Assembly: GCF_900114085.1 (NCBI RefSeq)
Contig: NZ_FORU01000009.1
Location: forward strand, 1 to 64,000
Direction of reading: 5' to 3'
Origin: Myroides guanonis
Lineage (GTDB): Bacteria > Bacteroidota > Bacteroidia > Flavobacteriales > Flavobacteriaceae
Length of the DNA stretch: 64,000 bases
Under the pieces are notes generated by a model. That model was not told the origin of the DNA. It made no database searches and saw only the letters and a program-made list of their open reading frames with translations. A program made the position numbers and the translations under genes. Shown piece after piece: positions 1 to 64,000 of this stretch (positions are counted from its first letter, which is position 1; every line of letters starts with the position of its first letter).

Positions 1-345
1 TATTTTAGTAAATGGGATGCAGAGTTATTTGAACCTGAGTTTTTGGGGTTTGGGACTTTTCCGTCGGTACAAAAAGAACAGAAGTTTTCATTAAAAGATA
101 GCTTTTCTGTTCTAGGTGAAATAGGAGCTAAGCTTAAAATGGGCAGTGAAAATGCGCTTTATGTTGGATTCTTTGCTGACTATGATTTAGCTTCAGGGAG
201 TGATGAATCTAAACGATTGTTAGAGTATCAACCCATGGGAGAAACTCCTTTAAAGTTCAATAGCGTGATTGAAGCGGAGGAAGGAAAACAACGTTTGAAA
301 GCGTTTTATCTCGGATTAAAAGTTAGATATGCTTTTGGAATGTAA
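1..345 (+). CDS. Outer-membrane beta-barrel protein, C-terminal end (5' truncated by window edge)
   Basis: The reading frame is open from base 1, so this is the end of a larger gene and not a 100-residue protein; a TTG at 43 is internal. The visible 114 residues alternate hydrophobic and polar residues in short strands. They finish with LGLKVRYAFGM, the kind of aromatic-rich last strand used by outer-membrane barrels of the OmpA/PorT-like type. The gene converges on the peroxidase gene, with a strong shared hairpin terminator between them. The family cannot be named from this fragment. Confidence 0.6.
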   Translation, partial: YFSKWDAELFEPEFLGFGTFPSVQKEQKFSLKDSFSVLGEIGAKLKMGSENALYVGFFADYDLASGSDESKRLLEYQPMGETPLKFNSVIEAEEGKQRLKAFYLGLKVRYAFGM

Positions 346-404
346 TTTAGAATTTAGAAACATTAAGTAAAGATACGGTTTTGCGACAGAAACTAGTATG
401 ATTG

Positions 405-437
405 AAAACGGCTTGAGTTTTAAACTCAAGCCGTTTT
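405..437. terminator. Bidirectional intrinsic terminator
   Basis: A near-perfect palindrome (core CGGCTTGAG / CTCAAGCCG) is flanked by an A run on the left and seven T on the right. It lies between the convergent barrel gene ending at 345 and the peroxidase gene ending at 517, and can serve both. Confidence 0.85.
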
Positions 438-516
438 TTTATAGGCTATAAATGTTTTTGAAAGGGAACAGGTAATACATTCCTCAAATCTATCTCCTAA
501 TCTCATTTTATTAATC

Positions 517-1659
517 TTATTCCTTTGGGAAATCAGGTCTTTTCATTTTATAACGAGTTCCTGATAATGCTTCTAAAAAGGCTACTAATGATTTTTTTTC
601 ATCTTTAGTAAGCTCCAATGGTTTTAGCAATGAATCGGTTACTGGGTATAGAGGATCTGCTAGTTTCTTTTCAGGACTTGGATCTATCATATGCATTCCA
701 CTATTATAAATGTTTACAATGCCTTCTAAATCGTCGAAAAGTCCATTGTGCATCCAAGGTCTTGTATTTAACAAATCTCTTAGGGATGGTGTTTTAAATT
801 TACCGACGTCTTCGGGGTCCTTGGTTATAGTGAATCTACCCAAATCTTCATATTGTCTTTTGTAATAGGTGAGTCCTATATTGTGAAACTCATCGTCTGT
901 TAAGTCTTGTCCATGGTGGCAATTCATACATCTTCCTTTGGTTCTAAAGATGTGCATTCCATAAATCTCTTGGTCGTTAAGTGCTTTGTGATTACCATCA
1001 ATAAACTTGTCTACACGACTCGGTTGACTTTTGATGGTTCGTTGAAAACTTGCTAAAGCTTTTACGATACGCTCGTAGGTTATCTCGCCATCTCCATAGG
1101 CTTTTTCAAAATAGGGCTTGTATCCTTCTATTTTGTTGAGTTTGTTAGGTAGTTCTGCAACATCCATAGCCATTTCATTGTGTGCTGTTAATGGACTATG
1201 GGCTTGCTCTTCCAAAGAGGTTGCTCGTCCATCCCAAAAGAATATTTTTCTATTGGCTATATTAAAGAGACTAGGGGTGTTACGTGTTCCCATTAGATGG
1301 TCAGTTCCCATTGCAACTTTTCTTTTGTCTGTCCATCCAATTTCTGGATCATGACAGTTACTACACGATATTTGGTTTGATTTCGATAGCCTAGGGTCAA
1401 AAAAGAGTAGTTTTCCCAATTGTACCTTGGGTAAGTCTTGTGTTTTGAAATAATGGGTATCCTGTGGAATACTTGCCATTTCTTTCCAATTAATTCCTTC
1501 GTCTATGGTTGGTTGTGGCCATTGACTAATAGGTTTTTTATAGTTCTCTATTATGGACTGGTATTCTGGTTCATTGAAGTTCAGTATCTGGTCTAAGGGC
1601 GCAAAGCTCAAAAGTCCAAAAGCTGTAATAAGTGTTAGTAATCCTACTGTCTTCTTCAT
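517..1659 (-). CDS. Di-heme cytochrome c peroxidase (CcpA/MauG family)
   Basis: Periplasmic two-heme enzyme of the cytochrome c peroxidase/MauG superfamily; classical members reduce H2O2 with electrons from a small cytochrome. The 380 residues begin with a signal peptide (about 1-20). Two heme-binding CxxCH motifs are present: C99-x-x-C102-H103 and C244-x-x-C247-H248. A TPSLRDL stretch near 290 and M303 in PWMHNG resemble the region that ligates the electron-transfer heme. It is the last gene of the operon with the TonB receptor, DUF4876 and DUF6850 genes, starting 10 bases after the DUF6850 stop. Its role could be peroxide removal or an oxidative modification linked to whatever that operon imports; the sequence does not decide. 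Confidence 0.9.
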   Translation of the reverse strand: MKKTVGLLTLITAFGLLSFAPLDQILNFNEPEYQSIIENYKKPISQWPQPTIDEGINWKEMASIPQDTHYFKTQDLPKVQLGKLLFFDPRLSKSNQISCSNCHDPEIGWTDKRKVAMGTDHLMGTRNTPSLFNIANRKIFFWDGRATSLEEQAHSPLTAHNEMAMDVAELPNKLNKIEGYKPYFEKAYGDGEITYERIVKALASFQRTIKSQPSRVDKFIDGNHKALNDQEIYGMHIFRTKGRCMNCHHGQDLTDDEFHNIGLTYYKRQYEDLGRFTITKDPEDVGKFKTPSLRDLLNTRPWMHNGLFDDLEGIVNIYNSGMHMIDPSPEKKLADPLYPVTDSLLKPLELTKDEKKSLVAFLEALSGTRYKMKRPDFPKE

Positions 1660-1669
1660 TTCTTATTTC

Positions 1670-3205
1670 TTAAAAAGTAACTCCTATTGTAATGTTGATG
1701 TTCTGATTGTTTTCTTTTGTCTTAAACTGAATGGCATTCCAGTCAAATGTTACATAGACCATTGGAAAGTTAATAGGTTCAAATTGATAGGTTGCCGATG
1801 TTCCCCAATGTATATAATTTGTACTGTTGTATTTATAGTCTTGTTTTAACCACTCTTGTATACTTTCTTTTCTAGTTTCGGTTTGCAGCATATTGCTACT
1901 ATTGGAAACATTTCGATAGGTAAATGTTGGAGTGAGTTTCAATGCTGATTTAGTGTTTAATTTCTGGTAATAGTCAAATGTTAATCCTAGAAATTGATAT
2001 TGAAATTTTTGGGCAACTCCAGTTTCTTTTAATTGCTCAATTGTTTGCTGAATCTTGAAATAAGGTGTTATTGATAGGGTATAATGAGGTGCCGTAAAGG
2101 AATAAAAACCTTCAATAGTATGACTATTGTCTTCAAATTTATAGTTTTCTTTTTCCATTAAACGAATTAGATATTTATCGTTGTTTGAATACAGTATATC
2201 TATTCCCGAGTGATTTGTGATATTAGTTTGCCATCTTAGCCCCAATTGGTGTTGGTTCCAATGGAATAATTTTAACGCATGTATTTTAAGTTGTTCTTTT
2301 TTTAACTTATTTATATCATCACCTCCTTCATTTATCCCCATACTTGAAAAGACAAGTTTGTCTAAGTTATACTGTCCAAAAGATGCTCCTATAGCAAAGT
2401 TCTTGGCTTTGTTTTGAGCGATATTAAATCCTATTTCATATCCCAACTCTTCAAAAGTAACTTTGCTTGATTTATTGCTGAAATAATTATTCCATGTTCC
2501 CAATCCCTGCATTTGGTATAGAGAGGCCTGAGATGCTTCATTTGCAAATTTGACAGAAGTGTTTTGGGTGTATTTTGAAAGTAGTGTATAGACGTCAATT
2601 GACCAGTTTTTATAGATATCATATCCCAATCCCATTTTTAAATCTATAGTAGAAGAAATGCTTTTTGGACGAGGATCTCGGGTTCTATATCCCATATTAG
2701 CTTGATAGCCTAAACTTGCTCCTAATGACCACTTGTTTAGTTCCTTTGCATAGCCACCTTGAAAGGCGTAAGATTGAAATTTGGTGGTTGCTGCGGTTGA
2801 ATCTGCTATAACATAAGGGCGAATTTTATCGAAATCTAGACTGTTGTTCCATCGAATTCCTCCTTGTCGCTGATTTACATAACTTGCTTTTCCCCAAATG
2901 CTTGTTACACTATCTAGTTTTTGAAAGGAATGGGCATGAATACCCATTCCTTTATGATTGTTTCCTTCTTGTTTTTGATATAAATCTGCTTGTTTATTTT
3001 CTAATTGAGCGAATAAATCTGAATATGAAAAAGAGCTATAATGTACCTTGTTAGATGGGTTTTCATAATAATTCTTTAGAAATTCTAATTCCATTGAGGT
3101 TTTGCTTTTTTCTCTTTGAAAAAAGTTAAGACTGTCTTGTGCTTGAATATGGTTTATATTCAAACAACATGATAGAATCAGGAAACAAGTGGAAATATAT
3201 CTCAT
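1670..3205 (-). CDS. DUF6850-type outer-membrane beta-barrel protein
   Basis: A 511-residue secreted protein with a signal peptide ending near ...IQAQD (about residue 22). The body is rich in aromatic residues and alternating strands, and the C-terminus is an amphipathic strand ending in Phe (ITIGVTF), as in outer-membrane barrels. Size, architecture and the place behind a DUF4876 gene match what I remember as DUF6850, a Bacteroidota family without assigned function. Four bases separate it from the DUF4876 gene and ten from the peroxidase gene, so all are probably one transcript. A role as an accessory outer-membrane component of the uptake system is inference. Confidence 0.7.
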   Translation of the reverse strand: MRYISTCFLILSCCLNINHIQAQDSLNFFQREKSKTSMELEFLKNYYENPSNKVHYSSFSYSDLFAQLENKQADLYQKQEGNNHKGMGIHAHSFQKLDSVTSIWGKASYVNQRQGGIRWNNSLDFDKIRPYVIADSTAATTKFQSYAFQGGYAKELNKWSLGASLGYQANMGYRTRDPRPKSISSTIDLKMGLGYDIYKNWSIDVYTLLSKYTQNTSVKFANEASQASLYQMQGLGTWNNYFSNKSSKVTFEELGYEIGFNIAQNKAKNFAIGASFGQYNLDKLVFSSMGINEGGDDINKLKKEQLKIHALKLFHWNQHQLGLRWQTNITNHSGIDILYSNNDKYLIRLMEKENYKFEDNSHTIEGFYSFTAPHYTLSITPYFKIQQTIEQLKETGVAQKFQYQFLGLTFDYYQKLNTKSALKLTPTFTYRNVSNSSNMLQTETRKESIQEWLKQDYKYNSTNYIHWGTSATYQFEPINFPMVYVTFDWNAIQFKTKENNQNINITIGVTF

Positions 3206-3209
3206 TTAT

Positions 3210-4436
3210 TTAAGAATGGTTTATACCGTTTTTTAAACTTGGTTCTGCATCTCTATGAAAATCTTCTGTTGAATTGTTGGTGTCTTTGTAAAGGTTTCTT
3301 CCATTCTCCATAGTTCCTATTACTTTTCTACGTGCAGATTTTCCAAAACGGTTTGGGTCTGAACTCAAAACTCCTACACCTGTCCATCCGTTATCGATTG
3401 AAGTACCTAATGCATTGTGTTCCCATCCTTCTATTGGGGAGGAATTTATTCCATCTATAATCCATGCATTTGGAATTGTTTTGGCTGTTTTTGTAGTTAC
3501 ATTTCCTGTTGCATTCGTGTATTCATAAGTATAGGTATAACCTGCTAACCAGCTTTGAATGGTTATTTCTTGTGGGAAGCGCGCTAATGCGTAACTCTCA
3601 GCTCCTCTGTTGTGCATTAAAAACATATTATAATTCAAAGTACTGTAAATAACTTTTGCATTCGGTACGCTTGGATTGTCTACATCACCTAATTTTGGAT
3701 TATCTAGATTTGGATATTCATAATCTGCTCCGCTTAAGTCATAAGCTGGGATATTAGGTTGTTTGTGATTTGCTGCCATATCAGCAATTACAATAAAGTC
3801 TCCTGGCTCTATGTTTTTAGCGTTTTCATGTGGTATCATAAGTATCGCTTTAACAGTGAAGTCTGATTCTTTGATCTCTGGTGTAACGTGGTTGTTATTT
3901 GTTGTGATAAACTCTGATTGACAAATTAAAAGTCCTCCGGTGCTTAATACTTTATCTGTATTGTTCGTCAGCTTAAAATACTTACTGCTTACATAGGCTT
4001 TTCCTTCTAAGGTGGTTACTCCCGTGAAGAATACCTCTTCTATAATGAAGTCTTCGTTGAAACTTTTTACGAATAGTTCTATCGAGATATTGTGTGTGTC
4101 ATTGATTAAGTCAATACTGCTGTTTGCACCTGCTTGCATTTCTTCTCCTCCTCCTAGAATTACTTTTCCATCTGCAATTATCTTGTAGGAGCCTTTAGGA
4201 AGTTTAAATTCTTGAGAAAGGGATTGCATTTTTAATTGCGTCTCTTTTCCTGTGTTGGTTTCAAGAAAGCGAATATCCATTTCATGGATTGATTTGATTT
4301 CTTTACCATGTAGATTAACGGTTAAAATACTTTCTTGATTTTGATTGTTTACTATACTGTCATCACTACTACAAGAAGTGAATGTAGTTGAGAGGCTGAA
4401 TAAAGCAAAACTGAATACTAGGAGTTTTTTGTTCAT
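3210..4436 (-). CDS. DUF4876-type surface lipoprotein
   Basis: A 408-residue lipoprotein. A hydrophobic leader precedes a lipobox with C22 as the lipidated cysteine. C22 is followed by SSDDS, an acidic stretch like the Bacteroidota signal that sends lipoproteins to the outside of the outer membrane. Residues about 50-125 look like a beta-sandwich domain. Residues about 130-220 (SKYFKLTNNTDK, then PGDFIVIAD) recall a lamin-tail-like fold. The C-terminal RRKVIGTMENGRNLY and DTNNSTEDF stretches fit DUF4876. The gene lies directly after the TonB receptor gene, with a four-base gap. A likely role is a substrate-binding partner on the cell surface; this is inferred from position and lipidation, not shown. 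Confidence 0.75.
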   Translation of the reverse strand: MNKKLLVFSFALFSLSTTFTSCSSDDSIVNNQNQESILTVNLHGKEIKSIHEMDIRFLETNTGKETQLKMQSLSQEFKLPKGSYKIIADGKVILGGGEEMQAGANSSIDLINDTHNISIELFVKSFNEDFIIEEVFFTGVTTLEGKAYVSSKYFKLTNNTDKVLSTGGLLICQSEFITTNNNHVTPEIKESDFTVKAILMIPHENAKNIEPGDFIVIADMAANHKQPNIPAYDLSGADYEYPNLDNPKLGDVDNPSVPNAKVIYSTLNYNMFLMHNRGAESYALARFPQEITIQSWLAGYTYTYEYTNATGNVTTKTAKTIPNAWIIDGINSSPIEGWEHNALGTSIDNGWTGVGVLSSDPNRFGKSARRKVIGTMENGRNLYKDTNNSTEDFHRDAEPSLKNGINHS

Positions 4437-4440
4437 TATA

Positions 4441-7221
4441 TTAAAAGTTATAGGTTAATTCCATTCCAAAATAGGGGTCAGATTGATCTTTTCGGTAAAC
4501 TTTATTTCCATTGAAGGTATACGGACTGTAATAAGTGACAAGTTTATCTACAAACAAGGAAGCTCTTACTTCTCTATATATTCTTTTGGTTATCTTAAGA
4601 TTTACTCGCATGTCAAAATTGTAGTGTTTACTCATATTGTCTGTTGCAGAAACATCTCTAACCAACCACCTTTTATATGGGTCATTTCGATCGCTATCTA
4701 GAAAAGGTTGAATCATTCCATCTGTTCCGTAGTAATGTGTTGGAGCTGCTTCTCTGTTTGCTCTTTCTTCGTCTTTAAATAGTACTCCTTGAAAGGAAGT
4801 AGATATATTCATGTCTAAAGAAGGTAGATAAGTGTCTACTATAAAGTTGTAATTCAAGCCGGATTGTAAATAACCTACATCATTTTTATAGATTCCAACA
4901 TAGGGTATTGATTGTCCATTCTGAGAACGGTTTGGTTTTTCGTGTACGGGAATTGTATTGGTATAATCTACTTTAAACCATGCACCTGTTAGTGTGAATT
5001 TCGTATTTAAGGTAGAGAAGCGAGGGGAGTAGTAACCAAATTCGATTCCTTTTTTATGAGTGCCACTACCATTGGCATGTTGAGAACGACTTAGGAGTTC
5101 TGTTCTTTCTTCATAAGGTAGGTTATCAATAGAAGGTTTTTCTGTTGGGTCGATTATGTTAGAAGCATCATATCTTCTGTAACTGTGACTTAAAAAGTAG
5201 GTGTCATTTCTAAATCCATTAGCCATATTCTCGTCGAAATAGGTTATAAACCATTCGTGTTTTGCATAGCTAAAATCGAAGCGTATTTCTTTTTTAATGT
5301 TTTTTGCTGCAAGAAGGTCTTTATTGGTAACATCATCTATATAGGTCATGTAATTAACATAACGCAAATCGGGATTGTTATGATAATAACTCAACTGAAT
5401 GAAGTCTTTATATATTTTGTCTGGATATAGCATTATGGCGGTGGGTTGTTTGAAAAGTTCCCCATATCCCATTGTTATATCTGTTTTTAAAGCGTGTTTT
5501 CCAATTGTTATTTCAGGTAGTCCCCATTGAAAAATAAGTCGAGGCTCTACAAACACTTTTTTGCTTAAAGCATATGATTCTTCTAAACCTAACATTTTGG
5601 AAACGCGCATTCCTCCATATAAGTTTAAATCGTGATTGTTTATTTTTGCTTGTAGTTTATCTCCAACGAATAGCGCTAAGTTTTGATTAGCGGGAATATC
5701 CTTATAAGAACGGGGGCGCAGGCTGGATGAAGTTGAAGGTGGTTTAAGTGGATCAAACATTTCTCCTCTTCCGTAATTATGTCCGTATTTGAAATCAAGA
5801 CCCGCCTCGATATTGTGTTGTATAAAATGGGTGTTAAACTGTAAATTAGTTTCTAGTTTAGTGTTGATATCTATAGGTCTGCCTTCCGTTCTTGTATATG
5901 AAAGAAAGCTTATTTCTGGAAAATAGCCATCATTGACACCTTCTTCTGTAGTTATCGATACACTTGTGGGTCCGTTGTGTTGTACAAATATTCTTTGGTC
6001 GATATTCTCAATTCCTTGACGGATATTTGTTGTTAACTTGATGTTTTTAAACAAATTGTTGTCTGTGAAAATATATTCTAGATTATTTGATAGGCTTATC
6101 TTTTGACGGTTGTTTTTAAAATAATCCGTTTTGTCATATCCAGAGTCTGGATCTACTTTACTGTTATCTAGGTTAATATTATAGTCTAAATTAGATTTCC
6201 AAATCAATTTATTAATGCCATGATTATATGTTTTCTTAGATCGGATGGATGCCGCCACACGATGGTAGTTTTCATACAAATCCCTAGGGTCGGATTGAGC
6301 ATTTAAATAGTCTATACTGGTATTAATATCCCATGTTGGATTTATTGAAAAACCTTTTCCAAGGTAGTATGACTTACTAAACCCGTCGGTTTTTATTCTT
6401 CCTTGCCAATTGGTTTGTCCACTCTTTCTGTGAATAAGAATAAGTCCTGAAGTTAAATCGCCATAAGATACAGTTGGAATACCGCGAATGACTTCTACGC
6501 TTTCAATGTCATTGGTAGGTATGGTTCTCATATCTACTCCTTGATTGTTGTTTTCGAGTTTTTGAGCTACTCTTATGTTTCCATTTCCTATAGTTTGTGT
6601 ATTGTTGACTGCTGTAAGCATATCTACATCTGAGTTTAAAATCTGACCATCCATTACAAATTGAACTCCCATTGAGCTGGTGTTGTATTGGTTGGATTCT
6701 GTTCCAAATTCTCTGATTAATACTTTATTAGGATTGGTAAGGTTCGGGGATTTAGCTAGCCCACCAGGTAATAACTCCATAAGGTCTGCAAAACTAGAAG
6801 GCTGTAAGTGTTCCATTGCTTTTCTATTTATTATAGATTTAGTGGATAGGTCTTTTCCTTCTGTTGCCGTGATGATTACCTCTTCTAAGGTATTGTTTTC
6901 TTGTTGGAGTGCTATTTCAATTTCTTGATTTATAATTACTTCTAGTTGTATTTTTTTTCCAGTATAAGCAACATGAAAAAACTGTACTTGATAGTGTCCT
7001 TTATTTAATTGGAATGTAGCTTTTCCTTGTTCATTGGTTAAGTTGAAATTATTTATAGAATCATTCGAAATTTGAATGCTCACATTGGGTAAGTCTTTTT
7101 TGAAATCATCCACCAAATGAAATTGTATTTTCATCGATTCCTTTTCTTGTGCTTGTAGTTGAAAGAATAGAAATGAGAAGAGCAGTTGCAATAAAAACTT
7201 GGTACTTCTTTGGGGATACAT
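4441..7221 (-). CDS. TonB-dependent outer-membrane receptor
   Basis: Outer-membrane gated channel that imports a ligand using TonB energy; the ligand is unknown. The frame extends up to 7359, but the ATG at 7221 is chosen because it begins a signal peptide (MYPQRSTKFLLQLL..., cleavage near QAQ) and lies 21 bases after a TACTTTTG promoter element. The 926 residues show a carboxypeptidase-like regulatory beta-sandwich (about 30-115), a plug domain (about 120-270, with VEVIRGIPTVSYGDLTSG) and a long barrel ending in GMELTYNF. It is the first gene of a four-gene operon. Being a lone receptor next to DUF4876 rather than a SusD gene argues against ordinary glycan uptake and is compatible with metal or metal-chelate uptake. 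Confidence 0.9.
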   Translation of the reverse strand: MYPQRSTKFLLQLLFSFLFFQLQAQEKESMKIQFHLVDDFKKDLPNVSIQISNDSINNFNLTNEQGKATFQLNKGHYQVQFFHVAYTGKKIQLEVIINQEIEIALQQENNTLEEVIITATEGKDLSTKSIINRKAMEHLQPSSFADLMELLPGGLAKSPNLTNPNKVLIREFGTESNQYNTSSMGVQFVMDGQILNSDVDMLTAVNNTQTIGNGNIRVAQKLENNNQGVDMRTIPTNDIESVEVIRGIPTVSYGDLTSGLILIHRKSGQTNWQGRIKTDGFSKSYYLGKGFSINPTWDINTSIDYLNAQSDPRDLYENYHRVAASIRSKKTYNHGINKLIWKSNLDYNINLDNSKVDPDSGYDKTDYFKNNRQKISLSNNLEYIFTDNNLFKNIKLTTNIRQGIENIDQRIFVQHNGPTSVSITTEEGVNDGYFPEISFLSYTRTEGRPIDINTKLETNLQFNTHFIQHNIEAGLDFKYGHNYGRGEMFDPLKPPSTSSSLRPRSYKDIPANQNLALFVGDKLQAKINNHDLNLYGGMRVSKMLGLEESYALSKKVFVEPRLIFQWGLPEITIGKHALKTDITMGYGELFKQPTAIMLYPDKIYKDFIQLSYYHNNPDLRYVNYMTYIDDVTNKDLLAAKNIKKEIRFDFSYAKHEWFITYFDENMANGFRNDTYFLSHSYRRYDASNIIDPTEKPSIDNLPYEERTELLSRSQHANGSGTHKKGIEFGYYSPRFSTLNTKFTLTGAWFKVDYTNTIPVHEKPNRSQNGQSIPYVGIYKNDVGYLQSGLNYNFIVDTYLPSLDMNISTSFQGVLFKDEERANREAAPTHYYGTDGMIQPFLDSDRNDPYKRWLVRDVSATDNMSKHYNFDMRVNLKITKRIYREVRASLFVDKLVTYYSPYTFNGNKVYRKDQSDPYFGMELTYNF

Positions 7222-7242
7222 CTTATTTAGATTAATTCTTGG

Positions 7243-7250
7243 CAAAAGTA
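7243..7250 (-). promoter_or_regulatory. -7 promoter element of the TonB receptor operon
   Basis: TACTTTTG on the minus strand fits the Bacteroidota TAnnTTTG element and lies 21 bases before the ATG at 7221. The -33 region falls inside the palindrome at 7267-7288. Confidence 0.6.
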
Positions 7251-7266
7251 GGAAAGAATATTTTAT

Positions 7267-7288
7267 TAGCCTAATGTAATTTAGACTA
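7267..7288. promoter_or_regulatory. Candidate operator palindrome upstream of the TonB receptor operon
   Basis: TAGcCTAA-N6-TTAGaCTA is an interrupted palindrome with seven of eight arm positions paired. It starts 16 bases upstream of the -7 element and so covers the expected -33 site, where a repressor would block RNA polymerase. The regulator is unknown; a Fur-family gene lies at 44484-44948, but no link is shown. Confidence 0.4.
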
Positions 7289-7633
7289 GTTATATATAGT
7301 GCTTTACTAATAGAGATATAAAGTATAATGAGGTAAGTATTAGGGAAACTGTAAAGCATAGTTAGGGGGACATTAATTCTATCTTCTTAATTTGTTCCTA
7401 CATATAACCAGAACAGAACTTTTATAAACAATCATTTGGGCTGCATGAATAAATGTGATAGGAGACTTGTTGGTTTTAAAAGCAGCTTTCCCTCAATGTG
7501 TTTTCTAAGTAGCGCATTCATATATCTATATCTTTGCTCCCTAGCATATAACAGAGAAATCGAATAAACAAATTTGAACCTTCTCAAAATTAAAATTGGT
7601 AAATTGCGCCTTACTTATTAAAACACAGAAAAT

Positions 7634-10564
7634 ATGAGGTATTTGGGTTTGAAAAAGAATATCAAAATTCGAAGTCAACACATCAAAACTATTGGAGCAT
7701 TTATGGGGTTATTAGCTCTTTGTTTCAATACGAGTTCAGGTTATGGACAAAAAAAATCATTAGATCACAGTGTATATGATTCTTGGCAATCGATTGGTGA
7801 TAAAAAACTTTCGAATAATGGTTCTTTTTTATTGTATTCAGTAAATGTTCAAGAAGGGGATAAAACTTTGTTTATTGAAAGCATTAATAAAGGTTTCAAA
7901 GAACAAATAAATAGAGGCGAGCAAGCTGTTTTTACTTCAGATTCTAAGTTTTTGGTGTTTTCTATAAAGCCATTTTATAAAGATCAGAAGGCTGTGAAGG
8001 CTAAGAAAATGAAAGATAGCGAGTTGGTAAAAGATACATTGGGAATTTTGAATCTTGATTCAAAATCGATGGTAAAGATTCCAATGGTTAAAAGTTTTAA
8101 AATACCTGCTAAAGGTGGGGCTTTAATAGCTTATGTATTAGAAAAACAGAAGGATAGTCTGGTTAAAAGCGGTGGAGACAAAAAGGAAAAGAAAGATAAA
8201 AAGGAAGCCTCTACTTTAGTATATACAAATCTTGTAAAAGATTTTACGACTTCATTTGAGGATGTTGTGGATTTTTACTTTGATGAATTGGGAACCAGAT
8301 TGGTTTTCACTACTAAAACTACTATTAATGTTGATTCTGACAAGGTAGAGGACACTTCTATTGAAGGAAATGAGAAGTTGGATGCTGTTGACAAAGAAGA
8401 TAAAAAGGATGCTGAAAAAGCAAAAGAGAATACAGTATATCGCGTTTATAGTTATAGTACTCAGTCAAATAAACTTAGTTTGATTGCGGAGGATAGCATG
8501 CTATATACTCAATTTAATTTTGATAAAAAGGGTAAGCAATGGACATTCATAGCTACTAAAGATGACGAAAAAGCACTGGTTAAATCTTATACACTTTATT
8601 ATGTTTTAGGGGATAAGATTGTAAAAGAGCTTAATCAATTCGAAAAAGGAATGCCAAATGATTGGGTGGTTTCTGAAAATTACACTCCTGTTTTTAGTGA
8701 AAATGGTGAAAAACTATTTTTTGGAATTGCTCCTATGCCTATAGCTAAAGATACTACTCTTATTACTTTGGATCATGCGGTATTAGATATCTGGCATTAT
8801 AATGAGGATTACCTACAACCGCAGCAATTAGCGAATTTGGAAAAAGATTTAAAGAAAAGTTTTTTGGCTGTTTATGGTATTAAAAACAAACAATTCGTTA
8901 CTCTTGCTACAGACACTGTAAACAACAGTACATTGATGAATAAAGGAAATTCTGACTATGTGTTGAATAGGTCTGATTTTAGAAAACGCGTAGAAAGACA
9001 ATGGGATATTACAGGTAAACAGGATTATTTTTTAACAAATACTCAAACTGGAAAAGCAAAAACCGTTGTGGATAATTTAAGAGGCACGGCTTATGCTTCT
9101 CCTTTTGGAAATTACATTGTTTATATTAACCTTGAAACAGGTATTTGGTATAGTTATGATGTTAAAACGGAGAAAACAAAACCTTTAAATACTGGTTTAA
9201 ATGTTTCTTTTCTTGATGAAGAGTTTGATATGCCTGATGTTGCTTATTCTTATGGAATTAATGGATGGACAGATAATGATGCTACGGTTTTAATTAGAGA
9301 CCGATATGATATTTGGGAATTTGATTTAAAAGGTGATAAACCTGCAAGAATGATTACGAATGGTTTTGGTAGAAAAGAGAAAATTCAGTTGGAATTATTA
9401 CAGTTAGATGATGAAAAACCTTTTTACACAAGAAAAGAATTATTGTTAGCTGTTGGGTTTAATACCCTTACAAAAGATTCTGGGTTGTATAGTTTAAAAC
9501 TTCAAGGTACATCGGAACCAAAAATGTTGAGAAGCGATGCTTTTTTGGGCTATAATTCTTTGATAAAGGCTAAAGATGCGGAGGTATATGCTTATGTGAA
9601 ATCTTCTTTTGTGGATAGTCCTAATATATATACTACTGATTTAAAAACAGAGGTTCAACGCAGTGCTACGAACCAACAACAGATTGAATACAATTGGGGA
9701 ACTTCGGAATTAGTTCATTGGACTACTCCTAAAGGTTTTAATGCTACGGGTGTTTTGTTCAAACCAGAAAATTTTGATGCTACTAAAGAGTATCCGATGA
9801 TTGTTTATTTTTATGAAAAGCTGTCAGATAATTTGAATCGTTACGAAGCACCTGCACCAACACCTTCTAGACTTAATATTAGTTATTTTATCAGTAATGG
9901 GTATTTGGTTTTTACTCCTGATATTTCTTATATAGATGGATATCCAGGTAAATCAGCAGAGGAATATATTAATTCTGGAGTTGATTATTTAAAGGATTTT
10001 GCATGGGTAGATTCGAATCATATTGGGATTCAAGGTCAAAGCTGGGGAGGATATCAAGTGGCTCATCTTATTACAGTAACGGATCGTTATGCAGCTGCAT
10101 GGTCTGGAGCTCCTGTGGTTAATATGACTTCTGCTTATGGCGGTATTCGCTGGCAAACGGGTATGAGTAGACAGTTTCAATATGAAAAGACTCAAAGTAG
10201 GATAGGTGAGATTCTTTGGGATAATATTGATTTATATTTAGAAAACTCTCCATTATTTGCGATGAATAAAGTGACTACTCCTGTTGTTATTATGCACAAT
10301 GATAATGACGGTGCTGTTCCATGGTATCAAGGTATTGAAATGTTTATGGCCTTGAGAAGGTTGCAGAAGCCTGTATGGATGTTGAATTACAATGGAGATG
10401 AACACAATTTAATGAAGAGAGAGAATAGAAAGGATATTCAAATTAGACAGCAACAGTTTTTTGATCATTATTTAAAAGGAGCAGCTGCTCCAGTTTGGAT
10501 GGTTAAAGGTGTTCCTGCTACTATGAAGGGGAAAACGTGGGGATTTGAATTGGTGAATGAATAA
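7634..10564 (+). CDS. Secreted S9 family peptidase (prolyl oligopeptidase type)
   Basis: A 976-residue serine peptidase of clan SC, family S9, which cleaves peptides, often after proline or with dipeptide release. An N-terminal hydrophobic segment (about 18-37) reads as a signal peptide. A long propeller-like region with repeated short WD-like strands follows. The C-terminal alpha/beta-hydrolase domain starts near 720. The triad is visible as S803 in GQSWGG, D892 in HNDNDGAVPW and H924 in GDEHN. A Lys/Glu-rich insert (about 183-195 and 245-265) is charged and probably surface-exposed. The gene stands alone, with its own terminator downstream. Nutritional peptide breakdown in the periplasm is the likely role. 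Confidence 0.9.
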   Translation: MRYLGLKKNIKIRSQHIKTIGAFMGLLALCFNTSSGYGQKKSLDHSVYDSWQSIGDKKLSNNGSFLLYSVNVQEGDKTLFIESINKGFKEQINRGEQAVFTSDSKFLVFSIKPFYKDQKAVKAKKMKDSELVKDTLGILNLDSKSMVKIPMVKSFKIPAKGGALIAYVLEKQKDSLVKSGGDKKEKKDKKEASTLVYTNLVKDFTTSFEDVVDFYFDELGTRLVFTTKTTINVDSDKVEDTSIEGNEKLDAVDKEDKKDAEKAKENTVYRVYSYSTQSNKLSLIAEDSMLYTQFNFDKKGKQWTFIATKDDEKALVKSYTLYYVLGDKIVKELNQFEKGMPNDWVVSENYTPVFSENGEKLFFGIAPMPIAKDTTLITLDHAVLDIWHYNEDYLQPQQLANLEKDLKKSFLAVYGIKNKQFVTLATDTVNNSTLMNKGNSDYVLNRSDFRKRVERQWDITGKQDYFLTNTQTGKAKTVVDNLRGTAYASPFGNYIVYINLETGIWYSYDVKTEKTKPLNTGLNVSFLDEEFDMPDVAYSYGINGWTDNDATVLIRDRYDIWEFDLKGDKPARMITNGFGRKEKIQLELLQLDDEKPFYTRKELLLAVGFNTLTKDSGLYSLKLQGTSEPKMLRSDAFLGYNSLIKAKDAEVYAYVKSSFVDSPNIYTTDLKTEVQRSATNQQQIEYNWGTSELVHWTTPKGFNATGVLFKPENFDATKEYPMIVYFYEKLSDNLNRYEAPAPTPSRLNISYFISNGYLVFTPDISYIDGYPGKSAEEYINSGVDYLKDFAWVDSNHIGIQGQSWGGYQVAHLITVTDRYAAAWSGAPVVNMTSAYGGIRWQTGMSRQFQYEKTQSRIGEILWDNIDLYLENSPLFAMNKVTTPVVIMHNDNDGAVPWYQGIEMFMALRRLQKPVWMLNYNGDEHNLMKRENRKDIQIRQQQFFDHYLKGAAAPVWMVKGVPATMKGKTWGFELVNE

Positions 10565-10626
10565 TAAGTGAAAGGAATCGGTTGACGGGAAATCGGAGAC
10601 TGATTTGAAACTTTAATTTTATAGAA

Positions 10627-10664
10627 AGACCTCAAAGCTTTATTGTTTTGGGGTCTTTTTTTTG
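10627..10664. terminator. Intrinsic terminator after the S9 peptidase gene
   Basis: AGACCTCAAA pairs with TTTGGGGTCT, with one G-T pair, followed by a run of T on the plus strand. Confidence 0.75.
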
Positions 10665-10720
10665 TTTATACTATTTTGGAATTATGAAGGAACAAATTTT
10701 TTGTTGGTATGTACTACGAC

Positions 10721-11851
10721 TTAGATTAAGTATAACAAATAACCCAAAATAGCTCCTCCGAGCACAATAAATGCACTATTTATCTTTTTAAATTTCAACA
10801 CTAAAGCTATACTGATTAATGCTATTAAAAGCGCTCTCCAATCGGTTGCGGTTTCCATACCCATAGTTAAACATACAGAGATAATTAAGGCTACAGATGC
10901 AACATTAACGGCATCTAGGAAAACGGATAATCCTTTTGATTGCCTCATCTTTTTCATCAATGGATTTAATAGGCCTACTAAAATGAAGGAGGGTAAAAAA
11001 ATAGCAATAGTAGATACTAATGCACCACCAATTCCATTAATTTGATAACCTATAAATGTAACAGATGTGAAAACAGGGCCAGGAGTAAATTGTCCTACAG
11101 CTATTGCATCCATCAATTGTTGTCTTGTTAGTAAACCAGTTGTCACAAGTTCTGTATCCAAGAAGGCAAATAGTACATAACCACTTCCATAAAGTATAGA
11201 ACCGATTTTTAAAAATATCCAAAATAGTCTTGTATTAGTTTCAGATAGTAAGGAGAACTGAATTGTGTATGAAATCGGAAATAGAAAGAAACTGTTAATC
11301 GATTTTGACTTATTGTTTTGGATATAGTAAATGCTCATTATAAGTAAACCAGAACCAAACATCAAGTAAATTTCGCTGAACCCAAATAAAGATAGTACTA
11401 GAACTGCAATACCCATAAATGCTAGTTTTATTGATTTAATAGATTTCTTTGCTAGTGGTAAAATAGCACCAATAATAATAGCGATAATAGCTGGTTTTAT
11501 GCCATAAATGAAAGATTGTAATTGAGGTAAGTGACCATATTTTTGATATAGCCAAGCAAAAAATCCGGTAATAAAAACTGCTGGTAAAATAAAGCACAAT
11601 CCTGCAACTATTAATCCTTTCCAGCCTCCTTTATCATATCCTATGTGTATCGCCATTTCTGTACTATTAGGTCCAGGAATTAGATTTGTTGCTCCCAATA
11701 AATCTAGAAAATGTTGATCGCTCATCCATTTTCTTTTGACTACTACTTCTTGTTGCATCATAGCTATATGAGCGGCTGGTCCTCCAAAACCAATAAAGCC
11801 AAGTTTAAGAAAGAGTTTTGCTATTTCCTTTATTGGAATGTTTTGCTTCAT
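10721..11851 (-). CDS. chrA: Long-chain ChrA-family transporter
   Basis: A 376-residue inner-membrane protein of the CHR (chromate ion transporter) family; characterised members export chromate. Both halves carry the family signature. Half one has GFIGFGGPAAH near 17-27 and NLIPGPNSTE near 56-65. Half two repeats it with GSGYVLFAF and QFTPGPVFT. About ten hydrophobic segments are visible. This is the two-domain long form. It lies 142 bases beyond the end of a pair of half-size homologues on the same strand, with no clear terminator between them. Many CHR proteins in organisms not exposed to chromate have unknown substrates, so the chromate role is a family inference. Confidence 0.85.
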   Translation of the reverse strand: MKQNIPIKEIAKLFLKLGFIGFGGPAAHIAMMQQEVVVKRKWMSDQHFLDLLGATNLIPGPNSTEMAIHIGYDKGGWKGLIVAGLCFILPAVFITGFFAWLYQKYGHLPQLQSFIYGIKPAIIAIIIGAILPLAKKSIKSIKLAFMGIAVLVLSLFGFSEIYLMFGSGLLIMSIYYIQNNKSKSINSFFLFPISYTIQFSLLSETNTRLFWIFLKIGSILYGSGYVLFAFLDTELVTTGLLTRQQLMDAIAVGQFTPGPVFTSVTFIGYQINGIGGALVSTIAIFLPSFILVGLLNPLMKKMRQSKGLSVFLDAVNVASVALIISVCLTMGMETATDWRALLIALISIALVLKFKKINSAFIVLGGAILGYLLYLI

Positions 11852-11993
11852 TTTAAATAACTATTAAAGATAGACTAAACTTATATTGTAACGAGGTAAC
11901 AAATGGAATGGATTACTAAAGAATTGCAATATTACAATACTACGATTAGAAAAAGTGCTATTTGATGTTAAGCAAATGTTTCCTTTCGTACTT

Positions 11994-12542
11994 CTAATAG
12001 ACCAATAGACCTACTATTGCTGCAACAGCGAGTATTAATATTGGATGTAACTTAAATTTGACTGAACAAATAAATGCAATAATGAATAAAATGGGACTCA
12101 GTAAATCAATAAAGTTTTGGTTGTTTGTGAGAGATAAAGCTGCATATGCAATCAATGCTATACTCAGAGGTCTAATTCCAATCATTGCATATGCGAAATA
12201 CTTATTTGAACGGAATTTTAGAAAGAAATATGAAATAACAGAAATCATGATGAAAGAGGGGAGGCATAGAGCAATTGTTGCAACAAGTGCTCCGAGAACA
12301 GAAATAGTTGGAGAATATCCAGCATATTTTAAAGCGCTATAACCAGCGTAGGTCGAAGTATTAATTCCAATGGGACCAGGAGTCATTTGAGAGATTGCCA
12401 CTAGATCTGTAAATTCTTCTTTACTCATCCAGTGATTGTTTTCTACAACTTCTTCTTGTATTAGAGATAACATGGCATAACCTCCTCCAAAGCCAAATAT
12501 TCCAATCTTAGTGAAAACCCAAAATAGTTTAAAAAATATCAT
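11994..12542 (-). CDS. Short-chain ChrA-family transporter, subunit 2
   Basis: A 182-residue half-size CHR protein with one family domain. GIFGFGGGYAML (about 13-24) and QMTPGPIGI (about 52-60) are the family signatures, and about six hydrophobic segments are present. It follows the other half-size gene after two bases, so the two are probably translated together and pair into a functional heterodimer, as known for short-chain CHR proteins. The substrate is not evident. Confidence 0.85.
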   Translation of the reverse strand: MIFFKLFWVFTKIGIFGFGGGYAMLSLIQEEVVENNHWMSKEEFTDLVAISQMTPGPIGINTSTYAGYSALKYAGYSPTISVLGALVATIALCLPSFIMISVISYFFLKFRSNKYFAYAMIGIRPLSIALIAYAALSLTNNQNFIDLLSPILFIIAFICSVKFKLHPILILAVAAIVGLLVY

Positions 12543-12544
12543 TC

Positions 12545-13090
12545 TTACTTATTAAAATAGTTTGTCTTCTGTTTTATTTCATTATAAGCAACACCACCAA
12601 TACAACCAGCCACTACAATCCAAATAGGAGATACGTTTAAACCCCACATTAGAAATAATGCCAACATTGGTATGATTAGACTTTTTAAAGTCATTTTGTT
12701 CGCTTTAATGGCATTATAGCAAGGGGCAGCTATCAAGGCAACAACGACAGGTCTAAGTGCTTTAAAAGCTTTAGAAACATATAGGTTCTCTTGGAATTTA
12801 CTAAAGAATGCGGCAATTATAAGAATTATAAAAAATGGTGCTATAATTGTTCCTAAAGCGGCTATAATTCCCCCTTTTATTCCTGCTATTTTAAAACCAA
12901 CAAGGGCTGCAATATTAGTTGCAAATACTCCGGGTAATGACTCAGTTATAGCTAATAGTTCATAGAATTCATCTTGTGATAGCCAATCTCTAGAGACAAT
13001 CTCTTTTTCGATTAGAGGTATAACAGCATAACCACCACCAATAGTAAAAAGGCCTATTTTAGTAAAGAGGTAAAAGAGTTTAAATAGCAT
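12545..13090 (-). CDS. Short-chain ChrA-family transporter, subunit 1
   Basis: A 181-residue half-size CHR protein with GLFTIGGGYAVIPLIE near 13-28 and ESLPGVFATN near 51-60. Here the usual TPGP motif has become LPGV. About six membrane segments are visible. It is the first gene of the pair and likely supplies the opposite membrane orientation to its partner. The presence of both half-size proteins and a full-length homologue within 2.4 kb is unusual; see findings. Confidence 0.85.
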   Translation of the reverse strand: MLFKLFYLFTKIGLFTIGGGYAVIPLIEKEIVSRDWLSQDEFYELLAITESLPGVFATNIAALVGFKIAGIKGGIIAALGTIIAPFFIILIIAAFFSKFQENLYVSKAFKALRPVVVALIAAPCYNAIKANKMTLKSLIIPMLALFLMWGLNVSPIWIVVAGCIGGVAYNEIKQKTNYFNK

Positions 13091-13392
13091 GGGGTAAATT
13101 GATTTTTATGTAGAATATGTCTTTAAAATGACACGTAGTATTCAGTACTTTCAATATCGTAAAAATACCATAAAACAGTTTAAATTTCAAATTATTAACC
13201 TTTGAATGTTGTTTTAATTTACTCATTTTCAGATGTAGAGTGTTATATATGAAATCTTTTATACACGATAGTTTATCTTTAGTTTAAAATTAAATTGTTG
13301 CTGCTTCTGATTTAGTCGTGTCATTATTAATATAAAAAAAGGTCGATTTCAATAGATGAAATCGACCTTTTTTATGTTTGTTTTAGAATGTA
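13091..13392. other. 302-base intergenic region between pheT and the chr genes
   Basis: It contains the pheT terminator at its right end (13333-13373). The rest, on the upstream side of the half-size chr gene, is AT-rich. I see no convincing TAnnTTTG element, ORF or RNA gene there. Confidence 0.5.
13333..13373. terminator. Terminator of pheT
   Basis: GGTCGATTTCA (13341-13351) pairs exactly with TGAAATCGACC (13357-13367) around a five-base loop. An A run on one side and a T run on the other allow termination on the minus strand after pheT. Confidence 0.85.
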
Positions 13393-15825
13393 CTATCGCA
13401 ATTGTGCCGCTAGCTCAGTTTCTAATTGGTGTTTTATTTTAGACATTACTTTGTCTACTTGCGCATCTGTCAATGTTTTGTTAGCATCTTGCATATAAAC
13501 TGATATCGCGTAAGATTTTTTGCCTTCTGCTACTTTGTCTCCTTGGTAAACATCAAATAGACTTACATCATTTATAAGGGCTTTATCTACTTGTTTTGCC
13601 AAGTTGTAAATTTGCTCAAATGTTATATGCTCATCTACTAAAAGTGCATAATCTCTTTTTACTGTTGGAAATTTATTGATTTCAGCTACTTTAATTTTCG
13701 TTGAAAGTACTTTTAATACTTGCTCCCAAATAAAATTCGCATAGCACACTTCTTGTTTAATATCAAAATGCTTTAAAATAGCTTTTTTAAGGATACCGAA
13801 TTCAACTATCATTTCATTACCTATATAATATGCAATACCTTCTGAAAAGACATCGTTGTGAATAGGTTGCGTAGTGAATTTACTGATTCCTAATCTGCTT
13901 AGTATAGCATTGATATACCCTTTAAACTCAAAGAAATCTGTTGGCGTCTGATTTGTATTCCATGAAGCTTTTACATTATTCCCAGTTGAAAATAGTGCTA
14001 AGTGTTTTACTTCTTCGTAGTTAGAAAACATATTGTTATATGATTTTCCAAATTCAAAGAATTTCAAATCACTATGTCTTCTATTGATATTATATGACAT
14101 CGCTTCTAAACCTCCAAATAACAATGTTTGTCTCATTATTGACAAATCTGCACTTAGTGCGTTTAGTACATTTACTTGAGTGGTATCTTTTAACTGTTCC
14201 GATAATTTAGAATATTCTGGAGTAGTTAAAGAATTTGACATGATTTCATAGAAACCTTGAGCAACTAATTGATTAGCTACTATGTTTTGAACTTTGTGGT
14301 CGTCTAATCTAGAGCTATTGGAAATAGTAGCGTTTAATTTTGAAGACATCTTGATGTTGTTGTAACCGTAAACTCTAAGAATTTCTTCAATAACATCAAT
14401 TTCTCTTGTTACGTCCCAACGATAAGCTGGAATAGTTATTCCAAGCCCCATGTCTGAAATATTAGTCACTTTGATGTCTAAGGTTACCAATATTTTCTTA
14501 ATGGTTTCTTTAGAAATTTCTTCTCCTAAAATTCGGTTGATATGGTTGAAATTTAAGAAAACAGAATGATCTTCAATTCTCTTTGGATAAAGATCTACTA
14601 TGTCAGAAGTTATTTCTCCTCCAGCTACATCCTGTATTAATAATGCCGCATGCTTTAATGCATATTCTGTAATACTTGGGTCAATTCCTCTTTCGAAACG
14701 GAAAGATGAATCTGTATTTAAACCGTGACGTTTCGCAGTTTTACGAATACTTACTGCATCAAAGAAAGCACTTTCTAAAAATATTGCTGTAGTGTTCTCA
14801 GAAACAGCAGAGTCTAGTCCCCCGAAAACTCCCGCTATACACATAGGACTGTTTTCGTTGCAAATCATTAAATCGTCTTGGTGTAATTTTCTTTCAACAC
14901 CGTCTAGAGTAGTGAAAGCAGTTCCAGCTTCTAATGTTTTAACTCTTATTTTACCTCCTTTTATTTTTGAAATGTCAAAAGCGTGTAGAGGCTGACCTAA
15001 ATCATGAAGAACGTAATTGGTTACGTCGACTACATTGTTTTTAGGAGTGATTCCTATCGCTTTCAAACGGTTCTGTAGCCATTCTGGAGAAGGTTTAACT
15101 TCTATTCCAGATATGGTTACACCACAATAACGAGGAGCTTTTTTGAAATCTTCAACAACCACATCCATTTTAAGTGTGCGTTTTTCAACTTTAAACTTAC
15201 TTACAGATGGTGTGATAATTTCATTAGTCGCACTGTTAGGTACGTTTTGGATTAGCCCTGCTCTTAAATCACGTGCTACTCCCCAGTGACTCATTGCGTC
15301 TGAACGGTTAGGAGTTAATCCGATTTCGAATACAGAATCTGTTACTATATTAAATAGGGTAGCGGCTGGTGTTCCTGCTTCCCATTTGTCTTCTAATACT
15401 AAAATACCATTTCCATTGGTTCCAATTCCAAGTTCTACTTCGGAACAAATCATTCCAAAACTTTCTTCACCTCTTATTTTCCCCTTTTTTATTTGAAATG
15501 CATTTCCTTCGGCATCGTAAAGTTCTGTTCCAATAGTAGCAACGGGTACTTTTTGACCTGCAGCAACATTGGGAGCTCCACAAACAACCTGAACAATTTC
15601 TCCATTGCCTAAATCAACTTTTGTAACGTTTAATTTGTCTGCATTCGGATGTTTTTCACATGACAATACATGTCCAACTACAACTCCTTTTAAACCGCCT
15701 TTTAAACTTTCGTAGGTTTCTAAACCTTCTACTTCTAGTCCTAGGTCTGTTAATAATACAGATGTTTCTTCTGGAGTTATATCTATTTTAATGAATTGCT
15801 TTAACCAATTGTATGAAATATGCAT
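13393..15825 (-). CDS. pheT: Phenylalanine-tRNA ligase beta subunit
   Basis: The beta chain of the alpha2-beta2 enzyme that charges tRNA-Phe. At 810 residues it has the full bacterial length. It begins with the MHISYNWLKQF region, then an EMAP/OB-type tRNA-binding domain (about 40-150), B3/B4 editing domains (about 210-400, including DVTNYV and FEFGK-like surroundings), the B5 domain (about 405-480), a catalytic-like core, and the C-terminal anticodon-binding ferredoxin-like domain (about 715-810, FPTVKRDYALLVDEHI). It stands apart from pheS, which is not in the window. A TATATTTG element lies 22 bases before the ATG. Confidence 0.96.
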   Translation of the reverse strand: MHISYNWLKQFIKIDITPEETSVLLTDLGLEVEGLETYESLKGGLKGVVVGHVLSCEKHPNADKLNVTKVDLGNGEIVQVVCGAPNVAAGQKVPVATIGTELYDAEGNAFQIKKGKIRGEESFGMICSEVELGIGTNGNGILVLEDKWEAGTPAATLFNIVTDSVFEIGLTPNRSDAMSHWGVARDLRAGLIQNVPNSATNEIITPSVSKFKVEKRTLKMDVVVEDFKKAPRYCGVTISGIEVKPSPEWLQNRLKAIGITPKNNVVDVTNYVLHDLGQPLHAFDISKIKGGKIRVKTLEAGTAFTTLDGVERKLHQDDLMICNENSPMCIAGVFGGLDSAVSENTTAIFLESAFFDAVSIRKTAKRHGLNTDSSFRFERGIDPSITEYALKHAALLIQDVAGGEITSDIVDLYPKRIEDHSVFLNFNHINRILGEEISKETIKKILVTLDIKVTNISDMGLGITIPAYRWDVTREIDVIEEILRVYGYNNIKMSSKLNATISNSSRLDDHKVQNIVANQLVAQGFYEIMSNSLTTPEYSKLSEQLKDTTQVNVLNALSADLSIMRQTLLFGGLEAMSYNINRRHSDLKFFEFGKSYNNMFSNYEEVKHLALFSTGNNVKASWNTNQTPTDFFEFKGYINAILSRLGISKFTTQPIHNDVFSEGIAYYIGNEMIVEFGILKKAILKHFDIKQEVCYANFIWEQVLKVLSTKIKVAEINKFPTVKRDYALLVDEHITFEQIYNLAKQVDKALINDVSLFDVYQGDKVAEGKKSYAISVYMQDANKTLTDAQVDKVMSKIKHQLETELAAQLR

Positions 15826-15847
15826 TAGAATAATTTTTATGAGTAGG

Positions 15848-15855
15848 CAAATATA
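15848..15855 (-). promoter_or_regulatory. -7 promoter element of pheT
   Basis: TATATTTG on the minus strand, ending 22 bases before the pheT ATG at 15825. Confidence 0.55.
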
Positions 15856-15920
15856 AGCATTGCCAATTTTTAAGTGAAATTATTTACCTTTTTTTAATAT
15901 GTAATTAAGGGAATTAGGAC

Positions 15921-16334
15921 TTATAGGAACTTTTCCCTTAATTCTGGTGTTGGAACCATACAGCTTTCTTTCTTACCATACCATTTATAACGATTTTTTG
16001 CTACATAGTTATAGATTGAATCTGTTAGGTTTTTAGGAAAGATTGAGAGTGGTTGTAATAAACCATACAGTCCTCCTAAATAAGTTGCGATTTTAATAGC
16101 TGCTTCTGACTTTATATAGTAGGCTTCTCCCGGCACATAAAGAACCATGCTGTCTGTTTTTTCACGATCAACACCTATATGATCTAAAATAGCTTTTCCT
16201 ATGTTTGAATCTAAAGAAGCAAATCTAAATTGATCTTTGGTATCAGCTTTAATAACTTTTTGTATGGTTGTATCACACAGATTACAAACTCCATCAAATA
16301 GTATTATCTTTTTATTCCTAGGCCATGTCTCCAT
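15921..16334 (-). CDS. DCC-family (DUF393) thiol-disulfide oxidoreductase-like protein
   Basis: A 137-residue protein of the DUF393 group, a predicted thioredoxin-like family named for the D-x-x-C-x-x-C motif. The motif is visible as D14-G-V-C17-N-L-C20. The rest is a small alpha/beta fold ending in a basic helix. No signal peptide is seen, so it should act in the cytoplasm or on the membrane surface. It starts five bases after the mutS2 stop and is probably co-transcribed with it. The substrate is unknown for the family. Confidence 0.85.
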   Translation of the reverse strand: METWPRNKKIILFDGVCNLCDTTIQKVIKADTKDQFRFASLDSNIGKAILDHIGVDREKTDSMVLYVPGEAYYIKSEAAIKIATYLGGLYGLLQPLSIFPKNLTDSIYNYVAKNRYKWYGKKESCMVPTPELREKFL

Positions 16335-16339
16335 ACTTA

Positions 16340-18511
16340 TTATTTTTTGCGTTCTACCATTTCTAATTCGTCTATATTTACTTTAGATACAAAAAATCCG
16401 TAGTTAACTGTTGCTCTGTTTTTTTCAATAGCGTCTATTGTCCCGACTGCTTTCCCATCATTCATACGCACTCGATCTCCTACTTTCAATTCAAACTTTG
16501 GCTTGTTTTGCGCTTCTAGTTTTTGTTTGATTTTTTCTTCTTTCTTCTCTACGCGTATTTTTTCTACTTTAACTTCTACTTCTTTTAGTATGGCTTCTTG
16601 CTTCTTCTGAATTGTTTTTTTCTCCTTTACGGTTACGGCCTTACGTTTAGAGTTTTCTATTTCAACTACCTTTAAAAGTTCGCTGATTAATAATTTCTTG
16701 TTTTTATTATTAAAGTACTTGTCGGATAAATCATCCAATTTCATTCCTAAATACACTAAACGTTGATTGGAATCAAATAATTCTTGATAACTCTCAAGTT
16801 TGTCTTGGATTTTAGCATTAATAACTTCCATCTTTTGACTTTCAGTCCGTGCTTTTTGTTCTTCCTCCTTTAATATTTTAGAAGTTTTCTCTAATTTATG
16901 ACGTTCTTTTTGAAGGTTAGCAATGGTTTTGTCGAATCTTACCTTTTCTCCTTCAACTTTCTTTTTTGCTCTATTTATTAGACTGAACGGAATACCATTT
17001 TTCTGTGCTACTTCAAATGTAAATGAGCTACCTGCTTGACCTACGTGTAGCTTGTAAAGAGGTTCTAGTGATTTTTCATCAAATAACATATTAGCATTAG
17101 TAGTGTGAGGAAGTTCGTCTGCTAATATTTTTAAATTGGTGTAATGCGTGGTTATAATCCCAAAGGCTTCTCTTTCGTAAAATTCTTCTAGGAATGTTTC
17201 TGCTAATGCACCGCCTAATTCTGGGTCAGAACCGGTTCCAAATTCATCTATAAGAAATAAGGTTTTTGAATTACATTTTTTTAGAAAATAATTCATATTC
17301 TTTAATCGGTAACTATATGTACTTAAATGGTTTTCTATAGATTGATTGTCACCTATATCGGTTAGTATTCTATCAAATAGAAAAGTTTTACTTCGTTCAT
17401 GTACAGGAATTAGGAATCCTGATTGTAGCATTAATTGAAGTAGACCTACTGTTTTAAGTGTAATACTTTTTCCTCCTGCATTGGGACCTGATATAACTAT
17501 AATTCTGCTTTCTTGTTCTAATTGAATAGTCTGTGGATAGGTCTTTTTATTTTTTTTATTATTGTTTAAAAGCAGGATAGGATGGAATGCTTCACGAAAA
17601 TACAATGTTCTGTCTTTTGTGATTTCAGGGAGTATGCCATTAATTTTTGATGCGTACTTCGCCTTTGCAGATGTAATATCTATGTGTGTTAGAAAATCCT
17701 GATAGTTTAATATCAATTCTCTATATGGACGAATTACATTGGTTAATACTTTTAGGATTCTAATGATTTCTTCACGCTCTTCATATTCTAAATTGTTGAG
17801 CTCTCGAGAATAACGCATACTAGCTTCGGGTTCCATATATACAATGCTCCCCGTTTTTGATTGTCCTAGTACAGTCCCTTTTACTTTTCGTCTATACATA
17901 GCCAAAACAGCTAATACGCGACGATTTTCTACTACCGTTTCCTTTATATCATCTAAGTATCCTGAGCTAATGTATTGTGATAGTGCACTTCCAAAGCTTT
18001 GGTTTATCTTGCCGCGTACCAAGTTTATTTGTTTGCGAATGTTAGATAGGTCTAATGAGGCTTGGTCTTTAATTTCACCATATTTATCAAAAATAGCGTC
18101 AATTTCTTTTAATATATTCTTTTCAATCGCTACTTCTGAGGCATATTGCTGAATTGTGGGATAATATTCTTCAAATTTCTTTAAAAATTGTAATAGAGTT
18201 ATAGCTGTTTCTACTAAGGTCGCTATTTTCTTGAAACTATGCGTTTCTAAATAGCTGTCCTCAATTGCAAGAAATTTGAGTTCATAATCCAAACTATCAA
18301 AGTAATGGTTTGGAATAATATTGTTATTGGAAAAGGAAGATACATACTCCGAAGTTTGTAGTAATGAAATTATAGTTTCATTACTATTTTGAAACGGAGT
18401 TATCTCAAAGGCTTTCTCTTTGGCAGCTTCTGTTGTACAAAGTTCGGATACGGTTTCTAATACCGTTTGAAATTCTAAGTCTTGTAATGTTTTGTTATGT
18501 ATTGATATCAT
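16340..18511 (-). CDS. mutS2: MutS2-type ATPase without an Smr domain
   Basis: A DNA-binding ATPase of the MutS2 branch, which suppresses homologous recombination or acts in ribosome rescue in other bacteria. The 723 residues show MutS-like core and lever regions (about 1-310) and an ATPase domain with Walker A GPNAGGKS (about 341-348) and Walker B LFLIDEFGTGSDPE (about 415-428). A long charged coiled coil follows (about 510-660), then a small beta domain (GDRVRMNDGKAVGTI, about 675 to the end). The C-terminal Smr nuclease domain present in Bacillus MutS2 is absent: the protein stops at ELEMVERKK. A TAATTTTG element sits 23 bases before the ATG. Confidence 0.9.
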   Translation of the reverse strand: MISIHNKTLQDLEFQTVLETVSELCTTEAAKEKAFEITPFQNSNETIISLLQTSEYVSSFSNNNIIPNHYFDSLDYELKFLAIEDSYLETHSFKKIATLVETAITLLQFLKKFEEYYPTIQQYASEVAIEKNILKEIDAIFDKYGEIKDQASLDLSNIRKQINLVRGKINQSFGSALSQYISSGYLDDIKETVVENRRVLAVLAMYRRKVKGTVLGQSKTGSIVYMEPEASMRYSRELNNLEYEEREEIIRILKVLTNVIRPYRELILNYQDFLTHIDITSAKAKYASKINGILPEITKDRTLYFREAFHPILLLNNNKKNKKTYPQTIQLEQESRIIVISGPNAGGKSITLKTVGLLQLMLQSGFLIPVHERSKTFLFDRILTDIGDNQSIENHLSTYSYRLKNMNYFLKKCNSKTLFLIDEFGTGSDPELGGALAETFLEEFYEREAFGIITTHYTNLKILADELPHTTNANMLFDEKSLEPLYKLHVGQAGSSFTFEVAQKNGIPFSLINRAKKKVEGEKVRFDKTIANLQKERHKLEKTSKILKEEEQKARTESQKMEVINAKIQDKLESYQELFDSNQRLVYLGMKLDDLSDKYFNNKNKKLLISELLKVVEIENSKRKAVTVKEKKTIQKKQEAILKEVEVKVEKIRVEKKEEKIKQKLEAQNKPKFELKVGDRVRMNDGKAVGTIDAIEKNRATVNYGFFVSKVNIDELEMVERKK

Positions 18512-18534
18512 TGATTCTTTTGGAAAATGAAATA

Positions 18535-18542
18535 CAAAATTA
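18535..18542 (-). promoter_or_regulatory. -7 promoter element of mutS2
   Basis: TAATTTTG on the minus strand, 23 bases before the ATG at 18511. Confidence 0.5.
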
Positions 18543-18606
18543 CTATTATTTAGTGATTTAAATTAGTAAAAGCGAAACAATAAAGAGTAGGGGGATGATG
18601 TGATAA

Positions 18607-18640
18607 AATAAAAAAACAGTAGCCTATTGGACTACTGTTT
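18607..18640. terminator. Terminator of the 484-residue protein gene
   Basis: AAACAGTAG (18614-18622) pairs with CTACTGTTT (18632-18640). The A run to its left becomes the T tract on the minus strand. Confidence 0.75.
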
Positions 18641-18648
18641 CATTTTTT

Positions 18649-20103
18649 TTATATTTTCTGTTTTTCTTTGTATCCAAACAGTTCCTTATTCTTAATGATT
18701 GAAGCTACTCCTTCTGGTAGCATTTTCTCCCATCCGTCTTCTCTTTGTTGAATTTGCTTTAATACTTCACGAGAAAGTATGCTTAGATTTTCTTCATCGT
18801 AATCGATATCTACAATTTTACCCGCTTTTTTGAAGTACTTGTATAGATCTTTTATATGAAGTGCTACTTTAAGATTATTAGAGTTAATGATTTCTCCTTC
18901 TTCATTTTTCATTGGGTATAAGTAAATTTTCAAGTCTTTATAGAATAGCTTTCCTAATGCTTCTAATATTCCCCCATTTAATTTGGTGTAATACTTTTCA
19001 TCAAAGATGTTTAGTAAACTACTAACTCCTATTGTAAGAGCTATTTTTTCTTTAGTGAATTGAGATAGATATTCTACCATTCTGTAATATTCTTTGAAAT
19101 TTGAAATCATTACAGTATGACCTAATGAGCATAAAAGTTCTGCACGATGTAAAAAATCTTCTTCATCTAAAACTCCTTCATGCAATAGATTTGAGAGAGT
19201 TATTTCAAATAATACGAGAGTTTTATCTTCAGTTAGGTTGTTTTCCTCTAAAAAAGAGTTCAACGATCTTTTGTACATATTAGTGTTTACCAAGGTAACA
19301 GGTCTAAAGCTCCCGCGTAATGCTAATACATTTTTTCTATATATTGTAGTTGCGGGTAAAAGACTCAAACCATTAGGACCGAACATTACTGCTTCGGTCA
19401 TACCGTTTTTAACTAAATATAAACTCATTAATCGGTTATCTACTCCTTGGAAGGCTGGTCCAGAAAAATTGATACTATCAATTTCAAGTTGGTCCTTATC
19501 GAGATGGTCATATAAAGAATTGATTAGTTTCTTTGGATCGTGATGCTGATAAAATGCTCCGTAGATAAGGTTAACCCCTAATATTCCTAGGGTTTCTTGT
19601 TGTAGTTTTGAATCAGTTTCTTTGAACTGTATGTGTAGTACTATTTCGCTGTATTCTTCACCCGGAGTTGTTTGGAATTTAATTCCTACCCATCCATGAC
19701 CTTTAAATTGTTTAGCAAAATCGATAGTTGCTACTGTATTTGCATAGCTAAAGAAGGTTCTGTTTGGATTTTCATTACGAGAAATACGTTCTTCGATTAA
19801 TTTAGTTTCATAACTCAACATTTTAATTAATCGACTTTCTGTAACATATCTTTTGTCGTCTTCTACAGTATAGATAGCATCACTAAAGCTTTTGTCATAG
19901 GCAGACATCGCTTTTGCTATGGTTCTCGAAGATCCTCCTGCTCTAAAAAAATGACGTACAGTCTCTTGTCCAGCACCAATTTCAGCAAATGATCCGTAAA
20001 TATTTTTGTTTAAATTAATTCGTAAGGCCTTATCTGATATAGCCTGTTGTTGTTCAATATGGCGGTCTCCATCTAAAACCAAATCGTCAGCAAATTTTTT
20101 CAT
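18649..20103 (-). CDS. Conserved protein of unknown function (484 residues)
   Basis: I recognise the sequence as a widely conserved family (IYGSFAEIGAGQE, HFFRAGGSS, YDKSFSDAIY, GHGWVGIKFQT, ILGVNLIYGAFY, DNRLMSLYLVKNGMTEAVMFGP). From memory it is often mislabelled as a TonB receptor or a nicotinate-nucleotide adenylyltransferase. Neither label fits: there is no signal peptide, no barrel pattern, and no HxGH nucleotidyltransferase motif at the N-terminus. It looks like a soluble cytoplasmic protein of mixed alpha/beta content. The invariant-looking glycine-rich and aromatic motifs in the first 260 residues suggest an enzyme or nucleotide/cofactor binder, but this is a guess. It is a single gene with its own TACGTTTG promoter element and terminator. 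Confidence 0.8.
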   Translation of the reverse strand: MKKFADDLVLDGDRHIEQQQAISDKALRINLNKNIYGSFAEIGAGQETVRHFFRAGGSSRTIAKAMSAYDKSFSDAIYTVEDDKRYVTESRLIKMLSYETKLIEERISRNENPNRTFFSYANTVATIDFAKQFKGHGWVGIKFQTTPGEEYSEIVLHIQFKETDSKLQQETLGILGVNLIYGAFYQHHDPKKLINSLYDHLDKDQLEIDSINFSGPAFQGVDNRLMSLYLVKNGMTEAVMFGPNGLSLLPATTIYRKNVLALRGSFRPVTLVNTNMYKRSLNSFLEENNLTEDKTLVLFEITLSNLLHEGVLDEEDFLHRAELLCSLGHTVMISNFKEYYRMVEYLSQFTKEKIALTIGVSSLLNIFDEKYYTKLNGGILEALGKLFYKDLKIYLYPMKNEEGEIINSNNLKVALHIKDLYKYFKKAGKIVDIDYDEENLSILSREVLKQIQQREDGWEKMLPEGVASIIKNKELFGYKEKQKI

Positions 20104-20122
20104 GGTAAAGTCGTAATTCCAA

Positions 20123-20130
20123 CAAACGTA
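20123..20130 (-). promoter_or_regulatory. -7 promoter element of the 484-residue protein gene
   Basis: TACGTTTG on the minus strand, 19 bases before the ATG at 20103. It supports this start. Confidence 0.5.
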
Positions 20131-20163
20131 GCAAATAATACGCTCTTAAAAAAGATAAAAGCT

Positions 20164-20171
20164 TACTTTTG
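20164..20171 (+). promoter_or_regulatory. -7 promoter element of the MBL hydrolase gene
   Basis: TACTTTTG on the plus strand, 17 bases before the TTG start at 20189. Confidence 0.55.
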
Positions 20172-20188
20172 TATAAAACCAAGTTGCA

Positions 20189-20953
20189 TTGAAAGTATAT
20201 TTTTTAGGTACAGGAACTTCTCAGGGCATACCAGTAATTGGTAGTAACCACCCTGTAGGTAAAAGCATGGATATAAGAGACAAGAGATTACGGACTTCTG
20301 TTCTTATATACGGTGATGATTATACGTATTTGATTGATTGTGGTCCTGATTTTAGACAGCAGATGCTGATATCTAAATGTACAGAGATAGATGCTATTCT
20401 ATTTACTCATGAACACGCTGATCACATTGCTGGTTTGGATGATATTCGACCTTTTTGTTTTCGACAAGGATCTATGCCTATTTTCGGGCTATCTAGAGTT
20501 TTAGATGCATTGACACAACGCTATGCTTATATTTTCGCTACCGAAAATCGATATCCTGGTGCACCTTCAGTAATCCCATTTGAAATATCATCCAAGGAGG
20601 TATTTACAATAACAAATCAGTCTATTATTCCCATTAGTGTTCAACACGGAGATATTGATATTTTAGGTTATCGTTTTGATGATTTGGTTTATTTGACTGA
20701 CGTGAAATGGATTCATGATGATGAAATAGTTAAGATTATAGGTGCAAAAGTATTGATTGTTAATTGTCTAAGAGTAAGTCCACATCCTACTCATTTTAAT
20801 TTGGAGGAAACTCTAGCATTTATAGATAAAGTTAAACCTCAGAAAACTTATTTAATTCATATCTCACAGGATTTAGGTTTTCATGAAGAAGTACAAAAAG
20901 AATTACCAGATAATGTATATTTGGCGTTTGATAACCTAGTAGTAGATATTTAA
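20189..20953 (+). CDS. MBL-fold metallo-hydrolase (PhnP-like)
   Basis: A 254-residue metallo-beta-lactamase-fold hydrolase, probably a phosphodiesterase of the PhnP/RNase Z-like group, with two metals bound by H74-x-H76-x-D78-H79 (THEHADHIAGLDD) and later His/Asp residues. The start must be TTG at 20189. An in-frame stop lies at 20174-20176, and the conserved MKVYFLGTGTSQGIP beginning would be lost with the next ATG (residue 27). Relatives often carry a cysteine-containing CPVC-type metal loop after this beginning; here it reads SNHPVGKSMD without cysteines. The next gene follows after eight bases. The substrate is unknown. Confidence 0.88.
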   Translation: MKVYFLGTGTSQGIPVIGSNHPVGKSMDIRDKRLRTSVLIYGDDYTYLIDCGPDFRQQMLISKCTEIDAILFTHEHADHIAGLDDIRPFCFRQGSMPIFGLSRVLDALTQRYAYIFATENRYPGAPSVIPFEISSKEVFTITNQSIIPISVQHGDIDILGYRFDDLVYLTDVKWIHDDEIVKIIGAKVLIVNCLRVSPHPTHFNLEETLAFIDKVKPQKTYLIHISQDLGFHEEVQKELPDNVYLAFDNLVVDI

Positions 20954-20961
20954 TTTATACC

Positions 20962-21459
20962 ATGAAAAAAGTAGTTTTTTGCCTTTTAGTTTTATCTGTA
21001 TTCTATAATGTGTACCAATATGTAAATGCTAATCGTATTTTCGATGGAAAGGAACAGGAGTTCGATATTTTAAAGAAACGTGTCGATATTGTTCGTGACT
21101 CTATACATCTTTTGCAAAAGGACTTAATTGATGCTGATTATTTTTCATTAAATCAGAATGAAACGGCACAAGAATATTTTCCGGTTAAGGATTACGAAGG
21201 TAGTGTTCAAAAGATACACAATGAACTTCTTGCTTTGAATCATCAAGAAAATGGAAATCCATTAGTTCCATATGGTCCAGTTGATGGGAATAAATTCATT
21301 ATTAATAAGATAAAGATTTTAAATCATCGTTGGATTATCGCAGATTTTTATGCGGGGAATGTAAAAGGTGAATTGTTGATTCAGTATTTTGTTTCAGACA
21401 ATACTCCAACAGAATTTAACACGCTGGAAACCGTGTTATATCCAGCGGTGAACAACTAA
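20962..21459 (+). CDS. Membrane-anchored hypothetical protein
   Basis: A 165-residue protein that I do not recognise as a named family. It has an N-terminal hydrophobic segment (about 4-20, VVFCLLVLSVFYNVYQYV) that should anchor it. A short predicted coiled coil (about 30-55, with heptad-like KKRVDIVRDSIHLLQKDL) follows, then a small globular domain. It sits in the probable transcript of the MBL hydrolase gene (eight-base gap), followed 38 bases later by a lipoprotein gene. An envelope location is inferred. Confidence 0.7.
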   Translation: MKKVVFCLLVLSVFYNVYQYVNANRIFDGKEQEFDILKKRVDIVRDSIHLLQKDLIDADYFSLNQNETAQEYFPVKDYEGSVQKIHNELLALNHQENGNPLVPYGPVDGNKFIINKIKILNHRWIIADFYAGNVKGELLIQYFVSDNTPTEFNTLETVLYPAVNN

Positions 21460-21497
21460 TTGGTTATATTTGTAACTATACTAACGAGATATATTAA

Positions 21498-22028
21498 ATG
21501 AGAATAACTGTGTTTTTGGGTGTTTTATTAGCCCTGTTCGTTTCTTCTTGTGATTTTATGTTAAAAAAAGATTCTTTATTTGATGAGGATTCTTCTATTT
21601 ATACAAAGGAAGAGAACTACTTCGATGCAGAAAATGAGAAGGAAAATTGTGATTTTCAGTCAGGATATAGATGGAGTAGTTTGAAAAATGATTGTATACG
21701 TATTTTTGCTGAGGGTTTTCGTTTAAACCCTATTGAACTACTTGAGGGAGCACCAGAAGAGAATGAGTTAGAGGATAATGATGTGAGTTGCTTTGTAGTA
21801 TTCGATTCTAATAAAGATAAAGCAGAGTTCTTTTTACCAAATTCAATAAATGGTGTTGTTATAGAAGAAACTGCTGTTAAAGGCTTGTTTAATAAAGATG
21901 GATGGGAACTTGATGTAAGAGGGAATATGAAGTTGTCTTATAAAGGTCAATTAAAATTTACAGCTGCAAAAACTATTGAATTAAAATTAATTGGAACTGA
22001 TGAAGGGTTCGATGAAGTGGTCGAGTAA
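21498..22028 (+). CDS. Hypothetical lipoprotein
   Basis: A 176-residue lipoprotein of unrecognised family. The leader MRITVFLGVLLALFVSSC is a type II signal, with C18 as the lipidated residue. The mature part begins with a very acidic linker (DEDSS, EEN, ENEKE). It continues into a compact beta-rich domain (VSCFVVFDSNKDKAEFFLP, LKFTAAKTIELKLIG) of a kind seen in short flavobacterial lipoproteins. It is last in the group starting with the MBL hydrolase and is followed by a terminator. Confidence 0.75.
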   Translation: MRITVFLGVLLALFVSSCDFMLKKDSLFDEDSSIYTKEENYFDAENEKENCDFQSGYRWSSLKNDCIRIFAEGFRLNPIELLEGAPEENELEDNDVSCFVVFDSNKDKAEFFLPNSINGVVIEETAVKGLFNKDGWELDVRGNMKLSYKGQLKFTAAKTIELKLIGTDEGFDEVVE

Positions 22029-22060
22029 TTAGCTAATAAATAAAAAATATTTATAAATAA

Positions 22061-22096
22061 AAGGTAAGACAGTTTAAAACCGTCTTACCTTTTTTA
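22061..22096 (+). terminator. Terminator after the lipoprotein gene
   Basis: AAGGTAAGAC (22061-22070) pairs with GTCTTACCTT (22082-22091) and is followed by T-rich sequence. Confidence 0.8.
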
Positions 22097-22186
22097 TTTT
22101 AGGGATGCAGCTATTATAAATTTATTTCCAAATCGGAATTATTTATTTAGTATTTCCAATTTCATAATAGTGTGTTAAAGTTTATT

Positions 22187-22194
22187 TATATTTG
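22187..22194 (+). promoter_or_regulatory. -7 promoter element of the small membrane protein gene
   Basis: TATATTTG on the plus strand, 24 bases before the ATG at 22219. Confidence 0.55.
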
Positions 22195-22218
22195 TTGGAG
22201 TTAAAAATAAAAATAATT

Positions 22219-22491
22219 ATGGAAAATACGAAAGAATATACCATAACTCACCCTCAAGGTGAAGTTGAAAAAGTAGTTTCAGTACAAAAATGGATTATTA
22301 CGTTGCTGATTATGATGATCCCTTTAGTGAATATTATTTGTTTAATAATATGGGCTTTTAGCAATACTGAAAATAAAAATCGTTCTAATTGGGCTAAAGC
22401 TCAGTTGGTGATGTTTTTAATTTCAATAGTATTAGCAATTTTCTTCTTTATGATTTTTGGAATTACAATGCTAGGATTATCAGAGTCGTAG
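22219..22491 (+). CDS. Small two-helix membrane protein
   Basis: A 90-residue protein with two hydrophobic segments (about 20-41, VQKWIITLLIMMIPLVNIIC, and about 62-85). A polar loop containing NTENKNRSNWAKAQL separates them. A TTG nine codons upstream would overlap the promoter element, so ATG at 22219 is the likely start. Small proteins of this type (W-I-T-L-L...PLVNI...WAF pattern) are common and unnamed. It is monocistronic. Confidence 0.7.
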   Translation: MENTKEYTITHPQGEVEKVVSVQKWIITLLIMMIPLVNIICLIIWAFSNTENKNRSNWAKAQLVMFLISIVLAIFFFMIFGITMLGLSES

Positions 22492-22575
22492 TGTTGATTA
22501 GATTGATTGAAAACAAATAAACAAATAGAATTAGAGTGTAATTTGACTAGATTAGTAAAAATTTGGACTTTTATA

Positions 22576-22632
22576 TACTTTTGCTTCTATAAAGAAAAAG
22601 GTCTGTATTACAATTTGTAATACAGACCTTTT
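22576..22632 (+). ncRNA. Promoter element followed directly by a long hairpin
   Basis: TACTTTTG (22576-22583) matches the phylum's -7 element. Twelve bases later comes a perfect stem, AAGGTCTGTATTACA with TGTAATACAGACCTT, around a three-base loop, then T-rich sequence. The hairpin alone can end both the gene ending at 22491 and the convergent gene ending at 22668. The promoter-like element in front could make a very short RNA, or be chance. Confidence 0.3.
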
Positions 22633-22634
22633 CT
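22595..22634. terminator. Bidirectional terminator between convergent genes
   Basis: A perfect 16-17 bp stem with a loop at 22613-22615, A run on the left and T run on the right, lies between the + gene ending at 22491 and the - gene ending at 22668. Confidence 0.85.
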
Positions 22635-22667
22635 GTGTTGTTATACTATGTTTTATGAATTTTATAT

Positions 22668-23459
22668 TTATTCATATTTTTCTTGTTCGTATTCTTCTTC
22701 TAGACCCACTGTTTGTTTATACAAAACTAAATGTACACAAAATAAATAGGGAAGAGTAAAGAATATACCAACTACAAAAAATAAAATTCCAGCGCTTGCT
22801 AAAAAGCTGTTCCATGTTAATAGAAAAATGATCGTTAAGGGACTTTTGTTAACAACTTGAGCACTGTATTTGAAAGCCTGTGTAATAGATAAGTTTCCAA
22901 AAATAAGTAAAGGTGTTACTAATGCAGTTAAAGAGTTGATAATCCAATTTAAAGCTAATGAAACTAAACTTAATTCACTGTATTGTAAAAGATATGATAT
23001 ACTAGTGAATGCTAGGGAGATTAAAAAATGAGCTATAAAAACATAAAAGCCATTCTTTTTTGTAAAAAATAGAAATGCTGTTGAAGTTTTTATTTTTTTA
23101 TCTTTAGATGCATCAGCAGCCATCTGTATCATACCTGCAGTTAATATACTCCCAATCGCGGTTGCTGCAGACAATACAACTATATAAGCTACCAATTCAT
23201 TAAATGCAAAATTTAAAGGATTGATTGTAATAAGGTTTTTTAAGGTTTCTTCTGGATTTTCAAAATTTGTTGAAATCACAATACTTCCAATTATAGCAGC
23301 TACCATGGCTACTAATAATAGAACTAATCCAGATTTTACAACAATTTTCGTATAAAGTTTAAACGATTCATCAATGATGTTTCGAGTGTTAATTTCCAAT
23401 CCGTCAGCATCTATTTGCTGTAATCTTTTAAAAATGTTTTTCATAGTGTTACTCTGCAT
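22668..23459 (-). CDS. Multi-pass membrane protein of unknown function
   Basis: A 263-residue integral membrane protein with about six hydrophobic segments (about 40-65, 90-110, 140-165, 168-190, 205-230 and 232-250) and a charged acidic tail (VGLEEEYEQEKYE). The overall plan of an N-terminal amphipathic stretch, six helices and a QAFKYS motif between helices resembles DUF4013/DUF975-type proteins, but I cannot assign it. Two starts are possible: ATG at 23459, or ATG at 23444 giving MKNIFKRL. The TACTTTTG element at 23477-23484 makes the second attractive, since the first leaves a leader of only about ten bases. Confidence 0.75.
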   Translation of the reverse strand: MQSNTMKNIFKRLQQIDADGLEINTRNIIDESFKLYTKIVVKSGLVLLLVAMVAAIIGSIVISTNFENPEETLKNLITINPLNFAFNELVAYIVVLSAATAIGSILTAGMIQMAADASKDKKIKTSTAFLFFTKKNGFYVFIAHFLISLAFTSISYLLQYSELSLVSLALNWIINSLTALVTPLLIFGNLSITQAFKYSAQVVNKSPLTIIFLLTWNSFLASAGILFFVVGIFFTLPYLFCVHLVLYKQTVGLEEEYEQEKYE

Positions 23460-23476
23460 TAAAAAATGCGAAAGTG

Positions 23477-23484
23477 CAAAAGTA
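23477..23484 (-). promoter_or_regulatory. -7 promoter element of the membrane protein gene
   Basis: TACTTTTG on the minus strand, 17 bases before ATG 23459 and 32 before ATG 23444. Confidence 0.5.
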
Positions 23485-23516
23485 CGATATTTATTAGCTT
23501 TAAAAGAGGATGTCTA

Positions 23517-24371
23517 TTATTGTATTTCCTCAAAAGTATTACCTTCGGATAACTGACCTGTGTTGTAACCTTTTAAGAACCATTCTTTTCTTTGAGCTGA
23601 TGTTCCGTGTGTAAATGAATCAGGATTAACGTGCCCTTGAACCTTCTTTTGAATAGCATCATCACCAACTGCTTGAGCAGCACTTAATGCTATGTCTATG
23701 TCTTTTGCTTCTAAGTATTTACTGATGTGTTTGGTCCAAACTCCTGCGTAGAAATCGGCTTGTAATTCTAAAGCTACAGAAAGTTGATTAGCATCTTTTT
23801 CACTTTTAGATTGTTGTAGTTTTCTAACTTGAGAAGATGTACCTAGGAGTGTTTGGACGTGGTGCCCAACTTCATGGGCTATAACGTAAGCAATCGCAAA
23901 ATCTCCTTTTTCAGCCCCGAAACGTGTGTGAAGTTCTTCGAAAAAACGCAAGTCCATATATACTGTTTCATCAGCAGGGCAGTAGAAAGGTCCTACAGCG
24001 GCCGTTGCTGCGCCACATTGAGTTCTAACTTGATTATCAAATAATACCATCGCTGGTTCTCGATAGTTCTTTCCGTTCTCTTGAAATATTCGGTGCCATA
24101 CATCTTCTGTATCTGCAAAGATAACTTTAACCATGCTACCCATATTGACCTCCTCTTTGCTTAATGTTCGGGTTTGAACTTGTTCTGTAGTTCCACCTTG
24201 ATTAAGTTGCTCTAATATAGGAGCAATTTGTTGTCCAGTTTCACCACCAAATAAAGTAAGTAAAACAACAACAATACCTAATATCCCGCCTCCAATTGCT
24301 GTTTTTCCAGCAGAAGACATTCCTCTATTGTCTTTGACGTTTTTACTTTCGCGTCTTCCTTCCCATTTCAT
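23517..24371 (-). CDS. Neutral zinc metallopeptidase (YpfJ/KPN_02809 family)
   Basis: A 284-residue membrane-anchored predicted zinc protease. It starts with the family-typical MKWEGRRESKNVKDNRG, then one membrane helix (about 27-45) and a Gln/Gly-rich linker. The peptidase domain carries H166-E167-V-G-H170 (HEVGHH) and a later E-L-Q-A-D-F region (about 203-208) that would give the third ligand. Cysteines C119 and C131 may form a disulfide outside the cytoplasm. The end (HGTSAQRKEWFLKGY) is also characteristic. The cellular target is unknown. A candidate short leader RNA lies about 100 bases upstream. Confidence 0.9.
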   Translation of the reverse strand: MKWEGRRESKNVKDNRGMSSAGKTAIGGGILGIVVVLLTLFGGETGQQIAPILEQLNQGGTTEQVQTRTLSKEEVNMGSMVKVIFADTEDVWHRIFQENGKNYREPAMVLFDNQVRTQCGAATAAVGPFYCPADETVYMDLRFFEELHTRFGAEKGDFAIAYVIAHEVGHHVQTLLGTSSQVRKLQQSKSEKDANQLSVALELQADFYAGVWTKHISKYLEAKDIDIALSAAQAVGDDAIQKKVQGHVNPDSFTHGTSAQRKEWFLKGYNTGQLSEGNTFEEIQ

Positions 24372-24468
24372 AGGCTATATCAATATAAAAAATAAAAGTG
24401 ATTGTTTTTTATTGAAGTTTAAATTAGTGAATTTTATTCTAATTTGAATTAATTTTTTTGTATAAGAC

Positions 24469-24549
24469 AAAAAAGTTAATGTCCTATACTCATAGATAGA
24501 GCTTTAAGGACATTAACTTCATAACACTTTAAATTACTCAACAAATATA
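24469..24549 (-). promoter_or_regulatory. Candidate attenuator or small RNA with a ten-codon leader ORF
   Basis: On the minus strand TATATTTG (24549-24542) is followed 19 bases later by ATG (24522) and the short ORF MKLMSLKLYL, stop TGA at 24492-24490. The ORF runs into a 12-bp stem, AAGTTAATGTCC (24519-24508) with GGACATTAACTT (24484-24473), ending in six T. A complete promoter-to-terminator unit of about 70 transcribed bases is therefore visible upstream of the metallopeptidase gene. It may be a leader that controls readthrough or an independent small RNA. Confidence 0.4.
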
Positions 24550-24731
24550 ATCTATTAGATTTTAAAACTTCTTTAAAATTACGTTTTTAGGTCTCTAAAA
24601 TAAGATGAATATTAAATCTGTGATATTGTAATTTTACTACTGAAGTTTGTATGTGTATTGATTTTAAGGAAAATAGTTTTTTTTCTTTAAAGGATAGCTC
24701 ACGGAGTATTAATTCCACTTAGCTTAAATAA

Positions 24732-24760
24732 AAAAGTCGGAAGAGAAATCTTCCGACTTT
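24732..24760. terminator. Terminator of prfB
   Basis: AAAGTCGGAAGA (24733-24744) pairs with TCTTCCGACTTT (24749-24760) around a GAAA loop. The T-rich tract on the minus strand is downstream of prfB. Confidence 0.85.
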
Positions 24761-24783
24761 AGGATCTATTTTTAAGTTTTAGA

Positions 24784-25891
24784 TTATATGGTTTCGTCTT
24801 CTTCTTTTTGCCCCATCATCATTAGATAGGCTTTAAAGAAGGGATCCAATTCTCCATTCATAACTGCATCCACGTCTGTAGTTTCGTGTGATGTTCTTAC
24901 ATCTTTTACTAATTTGTAAGGATGCATAACGTAGTTTCTAATCTGTGAGCCCCATTCGATTTTCTTTTTACCCGCTTCAATCTCGTCTCGCAATGCTTGC
25001 CTCTTTTTTAATTCAATCTCGTAAAGTTGAGATTTTAAAAGTTGCATAGCCTTTGTTTTGTTGTCTAATTGTGAACGTGTTTCTGAATTCTCGATAATGA
25101 TTCCAGTAGGGTGGTGACGCAATCGTACTGCTGTTTCTACTTTGTTTACATTCTGACCTCCTGCTCCGCTTGAGCGCATGGTTTCCCATGAGATATCAGA
25201 TGCACCGATTTCAATATGTATACTGTCATCAGCTAATGGGTAAACATATACAGAAGCAAAAGAGGTATGTCTTTTTGCATTACTGTCAAAGGGTGAAATA
25301 CGCACTAATCTGTGAACTCCATTCTCTCCTTTTAAATAACCGAATGCATAATCGCCTTCAAATTCTAAGGTAACGGTTTTAACTCCCGCTACTTCGCCTT
25401 CTTGGAAGTTTAGCTCTTTTATCTTGTATTTGTTTTTTTCGCCCCACATCATATACATTCGCATTAACATGGCTGCCCAATCGCAACTTTCTGTTCCACC
25501 AGCTCCAGCTGTGATTTGAAGTACTGCGCTCATGCTGTCTCCTTCGTCCGAAAGCATGTTTTTAAACTCAAGATCTTCGATAGCGGTATAAGTTGCCTTA
25601 TATTGTGCTATGACTTCTTCTTCAGTTGCATCTCCTTCATTGTAAAATTCAATTAGAATTTGAAGTTCTTCTAAATTTGCTTTCGCATTTTCGTATCCTT
25701 CAACCCATTTTTTCTTTGCCCTAAGATTTCTAACAATAATTTCAGCTTCTTTAGCATTATTCCAAAAATCTGGTGAAAAGGTTTTTTCTTCTTCGTTCGT
25801 TATCTCAATTAATTTCTTATCGACGTCAAAGATACCTTCTTAGTGCCCCGAGGCGGTTAATAATGTCTTTAATTTGCTCTGTGTTTACCAT
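24784..25891 (-). CDS. prfB: Peptide chain release factor 2, made by a programmed +1 frameshift
   Basis: RF2 recognises UGA and UAA stop codons and hydrolyses peptidyl-tRNA. The gene starts with ATG at 25891 and reads [21 protein letters not shown], then meets an in-frame TGA at 25828-25826. The bases around it are AGAAGG TAT CTT TGA C, the classical RF2 slip site with a Shine-Dalgarno-like AGAAGG three bases before the CTT. Slipping by +1 reads GAC and continues [15 protein letters not shown]... to a 368-residue protein. SPF at 199-201 (stop-codon recognition) and GGQ at 244-246 (catalysis) are in place. A Met at 25557 is internal, not the start. TATTTTTG (25914-25921) lies 22 bases before the ATG. 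Confidence 0.96.
25821..25840 (-). promoter_or_regulatory. Programmed +1 frameshift site of prfB
   Basis: On the minus strand AGAAGGTATCTTTGAC places CTT (codon 21) before the UGA stop with a following C, a poor termination context. The internal AGAAGG can pair with the anti-Shine-Dalgarno sequence. When RF2 is scarce, ribosomes slip into the +1 frame and make more RF2. Confidence 0.95.
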
Positions 25892-25913
25892 ATTTTTAAT
25901 ATATTTAGCTCCA

Positions 25914-25921
25914 CAAAAATA
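25914..25921 (-). promoter_or_regulatory. -7 promoter element of prfB
   Basis: TATTTTTG on the minus strand, 22 bases before the prfB ATG at 25891. It lies inside the 47-base divergent gap to the threonine aldolase gene. Confidence 0.5.
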
Positions 25922-25938
25922 CTTATTCCTTTTTATTT

Positions 25939-26964
25939 ATGGAAATTAATTTAATTAGCGATACGGTTACAAAACCTACCCCTGAAATGTTGAGTCAAAT
26001 GATGAAAGCTAGAGTAGGGGATGATGTTTACAAACTGGATGGGAGTACTAATGAGTTGGAAGCAGCGGTAGCTGATTTATTTGGAATGGAGGCTGCTTTA
26101 TTTTTTCCGTCAGGTACTATGGCTAATCAAGTAGCAATAAAATTGCACACACAACCAGGTGAACAACTTATTTGCGATGCTTCCTCACATATTTGTAATT
26201 ATGAGTCTGGAGGACCTGCTTTTCATAGTGGTGTTAGCTGTGCTACAATTGTTGGTGATAGAGGGAGGATTACGGCGGAACAAATTAAAAGTGTATACAC
26301 AGATTGTTCGAATATACACTATCCAGAAACTACTTTAGTGTCTCTAGAAAATACTACCAATAAAGGTGGAGGTGCATGTTACGACATGAAAGAATTGGTT
26401 AAGATTAAAGAACTGTGTGATTCTTTAGAGCTAAAACTACATTTAGATGGTGCTCGTTTATGGAATGCTCTAGTTGCTAAACAGCTTCATCCGAAACAAT
26501 TTGGTGAATTGTTTGATACTATTTCAGTTTGTTTTTCAAAAGGTCTTGGAGCTCCAATAGGTTCAGTTTTAGTAGGGTCCAAAAAAGATATTACTAAAGC
26601 AATTCGTCTTAGAAAGTTAATGGGAGGAGGGATGAGACAAACGGGATATTTTGCTGCTGCTGCATTATATGCATTAAAATCAAATGTAAGTCGTCTTCAG
26701 AGAGATCACTATAGAGCAAAGCAAATTGAGTTAATCCTTGCAAAGCAAAGCTGGATTAAAGAGGTTTTACCAGTTCAAACTAATATAGTTGTGTTTTCGT
26801 TACATGATCGCGTTGGTCCTGCTTTATTTTTAGAAAAATTGAAACAAAAGAATATTTCTATTAGTGAAATGGGTAGTGGGCTTTTTAGAATTGTTACACA
26901 TTTAGATTATAGAGAAGTAATGCATGAGTATGTTATTGAATCGCTTTCAAATCTGGAACTTTAA
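25939..26964 (+). CDS. ltaE: Low-specificity threonine aldolase
   Basis: A PLP enzyme that splits threonine or allo-threonine into glycine and acetaldehyde. At 341 residues it has the usual length. The beginning (NLISDTVTKPTPEM), GDDVY at 27-31, the LHLDGARLWNA segment (about 167-177), where Asp contacts the PLP ring, and K201 in CFSKGLGAP as the PLP lysine are all family features. It is transcribed away from prfB across a 47-base gap and ends in a strong hairpin. Closely related beta-eliminating lyases are possible, but the motif set fits threonine aldolase. Confidence 0.9.
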   Translation: MEINLISDTVTKPTPEMLSQMMKARVGDDVYKLDGSTNELEAAVADLFGMEAALFFPSGTMANQVAIKLHTQPGEQLICDASSHICNYESGGPAFHSGVSCATIVGDRGRITAEQIKSVYTDCSNIHYPETTLVSLENTTNKGGGACYDMKELVKIKELCDSLELKLHLDGARLWNALVAKQLHPKQFGELFDTISVCFSKGLGAPIGSVLVGSKKDITKAIRLRKLMGGGMRQTGYFAAAALYALKSNVSRLQRDHYRAKQIELILAKQSWIKEVLPVQTNIVVFSLHDRVGPALFLEKLKQKNISISEMGSGLFRIVTHLDYREVMHEYVIESLSNLEL

Positions 26965-26970
26965 GTTTGA

Positions 26971-27009
26971 AAAAAAAAGGCTAAATAATTTTATTTAGCC
27001 TTTTTTTTT
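26971..27009 (+). terminator. Terminator after the threonine aldolase gene
   Basis: GGCTAAAT (26979-26986) pairs with ATTTAGCC (26993-27000), with eight A before and nine T after. Confidence 0.88.
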
Positions 27010-27072
27010 CAAATATATCCCCTAATTAATATGCTAAATAGTCGACTTATTTATTTAGTTTACTTGAAACAT

Positions 27073-27102
27073 TTTGTTATGTTATAAAAAGCTGTACTTT
27101 TG
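27073..27102 (+). promoter_or_regulatory. Promoter of the DUF6787-like gene
   Basis: TTTG (27073-27076), an 18-base spacer and TACTTTTG (27095-27102) match both halves of the Bacteroidota promoter. The ATG follows at 27122. Confidence 0.65.
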
Positions 27103-27121
27103 TTTGGATTTAATCTAAATT

Positions 27122-27430
27122 ATGGACAAGTTAATGCAACGTTGGGGGTTGGTTTCAAACACCCAAGTAGTAATAGTTTTTATAGTTTTTGCTATTACTG
27201 GTTCTTCTTCGGCTTATGTAACAAAGCCAATTTTAAATATTCTAGGGATAGTTAGAGAGGATTACCATCCTATTCTTTATTGGGTTCTTAGAATTGTACT
27301 AATACTTCCTGTTTATAAGGTGTTATTGTTATTTTTCGGAACTATTTTCGGTCAAAGAATATTCTTTTGGAATTTTGTTAAAAAGATGCTGACTCGTATG
27401 GGGTTGGGATTTTTATATAGACTTTACTAG
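27122..27430 (+). CDS. Small membrane protein, DUF6787-like
   Basis: A 102-residue membrane protein with two clear hydrophobic segments (about 16-40 and 55-78) and a basic, aromatic C-terminus (FFWNFVKKMLTRMG). I recall this as DUF6787, a short Bacteroidota family with no known function. It is monocistronic and convergent with rsmI, 22 bases away. The promoter here is the best match to consensus in the window. Confidence 0.7.
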   Translation: MDKLMQRWGLVSNTQVVIVFIVFAITGSSSAYVTKPILNILGIVREDYHPILYWVLRIVLILPVYKVLLLFFGTIFGQRIFFWNFVKKMLTRMGLGFLYRLY

Positions 27431-27452
27431 TATTCCTCTTTAGTAACTAAAT

Positions 27453-28175
27453 CTAGTTAGATTTTTGAATTATAAAAATACAAGGACGTTTGTGTAGGTC
27501 TACCTTTGTTTTGCTCCAAGCAGAGATGCTCTGTGTTTTTATGTATTCAGATTCTAAGGTAATATCACATGCTACACACAATTGAGTTTGTGGTGTTAGT
27601 ATTTGTATTAAGTCACTCAATATCTGATTGTTTCTATATGGTGTTTCAATGAATAGTTGAGCTTGATTTTTTTCTTGAGATAGTTTCTCTAATTGCTTTA
27701 AGGTGTGTTTTTTTTCTGACTTGTCAATAGGTAGATAACCATTAAAGGCAAAACTTTGTCCGTTCATTCCTGAGGCCATTAGTGAAAGTAAGATAGATGA
27801 TGGTCCAACAAGAGGTACTACTTTTATATTTTTTTCATGGGCTATTTTAACTATAACTGCTCCAGGGTCAGCAACACCAGGGCAACCTGCATCACTCATT
27901 AATCCCATACTCTTTCCTTCTAATAGAGGTTGAATGTAGTTATAATGCTCGTTCTTTTCGGTATGTTTGTTTAATGGAAATAACACTAATTCCGATTGTT
28001 TTTTTTCTGGAACAATACTTTTTATAAAGCGTCTTGCTACTTTTTCATTTTCAACAATATAAGTGTCTAGGAGTTCAATTGTTCTTTTTACAGTAAGTGG
28101 TAATATATCATGCGGATTTGAATCTCCTAATGTAATTGGAATAAGATAAAGGGTACCGAAGTTTGAGTTGTTCAT
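27453..28175 (-). CDS. rsmI: 16S rRNA 2'-O-ribose methyltransferase RsmI-like (TP methylase family)
   Basis: A tetrapyrrole-methylase-fold SAM enzyme; RsmI methylates the 2'-OH of C1402 in 16S rRNA. ATG at 28175 (MNNSNFGTLYLIPITLGD) is chosen over an upstream ATG at 28214, because the family begins with a short GTLYLIPTPIGN-like strand. Visible motifs are MGLMSDAGCPGVADPG (about 88-103), VPLVGPSSILLSLMASGM and IFIETPYRN. At 240 residues it is shorter than E. coli RsmI (286) and, as is usual in this phylum, appears to lack its C-terminal extension. It follows the phosphatase gene in the dnaA operon. Confidence 0.8.
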   Translation of the reverse strand: MNNSNFGTLYLIPITLGDSNPHDILPLTVKRTIELLDTYIVENEKVARRFIKSIVPEKKQSELVLFPLNKHTEKNEHYNYIQPLLEGKSMGLMSDAGCPGVADPGAVIVKIAHEKNIKVVPLVGPSSILLSLMASGMNGQSFAFNGYLPIDKSEKKHTLKQLEKLSQEKNQAQLFIETPYRNNQILSDLIQILTPQTQLCVACDITLESEYIKTQSISAWSKTKVDLHKRPCIFIIQKSN

Positions 28176-28244
28176 ATGAATTAGATTTCGGAAAAAACAT
28201 GAATTAGAATTCATCTTTTTAGATGACTATAGGGAATGGAGTCT

Positions 28245-28700
28245 TTACTTAAATTTTACTGCTATTTGCTCACAAGCTTCGTCTATCATGTCATAAACAC
28301 GGTAAAATCCTCCATTACCTCCAAAATAAGGGTCTGGGACTTCGTAGTCCATTCCAGGATGGCATTCATTGAGTAAAAGAGATACTTTTGCTTTTAATTC
28401 TTCATTAGGGACTAAATCAAGTATGTCGGCTAAATTTGTTTTATCCATAGCGTAGATGAAATCAAACTTAACAAAGTCTTCTTGAGTTAGTTGTCTTGCT
28501 CTTTGTTGGGTTATGTCTACTCCCATTTCATGTGCTATTGCAATTGAACGCGGATCAGGGGATTTACCTGTGTGCCAATTACCTGTTCCAGCAGAATCAA
28601 TATAACATGCTTCATTTGATAGTTTGGATTTCAATATACCTTCTGCTAGAGGAGATCTACATATATTTCCTAAACAAACCATGAGTATCTTTGTTTTCAT
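28245..28700 (-). CDS. Low-molecular-weight protein-tyrosine phosphatase
   Basis: A 151-residue phosphatase with the P-loop C9-L-G-N-I-C-R15-S near the N-terminus and the general acid D123 in DPYFGG. Such enzymes dephosphorylate tyrosine kinases controlling exopolysaccharide, or small phospho-compounds. Its ATG overlaps the dnaA stop (TAATG), so translation is probably coupled to dnaA. The link to replication initiation is positional only. No kinase gene is adjacent. Confidence 0.92.
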   Translation of the reverse strand: MKTKILMVCLGNICRSPLAEGILKSKLSNEACYIDSAGTGNWHTGKSPDPRSIAIAHEMGVDITQQRARQLTQEDFVKFDFIYAMDKTNLADILDLVPNEELKAKVSLLLNECHPGMDYEVPDPYFGGNGGFYRVYDMIDEACEQIAVKFK

Positions 28701-30139
28701 TAGATACTGAATTTTTTATTTATATCGTCGTGATATTTTCGGAACTGTTTGTCTGTTTCAATCAGGTTGTCAATAGTTTTACAAGCATGTAATACTGTTG
28801 CATGATCTCTATTTCCAATTTCTGAACCTATATTTGCTAGTGACGCTTTAGTGTATTTTTTAGCGAAAAACATTGCTAGTTGTCTTGCTTGCACAATATG
28901 TCTTTTTCTTGTCTTAGAACAAAGTGTTTCTGTATCCATTTGGAAATAGTCGGAAACTACCTTTTGAATATAGTCTATTGTTATTTCTTTTTTTACGTTT
29001 TTAACAAACTTATCAACTACTTGTTTTGCAAGTTCTAAGGTTATTTCTCTTTTATTAAAAGAAGATTGGGCTATTAGTGATATAATAGCTCCTTCAAGCT
29101 CTCTAACGTTTGTTTTTACGTTTTGTGCAACGTATTCAATGATTTCTTCGGGCATTGAAACTCCATCTCTGTATAGTATACCTTTTAGTATTTCAATTCG
29201 GGTATCAACGTCAGGATTTTGAATCTCTGCGGATAATCCCCATTTAAATCTAGAAAGAAGACGTTGTTCGATGTCTTGCATGTCTACAGGAGCTTTGTCA
29301 GAAGTTAAAATAACTTGCTTTCCATTTTGATGCAAATGATTGAATATGTGAAAGAAAACATCTTGGGTACCAGATTTACCTGAAAGAAATTGAATATCAT
29401 CAACTATAAGAACATCAATTAATTGATAGAAATAGATGAAATCATTTCTAGTTTGTTTTCTTACAGAATCAACGTATTGTTGTGTAAAAACTTCAGCAGA
29501 TATATATAAAACTGTTTTTTCAGGATATAAATCCTTGATTTCTACACCAATTGCATGAGCTAAATGTGTTTTTCCTAAACCAACTCCACCAAAAATCAAC
29601 AATGGGTTGAATGAAGTTCCTCCTGGCTTGTTAGACACCGCTAATCCAGCAGATCTGGCTAAACGATTAGAATCTCCTTCAAGAAAATTATCAAAGCTAT
29701 AGTTTGAGTTTAATTGAGATTCGATTTTAACGTTTCTAATACCAGGTATTATAAAAGGATTTTTAAGTTCTGGATTTTTATTTTGAACAGGTACATCAAG
29801 TTCTTGCGTTCTAACAGGAGCTCTTTGAGTACTTGGTAATTGATCTGTATAGGGTTGTTTATTTCCAATGGCGTTCTCCATTTGGATTTTATATAATAAC
29901 TTTGCTCCAGCTCCTAATTCTTTTGTTAGAGCTACTTTTAAGATTTTTACATAATGCTCTTCTAGCCATTCGTAAAAGAATTGACTAGGAACTTGAATAT
30001 ACAATGCGTTTTCTGTTAGCTCAATAGCTTGGATGGGTTCAAACCAAGTTTTAAAAGCTTGTTCTTGAATATTATCTTTTATAAAATTAAGACAATTATT
30101 CCAGACAGATTTTGCATTCTTGTTAGTGTATTCGAGCAT
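28700..30139 (-). CDS. dnaA: Chromosomal replication initiator protein DnaA
   Basis: An AAA+ protein that binds DnaA boxes and opens the origin. The 479 residues contain the N-terminal interaction domain (about 1-85), a linker rich in Pro and Gln, and an AAA+ domain with Walker A GGVGLGKTH (about 183-191) and Walker B VLIVDDIQF (about 245-253). A C-terminal helix-turn-helix carries the signature IGNRDHATVLHACKTI (about 440-460). It is first in an operon with a phosphatase gene and rsmI. The 182-base upstream gap holds an inverted repeat, but no cluster of DnaA boxes. Confidence 0.97.
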   Translation of the reverse strand: MLEYTNKNAKSVWNNCLNFIKDNIQEQAFKTWFEPIQAIELTENALYIQVPSQFFYEWLEEHYVKILKVALTKELGAGAKLLYKIQMENAIGNKQPYTDQLPSTQRAPVRTQELDVPVQNKNPELKNPFIIPGIRNVKIESQLNSNYSFDNFLEGDSNRLARSAGLAVSNKPGGTSFNPLLIFGGVGLGKTHLAHAIGVEIKDLYPEKTVLYISAEVFTQQYVDSVRKQTRNDFIYFYQLIDVLIVDDIQFLSGKSGTQDVFFHIFNHLHQNGKQVILTSDKAPVDMQDIEQRLLSRFKWGLSAEIQNPDVDTRIEILKGILYRDGVSMPEEIIEYVAQNVKTNVRELEGAIISLIAQSSFNKREITLELAKQVVDKFVKNVKKEITIDYIQKVVSDYFQMDTETLCSKTRKRHIVQARQLAMFFAKKYTKASLANIGSEIGNRDHATVLHACKTIDNLIETDKQFRKYHDDINKKFSI

Positions 30140-30167
30140 TTTATGATTTTCTTAAAAAAGTTAATTT

Positions 30168-30200
30168 TAAGACTGACATTCAGATTGTGTTTCAGTCTTA
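30168..30200. repeat. Inverted repeat upstream of dnaA
   Basis: TAAGACTGA (30168-30176) and TCAGTCTTA (30192-30200) form perfect nine-base arms around 15 bases. They lie 29-61 bases before the dnaA ATG. It could be an operator, an mRNA hairpin in the dnaA leader, or chance. Confidence 0.4.
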
Positions 30201-30286
30201 TTTGGGAAGACAAATATGTGAACAATTTTTGTTTAAAAAAAATGTTTTGCACATTGTATTTGTCAAAAAAATAATGTAAGTACTTA

Positions 30287-30294
30287 TAATTTTG
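30287..30294 (+). promoter_or_regulatory. -7 promoter element of the thioesterase gene
   Basis: TAATTTTG on the plus strand, 27 bases before the ATG at 30322. A TTTG at 30259-30262 is a possible, slightly distant -33 element. Confidence 0.5.
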
Positions 30295-30321
30295 TCTAAG
30301 AACAAATAGAATCAAATTATT

Positions 30322-30723
30322 ATGAAAATAACGGAAATAGACATTCGAGTTCGCTACTCAGAGACAGATCAAATGGGGGTTGTTTATCATGGGAATTATG
30401 CTCAATATTTTGAGATGGGACGCGTGGAATGGCTTAGAAACCTTGGGATTTCTTATAAAAAGTTAGAGGAAGAAGGAGTTATGCTTCCAGTAGTATCATT
30501 GTCGATAGAGTATAAGAAACCTGCATTGTATGATGAGTTGCTAAAGTTGCGAACTATGTTCAGAAAATGTAGTGGTGTAAGGATAGAATTTGAGTATGAA
30601 TTACTAAACGAGCAAGGTGAGTTATTAACAACTGCCACCAGTGTTTTAGTGTTTATGAATGCCAGTACAAGAAGACCTATTGGGGTTCCTGATACTGTTA
30701 AAGAAAGGCTAAAATTACTTTAA
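30322..30723 (+). CDS. Acyl-CoA thioesterase, 4HBT/YbgC family
   Basis: A 133-residue hot-dog-fold thioesterase that releases CoA from acyl-CoA. The signature RYSETDQMGVVYHGNYAQYFEMGRVE (about 10-36) contains the catalytic Asp (D16) and the H-x-N-Y motif. It is divergent from dnaA and followed 61 bases later by a gene for a secreted protein. The natural acyl substrate is not known. Confidence 0.9.
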   Translation: MKITEIDIRVRYSETDQMGVVYHGNYAQYFEMGRVEWLRNLGISYKKLEEEGVMLPVVSLSIEYKKPALYDELLKLRTMFRKCSGVRIEFEYELLNEQGELLTTATSVLVFMNASTRRPIGVPDTVKERLKLL

Positions 30724-30784
30724 AAAAAAGTGTATTTCGATTCTTTTGTGTAAGTTTAGATATATTGATTTTTAATGTTTCTGT

Positions 30785-31474
30785 ATGAAATTATTTAGCT
30801 GTTTTTTGTTTTTATTGACGTTTAGTTCATTTGCTCAAAGTGTGCAATTGATAGATGGTAGGGTTCGTTTTTCTGATGGTATTCAACGTAAGGTTGTGGT
30901 AGAAAACAAGGTTAGTGGTGAAGAAGTTAATGCTGATTCTACTGGTTTCTTTTCTATTAATATCTCGAAAGGTGATGTTTTATTGTTTAAAGTTGAATTT
31001 TTTCCAGATCGAAGTATTGTTATTAATGGGACTGAAGGAGATTATTTAGGTGTGGTACTTTCGGAACATGAGTTAGATGAAATTGTTATTGAAAAGAAAA
31101 TGTTTGTAGATAACTATTTTGGAGAAATCGCTAAGTATACACCTGCGGAACGGAGATATAGAACTTCTAACAATATGTTTTTTGGCGACGGGATTAGTGG
31201 ATTTGGTTTAGATCCAATAGTGAACTTGTTTAGTGGAAGAAGGAAGGAACAAAGGAAAGCGATTCTGTACGAAAAACAGGAGTTTGCTAAAAACAAGTTT
31301 TTAGAGATTTATACAAAAAGCATTTTGATGTCAGAGTTTGGTATTGCAGAAAATCACATTACCAGTTTTGCTTATTTTATTGTTGCACAACCTGGTTTTG
31401 ATGAAATGTCAATTGACTTAAGTCCTGAATATAAACTTTATGTTGCAGAAATGTATTCTGAATTTGTTAAGTGA
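30785..31474 (+). CDS. Secreted hypothetical protein with a carboxypeptidase-regulatory-like domain
   Basis: A 229-residue exported protein; a signal peptide (MKLFSCFLFLLTFSSFAQ) is followed by a beta-sandwich-like part (about 20-100). That part follows the scheme G-x-V...D-G-x-...V-x-N...G-F-F-S-I-N-I...G-D-x-L seen in CarboxypepD_reg-like domains of Bacteroidota proteins. The C-terminal half is helical and basic (FSGRRKEQRKAILYEKQEF). No catalytic motif is visible. It converges on the YigZ-family gene. Confidence 0.75.
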   Translation: MKLFSCFLFLLTFSSFAQSVQLIDGRVRFSDGIQRKVVVENKVSGEEVNADSTGFFSINISKGDVLLFKVEFFPDRSIVINGTEGDYLGVVLSEHELDEIVIEKKMFVDNYFGEIAKYTPAERRYRTSNNMFFGDGISGFGLDPIVNLFSGRRKEQRKAILYEKQEFAKNKFLEIYTKSILMSEFGIAENHITSFAYFIVAQPGFDEMSIDLSPEYKLYVAEMYSEFVK

Positions 31475-31497
31475 TTGAAGATAAGAATCTTTATCTA

Positions 31498-32121
31498 TTA
31501 GTTTTCTTCAGGTAGTAAAATTTGAATTTCGTAAAATGGCTTAAAAGCATCAAGGGCCTTTTGAAATTCACTTCTTCTTATAGATAACTCTATTTCGCAC
31601 GTTAACTCCAATGTTTGACTTATTATTGAGAGTTTTTTTTCTTTGATAACACGCATAACTTTATTCATGTCTTTATATTCGAATTGAATAATGAAACTTT
31701 TGTCTATGGTTTTTTCTATAATTTTAGACTCTTCCAACGCGAGTTGTGCAGATGTTCTATATGCTGTGATAAGACCTCCAACACCTAGTTTTATACCTCC
31801 AAAATAACGAACTACTATTATGAGTATGTTAGTAACTTCAAATGATTGTATTTGGCCGTATATTGGCATTCCAGCTGTATTGGAAGGTTCACCATCATCA
31901 TTGGCTCTGTAGTAGATTTTTTCGGGTTCAGTTCCCAATTGATATGCATAGCACCAATGCCTGGCATTATGGTGTTGTTTTTTTATTTCTTCGATGTGCA
32001 ATTTTACCTCGTCTTCATTTTGGATTGGAAAAGCATAGGAAAAGAACTTGCTGTTCTTTTCTTTGTATAAAACTGGTTCTGATGGTATTTCGATAGTTTT
32101 GTATAAATCTAAATCTAACAT
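31498..32121 (-). CDS. YigZ/IMPACT family protein
   Basis: A 207-residue protein with the IMPACT/YigZ signature: ARHWCYAYQLG (about 53-63), RANDDGEPSNTAGMPI (about 71-86) and a glycine-rich VVRYFGGIKLGVGGLI segment (about 102-117), followed by a small ferredoxin-like C-terminal domain. Bacterial members bind nucleic acid and have been linked to translation; the exact role is open. It begins eight bases after the ribD stop, so the two genes are probably one transcript. Confidence 0.9.
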   Translation of the reverse strand: MLDLDLYKTIEIPSEPVLYKEKNSKFFSYAFPIQNEDEVKLHIEEIKKQHHNARHWCYAYQLGTEPEKIYYRANDDGEPSNTAGMPIYGQIQSFEVTNILIIVVRYFGGIKLGVGGLITAYRTSAQLALEESKIIEKTIDKSFIIQFEYKDMNKVMRVIKEKKLSIISQTLELTCEIELSIRRSEFQKALDAFKPFYEIQILLPEEN

Positions 32122-32129
32122 GATGCTTT

Positions 32130-33173
32130 TTAACGGTATTTTATTGTAAGTAAATCACTATCTATTTTTTGTGAAATAACCTTACTGTATATGTTTAGTA
32201 AGGGTGATTTAATCCCTTGATTTATACTATTTTGACTTGTAAAAATCCTTGCTTCGTCCCAGTAACCTGAATCAATAAAAGATTGAAGTGTTTTTAAGCC
32301 GCCTTCTATTACTACTGATGCAATTTGCATTTCGAATAGTGTTTTACATATTTGAGGAATTATATTTTTACTGAAGTCTATTTGTATATATGTAAGATGT
32401 TTGTTATTCGTTGTATTTGGGTTTTCAGTGAAGCATAAAGTTTTAGCATCTCCGTTCTTAAGTGTATAATGTTGATCTAAACTGGCTGTCCGATCAATGA
32501 ATATTCTAAGTGGATTTTTGCCAAACCAAGAACGAGTAGTTAGACTTGGGTTGTCAGATTCTACTGTTCCTTTTCCTACTAAAAAAGAAACTTCTTCACT
32601 TCGCCATTTGTGAACGAGTTGTTGTGAATAGGAATTTGATATCCAAAATATTTTATGGTTTTCACCGCTATGTGGAGCGATGAAACCATCCTGTGTTTGA
32701 GCCCATTTTAATATAATATAAGGTCTTTGCTTCTGATGTAATGTTAGAAAACGCTTGTTTGATTCCTGACATTCTTCTTCTAATATCCCAACTAAGACTT
32801 CAATTCCTGCTTGTTTTAACTTAGCTATTCCTTGGCCACAAACTTTGGAAAAGGGGTCTGTTATACCTATTACAACTTTAGGAATATTCATTTTGATTAT
32901 TAAATCTGCGCAAGGAGGTGTTTTTCCAAAATGACTACAAGGTTCTAAACTGACGTAAAGAGTTGATTTTAAAAGTAAATTTTTGTTTTTTACTGAATTA
33001 ATAGCATTTACTTCTGCATGAGGGCCACCATATTTTGATGTAGATCCTTCACCAATTATTAGGTTGTTGTAAACAATTACAGCTCCAACAGAAGGATTGG
33101 GTAAGGCTTCAAAAACTCCGTTTTTTGCAAGCTCCAAACAACGATATATATAGGGGTAGTGTTCTTTAAACAT
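32130..33173 (-). CDS. ribD: Bifunctional riboflavin biosynthesis protein RibD
   Basis: It combines diaminohydroxyphosphoribosylaminopyrimidine deaminase (N-terminal) with the following reductase (C-terminal), two steps from GTP to riboflavin. ATG at 33173 (MFKEHYPYIYRCLELAKNG) is preferred to an ATG at 33245, since the family begins just before the R/C-L-E-L-A-x-x-G helix and a TAATTTTG element lies 21 bases upstream of it. Deaminase zinc ligands H52 (HAE, with E54 as catalytic base), C79 (PCSH) and C88 (PPC) are visible. The reductase domain (about 145-347) carries ILKWAQTQDGFI and VVIEGG. The gene diverges from prmC. Confidence 0.92.
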   Translation of the reverse strand: MFKEHYPYIYRCLELAKNGVFEALPNPSVGAVIVYNNLIIGEGSTSKYGGPHAEVNAINSVKNKNLLLKSTLYVSLEPCSHFGKTPPCADLIIKMNIPKVVIGITDPFSKVCGQGIAKLKQAGIEVLVGILEEECQESNKRFLTLHQKQRPYIILKWAQTQDGFIAPHSGENHKIFWISNSYSQQLVHKWRSEEVSFLVGKGTVESDNPSLTTRSWFGKNPLRIFIDRTASLDQHYTLKNGDAKTLCFTENPNTTNNKHLTYIQIDFSKNIIPQICKTLFEMQIASVVIEGGLKTLQSFIDSGYWDEARIFTSQNSINQGIKSPLLNIYSKVISQKIDSDLLTIKYR

Positions 33174-33194
33174 TGATATTTGAGTATCTTTACA

Positions 33195-33202
33195 CAAAAT
33201 TA
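33195..33202 (-). promoter_or_regulatory. -7 promoter element of ribD
   Basis: TAATTTTG on the minus strand, 21 bases before ATG 33173. It would lie inside the coding region if the upstream ATG were used, and so helps decide the start. Confidence 0.5.
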
Positions 33203-33243
33203 CACTTTTAATATTAGTAATAGAACTAGTAGCCATTTTTAGC

Positions 33244-34089
33244 ATGAAAATTAGAGAGTTTAAATCAGAATTTATAAGTCGGTTAGAAAATATTTACGAT
33301 AGCTCGGAAGTAGATTCTTTTTTTTCTATTTGCTTGGAGAATATTGAAGGGAAAACTAGGTTTGATTTAATGTTAGACCGAGATTTAGAAATTAAAAAAT
33401 CTGAGTTATGGGAAAAAGTGATAGAGCAGTTAGTGAAAGAAAGACCAATTCAGTATATTTTTAAGCAAGCTCATTTTTATGGGCTGATTTTTAATGTTGA
33501 TGAAAATGTGCTGGTTCCACGGCCTGAGACGGAAGAATTAGTAGAATGGGTTATTAATTCAGTGTCAGATAAGGGGGAGCCAATTAAAATCTTAGACATT
33601 GGAACGGGAAGTGGTTGTATTGCCATTAGTTTGGCGAGACATCTGCCTAATGCTAAAATATATGCTATGGATATTTCTGAAAAGGCATTAGAAATAGCAA
33701 TGAGTAACGCTTTGTTAAATAAAGTAGATGTAACTTTTATTCATCAAGATGTCTTAGCCTTACAAAGTTTATCAGAGTCTTTTGATATTATTGTTTCTAA
33801 CCCTCCTTATGTTAGGAATCTTGAGAAAGTAGAAATTCATAATAATGTTTTGAATTATGAACCTCATTTAGCACTTTTTGTAGAGGATGATAATGCTTTA
33901 GTTTTCTATGAAAAGATTGTATCATTGGCATCTTCAGAACTAAAAAAGGGAGGTATGTTATTTTTTGAGATAAACCAGTATTTAGGGGATGAGACAGTCA
34001 AATTGTTTCATTCAGATCTTTTTAAAGAAGTTGTTTTGAAAAAAGATATTATGCAAAATGATAGAATGATTAGGGCGTTTAAGAAGTGA
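33244..34089 (+). CDS. prmC: Release factor glutamine N5-methyltransferase PrmC
   Basis: It methylates the Gln of the GGQ motif in RF1 and RF2, raising release activity; RF2 is encoded in this window at 24784-25891. The 281 residues have an N-terminal helical domain (about 1-75), the SAM-binding DIGTGSGC (118-125) and the catalytic N186-P-P-Y189. It diverges from ribD across a 70-base gap. A standard monocistronic housekeeping gene. Confidence 0.94.
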   Translation: MKIREFKSEFISRLENIYDSSEVDSFFSICLENIEGKTRFDLMLDRDLEIKKSELWEKVIEQLVKERPIQYIFKQAHFYGLIFNVDENVLVPRPETEELVEWVINSVSDKGEPIKILDIGTGSGCIAISLARHLPNAKIYAMDISEKALEIAMSNALLNKVDVTFIHQDVLALQSLSESFDIIVSNPPYVRNLEKVEIHNNVLNYEPHLALFVEDDNALVFYEKIVSLASSELKKGGMLFFEINQYLGDETVKLFHSDLFKEVVLKKDIMQNDRMIRAFKK

Positions 34090-34188
34090 TAATCGGCAAT
34101 CAGTTTGCATTATTTTTGAGAAAGTAAAATACTAGTAATTAGATTCAAAAAAATAATGACTAAAAAAAGAAAATAAAATGATTTATAG

Positions 34189-34196
34189 TAATTTTG
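34189..34196 (+). promoter_or_regulatory. -7 promoter element of purC
   Basis: TAATTTTG on the plus strand, 27 bases before the purC ATG at 34224. It overlaps the TTG at 34194, arguing against that start. Confidence 0.5.
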
Positions 34197-34223
34197 AACA
34201 ATAAACACAACATAATAATATAT

Positions 34224-34907
34224 ATGGAATTAATTTACAAAGGAAAGACTAAGGATGTTTACAAGTTGTCAGACAATCAAGTTTTACTAAAATTTAAAGA
34301 TGATGTAACTGGTGTGAATGGAGTATTTGATCCAGGAGCAAATACAGTCGGATTAACAATTGATGGAGTAGGTAGGTCTGGTTTGAAAATGACTAGTTAT
34401 TTCTTTGAGAAATTGGAAAAAACGGGAATTCCTACTCATTATATTTCTTCTGATATAGATGAAGTTTCTATGACAGTTAAGCAGGCAAAGGCTTTTGGGA
34501 AAGGGTTAGAGGTTATCTGTAGATATAGAGCTGTAGGAAGTTTTATTAGAAGATATGGGGCTTATTGTGAGGAGGGTATGCCTCTTGATAAATTTGTAGA
34601 AGTTACTATCAAGGATGATGAGAGAGGTGATCCAACTATTTCAAAAGATGCATTGGTTATGTTGCAAGTATTATCTGATGAGGATTATGAAAAAATAAAA
34701 ACCCTTACTAAAGAAATCTGTGATGTTGTTAAAGCAGAGTTAGCTCAAAAAGATTTAGAACTTTATGATATTAAATTGGAGTTTGGAAAAGACAAAGAAA
34801 CAGACGAAATTATTTTAATTGACGAAATTTCTGGTGGTAATATGCGTGTTTATCAAGCAGGAAATTATATTACACCAATGGAACTTGAAAAAGCTTTTTT
34901 GGGTTAA
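34224..34907 (+). CDS. purC: SAICAR synthetase (phosphoribosylaminoimidazole-succinocarboxamide synthase)
   Basis: It joins CAIR and aspartate with ATP in purine synthesis. The 227 residues begin MELIYKGKTKDVYKL, the family's nucleotide-binding loop, followed by a segment around GVNGVFDPGANT and by LEVICRYRAVGSF (about 82-94). LIDEISGGNMRVY near the end fits the ATP site. The ATG at 34224 is chosen because an upstream TTG (34194) lies in the promoter element. purA, another purine gene, lies at 43188-44462. Confidence 0.93.
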   Translation: MELIYKGKTKDVYKLSDNQVLLKFKDDVTGVNGVFDPGANTVGLTIDGVGRSGLKMTSYFFEKLEKTGIPTHYISSDIDEVSMTVKQAKAFGKGLEVICRYRAVGSFIRRYGAYCEEGMPLDKFVEVTIKDDERGDPTISKDALVMLQVLSDEDYEKIKTLTKEICDVVKAELAQKDLELYDIKLEFGKDKETDEIILIDEISGGNMRVYQAGNYITPMELEKAFLG

Positions 34908-34927
34908 TAAGATAACTATGAATAATA

Positions 34928-34962
34928 AAAAAAGGCAACCTTCTTTTAGGTTGCCTTTTTTT
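34928..34962. terminator. Bidirectional terminator between purC and the DUF349 gene
   Basis: GGCAACCT (34934-34941) pairs with AGGTTGCC (34948-34955) around TCTTTT, with six A before and eight T after. Confidence 0.88.
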
Positions 34963-34974
34963 TATTTGTATGAT

Positions 34975-36867
34975 TTAAAACTCTATGTTTTTTAGATGAT
35001 CAAGTTTTGATTTCCAACTTTGTAATTCATCTTCATGTTTTTTAATGCTTTTTCTCACCTCTTTAATAAAAGGATTGTCTTCTGTTGCATTAGAGATGAA
35101 TTGTATGTTGTTTTCTAGTTGTAATATATTTGAGTGTATTTCTTCAATTTTTCTTTGTAAGAATAACACCTCTTGTTGTATTTTGTATTTGTCGTTTTGT
35201 CCAACTAAATCATCTATTCTATTATTAAACCTTACAGATTCGGCTTCTCTTTTAGTTAGGCTTAGTTTTTTAAATAATACATCAAGTACTCTGTTGAATT
35301 TTGATTCAATAAAACGCTTACTAGAACTTACTTTTCCAAGAGATTTCCAATTCTGAATATGGTTTTTAATTTCATCCAAATCTGTTTTATGGTCTCCTGA
35401 AAGCATGAAACCTTTAAGAAGTTCTAAGTATTCTTTCTTTTTATTATAGGCAATGGCTTCATTCTCATCTTCTTTGTTTCTTTCTTCATGTAACCTATTG
35501 AAATAATGATTGCAAGCTTCTCTAAATTGCTTCCAAAGAGCAGCATCATGTTTTCTTGGAGTACGTCCGATTGATTTCCATTCCTCTTGAATTTCTTTCA
35601 TAACAGGAGTGACTGTATTGAAATCTTCACTGTTTTTGAGCTCTTCAGCCTTTTTAATAAGATCCAACTTTTTATTTAAGTTGTCTTGTTGGTTGTGCTT
35701 GAGTGATTTGTAAAAGTTGTTTTTGTTAGTGTTGAAGTTTCTACCAGCAAGTTTAAAAAGCTTCCAAACTTCATCCGTATTTTCGGCTGGAACTTTACCA
35801 ATAGTGTAAAATTGAGATTTTAGATCTTCAATTTCGACTATTTTCTTTTGCCAATCACTGTGGGATGCATAATTTTCTTTTGATATAATATCTATTTGAG
35901 AAATTAGAGAAACTTTAATACGTAAGTTGTCTAATTCTACTTGTCTAAGCTGCTCAAATACTTCTTCTTTTTTGTCATAAAGTTGACTGCTTAGGTCGCT
36001 GAATTTAGCCCATATTTCCTCTCTTATTTCTCGATCTACTGGACCTATTTCCTCTTTCCAAATTCGGTGAAGTGTTCTTAGTTCCCTATAGGCTTTGATT
36101 ATGTCATCTTCATTAAGAAGTTCTTCAGCACGTGTAATAATCTTCTGTTTTTGTTCTAGATTGTATTTAAAATCAAGATCTCTTGATGCTCTATCTAGAT
36201 GTAGTTGATCATAAAATCTTTCAATGTGAAAATGATAATTATTCCAAACATGGTTGTATTTATCTTTGGGAATAGGACCAGCATTTTTCCATTCTTCTCT
36301 AAGAGTTGAAATTGATTTTAACGCATCACCCATATTTTCAGAATTGTCAACCAAAGATCTAATGCTTTCGATAATTGATAATCGTTTTTCAAGGTTGTTA
36401 ATTAGATTCTTTTCAAGATCTTTAAAGTGTGCACTTCTTTTGATTCTATATTCGTTAAATAAAGAGTCAAAAGTATTTTTGAGTGGAAAATGAAAGTCGA
36501 ATTCATGTTCTGAAGCATCTGAATTGTCATTCAAGAATTGATCTTTTTTATCATCCATCAGTTCGTTGAACTTTTGTAAAAAAGTCTTTTTAATTTCTTC
36601 AACGTGCTCTTTGATAAGAGTAACTTTATATTTTGAAATTAACTCTTTTAATTGCTCTACAAGCAATTCTAAACTCAGATTTTCATAATCTGTTTTTGGA
36701 AGATCGCTGGTTTCCTCAATAGTATGAGATTCATTGTCAGCTGCATTGAAATCTTCAATATTTTGAAGGGCAATTTCTTTTTGAGATGAGTTATTACTAG
36801 TTGATTGCGCGCTGTTTATAGCTTCAACTGTTTGTTGCTCTTGGTGATCATTGTTTTCTTCTAACAT
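34975..36867 (-). CDS. DUF349 repeat protein
   Basis: A 630-residue, strongly charged, mostly helical protein. After an acidic, Ser/Asn/Gln-rich N-terminus (about 1-55) it carries repeated DUF349 units, each about 70 residues with a W-x-x-x-G-x-x-P/R pattern: EEWKNAGPIPKDKYNHVW, RIWKEEIGPVDREIREEIW, SQFYTIGKVPAENTDEVW, EEWKSIGRTPRKHDAALW and QNWKSLGKVSSSKRFIESKF. It ends in a coiled coil (about 560-628). DUF349 proteins are common in Bacteroidota and have no agreed function. The gene stands alone, convergent with purC. Confidence 0.88.
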   Translation of the reverse strand: MLEENNDHQEQQTVEAINSAQSTSNNSSQKEIALQNIEDFNAADNESHTIEETSDLPKTDYENLSLELLVEQLKELISKYKVTLIKEHVEEIKKTFLQKFNELMDDKKDQFLNDNSDASEHEFDFHFPLKNTFDSLFNEYRIKRSAHFKDLEKNLINNLEKRLSIIESIRSLVDNSENMGDALKSISTLREEWKNAGPIPKDKYNHVWNNYHFHIERFYDQLHLDRASRDLDFKYNLEQKQKIITRAEELLNEDDIIKAYRELRTLHRIWKEEIGPVDREIREEIWAKFSDLSSQLYDKKEEVFEQLRQVELDNLRIKVSLISQIDIISKENYASHSDWQKKIVEIEDLKSQFYTIGKVPAENTDEVWKLFKLAGRNFNTNKNNFYKSLKHNQQDNLNKKLDLIKKAEELKNSEDFNTVTPVMKEIQEEWKSIGRTPRKHDAALWKQFREACNHYFNRLHEERNKEDENEAIAYNKKKEYLELLKGFMLSGDHKTDLDEIKNHIQNWKSLGKVSSSKRFIESKFNRVLDVLFKKLSLTKREAESVRFNNRIDDLVGQNDKYKIQQEVLFLQRKIEEIHSNILQLENNIQFISNATEDNPFIKEVRKSIKKHEDELQSWKSKLDHLKNIEF

Positions 36868-36965
36868 TTTATAATGCTTATTGTGTACAAATTGATTTGG
36901 AAAGATACAATATTTTTAACAGAATGGAAAGTTTTATGAATAAAACAGATTCAGTTTTAAATTAT

Positions 36966-37739
36966 TTAATCTCTTGATAGGTTGGGGATAAAGCTTTTCT
37001 TATTCCATATTTTCCAAGCTTTTTCGGCCTGTAATTTTAGCATTAAATACCCATTTTGTGTTTGAGCTCCTTTTAGGGCGGCTAATTTTAAAAATGTTGT
37101 TGTTTCTGGGTTGTATATTAAGTCAAAAACTATATGATTAGGTGTTAGGTAATCATATGGTATTTCAGGCTTGTTATCGATATCTGGAAACGTTCCGAGA
37201 GGAGTTGTATTTATAATGATGGAGTGTTCTGCGATAATTTCTTTTGTTATTTGTTCGTATGTATATAAACCCTCTTGCGGAGTTCTAGAAACTAGCTTAA
37301 AACCTATTCCCATTTTTCTTAAAGCAAATTCTATTGCTTTACTAGCTCCTCCTGTTCCTAATATTAGTGCTTTATCATGGTGTGGTTTTAGCATAGGTTT
37401 TAGTGCTTTGGAAAAACCATACCAATCAGTATTGTATCCTTTTAATTTGCCTTTACTGCTAATTTTTATTGTATTAACAGCTCCTATTTGAATTGCTTTT
37501 TTTGAAAGAACATCCAAGTAGGGTATGATAGCTTGCTTATAGGGGATTGTGACATTTAAACCACTAAGGTTGTCATTGTTTTCTAAAACTTTTATAAATT
37601 CGCTAATAGAGTCAATATCAAAATTAGTATATTCTGAATTTGAAATTTTCTCCTTTTTAAACTTAGTATTAAAATAGTTAGCAGAAAAAGAATAGGATAT
37701 ATTTTTACCTATAAGACCATATAGTTTGATTTTTGCCAT
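36966..37739 (-). CDS. aroE: Shikimate dehydrogenase
   Basis: It reduces 3-dehydroshikimate with NADPH in aromatic amino acid synthesis. The 257 residues begin KLYGLIGKNISYSFSANYF, the substrate-binding S-x-S region. K68 in NVTIPYK and D105 in GYNTDW are the catalytic pair, and GTGGASKAI (about 127-135) is the NADP loop. It starts six bases after the DUF368 stop and is probably the last gene of that transcript. Confidence 0.93.
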   Translation of the reverse strand: MAKIKLYGLIGKNISYSFSANYFNTKFKKEKISNSEYTNFDIDSISEFIKVLENNDNLSGLNVTIPYKQAIIPYLDVLSKKAIQIGAVNTIKISSKGKLKGYNTDWYGFSKALKPMLKPHHDKALILGTGGASKAIEFALRKMGIGFKLVSRTPQEGLYTYEQITKEIIAEHSIIINTTPLGTFPDIDNKPEIPYDYLTPNHIVFDLIYNPETTTFLKLAALKGAQTQNGYLMLKLQAEKAWKIWNKKSFIPNLSRD

Positions 37740-37745
37740 AATGTT

Positions 37746-38711
37746 TTATGCAACTTTATATTTTGCTAACTTTTCTAACATCAAAATTAAGAAAATTCCT
37801 AAAATGCAAAGCAATCCAACCAAGACTATTTGTGGATCTCCATCAAAATGAATTGGATTTATGTTTTTTTCTACCAGTGGAACAATTTTTCCATGTGAAT
37901 CCGACGTAGATTCAAGAACTTCTTTCCATGGCCATAGTTTATTCAAAGAACCGATCATAAAACCTATAAGAATAGAGAAGGTTAAGTTTTTATGATTTGT
38001 AAACATCCAATTTAAAACTTTAGAGAATATTTTTATACCAAGAAGTGCTCCTATAGCAAACGTCATGATTTTTAGAAGAATAGGGTAGAGTAACTCCCAA
38101 TTCCAATTAAATGTATTTTCTCGTAGGCTGTTTAATAGACCTATAACAGTTTTGTAAGAACCCATTAAAAGTAAAATAAAAGCACCAGATATACCTGGTA
38201 ATATCATAGCAATGATTGCTATAAAACCAGAGATGAAAAGATAGAAATAAGAATCCATAGCTGTCGAGGGTTTCATTATGGTGATAAGGTAGGCTACTAT
38301 TGCGCCAATCACCAATCCTATTCCATTTTTGAGAGTCCAATTACTAACTTCCTTCCACATTATAACAATACTGGCAATTACTAATCCAAAAAAGAACGCC
38401 CAGACTAATACCGGTTTTTCTTGTAATAAATGAGTAATAAGTTTTGCAAAGCTGAGAATACTTATAAAAACACCTATTAATAAAGAAACTAAAAAACTTC
38501 CGTTTAATTGTCTCCACGTAGCCTTTATACCTTCATTTTTAAAGGTTGTGATTAAACTAAAATTAACTCCGTTTATTGATTTTATTAATTCTTCATAGAT
38601 TCCTGAAATAAAAGCTATTGTTCCCCCTGAAACACCAGGGACTACATCAGCAGCTCCAATTGCCATTCCTTTTAATGTTATTATAAGGTAGTCAGGAAAT
38701 ATTTTTCTCAT
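37746..38711 (-). CDS. DUF368 membrane protein, probable undecaprenyl-phosphate transporter (PopT-type)
   Basis: A 321-residue membrane protein with about eight to nine helices and the DUF368 signature GAADVVPGVSGGTIAFISGIYE (about 18-39); a second PG-x-SG motif (LPGISGAFILLLMG) lies near 169-182. DUF368 proteins have been linked to recycling the lipid carrier undecaprenyl phosphate across the inner membrane. The duplicated PG-SG motif fits an inverted-repeat transporter. It sits between a TPR gene and aroE with short gaps. Confidence 0.85.
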   Translation of the reverse strand: MRKIFPDYLIITLKGMAIGAADVVPGVSGGTIAFISGIYEELIKSINGVNFSLITTFKNEGIKATWRQLNGSFLVSLLIGVFISILSFAKLITHLLQEKPVLVWAFFFGLVIASIVIMWKEVSNWTLKNGIGLVIGAIVAYLITIMKPSTAMDSYFYLFISGFIAIIAMILPGISGAFILLLMGSYKTVIGLLNSLRENTFNWNWELLYPILLKIMTFAIGALLGIKIFSKVLNWMFTNHKNLTFSILIGFMIGSLNKLWPWKEVLESTSDSHGKIVPLVEKNINPIHFDGDPQIVLVGLLCILGIFLILMLEKLAKYKVA

Positions 38712-38738
38712 ATAATTTTCTTTATAGGTGAGACTAGT

Positions 38739-40151
38739 TTAATCTAAAGATTTACTGTCTTTATTGTATTTGGCAATTATGTTTTGAATTATTGGATTTT
38801 CCCAAACAAGAGGGAAGTTGTTTTGTAGGATTTCTACACTTTTATAATCTTTATTTAAAGCTATAGTAAGGTGATAAGTTCCTTTTGAATATTCATTCAA
38901 AATAAAATATACTGCTGCTAATCTACATTCTACAGAAGCATGGTCATTGTGGAATTCAGAGATTTGAAGTAATTTTTCAATTGCACCGTCATAATCACCT
39001 AAAATGCACAATAAGTCTGCCCAATCTAACCAGTGTTCTAGAGAGAACTCTCCACATTCGGCGGCGTTTTTATAACCTATTTCAGCATCTTTAAATTGAA
39101 GTAACGTTTTGTTGAACAAAGCGTATCTTACCCAATATTTTTCATTTTGGTCGTCAATTTGAATTGCTTTTTTCAAATAGAATAATGCTTTTTTGAATCT
39201 TTCAAGCGTAACATATAAGTCGGCAATTGCAATCCATGCTTTATCTAGTGATGGGTCTTCATGTATAGCATCTTTGTAATATTTCTTTGCTAAAACATAT
39301 TCTTCCAATTTTTCATAACAGTTCCCAATTCGCAATAAGGCGTATGAAGTAGGAGCATCTAATTCAATAGTCATTAAGTAACTTTCGATTGCTTCCTTAT
39401 ATTTTTTTTGTTTCTCTTGAGCTTTTCCTTTTTCCATATAAGCACCTATAAAATGCTCGTCAATGAGTGTAGCATAATCGAAAGCCCATACTGCTTTATC
39501 AAAATCTTTTAAAGTGAAAAATTGACGTCCTAATTGATGCCAAGCTATTTCACTATATGGATTGCTATTTATAAATTCTTCTAGGAAAGTTATTGCTTCT
39601 TTATTCTCGTCTAAAAAATCAAAACAATATACAATGTTGTATAAGGCGGATTGGTCTTCAATATCATATTTTAGACACAGAATAAAGCTTTCCTTGGCTT
39701 TTTGAATTTCATCAACAAAAAGATACTCCATTCCTAATAAAGAATAAACGTCAGGAAAGTCTTCTGTATATTTAAGAGCGGTTTGAAGAGATTTAATCGC
39801 TTCATGATGCAATCCTTTTTTTGAATAAATATTAGCTCTTTGGATATAAATTTCTTCGTTGTTAGATTCGATTTCCTCTAATTCATTTAGGAGTCTATCA
39901 GCTAGTTCTAATTTATCTTGGAAAATAAAAAGTTCCACCTGCACCAATTTTAATCCTGTTGAATGAGGATGCTGGTCGAGACCTAGATTAAGAGCTTTTT
40001 TAGCTAAATTCAATTTGCCAGAATCTAAATAGTGTAGTATTATGTTTTCAAACTCTTCTGAATCAAAGAATAAGACCTTGTTGGTTTTTAGCATTGATTC
40101 AAAACGGGAAAGCGATAAATTGTACTCTTCTTCTTCGTTATCTAAATACAT
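38739..40151 (-). CDS. Tetratricopeptide-repeat protein
   Basis: A helical repeat protein of about 470 residues, a protein-protein interaction scaffold in the cytoplasm (no signal peptide). Many 34-residue TPR units are visible, with the W/Y-LG-G-A-F-A-P spacing, for example ALKYTEDFPDVYSLLGMEYL, SEIAWHQLGRQFFTLKDF and DKAWIAIADLYVTLERFKKAL. ATG at 40151 (MYLDNEEEEYN) is preferred to TTG 40193: a TAACTTTA element at 40173-40180 fits the ATG. It is probably in the same transcript as the aminotransferase gene upstream and DUF368 downstream (27-base gap). Confidence 0.85.
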   Translation of the reverse strand: MYLDNEEEEYNLSLSRFESMLKTNKVLFFDSEEFENIILHYLDSGKLNLAKKALNLGLDQHPHSTGLKLVQVELFIFQDKLELADRLLNELEEIESNNEEIYIQRANIYSKKGLHHEAIKSLQTALKYTEDFPDVYSLLGMEYLFVDEIQKAKESFILCLKYDIEDQSALYNIVYCFDFLDENKEAITFLEEFINSNPYSEIAWHQLGRQFFTLKDFDKAVWAFDYATLIDEHFIGAYMEKGKAQEKQKKYKEAIESYLMTIELDAPTSYALLRIGNCYEKLEEYVLAKKYYKDAIHEDPSLDKAWIAIADLYVTLERFKKALFYLKKAIQIDDQNEKYWVRYALFNKTLLQFKDAEIGYKNAAECGEFSLEHWLDWADLLCILGDYDGAIEKLLQISEFHNDHASVECRLAAVYFILNEYSKGTYHLTIALNKDYKSVEILQNNFPLVWENPIIQNIIAKYNKDSKSLD

Positions 40152-40214
40152 AGTAAAATTATAGAGTTTGCATAAAGTTACTTCAAATTCCAATAATTTG
40201 AAAGTAAAATAATG

Positions 40215-41411
40215 TTATAGTGAGAGTTCTTTTTGAACCTCGTCAAGTGCTTCTAAGATAAGATTACACCCTTCATTGATTTCATCTTCCGAAATTGTTA
40301 GAGGTGGAGTAATACGTATAGCTTTTCCTTCAAAAAGAAGCCAGAATAATATCACACCTTTTTCCTGACATTTGACAATTACTCGATTGGTTATATCTGC
40401 ACTTAATGTCATTGGTGCTAGCATTAGACCTTTTCCTCGAATGTCTGTTATTAAGGGATGAACTAGACGCTTTCTAAATATTTTTTCCTTCTCTAAAGCT
40501 AATGGCATTAAATCTGTTTCAACTAATTCTTGTAATGTTGCTAAGCAAGCAGCAGCGATTACGGGATGTCCCCCAAAAGTTGTGATATGTCCAAACTTTG
40601 GATTGTCGAATAATAAATCCATGTGTTTTTCATTAGCAGTAAACGCACCTACAGGCATTCCTCCTCCCATACCTTTACCCATGACTATTACATCTGGAAT
40701 TGCATTGTAGTTTTCGAATCCAAACAAAGTACCCGTTCGTCCAAAACCTGGTTGAATTTCATCTAAAATCATTAAAGCTCCAACCTCGTCACAACGTTTT
40801 CTAACTTTTGTTAAGAAGCCATTTTCCGGTTGTAAAAAACCAGCACCTCCTTGAATCGTTTCCAATATAACGCAAGCAGTTTTATTTGTGATCTTTTTTA
40901 AATCTTCCTCACAGTTGAAGTTTATAAAATCTACATCAGGTAATAATGGTCTAAATGCACGTTTACGTTCTTCAAACCCCATAACACTCATGGATCCCAT
41001 AGTATTGCCGTGATATGCATTAAAACATGAAATTAACTGACTGCGACCAGTTACACGTTTTGCGAGTTTCAAAGCCCCTTCTGTCGCTTCAGTACCAGAA
41101 TTGACTAAATAAGTTTTATTAAGGCTAGGAGGTAAGTGCTCAGCTAATAATTTACAAAATGCAACTGCGGGGTCTTGTATATATTCTCCATATACCATTA
41201 CGTGTGCATATTTATCTAATTGGTCTTTAATAGCATTGGTAACTCTTGGGTGTTGATGACCTAGAGTACATGCTGAAACACCAGCTACGAAATCTAAATG
41301 CTTCTGATTATTGGTGTCATATATATAGCTTCCTTTAGCATGAGAGACTTTCATTCCTATAGGATTAGGGGAAGTTTGTGCTTGATATTTTAAAAAATCT
41401 TCTTTCAACAT
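40215..41411 (-). CDS. Class III PLP aminotransferase (acetylornithine/4-aminobutyrate type)
   Basis: A 398-residue fold-type I PLP enzyme of subgroup II. Visible features are VNSGTEATEGALKLAKRVTGR (about 104-124), ILDEIQPGFGRTGTLFGFE (about 216-234) with the ring-binding Asp, and the PLP lysine in VMGKGMGGGMPVGAF. The overall motif set fits acetylornithine, 4-aminobutyrate or related omega-aminotransferases; the substrate cannot be set from sequence, and no arginine genes are near. It follows the OstA-like gene by 28 bases. Confidence 0.87.
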   Translation of the reverse strand: MLKEDFLKYQAQTSPNPIGMKVSHAKGSYIYDTNNQKHLDFVAGVSACTLGHQHPRVTNAIKDQLDKYAHVMVYGEYIQDPAVAFCKLLAEHLPPSLNKTYLVNSGTEATEGALKLAKRVTGRSQLISCFNAYHGNTMGSMSVMGFEERKRAFRPLLPDVDFINFNCEEDLKKITNKTACVILETIQGGAGFLQPENGFLTKVRKRCDEVGALMILDEIQPGFGRTGTLFGFENYNAIPDVIVMGKGMGGGMPVGAFTANEKHMDLLFDNPKFGHITTFGGHPVIAAACLATLQELVETDLMPLALEKEKIFRKRLVHPLITDIRGKGLMLAPMTLSADITNRVIVKCQEKGVILFWLLFEGKAIRITPPLTISEDEINEGCNLILEALDEVQKELSL

Positions 41412-41439
41412 TATGTTTTAAGTTTCTTTTATTGTCTAA

Positions 41440-43077
41440 CTATTGCTTGTTAGTGGGTTGTTTTTCTTTATTGACTTCCAGAGTTTCGCCAAGTACCTCC
41501 ATTGGTTCTTCAGCTTCTTGTCTTTGGATAACACTATTCTCAATGGCTTTACTTTCCAACTCTAATTCAGATTCTGGAAAAATAGCATCTAATGTTAGAA
41601 TACGTTCATCACCTCTCCATTGAAAGTCTTTTAGTTTCTGCGCATTTTCTGGAAGCTCATCTTTTGGATAAATTTCGCTTTTAGGAGCAACCATTAAGGT
41701 TGCTGTTTCAATCTTGTTGTTATCTAATTCAACGTGAATTTGACTGCATATTCCTTTATTGATACCTATAAACTCATCATTATCATTATACATGAAGTAA
41801 ATGATCTCAGCGTTTTTTATCAAATCTAGTTCGTAGAGTTTGTTTTCTTTAAACTTACCGTACATATTAGCACCCTTAACTTGATTAAAACCAGTTCCTA
41901 AAGAATCTTTTTGAATCATAAAGGCATTATTCAGAACTTTTAATGAGTCGAGTTGTTCTGAGATTGGATTGTTTAATAGGTGGATGACCTCTCCTGTAAG
42001 TTGGCTTTCTCCATTCCATAAAACAGGACGGCCTATCATTTGAGTAAGACCAATATTTTGATTCCAATGAATAGAGTCGCTTTTACCGCTCATGTCTGTT
42101 TTAAATATGCGGGCATCATTAAATGCTCTAATAACCCGTTGATCTGTTTTTCCGGTCACAAGTATTCTTTTAGCGTGAAGATAGACAGAGTCTTTTTCTT
42201 CAGTTAAAGCACTTATCAAAGCTTTCTTTGTGACAAACATGGAATCTCTTTCTCTATACATTTCTGCATAGTGACCCTTTATGATAGTCTTGTTTATGGT
42301 ATCTGTTATTCTTACATGATTTGTAGCAGAGGAGAAATCTCTGTTTTTGTCATAATAAATAGAATCTCCTTCAATCTTTCTATCGTCATAAATAATATGA
42401 GAGTTTTTAATTAGTTTTCCTATATCATTTTTTACATCATAGAATCCATTCTCTGTGTAGATATAATTATCCTCATTCGTAATTGTAGAAGGTCCAAAGA
42501 CATAAGAATGCTGAGGAACTTCATAAAAATCGAGGTGATTGGATTTTACTATAGTACCTTGATCGGTGGTAATTGTTACGGAATTGAAGAATTGAAATTT
42601 CTTCTCGGTTAAGAAATATTTACCTGCCTTACTAGTTAAGGTGTTTCCCTTGTTTATAATAGTAGCAAATGAATCATAATGAACTAGATTTTGACCTCTG
42701 TCAAAGTGTAAAGTGTCTGTTTCTAGTGTTGAATCTGGGGAACGCAATAACACATCACCAGTTGCATATGCAAATCCGTTGATGCCATTGTATTCAGCGT
42801 ATTTACTATTCATATGAATAGTATCTCCTTGATTCATAACAACATCACCAAATAGTTTGATATAGTTTTCTTTTTCGAAGAAATAAGCTTTGTTACATTG
42901 TATTAATACACCATCATGTTCCGCAGAAATATTACCACTAAGCATAACTGCGTCTGGTATAATAGCTTCGTTAATTTCACTAAAATCGGAGTGATGGATT
43001 ATAATTTTTTTTGAGTCCTGAGCGGATACAGTATTTGATAAAAAAAATAGTATAAAAAATAGGAAATAGGTCTTCAA
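41440..43077 (-). CDS. OstA/LptA-like lipopolysaccharide transport protein
   Basis: A 545-residue periplasmic protein with a signal peptide (about 1-19) and OstA-type repeats of short beta strands (DGVLIQCNKAYFFEKENYIKLFGDVVM, SKYAEYNGINGFAYATGDVLL, HYAEMYRERDSMFV). These build the jelly-roll bridge that carries LPS to the outer membrane. It is much longer than E. coli LptA (185), as usual in this phylum, where several jelly-roll units are joined. The C-terminus is acidic and Gln-rich. The start codon is TTG at 43077: no in-frame ATG precedes the signal peptide, and a TACATTTG element (43094-43101) lies 16 bases upstream. Confidence 0.88.
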   Translation of the reverse strand: MKTYFLFFILFFLSNTVSAQDSKKIIIHHSDFSEINEAIIPDAVMLSGNISAEHDGVLIQCNKAYFFEKENYIKLFGDVVMNQGDTIHMNSKYAEYNGINGFAYATGDVLLRSPDSTLETDTLHFDRGQNLVHYDSFATIINKGNTLTSKAGKYFLTEKKFQFFNSVTITTDQGTIVKSNHLDFYEVPQHSYVFGPSTITNEDNYIYTENGFYDVKNDIGKLIKNSHIIYDDRKIEGDSIYYDKNRDFSSATNHVRITDTINKTIIKGHYAEMYRERDSMFVTKKALISALTEEKDSVYLHAKRILVTGKTDQRVIRAFNDARIFKTDMSGKSDSIHWNQNIGLTQMIGRPVLWNGESQLTGEVIHLLNNPISEQLDSLKVLNNAFMIQKDSLGTGFNQVKGANMYGKFKENKLYELDLIKNAEIIYFMYNDNDEFIGINKGICSQIHVELDNNKIETATLMVAPKSEIYPKDELPENAQKLKDFQWRGDERILTLDAIFPESELELESKAIENSVIQRQEAEEPMEVLGETLEVNKEKQPTNKQ

Positions 43078-43093
43078 GTCACTAAAATTTCTT

Positions 43094-43101
43094 CAAATGT
43101 A
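43094..43101 (-). promoter_or_regulatory. -7 promoter element of the OstA-like gene
   Basis: TACATTTG on the minus strand, 16 bases before the TTG start at 43077. Confidence 0.5.
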
Positions 43102-43146
43102 ATTAAAAAATTGCTACTAAATTTTTATTAAGAGTATATTATATAA

Positions 43147-43180
43147 TAAAAAAGCATCTCATTAAGATAGAGATGCTTTT
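43147..43180. terminator. Terminator of purA
   Basis: GCATCTC (43154-43160) pairs with GAGATGC (43170-43176), flanked by A and T runs. It lies between the purA stop and the OstA-like gene. Confidence 0.8.
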
Positions 43181-43187
43181 TGAAATA

Positions 43188-44465
<1,278 letters not shown>

Positions 44466-44483
44466 TTATTGTGTTGTTAATTG

Positions 44484-44948
44484 TTAGTCGTTCTTAGTTT
44501 CAATGTCAGATTTCTCTTTTCTAACACCATATAAGTATAATGAATGATTGTGTATTTCAATGTTAAATACTTCTTCAATCGTTTTTTTTATTGTTTGAAT
44601 TCTTGGGTCACAAAATTCAATTACCTCCCCCGTATCGGTTAAAATGATATGGTCATGTTGTTTGTCAAAATATGACTTTTCGTAGTGCGCTTGATTTTGA
44701 CCGAATTGGTGTCTTCTCACCAAGGCACATTCTAATAGAAGTTCAATTGTATTATAAAGTGTCGCTCTACTAACCCGATAATTCTTATTCTTCATTTTGA
44801 TATATAGAGATTCAATATCAAAGTGATCTTCACTATCATATATTTCCTGTAAAATAGCATAGCGTTCTGGAGTTTTTCTATGTCCTCGCTCTTCTAAATA
44901 CTTAGTAAATACATTTTTAACTATTTCTTGGTTGTTCTGAGTTCCCAT
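44484..44948 (-). CDS. Fur-family transcriptional regulator
   Basis: A 154-residue winged-helix repressor of the ferric uptake regulator family. The N-terminal DNA-binding part (about 1-82) contains [14 protein letters not shown] and the recognition-helix region [13 protein letters not shown]. The C-terminal dimer and metal domain carries [15 protein letters not shown] (98-112), the usual metal site. The CxxC pairs that hold the structural zinc in many Fur proteins are absent; only C74 and C113 occur. It could be Fur, Zur or PerR. The TATATTTG element 20 bases upstream supports this start. purA follows. Confidence 0.9.
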
Positions 44949-44968
44949 TTATCTTGATAATATTACTG

Positions 44969-44976
44969 CAAATATA
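44969..44976 (-). promoter_or_regulatory. -7 promoter element of the Fur-family/purA unit
   Basis: TATATTTG on the minus strand, 20 bases before the ATG at 44948. Confidence 0.5.
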
Positions 44977-45051
44977 AGGCTATTTTTTATTGTGATTATA
45001 GTTTTGAATTTAGAAATGTTTTAAATGAAAAAGTCTTCGATGAGCTATTCG

Positions 45052-47262
45052 TTAATTTGAACGTAAGACTTTGTCAACTCCTTCTATTTTCTTAATATTT
45101 AGTATCATTTTCTTAAGGACTGTATTGTTTGGAACGATTACTGTGATTTGACCATTAAAGACTCCTGCATTTTCACTTAAAGAAATACTTTTAATATTTA
45201 CACCCATAGAATTCGTGATAATTTTAGTTATTTGAGTTGTAAGACCTATAGAGTCTAAACCTGTGATCTTTATGGTAGCTTCAAAGTTTTCTTTTGAAGA
45301 ATCAACCCATTGTGCTTGTAGAATTCTATAAGCATAATTTGATTGTAAACTAATTGCATTTGGGCAATCGGCTCTATGAATTTTAATACCTTCATTAATA
45401 GTAACAAAACCAAAAACCTCATCACCAGGTATAGGATTACAACAACTAGCTAGTTTGTAATCTAGTTTTTCCTTTTCTTTTCCAAAAACTAACAAATCAA
45501 GATTAGATGAATCTTTAATAGATGTTATTTCTGAGTGAGGAGATGGGTGTCGCTTAATTGTTTTTTTGAAAAAATTAAAAAGTGAGTTGTTTCTTTGAGA
45601 AGCGTATTCTTTAAGCTGAGTATTATCTATAATACCAGCTCCAACTCTATAGAATAAATCCTGACTTGTTTTTAATCTAAATAGATTAACCATTTCATTT
45701 ATAGTCTTCTCATCTAAAGTTATTTTAAGATGGCGCAATTTTCGAATCAATTGTTCTTTACCCTCTTCTGCTATCTTCTTTGTGCTTTCATTGAGAACAT
45801 TTTTAATTTTATTTTTAGCCCTTGAAGTTGTTACATAATCAAGCCAGTTAACGTTTGGCTTTTGATGTTCAGAGGTGATAATTTCTACTTGATCTCCACT
45901 GTTTAATACATGATTTAGTGGTACTAACCGACCATTAACTCGTGTTCCTCGCGTGCGTAATCCAACTTCTGAGTGAATACTAAAAGCGAAATCTAAAGCG
46001 GTGGCGCCTTTAGGCAATGACTTTAACTCACCTTTGGGAGTAAATACATATATTTCTTTTGAATATAAGTTTAGTTTAAAATCTTCAACAAAGTCAACAG
46101 CATTGCTTTCCGCGCTTTCTAATGCTTCTTTAAGTTGATTTAACCAAATATCAAGACTATTTTCTTCATTAAAACCTTGCTTATATTTATAATGAGCTGC
46201 ATAACCTTTCTCGGCTATTTCATCCATACGTTCACTTCTAATCTGAATCTCAACCCATCGACCTTTTGGTCCCATTACAGTTATATGAAGTGCTTCATAA
46301 CCAGTCGACTTAGGGGCGGAAATCCAATCTCGTAATCTACTGGGGCTAGGTCTGTAAAAATCTGTTACTATAGAATAGATTTTCCAAGCAATAAATTTTT
46401 CTTCATGTTGAGATGATTTATAGATAATACGGATAGCAAACTTATCATATACTTCTTCAAATGTTACGTTTTGAGCTTTCATCTTTCTACGAATAGAATA
46501 GACGGATTTCGGCCTGCCTTTTAAGGTGTATTCAATACCTTCTTGATTCAGAGCATCTCTTAATACTGAGGAAGTCATTTCTATATAGGCCTCTTGTTCT
46601 TCCTTAGTTTCTTTCATCTTATCAACGATAGATTGATAAACTTCAGGTTCTGTGTATTTTAGTCCTAGATCTTCTAGTTTTGTCTTAATATTAAAAAGAC
46701 CTAAACGATGTGCTAAAGGAGCATAAATGTATAAAGTCTCCGATGCTATTTTAGCTTGTTTATAAGGAGCCATACTATCCATTGTTTGCATATTATGCAA
46801 ACGGTCAGCAATTTTAATTAGAATAACACGAACATCATCATTTAGAGTCAGTAGCATTTTTCTATAGTTTTCAGCTTGCATGGAGATGTGAGTATCTGGT
46901 TCAAGCATAGCCATTTTAGTAAGACCTTCTACAATTTGAGCTATTTTTGGATTAAACCATTTAGAAATTTGCTCAATAGTTATGTCAGTATCTTCTACCA
47001 CATCGTGCATTAAAGCTGCCGCAATAGAGGTCGGACCTAATCCAATTTCTGCTGCTACGATTTTAGCTACTGCTATGGGATGAAATATATAGGCTTCTCC
47101 AGACTTTCTTCGTTGATCTTTATGTGCCTCTACAGCAACATCAAAGGCTTTCCTTATTAATTTTTTGTCTTCATCTGTTAGTGTTTGATAACTAATGCGA
47201 AGTAGCTCTTTGTACTCTTGTGCAATAGCTTTATTTTCCTTTTCAATTTCTACCTCAGTCAT
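45052..47262 (-). CDS. rel: Bifunctional (p)ppGpp synthetase/hydrolase (Rel/SpoT)
   Basis: Master enzyme of the stringent response, making and degrading (p)ppGpp. The 736 residues carry the HD hydrolase domain with H61 and H86-D87 (MHDVVEDTD). The synthetase domain (about 240-360) has YDKFAIRIIY and DWISAPKSTGYEALH. A TGS domain (about 400-460, EIYVFTPKGELKSLPKGATALD), a conserved CCNPIPGDEV zinc-finger-like segment (about 608-617) and a C-terminal ACT domain (about 660-736) follow. Intact motifs suggest both activities. An eight-base C tract lies about 63 bases upstream of the ATG. Confidence 0.95.
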   Translation of the reverse strand: MTEVEIEKENKAIAQEYKELLRISYQTLTDEDKKLIRKAFDVAVEAHKDQRRKSGEAYIFHPIAVAKIVAAEIGLGPTSIAAALMHDVVEDTDITIEQISKWFNPKIAQIVEGLTKMAMLEPDTHISMQAENYRKMLLTLNDDVRVILIKIADRLHNMQTMDSMAPYKQAKIASETLYIYAPLAHRLGLFNIKTKLEDLGLKYTEPEVYQSIVDKMKETKEEQEAYIEMTSSVLRDALNQEGIEYTLKGRPKSVYSIRRKMKAQNVTFEEVYDKFAIRIIYKSSQHEEKFIAWKIYSIVTDFYRPSPSRLRDWISAPKSTGYEALHITVMGPKGRWVEIQIRSERMDEIAEKGYAAHYKYKQGFNEENSLDIWLNQLKEALESAESNAVDFVEDFKLNLYSKEIYVFTPKGELKSLPKGATALDFAFSIHSEVGLRTRGTRVNGRLVPLNHVLNSGDQVEIITSEHQKPNVNWLDYVTTSRAKNKIKNVLNESTKKIAEEGKEQLIRKLRHLKITLDEKTINEMVNLFRLKTSQDLFYRVGAGIIDNTQLKEYASQRNNSLFNFFKKTIKRHPSPHSEITSIKDSSNLDLLVFGKEKEKLDYKLASCCNPIPGDEVFGFVTINEGIKIHRADCPNAISLQSNYAYRILQAQWVDSSKENFEATIKITGLDSIGLTTQITKIITNSMGVNIKSISLSENAGVFNGQITVIVPNNTVLKKMILNIKKIEGVDKVLRSN

Positions 47263-47288
47263 ATATTAATTGTTGAAAACTTATGTAC

Positions 47289-47332
47289 TAAAAGTAGAAG
47301 AAAGAAATATAAAAAGCAAGTAAAGGGGGGGG
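47289..47332 (-). promoter_or_regulatory. Candidate rel promoter with an adjacent homopolymer tract
   Basis: TACTTTTA (47289-47296) is a near match to the -7 element, 26 bases before the rel ATG. The plus strand has eight consecutive G at 47325-47332, just beyond the expected -33 region. Confidence 0.35.
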
Positions 47333-47350
47333 ATATTTGAATAGCGCTCA

Positions 47351-47382
47351 AATAAAAAAACCGCTTATAAAGCGGTTTTTTT
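47351..47382. terminator. Terminator of the beta-barrel protein gene
   Basis: CCGCTT (47361-47366) pairs with AAGCGG (47370-47375) around three bases, with AAAAAAA before and TTTTTTT after. It lies downstream of the gene ending at 47401 on the minus strand. Confidence 0.85.
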
Positions 47383-47400
47383 ATTTGTTTAATTTTGTTC

Positions 47401-48063
47401 TTAGAATACGAAAAATACTCCAGCAGCCAATTGTAGATTACTACCTGGACCATTGTCAAGATTTTTCTTTCCGTATGCCTCTAGAGTTAATCCTAATCTA
47501 TTTACAATTCTATCTCTGGTATATACATAATCTCCAAATAAGCCAGTATCAGCTAACCAAATATTAACTCCACCTCCATAGTTGAAGGTCGGAAAGCTCT
47601 CACTATTTATTTCAGAGTATCCCATACCAACTCCGATGTATGGATCTACTATTGGGATTTGGAATAATCCACCAATACTATATTTAAAAGTACCGTCTAT
47701 AGATAATGCATTTAATTCATCATTGGTAATAAACCCTCCTACATTCTTTCCTTTTTCAATCTTATTCATTGAAAAACCAACTTCTACTGATAAATGATCA
47801 ATAAGTTTTCTTTCAATGGAAATTTTTGAAGGGTAAGGTAACATACTCCAATTCTCTGTATTCACTGGTTTCTCTTTATCGAAATTAGTATCCATAAAGT
47901 TTGTTTGTAAGTTAACTTTCCATTTATAGTCACTTGCAAACCTCTTGTGTTTAGCGATTTGAGCATTTGACTGAAAACCAAACACCATAAAGACAGCTAG
48001 TATAGCGTAACTCAATGATTTTCGTTTGTTTAGATTGAAATTAAAATTACTAAGTCTGTTCAT
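47401..48063 (-). CDS. Outer-membrane beta-barrel protein
   Basis: A 220-residue secreted protein. A long N-terminal region with a signal peptide (cleavage near SNAQ, about residue 35) precedes eight or so amphipathic strands. Examples are WKVNLQTNF, ISIERKLIDHLSVEVGFSMN, PYIGVGMGYSEIN, YGGGVNIWLADTGLFGDYVYT and NLQLAAGVFFVF. It resembles the barrel half of OmpA-type proteins of Flavobacteriaceae but has no peptidoglycan-binding domain. It is a single gene with its own terminator. Confidence 0.78.
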   Translation of the reverse strand: MNRLSNFNFNLNKRKSLSYAILAVFMVFGFQSNAQIAKHKRFASDYKWKVNLQTNFMDTNFDKEKPVNTENWSMLPYPSKISIERKLIDHLSVEVGFSMNKIEKGKNVGGFITNDELNALSIDGTFKYSIGGLFQIPIVDPYIGVGMGYSEINSESFPTFNYGGGVNIWLADTGLFGDYVYTRDRIVNRLGLTLEAYGKKNLDNGPGSNLQLAAGVFFVF

Positions 48064-48169
48064 ATTTATACAATTTTTGTAGGCTATTGTTGAATGTTAA
48101 ATAAAATTTAAAGTTTACCAAATTTAGATTAATTAATCTATATAGCAAATAAAAATTAAAATTTGTTTG

Positions 48170-49714
48170 TCATAAGTTGATTTCATTTAGACGAACGAAG
48201 TCTAAATCTTGGAAATCATAGCTAAAGTCTGTTAAAGGAGAAATCGCTTTCATTTTAAATCGATTGGACTTTGATTGAATATTTTCAAGATATAAAAACG
48301 CATCTGCGTTGAAATATCTATTAAACCATTTTATAGTAAACGTGTCTTTATCGTAGTACATAAGTTCACCTATTAATTGAGGAGAACGGTCTGATTTGAA
48401 GATGTATATGCCATTTTTTTTGAAAATAGATACACTTCCAAACCAATTATCTTTATATTTTCCGACCAAAGAATCCAATTGTTCAATGGCCTCTTTACTT
48501 TTGTTCGTAGCTTTTAACCAAACAGCATCTGTAATACTGTCAGCATTTTTTAGATTAGTATGACTTTTATCAAAATAGTCTTGATTAAAGTCAAAGTATG
48601 GTAAGCCTAAGTAATAGTTTTTGACAGTATTCGTTATTGCGCTAAAAGCATAACCAGACTGTTGATTAGTTAAAACAATTATTCCTAAATTCTCTTGAGG
48701 TAACAAGGTTATTTGAGTAACAATTCCCTCTAAACCACCAGTATGTGAAACTTGAAGTTTTCCTGATACGTCTGTAAGTTGCCAACCTAATCCATAAGCT
48801 TTGAATAATGAAAAGTAAGGAGAAATTGTTTGATTGGTCATCAATGTTTGAGGTGTCCACATTTCAGCGTGCTGTTTTTTTGAAAATATAATTTCATCAC
48901 CATTTTTACCAGCATTTAATTGCATTAATACCCATTTAGATAAATCATCCACATTGCTGTAGATCCCAGCAGCTGCGTCAAATATTGTATTGGTGTAGCG
49001 ATCAATTACTTGAAGCTTACCATCTATTGGTACATGTGGGTCTATTACATTAGATTTATCCACTAGTCTATTCCAATTACCAGCACTATTCGTCATATGT
49101 AGGGGGTCCATTATCTCTTTTTCTACAAATGAAGCCCAACTCATTCCGCTTACACGCTCTATAATCACACCTGCAATAATATACAGTAAATTGTCGTAGT
49201 CATATTTTGTCCTAAATGAAGACACGGGTTTTAAGAATTGTATATTGTGAATAATATCTTTGGAAGTAAAATTATGTCCATCGGGCCAGATCATTAAATC
49301 ACCTGCTCCCAAACCTAGACCACTTCGATGAGTTAATAGATCTCTGATAGTGAATTCTTGAGTAACATATTCGTTATACATTTTAAACTCAGGTATGTAT
49401 TCAATAACTTTGTCGTCCCAATTTAGTTTGTTCTGATCAATTAATATAGCCAGTGCAGCACTAGTAAATGCTTTACTGTTAGAAGCAATACCAAAATTAG
49501 TATAGATGTCTACCTTTTCTTGGTGTTTGATAGAACGTACTCCATAACCTTTAGAATGGATTACTTTTCCGTCTTTGACAACAGCAACTGCTATTCCTGG
49601 AACGTCAAAAAGTTCCATAGCTCTAAGAGTTACTTTATCTATTTCATTGTTGATTTCCTGAGAGTAGATTGAGGTAGAGACTAAAAAAATGCTATATAAA
49701 AACCAGTTTTTCAT
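48170..49714 (-). CDS. Serine hydrolase of the beta-lactamase/penicillin-binding family (class C-like)
   Basis: A 514-residue periplasmic hydrolase with a signal peptide (about 1-18). The three active-site motifs are S78-N-S-K81 (SxxK), Y173-D-N175 (YxN) and HTGG (about 328-331, replacing KTG). A smaller C-terminal beta domain (about 400-514, DUF3471-like) follows. Such proteins are usually peptidases or esterases rather than antibiotic-destroying enzymes. It begins three bases after the SpoU methyltransferase stop, at the end of the eight-gene operon. Confidence 0.88.
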   Translation of the reverse strand: MKNWFLYSIFLVSTSIYSQEINNEIDKVTLRAMELFDVPGIAVAVVKDGKVIHSKGYGVRSIKHQEKVDIYTNFGIASNSKAFTSAALAILIDQNKLNWDDKVIEYIPEFKMYNEYVTQEFTIRDLLTHRSGLGLGAGDLMIWPDGHNFTSKDIIHNIQFLKPVSSFRTKYDYDNLLYIIAGVIIERVSGMSWASFVEKEIMDPLHMTNSAGNWNRLVDKSNVIDPHVPIDGKLQVIDRYTNTIFDAAAGIYSNVDDLSKWVLMQLNAGKNGDEIIFSKKQHAEMWTPQTLMTNQTISPYFSLFKAYGLGWQLTDVSGKLQVSHTGGLEGIVTQITLLPQENLGIIVLTNQQSGYAFSAITNTVKNYYLGLPYFDFNQDYFDKSHTNLKNADSITDAVWLKATNKSKEAIEQLDSLVGKYKDNWFGSVSIFKKNGIYIFKSDRSPQLIGELMYYDKDTFTIKWFNRYFNADAFLYLENIQSKSNRFKMKAISPLTDFSYDFQDLDFVRLNEINL

Positions 49715-49717
49715 GAT

Positions 49718-50512
49718 CTATTCAAAGTTACGTTGTCTTTTTGCTTCAAAAACCAATATAGCAGCAGCGACAGAAACATTCATCGAATCTATCTCTCCAC
49801 TCATCGGTATATTTATATTTTGAGAGCTTTCTTGTCTCCATAAAGAGGAAAGACCTGTTGCTTCAGTTCCCACCACTAGTGCAGTTGGGGTAGTGAAATC
49901 CTCTAAATGATAGGCATTTGAATCTTGAAGAGTTGCACTGTAGATTGATATTCCTTTATCTTTTAAGAACTGTATCACTCTTTCTGTAGTGTCTAGTGCA
50001 ATTTGATTAGTAAATACACAGCCAACGCTAGAACGAATACTGTTCGGATTGTATAACTCTGTTTTTGGGTTTGCAATAATAACAGCATCTACTTTTGCAG
50101 CATCAGCTGTACGAAGAATAGCTCCAATATTACCTGGTTTTTCAAGTGCTTCGGCAATTAAAATAAGAGGGTTCTTACTAAGCTTTAAATCATCTAGAAA
50201 ATGTGTTTTTTGTTGAGCAACAGCAATAATTCCTTCAGTAGTATCTCTGTATGCTAATTTTTGATAAACATCTTTAGATATTTCTATAATTTCAGTGTGA
50301 TTTTCAACATATTGATTAATATCAATGTTATTCATGAATTCATTGCAATAAAGAATTGTAATTAATTCATAGCCACCTTTTTTGGCTAATTGAATTTCTC
50401 TTTGACCTTCAATTATAAAACTATTTGATTGTTTTCTGGCTTTAGCTTTTTCTTGAAGTTGCACTAAAGATTTAATGTAAGGATTCTGTACGCTTTCTAT
50501 TTTTTTTATCAT
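49718..50512 (-). CDS. SpoU/TrmH-family RNA 2'-O-ribose methyltransferase
   Basis: A trefoil-knot SAM enzyme that methylates the ribose of tRNA or rRNA; the exact target is unknown. From the ATG at 50512 it has 264 residues (MIKKIESVQNPYIKSLVQLQEKAKAR), with an N-terminal substrate-binding domain. The knot motifs are EALEKPGNIGAILRTADAAKVDAV, ALVVGTEATGLS and IPMSGEIDSMNVSVAAAILVFE. ATG 50512 is one base after the DUF58 stop; a start at 50527 would overlap the DUF58 gene. Confidence 0.9.
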   Translation of the reverse strand: MIKKIESVQNPYIKSLVQLQEKAKARKQSNSFIIEGQREIQLAKKGGYELITILYCNEFMNNIDINQYVENHTEIIEISKDVYQKLAYRDTTEGIIAVAQQKTHFLDDLKLSKNPLILIAEALEKPGNIGAILRTADAAKVDAVIIANPKTELYNPNSIRSSVGCVFTNQIALDTTERVIQFLKDKGISIYSATLQDSNAYHLEDFTTPTALVVGTEATGLSSLWRQESSQNINIPMSGEIDSMNVSVAAAILVFEAKRQRNFE

Positions 50513-50513
50513 T

Positions 50514-51845
50514 TTAAATGATGCCACGAGCTTTTATTTCTAAGTATTTATTTATGGTGTTTAGACTTAAATCTTCAGGATTAGTCAACACAGAATGTAT
50601 ACCAAATTTTTGAAGCTCATTAATAATTAATTTCTTGTCGTATATAAATTGTTCAGCTATCACTTTGTCAAAAATGTGTTCTGTTTTTGTAGCCCTTTTC
50701 GAGGTTAATTTTTTTAGTTCAGTATTCTCAAAAAACACTACTAATAACACGTGATTTCTCGACATAGCCCTAAGATAGGGGAGTTGCCTATGCATTCCTT
50801 CTATGGTCTCAAAATTAGTAAATAAAATCAATAAGGAACGATGTGAAATGGTATGTTTTATAGTTGCATATAATCTGCCGTAATCACTTTCAACGAAATT
50901 AGTGTCAATGCTGTAAAGCATTTCCATAATTTTCTGCATTTGTACTTTTTCAGAACTTAATGTTGCTAGGGTTTTTATTTTGTCAGAGTAAGTCATGACA
51001 CTAACCTTATCATTTTTTCTAAGAATTATATTTGATAGCGCTAAAGTGGCATTAATTGCATAGTCTAAAAGGTTCAATTCATTAAAAGGCATTTGCATAA
51101 CTCGTCCCTTGTCAATCAAAAGATAGATTGATTGTCTTGTCTCATCTTGATACTGGTTTACCATTAACTGGTTGTTTTTTGCGGTCGATTTCCAGTTGAT
51201 GGTTCTAATATCATCTCCAGAGACATAATTTTTAATTTGTTCAAATTCAAGCGTATGTCCAATTCGTCTGATTTTTTTGAAACCTAACGGTACTTTAGAA
51301 GTACTAAAAGTAAGAAGTTCTAATTGTTTCATTTGAATAAAAGAAGGGTAACAGGAAATTGAATTATCATCCGAAAAAACATAACGTCTACAAACTAATT
51401 TCAATGGAGATCCAATGTAGATGTTTAATTTTCCAAAATTATAAACTCCTCTAGCGGTTGGACGTAAAGTATGTTTTATAACATCAGAGGTGTATTTATT
51501 TAGCGTTTTCTCAATTGAGAAATTTCGATTTTGAAATTGGTATGGAATTTCATCTACTATTTCGCAAAATATTTTAAACGAATAATTGTTCCGTAATGTT
51601 ATTTCAATTGGGTTTTCATCCCCATTAGACAATCTCTTCGGAATAATTCTTTCAGCTAAAAAACCATTTTTACTGGAAACGAATAGAGATAAATAATCAA
51701 TTAAAACAATGGTGAAAAATATAAAAACAACTACCCAAATTCCTATATATAGTTTTGGTATAAAAAAAGAGATAATAAAAAGAAATATTATTGTTAGAAA
51801 ACAATAATAAAATCTTGGATATAGGTAGAGTTTTTTTATATGCAT
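50514..51845 (-). CDS. DUF58 domain protein
   Basis: A 443-residue membrane protein with two N-terminal helices (about 9-50). The DUF58 region follows, with YVSGDDIRTINWKSTAKNNQLMVNQY (about 206-231) and a von Willebrand A-like part (YLLIDKGRVMQMPF, then SVMTYSDK). The vWA-like MIDAS motif is degenerate: DxSxS is replaced by DKGR. DUF58 proteins accompany MoxR ATPases as their substrates or partners. It is 11 bases after the MoxR gene. Function in this phylum is open. Confidence 0.87.
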   Translation of the reverse strand: MHIKKLYLYPRFYYCFLTIIFLFIISFFIPKLYIGIWVVVFIFFTIVLIDYLSLFVSSKNGFLAERIIPKRLSNGDENPIEITLRNNYSFKIFCEIVDEIPYQFQNRNFSIEKTLNKYTSDVIKHTLRPTARGVYNFGKLNIYIGSPLKLVCRRYVFSDDNSISCYPSFIQMKQLELLTFSTSKVPLGFKKIRRIGHTLEFEQIKNYVSGDDIRTINWKSTAKNNQLMVNQYQDETRQSIYLLIDKGRVMQMPFNELNLLDYAINATLALSNIILRKNDKVSVMTYSDKIKTLATLSSEKVQMQKIMEMLYSIDTNFVESDYGRLYATIKHTISHRSLLILFTNFETIEGMHRQLPYLRAMSRNHVLLVVFFENTELKKLTSKRATKTEHIFDKVIAEQFIYDKKLIINELQKFGIHSVLTNPEDLSLNTINKYLEIKARGII

Positions 51846-51856
51846 GATTTGGCTAT

Positions 51857-52852
51857 TTACCTTGGTATATCAATGGTTTCAATAATTTGGTGAATTATCT
51901 CTTGTGCAGTTAGACCTTCCATCTCTCGTTCTGGGTTAACTACAATTCTGTGTTGCAAAACAGGAGTTGCAGCTTCTTTAATATCTTCAGGTGTAACGAA
52001 ATCTCTTCCATTTAATGCTGCAAATCCCTTAGAAGCGTTTAAGATAGCAAGGGAAGCACGTGGAGAAGCACCTAAAAATAAGTATGTATTATTTCGAGTG
52101 TTAAGAACAATTTTTGCGATATATTCAATAAGATTTTCTTCAATAAGAATTTTTTTAGTCAAATTTTGAAATTCAATTAAATCGAGAGGAGATAATATGC
52201 TTTTAACCTCGTCTAGTTTAGAAAGTTCTTCTCGAATATGTTCTCTTTTAAGGATTGAAATTTCTTCTTCTAAATTTGGGTAGTCAATGATGATTTTGAA
52301 AAGGAAGCGGTCTAGTTGGGCTTCTGGTAATCTATAAGTTCCTTCTTGTTCAATAGGATTTTGAGTTGCAATAGTTAGGAAAGGCTGTTTCATTTTATAA
52401 GTAATCCCATCCATGGTTACTTGGTTTTCTTCCATTACTTCAAAAAGCGCTGCTTGAGTTTTAGCAGGTGCTCTATTAATTTCGTCAATTAATATTAAAT
52501 TAGAGAATATTGGTCCTTTCTTGAACTCGAATTCTGAAGCTTTTATATTGAAGATGGAAGTTCCTAATATATCAGATGGCATTAAATCAGGGGTAAATTG
52601 GATTCTACTAAAATCAGTTGAGATGGTTTGTGAAAGCAATTTTGCAATTAGAGTTTTGGCAACCCCAGGAACTCCTTCAAGCAGAATGTGCCCTTTTACT
52701 AATAAAGCGACTAATAATTGGTCAATAATTTTATCTTGACCTACTATCACCTTTTGAATTTCTTGTTTTATTTCTGCGGTTTTGTTTTGTAACTTGCTCA
52801 AATCCAAACGAGATTCAAAATGTAATTCTTCTCTCTTTGCTTCGTTTTCCAT
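51857..52852 (-). CDS. MoxR-family AAA+ ATPase
   Basis: A chaperone-like ATPase, thought to insert metals or activate vWA-domain partners. It has Walker A GVPGVAKT, Walker B LILIDEINRAPAKTQAAL (about 123-140) and sensor/arginine motifs (ATQNPIEQEGTYRLPEAQLDRF). The C-terminal lid (SPRASLAILNASKGFAAL) is typical. Either ATG 52867 or 52852 could start it. The upper one lies inside the DUF4350 gene's last codons; the second begins MENEAKREEL just after its stop. It sits between the DUF4350 and DUF58 genes. Confidence 0.93.
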   Translation of the reverse strand: MENEAKREELHFESRLDLSKLQNKTAEIKQEIQKVIVGQDKIIDQLLVALLVKGHILLEGVPGVAKTLIAKLLSQTISTDFSRIQFTPDLMPSDILGTSIFNIKASEFEFKKGPIFSNLILIDEINRAPAKTQAALFEVMEENQVTMDGITYKMKQPFLTIATQNPIEQEGTYRLPEAQLDRFLFKIIIDYPNLEEEISILKREHIREELSKLDEVKSILSPLDLIEFQNLTKKILIEENLIEYIAKIVLNTRNNTYLFLGASPRASLAILNASKGFAALNGRDFVTPEDIKEAATPVLQHRIVVNPEREMEGLTAQEIIHQIIETIDIPR

Positions 52853-52857
52853 ATTAT

Positions 52858-54057
52858 TTAGTTCCATAATTTTTCCGTTGCTTGATTTAATTTTATTAGA
52901 AATTCCTCTTCTTTTACAATACTATTTGATTGGATGTATTTGACTATATTAATCCAATTTTGGATGTTTTTTCTATCTATACCTGATTTAGACTCAAATA
53001 CATCGATAAAATCAGAGTTTAATATGCGTGTATCTATTCTGTATTTCCTACGAATTTCTTCTAGTGTTTGGTTAATTTGTTTTTGCATAATTCCTTTATA
53101 ATCCTTTGTTTCAATATACAACCCAGAAATTGTCTTTGTAAATTCAACGGATGTATTCTTAACAGGATGAATAATGGGTATTATTCTTTGCTTTCTTTTA
53201 GCTGTAAAACAAATAAATACTATTAATCCAATTAAGAAGAAATACCATGACCATTTAAGACTTGGATTTGTTAAAATAAATCTTAATAATGAATATGATA
53301 CTGGTTCTGTTAAATCTGTTTTCTTAGCAACCCAATAAACATCATCAGTTTGAATGTAAGAAAGAATGTTTTCAACATAAAGATGATTGTTACTTTCTAA
53401 TAAGTTATAATTTGAAAAGGCAAGAGGTTGAGTGTGAAGATAGATAAGTCCATCACCAAAGGGTGCTTTCAAAAAGTTAGGCGCTGTTTTTTCACTAGTG
53501 TTTTGAAAACCTAAAACTTCATAATTTATTTTGTTTTTATCAGGAATATCAAAGCAATAATTGGTAAAAGCCCTTTTTAAATTAAAGCGTCCTTTAGATA
53601 AGTTTTGATTTGTTGTCCAAACGGAAAATGTATTCTCTTCTGGAACATAATGTTGATAGCTAGATAGACCTAAAGTATCAAGCAGGTTGTAATCAAATTG
53701 AGCAGAACTTATAAAAATTGAATTTCCTTTATTAGCTAAATTTAAAATTGTATCCATCATACTTTTGCTTAGATAAGCATCGTAATTTATGTAGAGAAAA
53801 CTAGATTTGACCAAACTGTCTTGATTCCAGTTTTTTAAGTAAGTATCTGAAAAGGAGCTAACATGATGAATCTTTTTTCCATTTAGTAAACCATCAATTT
53901 GTTGGTCGAATATATAGAGTCCAAAAGGTTTTTTACTATTGATTGACATACTAGTGTCATGCCAGTCAATGCGCTTTGGTTTGCTCCATTCCAATCCAAT
54001 AATCAGGATGAGTACAGCAACAAATAAGCCGACATATTTAACTAGTGTACGATTCAT
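52858..54057 (-). CDS. DUF4350 domain membrane protein
   Basis: A 399-residue protein with an N-terminal helix (about 8-25) and a large extracytoplasmic domain of the glutamine-amidotransferase-like DUF4350 type (KKPFGLYIFDQQIDGL, then FISSAQFDYNLLDTLGLS). A second helix near 268-287 (WSWYFFLIGLIVFICF) and a cytoplasmic tail follow. Its ATG overlaps the end of the DUF4129 gene by four bases. It belongs to the SpoIIM-MoxR-DUF58 operon; function unknown. Confidence 0.85.
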   Translation of the reverse strand: MNRTLVKYVGLFVAVLILIIGLEWSKPKRIDWHDTSMSINSKKPFGLYIFDQQIDGLLNGKKIHHVSSFSDTYLKNWNQDSLVKSSFLYINYDAYLSKSMMDTILNLANKGNSIFISSAQFDYNLLDTLGLSSYQHYVPEENTFSVWTTNQNLSKGRFNLKRAFTNYCFDIPDKNKINYEVLGFQNTSEKTAPNFLKAPFGDGLIYLHTQPLAFSNYNLLESNNHLYVENILSYIQTDDVYWVAKKTDLTEPVSYSLLRFILTNPSLKWSWYFFLIGLIVFICFTAKRKQRIIPIIHPVKNTSVEFTKTISGLYIETKDYKGIMQKQINQTLEEIRRKYRIDTRILNSDFIDVFESKSGIDRKNIQNWINIVKYIQSNSIVKEEEFLIKLNQATEKLWN

Positions 54058-54854
54058 TTGTTTAATTTATTTAAAGTCTGAACAAAGGAAGCAGATGCAC
54101 TATTGAATACCTCAATTTCCAAAGGAAATTCACCATACCAAACATTGTTGTATAGATAAGAAAGATATTTGAATTCATTTTTCAAATCCAAGTCTTTAAT
54201 TTCGTTCAAATAATCAGCATTGGTTTTTTCTAATTCCCAATTTATATATTGTTGTTTAGAGAGTGTTTGGAGCAACCATAAATAATAATAGCGAATAGCT
54301 AATCGATAATCTTTTGTTTGGATGGTTTTTGCCAATAGCTCTTCAAATTCAATCGACTTGATATCTTTTTCTATTATGTCAAAAGCCGTTTTAATAGTCT
54401 TTTTCTTTCTTGTGAAAATCCAAGTAATATCTCTATTAACTATTGATTTAATGATTAAAAATAAAAAAATAATTATGAGTAACCAAAAGCCAATTTTTAC
54501 AAATATTGATAAAGAGTTTAGGTCTGATGAAGAAGGGATTAGATTTCTAATTAGCCAACTTTTAATTTCGTTCCAAATCCTTTTCAGTTTAGCGCCTAAA
54601 CTATTGTTTTCTTCTTCGTTATAATGAAATTCGGTGTCGTCGATATATTCTTTTTTGAATTTAGATTTGAATTTATAATTCGTTAAAGGGGTGTTCTCAT
54701 CGATTTTAAAAGATAAAGAATCAGTTAGCTTTTTATCAAAAGTTTTATCTTGAATAATACTATCTAATTCAGATTTTACGGGATTAGTTTGTGAGTGCAC
54801 AACAAAACTTCCCAATATCAAAATACTGCTAGTTAAGAACTTTTTAAATTTCAT
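54054..54854 (-). CDS. DUF4129 domain membrane protein
   Basis: A 266-residue protein with a signal-like N-terminus (about 1-20), a charged periplasmic part, and one membrane helix (about 118-140, SIFVKIGFWLLIIIFLFLII). The C-terminal DUF4129 domain (about 160-262) contains DYRLAIRYYYLWLLQTLSKQ and YLYNNVWYGEFPL. It overlaps its neighbours by 11 and four bases, indicating translational coupling in the operon. No enzymatic motif is visible. Confidence 0.85.
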   Translation of the reverse strand: MKFKKFLTSSILILGSFVVHSQTNPVKSELDSIIQDKTFDKKLTDSLSFKIDENTPLTNYKFKSKFKKEYIDDTEFHYNEEENNSLGAKLKRIWNEIKSWLIRNLIPSSSDLNSLSIFVKIGFWLLIIIFLFLIIKSIVNRDITWIFTRKKKTIKTAFDIIEKDIKSIEFEELLAKTIQTKDYRLAIRYYYLWLLQTLSKQQYINWELEKTNADYLNEIKDLDLKNEFKYLSYLYNNVWYGEFPLEIEVFNSASASFVQTLNKLNK

Positions 54855-55767
54855 TTGAGCCTATCTCTTCAATACTATTAAAAGCGTTAAAACTTTTTTC
54901 ATTTTCCTTACCACTATAATATATCAATCCTTGATTAATTAACATTATGCTGTTTAGAATAAAACTAGCTATTAAAGAAATTATCATAGTCAATCCCATT
55001 ACAAGGGCAAACAAAGGGCTTAGTTCATCCTCAATAGATGTTCCGTCATTCAAAGAAGTAAATAGCTTGAAATAGTAATAAGATTGAGGTATAAAACTAA
55101 TAATGCTGGTTACAATTTGTATTATTAAATACACAATTATAGTGTTACCAATAGTAGTCCAGAAATTTGCTTTAATTATATCGAAAGCTTTTCCATAGGA
55201 ATTAAAAAACGACGTTTTATTATGTATATATTCATAATAAGAAATGCTAATCCATGAAACCGAAAATGCACAGAGAATAAATATTATAGGAATACCGATT
55301 ATAACAAAAATTAATAAAACAGAAACGAATAAACATATAACCAATAAAGGGAAAATCAAAAAAGAGGTTCCTAAAGCAAAAACGATAGCTCTCCCACAAA
55401 CACTTTTTATTTGTTTTAGATAAAGACTGGGTGTGTGAGGTACATCATTTTCGATGTTTTTTAAATATAGAATTGGAAAAGTGTATGATATAACAGAGAA
55501 TAATATAGAAGCAATAATTAAAATCACTACCAAAAAGCCTGAATAAACAAAATCATTTCCTAATAAGGCTTCAACATTGGTGTTACTTTGAAATACACTA
55601 GAAAAAAGATTATCACTTAAAAGATATATACAAACTACCAATACAGCAAGCAGAGGACCATTAATGATAAAATAGTTTTTAAAAAAAGTTTTACCCTCAC
55701 TTTTAAAAAGTGATATAGTGTCAGATATTAAAGAAGAAACATCTCTTTTTTTATATAGTTGAAACAT
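54844..55767 (-). CDS. Multi-pass membrane protein of the SpoIIM/MoxR operon
   Basis: A 307-residue protein with six or so hydrophobic segments (about 35-55, 75-100, 125-165, 200-225 and 245-285) and a basic N-terminus MFQLYKKRDVSSLISDTISLFKSEGKTF. I do not recognise a named domain, although the N-terminal region resembles the DUF4013/YciC-type start of membrane proteins. It is followed within an 11-base overlap by the DUF4129 gene and preceded by the spoIIM-like gene two bases away. Confidence 0.8.
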   Translation of the reverse strand: MFQLYKKRDVSSLISDTISLFKSEGKTFFKNYFIINGPLLAVLVVCIYLLSDNLFSSVFQSNTNVEALLGNDFVYSGFLVVILIIASILFSVISYTFPILYLKNIENDVPHTPSLYLKQIKSVCGRAIVFALGTSFLIFPLLVICLFVSVLLIFVIIGIPIIFILCAFSVSWISISYYEYIHNKTSFFNSYGKAFDIIKANFWTTIGNTIIVYLIIQIVTSIISFIPQSYYYFKLFTSLNDGTSIEDELSPLFALVMGLTMIISLIASFILNSIMLINQGLIYYSGKENEKSFNAFNSIEEIGSNEI

Positions 55768-55769
55768 AT

Positions 55770-56741
55770 TTAAAATAGTTTAGTGTTAATGGATTTATGT
55801 AGAATACGAGGATATATAACAAAATAAAATGCAACTAAAACAAGTGATAAAAAGATAATCAAATAATTTAAGATATCCGGCATTTCTTTCGAATATCGAG
55901 TTATGTATCCTTCGATAAAACCAGCTAGAATAGTTAACGGTATAGTGCTTAAAACAATTTTAAAAGCATTTTTAAAACCTATTTTAAAAGAGTCTATTCG
56001 AGAAAAAGTTTTTGGAAAAAACAAACTACCACCTATAATAAAACCAGCAGCAGCCTCAATGATTAAAGCTGAAATCTCAAAAGTTCCATGAAGCCAAACA
56101 CCCTTTAAACTTGAAATAAATTCATTTTGTTGAATAAAGAAATATTGAAACGAACCTATCATTATACCATTATAAAACATAAAAATTAAAGTTCCAACAC
56201 CACCAAAAATGCCATACATAAACATTCTTAACCCAACGTATAGATTATTGACCGTAATAAAAATAAAGCTAGAGAAACTATTTCCAGATTTATAGATAGC
56301 CATAGAATCACCATTCTTTATGTTCTCTAATGTTTCGTTAACATAGGAGTCTCCAAGAATTAGACGAACAAAACTTAAGTCATATTTAGTAGATATGGTA
56401 CCAATGAAAACACAAATAAAGAAAACCAAAAAACTGAAATATAAATATTTTCTATACTGATATAAAACCAGTGGAATCTCTGTTGTAAAAAAGTGTTTTA
56501 TTCTATTTTCTTCTAGTCTCTTAGTTTTGTAAATTTTTTGATAAGTTTGTGCGGCTAAATGATTTAAATAAACTGTAGTTTTACTTTTGGGGTAATATGT
56601 TTGAGCATAGGATAGGTCATTCATTAACTGAATATACAAATGAGCCAGATAATCTGGTTTTGTACGTAAATTAGTAAAAATAGCTTTTTCATATTCAAGC
56701 CATTTATCCTTATTTTGCTTAATAAATGCCGTTTCTCTCAT
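55770..56741 (-). CDS. SpoIIM-family membrane protein
   Basis: A membrane protein related to Bacillus stage II sporulation protein M; in non-sporulating bacteria its role is unknown. ATG at 56741 (MRETAFIKQNKDKWLEYEKAIF) is chosen: an ATG at 56789 would run over the start of the divergent RDD gene. The 323 residues carry helices near 100-122, 155-210, 225-255 and 275-318 and a SpoIIM core including GVWLHGTFEISALIIEAAAGFIIGG. It is first gene of the operon that ends with the serine hydrolase gene at 48170. The 22-base gap to the RDD gene leaves almost no room for separate promoters. Confidence 0.88.
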   Translation of the reverse strand: MRETAFIKQNKDKWLEYEKAIFTNLRTKPDYLAHLYIQLMNDLSYAQTYYPKSKTTVYLNHLAAQTYQKIYKTKRLEENRIKHFFTTEIPLVLYQYRKYLYFSFLVFFICVFIGTISTKYDLSFVRLILGDSYVNETLENIKNGDSMAIYKSGNSFSSFIFITVNNLYVGLRMFMYGIFGGVGTLIFMFYNGIMIGSFQYFFIQQNEFISSLKGVWLHGTFEISALIIEAAAGFIIGGSLFFPKTFSRIDSFKIGFKNAFKIVLSTIPLTILAGFIEGYITRYSKEMPDILNYLIIFLSLVLVAFYFVIYPRILHKSINTKLF

Positions 56742-56763
56742 AATATGAGCTAAAATATAAAAT

Positions 56764-57501
56764 ATGATGCAATTAACAATCAATACCACTCAAAATGTTA
56801 AAATTTATTTTAACCAAGCACCGCTATCTTCTAGAATAGTTGCTAGTTTAATTGATTTATGTTGTTTGATTATTTACTGTATTGGAGTATTTATATTTTG
56901 GAATAGTTTAGATTTATCTAGTTATTTTTCTGATGACTTGACAATCTATAGTATTATTTTAATTCTCTTACTACCAGCTGTTTTTTATTCATTGTTAACA
57001 GAAAATCTGTTTAATGGAAGTAGTTTAGGAAAAAAAATAATGAAGCTCAGAGTTATTAAACTTGATGGATATCATGCAACTTTTGCTGATTATTTAACGA
57101 GATGGATTTTTAGGAGCATCGATGTTATGATTGGATCTGGGGTAATAGGATTGTTAAGTGTTATTTTTAGTGATAAAGGTCAAAGATTAGGAGATTTAGT
57201 AGCTGGAACAGCGGTAATATCAACGAAAAGCAATGTAAACTTAGAATCTACAATATATCAAGAGTTGGATGATAATTATTCCGTAACTTATCATCAGGTA
57301 TTGAAATTATCAGATAATGACATAAGATTGATTAAGGAAGTAATGAATGATTTTAAGAAATCAAGAAATCATAAACTTCTGAGTACTTTGGTTACGAAAA
57401 TTGAAAAAACTCTAGGAGTGAAAAGTAAGAACTCTTCACATTTGCAGTTTGTTGATATAGTGATAAAAGATTATAATTATTTAAGTCAACAAAAAGCTTA
57501 A
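56764..57501 (+). CDS. RDD-family membrane protein
   Basis: A 245-residue protein with the RDD domain in the first 160 residues: PLSSRIVASLIDLCCLIIY, then FNGSSLGKKIMKLRVI, then DYLTRWIFR, then KGQRLGDLVAGTAVIS. Two or three membrane helices are visible, and the C-terminal part (about 165-245) is helical and soluble. Two ATGs (56764 and 56767) are adjacent. It diverges from the SpoIIM gene, a pairing also seen in other Bacteroidota clusters as I recall. Small-molecule or ion transport is only suspected for this family. Confidence 0.88.
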   Translation: MMQLTINTTQNVKIYFNQAPLSSRIVASLIDLCCLIIYCIGVFIFWNSLDLSSYFSDDLTIYSIILILLLPAVFYSLLTENLFNGSSLGKKIMKLRVIKLDGYHATFADYLTRWIFRSIDVMIGSGVIGLLSVIFSDKGQRLGDLVAGTAVISTKSNVNLESTIYQELDDNYSVTYHQVLKLSDNDIRLIKEVMNDFKKSRNHKLLSTLVTKIEKTLGVKSKNSSHLQFVDIVIKDYNYLSQQKA

Positions 57502-57508
57502 AATAGAA

Positions 57509-58114
57509 ATGGAATTATTTTTTGTATTAGACTTGTTGGGTACTATGGCATTCGCTATATCAGGTGCTTTGGTAGGAAGGGAAAAGAGACTAGACTTGTT
57601 TGGTATACTTACACTAGCTTTCGTAACGGCTATTGGTGGAGGTACACTGAGAGATGTGATAATTGGAATTACTCCTGTAACTTGGTTGACAGACTTGGTT
57701 TATTTTTACACTATTCTCGGCAGTGTAGTGGGAGCTCTGCTCTTTTATAAATATCTGGATTATTTAAGAATTTCACTGTTTTTATTTGACACTATTGGAC
57801 TTGCCGTTTTTACATTAATTGGAATTGAAAAGGGGATGAGTGTTGGATTACATCCTATTATCTGTGTTACATTAGGAACTATAACGGCTTGTTTTGGCGG
57901 TGTAATTCGAGATATACTTAGTAATACGATACCTATTATTTTAAAACGTGAGATTTATGCAACGGCCTGTATAGCTGGAGGATTAGTTTTTTATGCATTG
58001 TATTATTTGGAAGTAGATAAAGATTTAACTTATATAATAACTTCTTTGGTGATTATAGGAATTAGAATTTTAGCAGTAAAAAGAGCTTGGAAATTACCTT
58101 ATTCCCACGCTTAG
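57509..58114 (+). CDS. TRIC-type trimeric intracellular cation channel protein (UPF0126/YicG family)
   Basis: A 201-residue inner-membrane protein with seven hydrophobic segments and two repeats of the family motif, AIGGGTLRDVIIG (about 41-53) and CFGGVIRDILSN (about 130-141). Bacterial homologues of TRIC channels form homotrimers that conduct monovalent cations. It begins seven bases after the RDD gene stop and probably shares its transcript. Its TAG stop overlaps the TAA of the convergent symporter gene. Confidence 0.9.
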   Translation: MELFFVLDLLGTMAFAISGALVGREKRLDLFGILTLAFVTAIGGGTLRDVIIGITPVTWLTDLVYFYTILGSVVGALLFYKYLDYLRISLFLFDTIGLAVFTLIGIEKGMSVGLHPIICVTLGTITACFGGVIRDILSNTIPIILKREIYATACIAGGLVFYALYYLEVDKDLTYIITSLVIIGIRILAVKRAWKLPYSHA

Positions 58115-59805
58115 TTTTTTAAATATCTAGCAGTGCTACTTTTTAAATTAAGTAATGATGAGAAAAGTATTACTAAAAGGACTCCAATAAAGTTTAACCA
58201 TAGAAAGCTCACTAATTCAGCCATATAAATGGCAATTACTGATACTTGAGATACAATGGCACCCCAGAAGACTGCATTAGAATTTAATCTTTTAAAAAAT
58301 AAAGCAACTATAAAAATTCCTAACAAAACACCATAGAAAACGGATCCAACAATATTAACCATTTGAATCAAGTTTTCAAATAATGGTACAACACATCCAA
58401 TAGCAATAGCAATAAGCCCCCAGATAACAGTAAATATTTTAGTTGCTTTTAAATAGTGTGATTCTGAATGTGTTTTTCTAATATTTCTTTTATAAATATC
58501 ATTTACAGTTGTGGCAGCTAAGGCATTTAGCTCAGAAGCAGATGCACTCATTGCCGCTGAAAAAATAACTGCTAATAATAGACCTATAAAACCAGTAGGT
58601 AAATGATTGATGATAAAGTATAAAAACACATAATCTTTATCGTTAATTTCAGCACGAGGATTTGCTTGTAGAATGATCTGTTTAGCCTCGTCTCTTAATT
58701 CTCTTTCCTTACTAGCGAGACTAACCATTTTTTCTTTAAGGATAGGATTGTTGTAGTCTTGATACAATTGACCAGTATACAACATACTTATTTCTTTTTT
58801 TTCTACTAATACATCTTTAAATTCATCTTCAATTTTAGAATATTGAGGTTCAAAAGAAGACGAAGTAACTTGATTAACATTTGTTGGATTGAAGTGCAGG
58901 GGAGTGCTATGAAATTGAAAAAATATAAACACCAAAACACCTATTAATAGAATAAAAAACTGCATAGGTATTTTGAGTAAACCGTTTATAAGTAAACCCT
59001 TTCTGCTTTCTTGAATAGATTTTCCGGTAAGGTATCGACCTACTTGTGTTTGATCTGTTCCAAAATACGCTAACATTAGAAAAAAACCACCTGCTAAACC
59101 ATTCCAAATAGTATAGCGCTCGTTCGGATCAGTAGAAAAATTCAATAGATCCATTTTTTTGTTTGCGGCAGCAATTCCCAATGCATTTGAAAGACTTAAG
59201 CTGTCTGGGAAGCTATTTAATAGAATAAAAAACACTAAAAACATTCCGCTCATAATTAAGAACATTTGATGTTTTTGAGTGATAATTATAGCTTTTGAAC
59301 CACCGCTTACTGTGTATATAAGAACTAAAATTCCAATACTAATAATTAAAAGTTTTAAGTCCCAACCTAATAGAGATGAAAGTATAATTGAAGGGGCATA
59401 GATAGTAAAACCAATAACTAACCCTCGTTGAGTTAAGAACAATAATGTCGCCAAACTTCTAACTTTAACATCAAACTTCTTTTCTAAAAATTCATAGGCT
59501 GTATAAACGTTGTATTTGTAAAAAGCAGGGATGAAAAACAAACATATAAAGATCATTGCTAAGGGTAATCCAAAATAAAATTGAATAAAACCCATTCCAT
59601 CATGATATGCTTGTCCAGGTAGTGATAAAAAAGTTATTGCACTTGCTTGTGTAGCCATTACAGATAATGCGACGGCCCAACTAGGAGACTGTCTATTCGC
59701 TATGACATACTCGTTAAAATTACTATTCTTTCTTGTTTTAATAGTTCCATATACAACTATGAATAGGAGAGTACATGATAATATAATCCAATCTAAATTT
59801 TGCAT
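58111..59805 (-). CDS. Sodium:solute symporter family protein
   Basis: A 564-residue transporter of the SSS family, which couples sodium entry to solute uptake. About 13 helices are visible. Family features include VMATQASAITFLSLPGQAYHDGMGFIQFYFGLP (about 50-82), a YTVSGGSKAIIITQ loop (about 165-178) and AAMSASASELNALAATTVNDIY (about 413-435). A large extramembrane insert lies at about 310-385. The solute is unknown. A 40-residue membrane ORF ends three bases before the ATG. The stop codon overlaps that of the convergent TRIC gene. Confidence 0.9.
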   Translation of the reverse strand: MQNLDWIILSCTLLFIVVYGTIKTRKNSNFNEYVIANRQSPSWAVALSVMATQASAITFLSLPGQAYHDGMGFIQFYFGLPLAMIFICLFFIPAFYKYNVYTAYEFLEKKFDVKVRSLATLLFLTQRGLVIGFTIYAPSIILSSLLGWDLKLLIISIGILVLIYTVSGGSKAIIITQKHQMFLIMSGMFLVFFILLNSFPDSLSLSNALGIAAANKKMDLLNFSTDPNERYTIWNGLAGGFFLMLAYFGTDQTQVGRYLTGKSIQESRKGLLINGLLKIPMQFFILLIGVLVFIFFQFHSTPLHFNPTNVNQVTSSSFEPQYSKIEDEFKDVLVEKKEISMLYTGQLYQDYNNPILKEKMVSLASKERELRDEAKQIILQANPRAEINDKDYVFLYFIINHLPTGFIGLLLAVIFSAAMSASASELNALAATTVNDIYKRNIRKTHSESHYLKATKIFTVIWGLIAIAIGCVVPLFENLIQMVNIVGSVFYGVLLGIFIVALFFKRLNSNAVFWGAIVSQVSVIAIYMAELVSFLWLNFIGVLLVILFSSLLNLKSSTARYLKN

Positions 59806-59807
59806 AG

Positions 59808-59930
59808 TTAACTGTATAATTCCATTAGAAAATAAAAGAATAGTATATACAAAATGTTAACCAAAAGTATCACACTGTAAGAACGTTTCCATTCTGTTTT
59901 TTTGAAGAAATTAATCAACTGTTCTACCAT
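59808..59930 (-). CDS. Overlooked 40-residue single-helix membrane protein upstream of the symporter gene
   Basis: ATG at 59930, stop TAA at 59810-59808, two bases before the symporter ATG. The peptide starts MVEQLINFFKKTEWKRSYS, amphipathic and basic, and then has one hydrophobic helix (about 20-35, VILLVNILYILFFYFLM). A positively charged inside end followed by a helix is typical of real small membrane proteins. It occupies an otherwise empty 188-base gap. Other sodium:solute symporters are known to be paired with a small membrane subunit (DUF4212 or YjcH type); this one is shorter and may be an analogue. No homology search was possible. Confidence 0.55.
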   Translation of the reverse strand: MVEQLINFFKKTEWKRSYSVILLVNILYILFFYFLMELYS

Positions 59931-59993
59931 TAGTCTCAAAATTGAATTATTAACCTATATCGATGTTCTGAATGTCACAATAGCTATGCCATA

Positions 59994-60521
59994 TTATAAG
60001 GAGGAATTGTAATCGTTATCTTCGTTTTTTAAAATTACGATTCCTTTCTGTAGTAATAAGTTATTTGGGTAAGAAATGTGTTCTCCTTCTTTAGTCATTA
60101 AAAGTGTGTAAAATGCTTTTATGTCAAGTATTTGAGCTTCAATTGGAAAGTCTTTATCTTGAATTCTTATAAAATCTCCAATTTTGAATGGAAAGGTAAA
60201 AAATAATAAAACACCAGCGGTAACATTACTTAATAATGACCATTGAGCAAACATAGCAACTCCAATAACAGCAAATACTGAAGTAAGTGTAATATAAAAA
60301 TTCTCTTTATCAACACCCCAAATAGCAAATAAAGATAGTACTAACAAAAAGCCAAGTAGAATATTAAAAAGTCTGATTATCACTAAAGTTCTACTTCCTT
60401 TAATATCTGCTTTTTTTGAGAATTTTTTGATTAATTTCGACAAGATATTCTTTGTCAAAAGATATACAATCAAACAGATTGCCGAAGCAATTATACGTGG
60501 GTAATACTGTTGTAATTCCAT
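59994..60521 (-). CDS. Short MscS-family mechanosensitive channel
   Basis: A 175-residue protein of the small-conductance mechanosensitive channel family. Three membrane segments are visible (about 8-25, 45-65 and 75-115). The third contains the pore-lining helix and is followed by FPFKIGDFIRIQD and IEAQILDIKAFYT (about 110-142), the beta-domain start. It ends soon after the beta domain (KGIVILKNEDNDYN) and lacks the C-terminal alpha/beta domain of E. coli MscS (286 residues). Truncated forms of this kind are common here. It follows maf by two bases. Confidence 0.88.
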   Translation of the reverse strand: MELQQYYPRIIASAICLIVYLLTKNILSKLIKKFSKKADIKGSRTLVIIRLFNILLGFLLVLSLFAIWGVDKENFYITLTSVFAVIGVAMFAQWSLLSNVTAGVLLFFTFPFKIGDFIRIQDKDFPIEAQILDIKAFYTLLMTKEGEHISYPNNLLLQKGIVILKNEDNDYNSSL

Positions 60522-60523
60522 AA

Positions 60524-61105
60524 TTAAAAATTAGAAAGTTCATAAACCAGCTTTTCTGTTGGTAGGCCTACTACATTGCTATAAGAACCATTGATAGAAC
60601 TTATGCCAATTAAACCAATCCACTCTTGTATTCCGTAACTACCAGCCTTATCAAAAGGTTGATATTCTTCAATATAGAAATCTATATCTTCGGGTGAAAT
60701 GTTTGTAAAAGTAACTTCTGTAATATCGTGAAAAAGAACCTGTTTGTCAAGAGACTTTATGCATACAGAGGTTATTACTTGATGTGTTTTTCCAGATAGG
60801 CTTGAAAGCATAGCAAAAGACTCATCATAATCATTTGGTTTTCCCAGAGCTCGTTGTTCATGCCAAACTATAGTATCACTAGTGATAGCAATGGATATAC
60901 TATCATTTAATGTAATAGCATTTGCTTTTTGAAGTGCAATATGATCTGTAATGTTATGACCTTGAAAATCGCTAGGATAACTTTCATCAACATCTGGTGA
61001 TTGAATAGAAAAATCCAGATGTAATTCTTTTAAATATGCTTGACGTCGAGGTGATTTAGAACCTAAAATTAATTTTCTGTCCTTTAGTTTATCTTGTAGT
61101 AGCAT
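60524..61105 (-). CDS. maf: Maf-family nucleoside triphosphate pyrophosphatase
   Basis: A 193-residue house-cleaning pyrophosphatase for dTTP, UTP or modified nucleotides. The first motif LGSKSPRRQAYLKEL (about 14-28) and the PDVDESYP segment (about 37-44) are typical. AITSDTIVWHEQRALGKPNDYDE (about 73-95) and DKAGSYGIQEW (about 152-162) complete the set. It lies in the run DUF2520-kdsC-maf-mscS, eight bases after kdsC. Confidence 0.92.
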   Translation of the reverse strand: MLLQDKLKDRKLILGSKSPRRQAYLKELHLDFSIQSPDVDESYPSDFQGHNITDHIALQKANAITLNDSISIAITSDTIVWHEQRALGKPNDYDESFAMLSSLSGKTHQVITSVCIKSLDKQVLFHDITEVTFTNISPEDIDFYIEEYQPFDKAGSYGIQEWIGLIGISSINGSYSNVVGLPTEKLVYELSNF

Positions 61106-61113
61106 GAAAGTAA

Positions 61114-61641
61114 TTAATCAAATTTTGCTTCGAAATGCTCGAACCATTTATGTTGTGTTTTCATAACTTGTTCTATAACATCTCGAACAGCTCCCTTTCC
61201 TCCATTGATGTGAGAAATGTATTTAGATATCCTTTTAATTTCTGGAGCCGCATCTTGTGGACATGTAGGTAAACCAACCAATTGCATAACGTGATAGTCT
61301 GGAATATCATCGCCCATATAAAGAACCTGATCAGCTTTAATAACGTGCTTATTTAGATAGTCTTCCAAAACCGTAACTTTATTAGAAACACCTAAAAAAA
61401 CATCTTTTATGCCAAGATTTTCAAGACGGATACGCACTCCATCATTACTTCCGCCAGAAATGATACAAATGTTATATCCTTGTTCTGCAGCTGCCTTTAA
61501 TGCATAACCATCACGTATATACATTTCACGTAGTAATTCGCCATTTTGAGCTACATGTATAGTACCATCCGTTAATACTCCATCTACATCAAATATGAAT
61601 GTAGTGATGTCGTTCATAATTTCCTTGAAGTGTTTTGACAT
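61114..61641 (-). CDS. kdsC: KdsC-like HAD phosphatase
   Basis: A 175-residue HAD phosphatase; KdsC removes phosphate from Kdo 8-phosphate in LPS inner-core synthesis. The nucleophile motif is D18-V-D20 (FIFDVDGVLTDG), with IISGGSNDGVRIRLENLGI (about 55-73) and MGDDIPDYHVM (about 109-119) as motifs II to IV. Its length and cap-free form fit KdsC. Its ATG overlaps the DUF2520 gene's stop. Other Kdo genes are not in the window. Confidence 0.9.
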   Translation of the reverse strand: MSKHFKEIMNDITTFIFDVDGVLTDGTIHVAQNGELLREMYIRDGYALKAAAEQGYNICIISGGSNDGVRIRLENLGIKDVFLGVSNKVTVLEDYLNKHVIKADQVLYMGDDIPDYHVMQLVGLPTCPQDAAPEIKRISKYISHINGGKGAVRDVIEQVMKTQHKWFEHFEAKFD

Positions 61642-62390
61642 TATTTTCGTTGAATTGATTTAGTAATTAGTGTGTAAATATCTTTTTTGTTAGTGTCTTT
61701 TAGGATTTCTAAGTGCCTGGAAATTGTTTGAGAATCCCTTCTTATAGCAGGACCTGTTTGAGCTTTCGAAGGATTTAAGAATTCAATTTTTTGCGCGGTT
61801 TCTAATATGAGTGGTCTTAGAATTTCAAAGGGAACAGCGTGTTCTTTACACACCTCTTCTCCTAAGGTGTACATATGATTGCTAAAATTATTTACAAAAA
61901 CAGCCGCAAGATGAATGGCTTGACGTTGATTAGAATCAATGAAATAGATTCGTTCTGAAAATTTTAGTGCAATATTTTCTAATATTTTTAAATCAGATTT
62001 TTCACGAGCTTCAAGACAGAAAGGTATTTTGGAAAAATCAACGTCTTTATCTTTAGAAAAAGTTTGTAACATATAAAGTACTCCTAATCTATGCTTTGGG
62101 TTTATTGCCTCCATAGGGGTGTTTCCAGATACGTGTACCACGAATTGATTTGGAACGTCTATAGCATTGGAGATTTCAGATATAGCATTATCACTTACTG
62201 CTATTATAAAAATATCACTAGGTCTTAGTTTTTTAATATCAGTGGTTATTAGTTCTTCGGAAACGAGATCTGTTAGATGATGTTCGTTTCTTGCGTATAT
62301 TTGTTGCAAAGAAAGAGAATCATGTTTTAAAATGTTTAAGATAAGGTGATGAGCAACATTACCAGAGCCTAGTACTGTAATTGTGGTCAT
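61641..62390 (-). CDS. Rossmann-like and DUF2520 domain protein
   Basis: A 249-residue predicted NAD(P)-binding oxidoreductase. It starts with TTITVLGSGNVAHHLILNILKH (the GxGxxA nucleotide loop with x-N-V-A), continues with a Rossmann domain to about 120, then DUF2520 (about 125-245), which includes FVNNFSNHMYTLGEEVC and a PLILETAQKIEFLNPSKAQTGPAIRRD helix-rich part. Members resemble pyrroline-5-carboxylate reductase-type dehydrogenases, but the substrate is unknown. It overlaps kdsC by one base and diverges from the hemoglobin gene. Confidence 0.88.
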   Translation of the reverse strand: MTTITVLGSGNVAHHLILNILKHDSLSLQQIYARNEHHLTDLVSEELITTDIKKLRPSDIFIIAVSDNAISEISNAIDVPNQFVVHVSGNTPMEAINPKHRLGVLYMLQTFSKDKDVDFSKIPFCLEAREKSDLKILENIALKFSERIYFIDSNQRQAIHLAAVFVNNFSNHMYTLGEEVCKEHAVPFEILRPLILETAQKIEFLNPSKAQTGPAIRRDSQTISRHLEILKDTNKKDIYTLITKSIQRK

Positions 62391-62445
62391 AGGTCTAAAA
62401 TACTTTTATACAATGAATTCAATTTATTATAGTATCTACAAATTT

Positions 62446-62835
62446 ATGAAAAAAGATATCGAAAACCTTGAAGATGTAAAGCAATTAGTTAATATGTTTT
62501 ATGAGCGTGTGCGTATCAACGAATTAATAGGTCCGATTTTTAATGCTAAAATTCAAGATAGGTGGGAAATGCATTTGCAGCAGATGTATAATTTTTGGCA
62601 AACAGTTTTATTAGAAGAGCACACCTATAATGGTAGACCCTTTCCACCTCATGCGCATTTGCCTATATCTCAAGAACATTTTGATACTTGGTTAGAACTT
62701 TTTAAAAATACTTTAGACGAATTATTTGATGGACCTAAAGTTGAAGAAGCTAAATGGCGTGCTAATCAAATGGCTCAAATGTTCTTGAATAAAATAGAGT
62801 ATTTCAAAGAGTATACAGGTAAAACATTGTTGTAG
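62446..62835 (+). CDS. Group III truncated hemoglobin
   Basis: A 129-residue heme protein of the two-over-two globin fold; group III proteins bind O2, NO or related ligands. ATG 62446 (MKKDIENLEDVKQLVNMFYERV) is preferred to upstream ATGs at 62383 and 62413, which would overlap the neighbouring gene's start region. IGPIFNAKIQDRWEMHLQQMYNFWQTVLL (about 28-56) is the group III core, and H78 in PISQEHFDTWL is the likely proximal heme ligand. It is a single gene, convergent with the thioredoxin-fold gene. Confidence 0.88.
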   Translation: MKKDIENLEDVKQLVNMFYERVRINELIGPIFNAKIQDRWEMHLQQMYNFWQTVLLEEHTYNGRPFPPHAHLPISQEHFDTWLELFKNTLDELFDGPKVEEAKWRANQMAQMFLNKIEYFKEYTGKTLL

Positions 62836-62864
62836 TTTTCGAAAAAACCTAATAAAACAAATTG

Positions 62865-64000
62865 TTAGTTAGCTGTACTTAGCTTCTCTATAATATTAGT
62901 GTCGAATATGTTTACAAACGGATTGTGAATTGTTCCATCACTATTTAAACTAATAGCGCGTTGAATTTTATTAATAATCCAGAGGTCTTTCAATGTTTGA
63001 AAATTAGTTGTTCGAAGTTCTAAAATAGTATTAGGGCGGTGATTATTTATATGATTAACCCAACCGATGTGATCAGCGTCTATACTGATTGCAATGATTT
63101 GTAAATTGGGATTTTGTTGTGCGATTAAAAGAGCTCTTCTGTGAGAAGCATCAGAATGATCTATGGCATTCTTTGTCCAAAAGAATATCAGAGTTGGTTT
63201 GTTGATTAGATTATTAATAGAAACATATTTATTGTTAGTGTCTACTAAGGGGGCTTCTGGTAATCGTTTTTCAAGCTTTAGATTTTGAATAGCATTTCTA
63301 ATTTTTAAAATTTCATTATGCTGGTTTTTATCTGTAGAAATTTCGAAGTATCTGTTTAGAAATAATTCATTGTTAACTATGTTTTGATCGTCTAACAAGT
63401 ATATAAAAGCAATTTTATCTAATATAGTGTTTTTAACTTTTTCGTTTTGAATAAGAGTGTCAATGATATTTAGTTTTTCAATGTTCTTATCAAAACTTGT
63501 CTCACTATCGAATTCGATTTCAGTTTGTTCTACTTCAGAGCTTAACATAACTCCAAGATATCTGGTAAATGAAGAGAAATCAATTAATTTTTCATTGTTG
63601 AAGTTGATTCTTTTTCTGAAATCGTAGTAGTCAAAAGGTAGGTCTTTTCTTATATCTTCGTTATTTCTAACCAAGTGAGCAACTGGGTATATTTCTCTTT
63701 GTGAAAAGAAGTGTAAGTCTAACATCGTTTTGGCATACAAATCGAAATCAGGTGACCAATTTATACTTGCCTTGTTTCTGAGGTAAAATGTAGTTCGAGC
63801 TGCGTGTGCAGAATCGGTTCTTCTGATGAAATCAGGAACAGATGCATCATAATATTCATAGAGTTTATTCCTGTCGACCAAATTTTTTGTATTCAATTGC
63901 ATCAGGAAGTTGTTTTTTTGTTCACCTCTACCAGAATATATTATGCTGTGGTCAAAATCTCTTGTGTTTAATCGTAAGTTTAAACTATCATTTTTTTCAA
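62865..64000 (-). CDS. Thioredoxin-fold (TlpA/redoxin-like) protein without cysteines, N-terminus beyond the window
   Basis: The frame is open to base 64000, so the true start lies outside; an ATG at 63902 is internal. After a long helical part, the last 140 residues form a redoxin fold: RLPEAPLVDTNNKYVSINNLINKPTLIFFWTKNAIDHSDASH, then LQIIAISID. In ordinary TlpA-type proteins the FFW is followed by a CxxC motif. Here it reads TKNAIDHSD, and no cysteine occurs in the whole visible part, so it cannot act as a thiol oxidoreductase by that site. It may be a structural or binding relative. Confidence 0.75.
   Translation of the reverse strand, partial: EKNDSLNLRLNTRDFDHSIIYSGRGEQKNNFLMQLNTKNLVDRNKLYEYYDASVPDFIRRTDSAHAARTTFYLRNKASINWSPDFDLYAKTMLDLHFFSQREIYPVAHLVRNNEDIRKDLPFDYYDFRKRINFNNEKLIDFSSFTRYLGVMLSSEVEQTEIEFDSETSFDKNIEKLNIIDTLIQNEKVKNTILDKIAFIYLLDDQNIVNNELFLNRYFEISTDKNQHNEILKIRNAIQNLKLEKRLPEAPLVDTNNKYVSINNLINKPTLIFFWTKNAIDHSDASHRRALLIAQQNPNLQIIAISIDADHIGWVNHINNHRPNTILELRTTNFQTLKDLWIINKIQRAISLNSDGTIHNPFVNIFDTNIIEKLSTAN

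Follow-up and report, generated by a model that had tools for sequence, protein, structure and literature searches.

We analyzed a window of 64,000 nucleotides from Myroides guanonis (positions 1 to 64,000 of contig NZ_FORU01000009.1), in which a four-gene cluster occupies the minus strand from 7221 to 517, in the order TonB receptor, DUF4876 lipoprotein, DUF6850 barrel, and di-heme CCP/MauG-family enzyme. The genes and the elements flanking them are as follows:

405..437, no strand assigned: strong hairpin, likely a shared terminator (fold -21 kcal/mol, z -8.1), between convergent genes at the 3' end of the operon
517..1659, minus strand: di-heme CCP/MauG-family enzyme (CCP_MauG PF03150, 179 bits; two CxxCH motifs)
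1670..3205, minus strand: DUF6850 outer-membrane beta-barrel (PF21012, 291 bits against a cut-off of 27)
3210..4436, minus strand: DUF4876 lipoprotein (PF16215, 155 bits against a cut-off of 27.9)
4441..7221, minus strand: TonB-dependent receptor (N-terminal CarboxypepD_reg-like domain and plug; reading frame open to 7359)
7225..7243, no strand assigned: Fur-box-like half site ATTTAGATTAATTCTTGGC, weaker (13/19, judged by eye) than the operator at 7279..7297 and overlapping the putative transcription start
7243..7250, minus strand: putative Bacteroidota-type -7 promoter element TACTTTTG, read from the sequence
7279..7297, no strand assigned: Fur-box-like operator ATTTAGACTAGTTATATAT (15/19 to the Riemerella anatipestifer Fur box), ~57 bp before the TonB receptor start codon

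The genes are separated by 4, 4, and 10 bases; these gaps, together with the recurring gene order, bear out the proposal of the earlier note that they form one operon. The TonB receptor reading frame could begin at 7359 instead of 7221; the latter start is likelier because the -7 box (7250..7243) and the Fur-box-like site (7279-7297) lie between the two. The upstream neighbour, encoding an S9 peptidase (7634), is divergent from the operon, and no Rfam elements were found in positions 1-12000. The claim that all four products are exported was supported. As had also been stated, SusD is missing: its domain was absent from all four products in the Pfam search, and the locus is thus not of the SusC/SusD glycan type.

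In the TonB receptor, the plug (PF07715) was recognized with 42 bits, above the cut-off, and CarbopepD_reg_2 with 25 bits, below the cut-off; a beta-barrel is probable, judging from length and family. A PDB sequence search revealed no solved relative of the receptor at E 0.01. The DUF4876 protein carries a lipoprotein signal (Cys22 followed by SSDD) resembling those for surface export, an Ig/CnaB-like domain (~34-124), and the DUF4876 region (~126-408). Its AlphaFold model (pLDDT 87) matched 4q1z, the solved DUF4876 structure of BT_1938 from B. thetaiotaomicron, over 264 residues with Z 28.8 and rmsd 2.6; other fold matches mostly concerned the N-terminal Ig-like domain. The model of the DUF6850 protein (pLDDT 91) consists of ~18 strands and N-terminal helices, and fold searches with it retrieved porin and TonB-receptor barrels, with Z 14-18 to porins, in agreement with the earlier reading of this product as a second barrel. 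No relative of it was found by a PDB sequence search. DUF6850 was not named in any paper found in our literature search; DUF4876 was named in three.

The heme-binding motifs of the enzyme are C99-x2-C102-H103 and C244-x2-C247-H248; it also has Trp142, Gln152, Pro156, Glu162, and Tyr318. In the alignment to the MauG and MbnH structures, Tyr318 falls exactly at the position of the MauG ligand Tyr294, where classical peroxidases carry Met, and in the alignment of orthologues it was invariant (28/28). Thus, the enzyme is MauG-like in its predicted Tyr axial ligand and is not a classical bacterial cytochrome c peroxidase, the Met axial ligand of the high-potential heme being replaced. Neither is it a MauG of TTQ biosynthesis (TIGR03791: 241.7 bits, curated cut-off 443.85) or a member of the MbnH family acting with MbnP (TIGR04039: 207.7 bits, cut-off 362.85; the partner here is DUF4876). 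The initial designation "di-heme peroxidase" is corrected accordingly: at the key heme ligand, the enzyme is MauG/MbnH-like.

The order TonB receptor-DUF4876-DUF6850 was kept in 141 of the 142 loci sampled (31/32 in a phylum-wide sample, and 79/79, 20/20, and 11/11 in three others), so the gene order is not due to chance. Scattering of the genes in relatives, which would have contradicted the operon, was looked for and did not appear in the core trio. Median gaps across the loci were 21 bases between the TonB receptor and DUF4876 genes, 10 between those of DUF4876 and DUF6850, and 6 to the enzyme gene. The di-heme enzyme is a lineage-specific module: it is almost constant in Flavobacteriia, missing in most other lineages, and present in 7 of the 32 phylum-wide loci. 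It therefore cannot define the ligand, and the suggestion that the peroxidase points to the nature of the ligand was not upheld. Elsewhere, the place of the fourth gene is held by PepSY/ABC/DUF4857, HEAT-repeat, M16, or T9SS genes; in some loci, PepSY_TM, an ABC ATPase, and DUF4857 come after the trio. The collection was scanned with a profile of six DUF4876 sequences, the full set of 25 proteins being too diverse for a single profile. The DUF4876 protein is 58-62% identical to those of Myroides and ~40% to those of Flavobacterium species; horizontal transfer of the operon, suspected from these identities, was rejected, since descent within two operon subtypes suffices.

A blind 9-mer search in 82 operon upstream regions revealed enrichment of TCTAAATAA, TATTTAGAA, and ATTCTAAAT (63 occurrences of the top one against 1.7 expected), which together spell the R. 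anatipestifer Fur box ATTTAGAATTATTCTAAAT, backed by gel shift (EMSA) (PMC5609570). A box of at least 14/19 preceded all 77 flavobacterial operons, which are phylogenetically clustered (many from Chryseobacterium) and so not independent, and 25% of 450 control genes; in a second set, it preceded 31 of 34 operons and 24% of 136 controls. The box of the operon itself scores 15/19, a level that ~9% of control genes also reach. Sites with at most two mismatches were not in excess in the M. guanonis genome (87, against 120 in the reversed control). In the genome stretches examined, matching boxes also precede fur (44484-44948 of the window), hmuR/HmuY, TonB/PepSY_TM, FecCD ABC and sufS, the gene of a siderophore-interacting protein (SIP), and class I fumarase. 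The second, weaker site includes the half TTATTTAGA, enriched upstream of orthologous operons. The -7 element of Bacteroidota has the consensus TAnnTTTG; GCAAAAGTA occurred 22 times upstream of orthologous operons against 0.5 expected. The E. coli-type Fur box showed no enrichment upstream of orthologous operons, and the DtxR box, considered as an alternative operator, was only slightly enriched there and was discarded. An operator of the kind expected for a Fur-regulated iron-acquisition operon is thus found upstream, and Fur is predicted to bind it.

Related loci respond to iron. Under iron depletion, RNA-seq showed upregulation of PG1019-PG1022 of P. gingivalis by 20.8-214.5 fold and of BT3625-BT3633 of B. 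thetaiotaomicron by 37-128 fold, both of them DUF4876/TonB loci (PMC10434189); the DUF4876 gene of P. gingivalis was also strongly hemin-responsive (PMC10470040). In these loci and in BT1933-BT1939, which likewise belongs to the DUF4876/TonB loci of the iron stimulon, a TonB receptor gene adjoins that of one or more DUF4876 lipoproteins, as in M. guanonis; in contrast, no di-heme enzyme has been reported in them, and PepSY, ABC and DUF4857, or HEAT-repeat genes are present instead. In the consulted studies of iron in Elizabethkingia, Riemerella, and Flavobacterium, the main text makes no mention of the operon. The metal chelate put forward as a ligand in the earlier note is narrowed to iron by the Fur box and the published iron-depletion data of relatives; its description of the system as undescribed stands insofar as no function has been assigned, but DUF4876/TonB genes have already been seen in transcriptomes of iron-starved cells, and a solved structure exists for one DUF4876 protein. 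The HmuY/HmuR, Hfp, and XusABC systems of Bacteroidota, whose ligands are heme or siderophores, likewise combine an exported binding lipoprotein with a TonB receptor under iron regulation, whereas DUF4876 is neither HmuY nor DUF4374; the M. guanonis genome contains a separate hmuR/HmuY operon.

On the basis of the conserved linkage, the Fur boxes, the iron induction of relatives, and the exchange of the fourth module, we consider it probable that the four genes constitute an operon under Fur control that serves iron acquisition at the outer membrane and includes a MauG-like oxidative module. The DUF4876 lipoprotein, presumably at the cell surface, would capture an iron-bearing ligand (a ferric chelate, heme, or host iron complex) together with the TonB receptor, which would import it using TonB energy; the DUF6850 protein may accompany the two in the same complex, either as an outer-membrane channel or as a barrel for docking. 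The periplasmic di-heme enzyme would oxidize iron, the imported ligand, or a partner protein in a step tied to uptake. Since a PepSY reductase-like/ABC module takes the same place elsewhere, the role of the fourth gene probably lies in releasing iron or handing it over, for which flavobacteria would use an oxidative version. A di-heme enzyme is a costly choice when iron is limiting, which counts against the iron reading. By analogy, the operon is best read as a putative counterpart, for iron, of the MopE/SACCP and MbnP/MbnH pairs, which are linked to copper.

What the enzyme does can be explained in several ways. It may tentatively be compared with EfeB of EfeUOB, a periplasmic heme peroxidase that would alter the redox state of iron, or strip iron off its ligand, for the next transporter, which is a more specific form of the preferred explanation. 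The iron-type operator upstream, the replacement of the enzyme by reductase-like PepSY modules in other loci, and the fact that EfeO/imelysin proteins nearly always occur together with a heme peroxidase, di-heme ones of the DUF1111 type among them (PMC3143127), favor this comparison. In EfeUOB and imelysin/di-heme iron loci such as BT2473-BT2482, which additionally includes a porin, an iron-linked exported heme peroxidase also stands beside exported binding proteins; however, no EfeU/FTR1 permease, EfeO/imelysin, or DyP peroxidase was found among the four products, and the enzyme is of CCP_MauG, not DyP or DUF1111, type. It is unlikely that the enzyme merely scavenges H2O2 in the periplasm, as an ordinary bacterial cytochrome c peroxidase (BCCP) co-induced against Fenton damage during iron import: among solved structures, its closest relatives belong to the BCCPs (1iqc, 167 bits), and the distal Gln/Pro/Glu set and the inter-heme Trp are conserved, but the invariant Tyr replaces the classical Met ligand, the gating His position reads T/N/H in orthologues, and so tight a linkage to one transport operon would be odd for a general scavenger.

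A doubtful alternative is a maturase role, in which the enzyme would oxidize a Trp or Tyr residue in the DUF4876 lipoprotein (or in a barrel) and so create or tune a binding site. MopE/SACCP is the precedent (Trp to kynurenine), and the like has been proposed for MbnP/MbnH. The match of Tyr318 to Tyr294 of MauG and to the Tyr of MbnH is consistent with such a role, as are the NCBIfam scores (TTQ_mauG 242 bits, MbnH family 208 bits, both under curated cut-offs). In MbnP/MbnH with MbnT, MopE/SACCP, and CorA/CorB, a MauG-like di-heme enzyme likewise adjoins a partner protein, and Mbn loci keep the same company of TonB receptor, partner, and di-heme enzyme (PMC3621798), with the MauG-type Tyr ligand; the M. 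guanonis operon differs from the MbnP/MbnH and MopE systems in its DUF4876 partner, in a Fur box in place of copper control, and in the extra DUF6850 barrel. Among loci that have the enzyme, 99% also have Trp325 in DUF4876, compared with 31% of the remaining loci, but this residue is retained in relatives without the enzyme too, no residue strictly tracks enzyme presence, and tree-aware pairs lend the link no support (p 0.5, underpowered). Trp325 was therefore not accepted as the enzyme substrate and stays a lead. Quite unlikely, in our estimation, is the fuller version, an iron-side counterpart of MopE/MbnP maturation in which a Fur-controlled MauG-like enzyme would oxidize an aromatic residue of DUF4876 (or of a barrel partner) and thereby form a site for a metal or ligand, a PepSY/ABC module replacing the enzyme elsewhere; if true, it would mean an iron receptor complex made through post-translational oxidation. 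It is highly improbable that the operon is devoted to a metal other than iron (Cu, Zn) or to an organic ligand, in the manner of the Mbn/MopE copper systems: methanotrophs do combine a MauG-like enzyme and a TonB receptor in the context of copper, but the operator is a Fur box common to iron genes, and relatives respond to iron and hemin.

The probable Fur-controlled iron-acquisition operon would give DUF4876, DUF6850, and a MauG-like enzyme a common link to iron starvation throughout Bacteroidota. The phylum includes species of the gut and the mouth, in which related loci rank among the strongly iron-induced genes. The Fur-box motif is usable for annotating flavobacterial iron genes. It becomes testable whether MauG-type oxidative chemistry may serve iron uptake as it does for copper.

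The four genes that the earlier note had read as one operon, with gaps of 4, 4, and 10 bases, were borne out by the sequence; they lie on the minus strand (7221 to 517). In Pfam searches, their products corresponded to a TonB-receptor plug, DUF4876, DUF6850, and CCP_MauG (the di-heme enzyme); SusD was absent from these four products, as proposed. The reading frame of the TonB receptor was open as far as 7359; its start was likely 7221, because a candidate -7 box and a Fur-box-like operator sit between these positions. The features around the operon and of its possible regulator were the following:

7250..7243, minus strand, Bacteroidota-type -7 box TACTTTTG, recognized by sequence
7279-7297, best Fur-box-like site of the operon, 15/19, putative
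7225-7243, weaker Fur-box-like half site, putative
405-437, strong hairpin at the 3' close of the operon (fold z -8.1)
44484-44948, minus strand, fur-family regulator gene, with a one-mismatch Fur-box-like site at 45008-45026, ~60 bp upstream

An upstream S9 peptidase gene (7634) was oriented divergently. Elsewhere in the window (10721-13090, minus strand), one full-length gene of the chromate transporter family adjoined two half-size ones; Pfam was run on two of these three genes.

DUF4876 was found in 29/296 genomes of a phylum-wide sample, 34/299 of the genus, and 13/299 across the family; since this is a minority, the operon is accessory. The survey for conserved co-occurrence found the first three genes (the trio) together in nearly all loci and not scattered in relatives: they were adjacent in 31/32 phylum, 79/79 named-genome or close-relative, 20/20 genus, and 11/11 family loci (partly overlapping samples), and the two gaps between them had medians of 21 and 10 bases. 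The di-heme enzyme, at a median of 6 bases after the trio, held the fourth place in 7/32, 73/79, 19/20 (the remaining locus being a contig end), and 5/11 loci, respectively, and its presence changed state at least seven times on the DUF4876 tree. Beyond Flavobacteriia, other genes usually came after the trio: PepSY_TM, ABC ATPase, and DUF4857 (e.g., locus L033); HEAT-repeat proteins; YCF48/sortilin-type T9SS proteins; or M16 peptidases. Because the trio linkage is nearly constant and the enzyme variable, the system consists of the trio, to which the enzyme is added as a module; of the four-gene unit claimed earlier, the trio linkage stood, but the peroxidase was not a fixed member.

In several non-flavobacterial lineages (loci L053-L062), the trio had HEAT-repeat proteins beside it, along with proteins of the YCF48/sortilin type that carry T9SS sorting tails; this is another version of the system. 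Tandem duplicate operons, ~300 bp apart, were present in three genus-level relatives (L214, L219, L229). Several Chryseobacterium carried two paralogous operons per genome or species (locus pairs L083/L117, L085/L121, L087/L119, L082/L128) in differing gene neighbourhoods, one of the window subtype (DUF4876 identity ~48-50%) and the other of the Flavobacterium subtype (~36-38%).

When the regions upstream of 82 operons were searched blind for 9-mers, TCTAAATAA turned up in 63 of them (1.7 expected), and TATTTAGAA, ATTCTAAAT, and AGTCTAAAT were also recovered. These are halves of the Riemerella anatipestifer Fur box ATTTAGAATTATTCTAAAT, which was predicted and has gel-shift support (PMC5609570). 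At least 14 of its 19 positions were matched in 77/77 testable operons (mean 15.9), which are related sequences and so not independent events, versus 25% of 450 other genes of the same loci (mean 13.0); in an additional set, the same threshold was reached by 31/34 operons versus 32/136 controls. The three exceptions, the family-level loci L235, L241, and L242 (11-13/19), possess the trio without the di-heme enzyme, hinting, in three loci only, that enzyme and iron control are linked at this level.

In the genome of M. guanonis itself, the site at 7279-7297 is weak on its own; 15/19 was also reached by 9% of control genes, and sites with at most two mismatches were not enriched genome-wide (87 vs 120 in the reversed control). 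Intergenic matches preceded the fur-family gene of the window, hmuR and HmuY, a TonB receptor with PepSY_TM, and a FecCD/binding-protein transporter that is transcribed divergently from a sufS-like gene; others lay before a siderophore-interacting protein, heme-biosynthesis-like genes, and class I fumarase. This coherent set serves as a consistency check rather than a census, because the sites were picked as best-scoring or paired. The box upstream of the fur-family gene suggests autoregulation, and its product is a plausible regulator of the operon. The hmuR-like TonB receptor and HmuY-family protein (L165, C17:2701-10800), with two Fur-box-like sites directly upstream, form a separate heme-uptake operon.

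Published transcriptomes include related loci. In one study (PMC10434189), iron depletion raised PG1019-22 of P. gingivalis (DUF4876, TonB receptor, hypotheticals) 20.8-214.5 fold, BT3625-33 of B. thetaiotaomicron (two DUF4876, TonB receptor, PepSY, ABC, DUF4857) 37-128 fold, and BT1933-39, including the crystallised BT_1938, 3.5-7.4 fold. DUF4876 was among the most hemin-responsive genes in a separate P. gingivalis study (PMC10470040). The passages on these loci give them no function, and DUF6850 was not named in the literature searched; the earlier note's best candidate for an undescribed system is so only in part, since its DUF4876/TonB part was already visible in these transcriptomes.

The DUF4876 protein was a lipoprotein with Cys22 followed by SSDD, which is similar to the surface-export signals of Bacteroidota. 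Its predicted model (pLDDT 87) comprised an Ig-like domain and a second domain matching 4q1z (Z 28.8). The DUF6850 model (pLDDT 91) had ~18 long strands and N-terminal helices; because it matched many porins (Z 14-18) and, in Foldseek, siderophore receptors, DUF6850 is modelled as an outer-membrane barrel, and fold searches returned no specific structural relative. In the di-heme enzyme, both CxxCH motifs, Trp142, Gln152, Pro156, and Glu162 were conserved among orthologues; by spacing, these last four residues correspond to Trp94, Gln104, Pro108, and Glu114 of classical bacterial cytochrome c peroxidase. In place of the Met ligand of that peroxidase stood Tyr318, which was invariant in 28 orthologues and, in the alignment, fell exactly on residue 294 of MauG and on the Tyr of MbnH. 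The gating His of the peroxidase was Thr in this enzyme; by score, the enzyme was assigned to neither MauG nor MbnH.

Evidence is good that this is a Fur-controlled iron-acquisition operon. In it, DUF4876 and the TonB receptor would form a capture-and-import complex with DUF6850 as a companion barrel, and the enzyme would perform an oxidation required for ligand use. Competing roles for the enzyme are oxidation of iron or ligand, by analogy with EfeB systems (PMC3143127), peroxide defence, and maturation of a partner protein, by analogy with MopE/SACCP (PMC3621798). For maturation, DUF4876 Trp325 tracked the enzyme in raw counts in a search for such residues, but the association was not borne out by a tree-aware test; support for a reading in which the enzyme oxidatively matures an iron receptor complex therefore goes no further than analogy. 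The operon is real and conserved and probably iron-related; it would be a case of TonB iron uptake with unusual partners.
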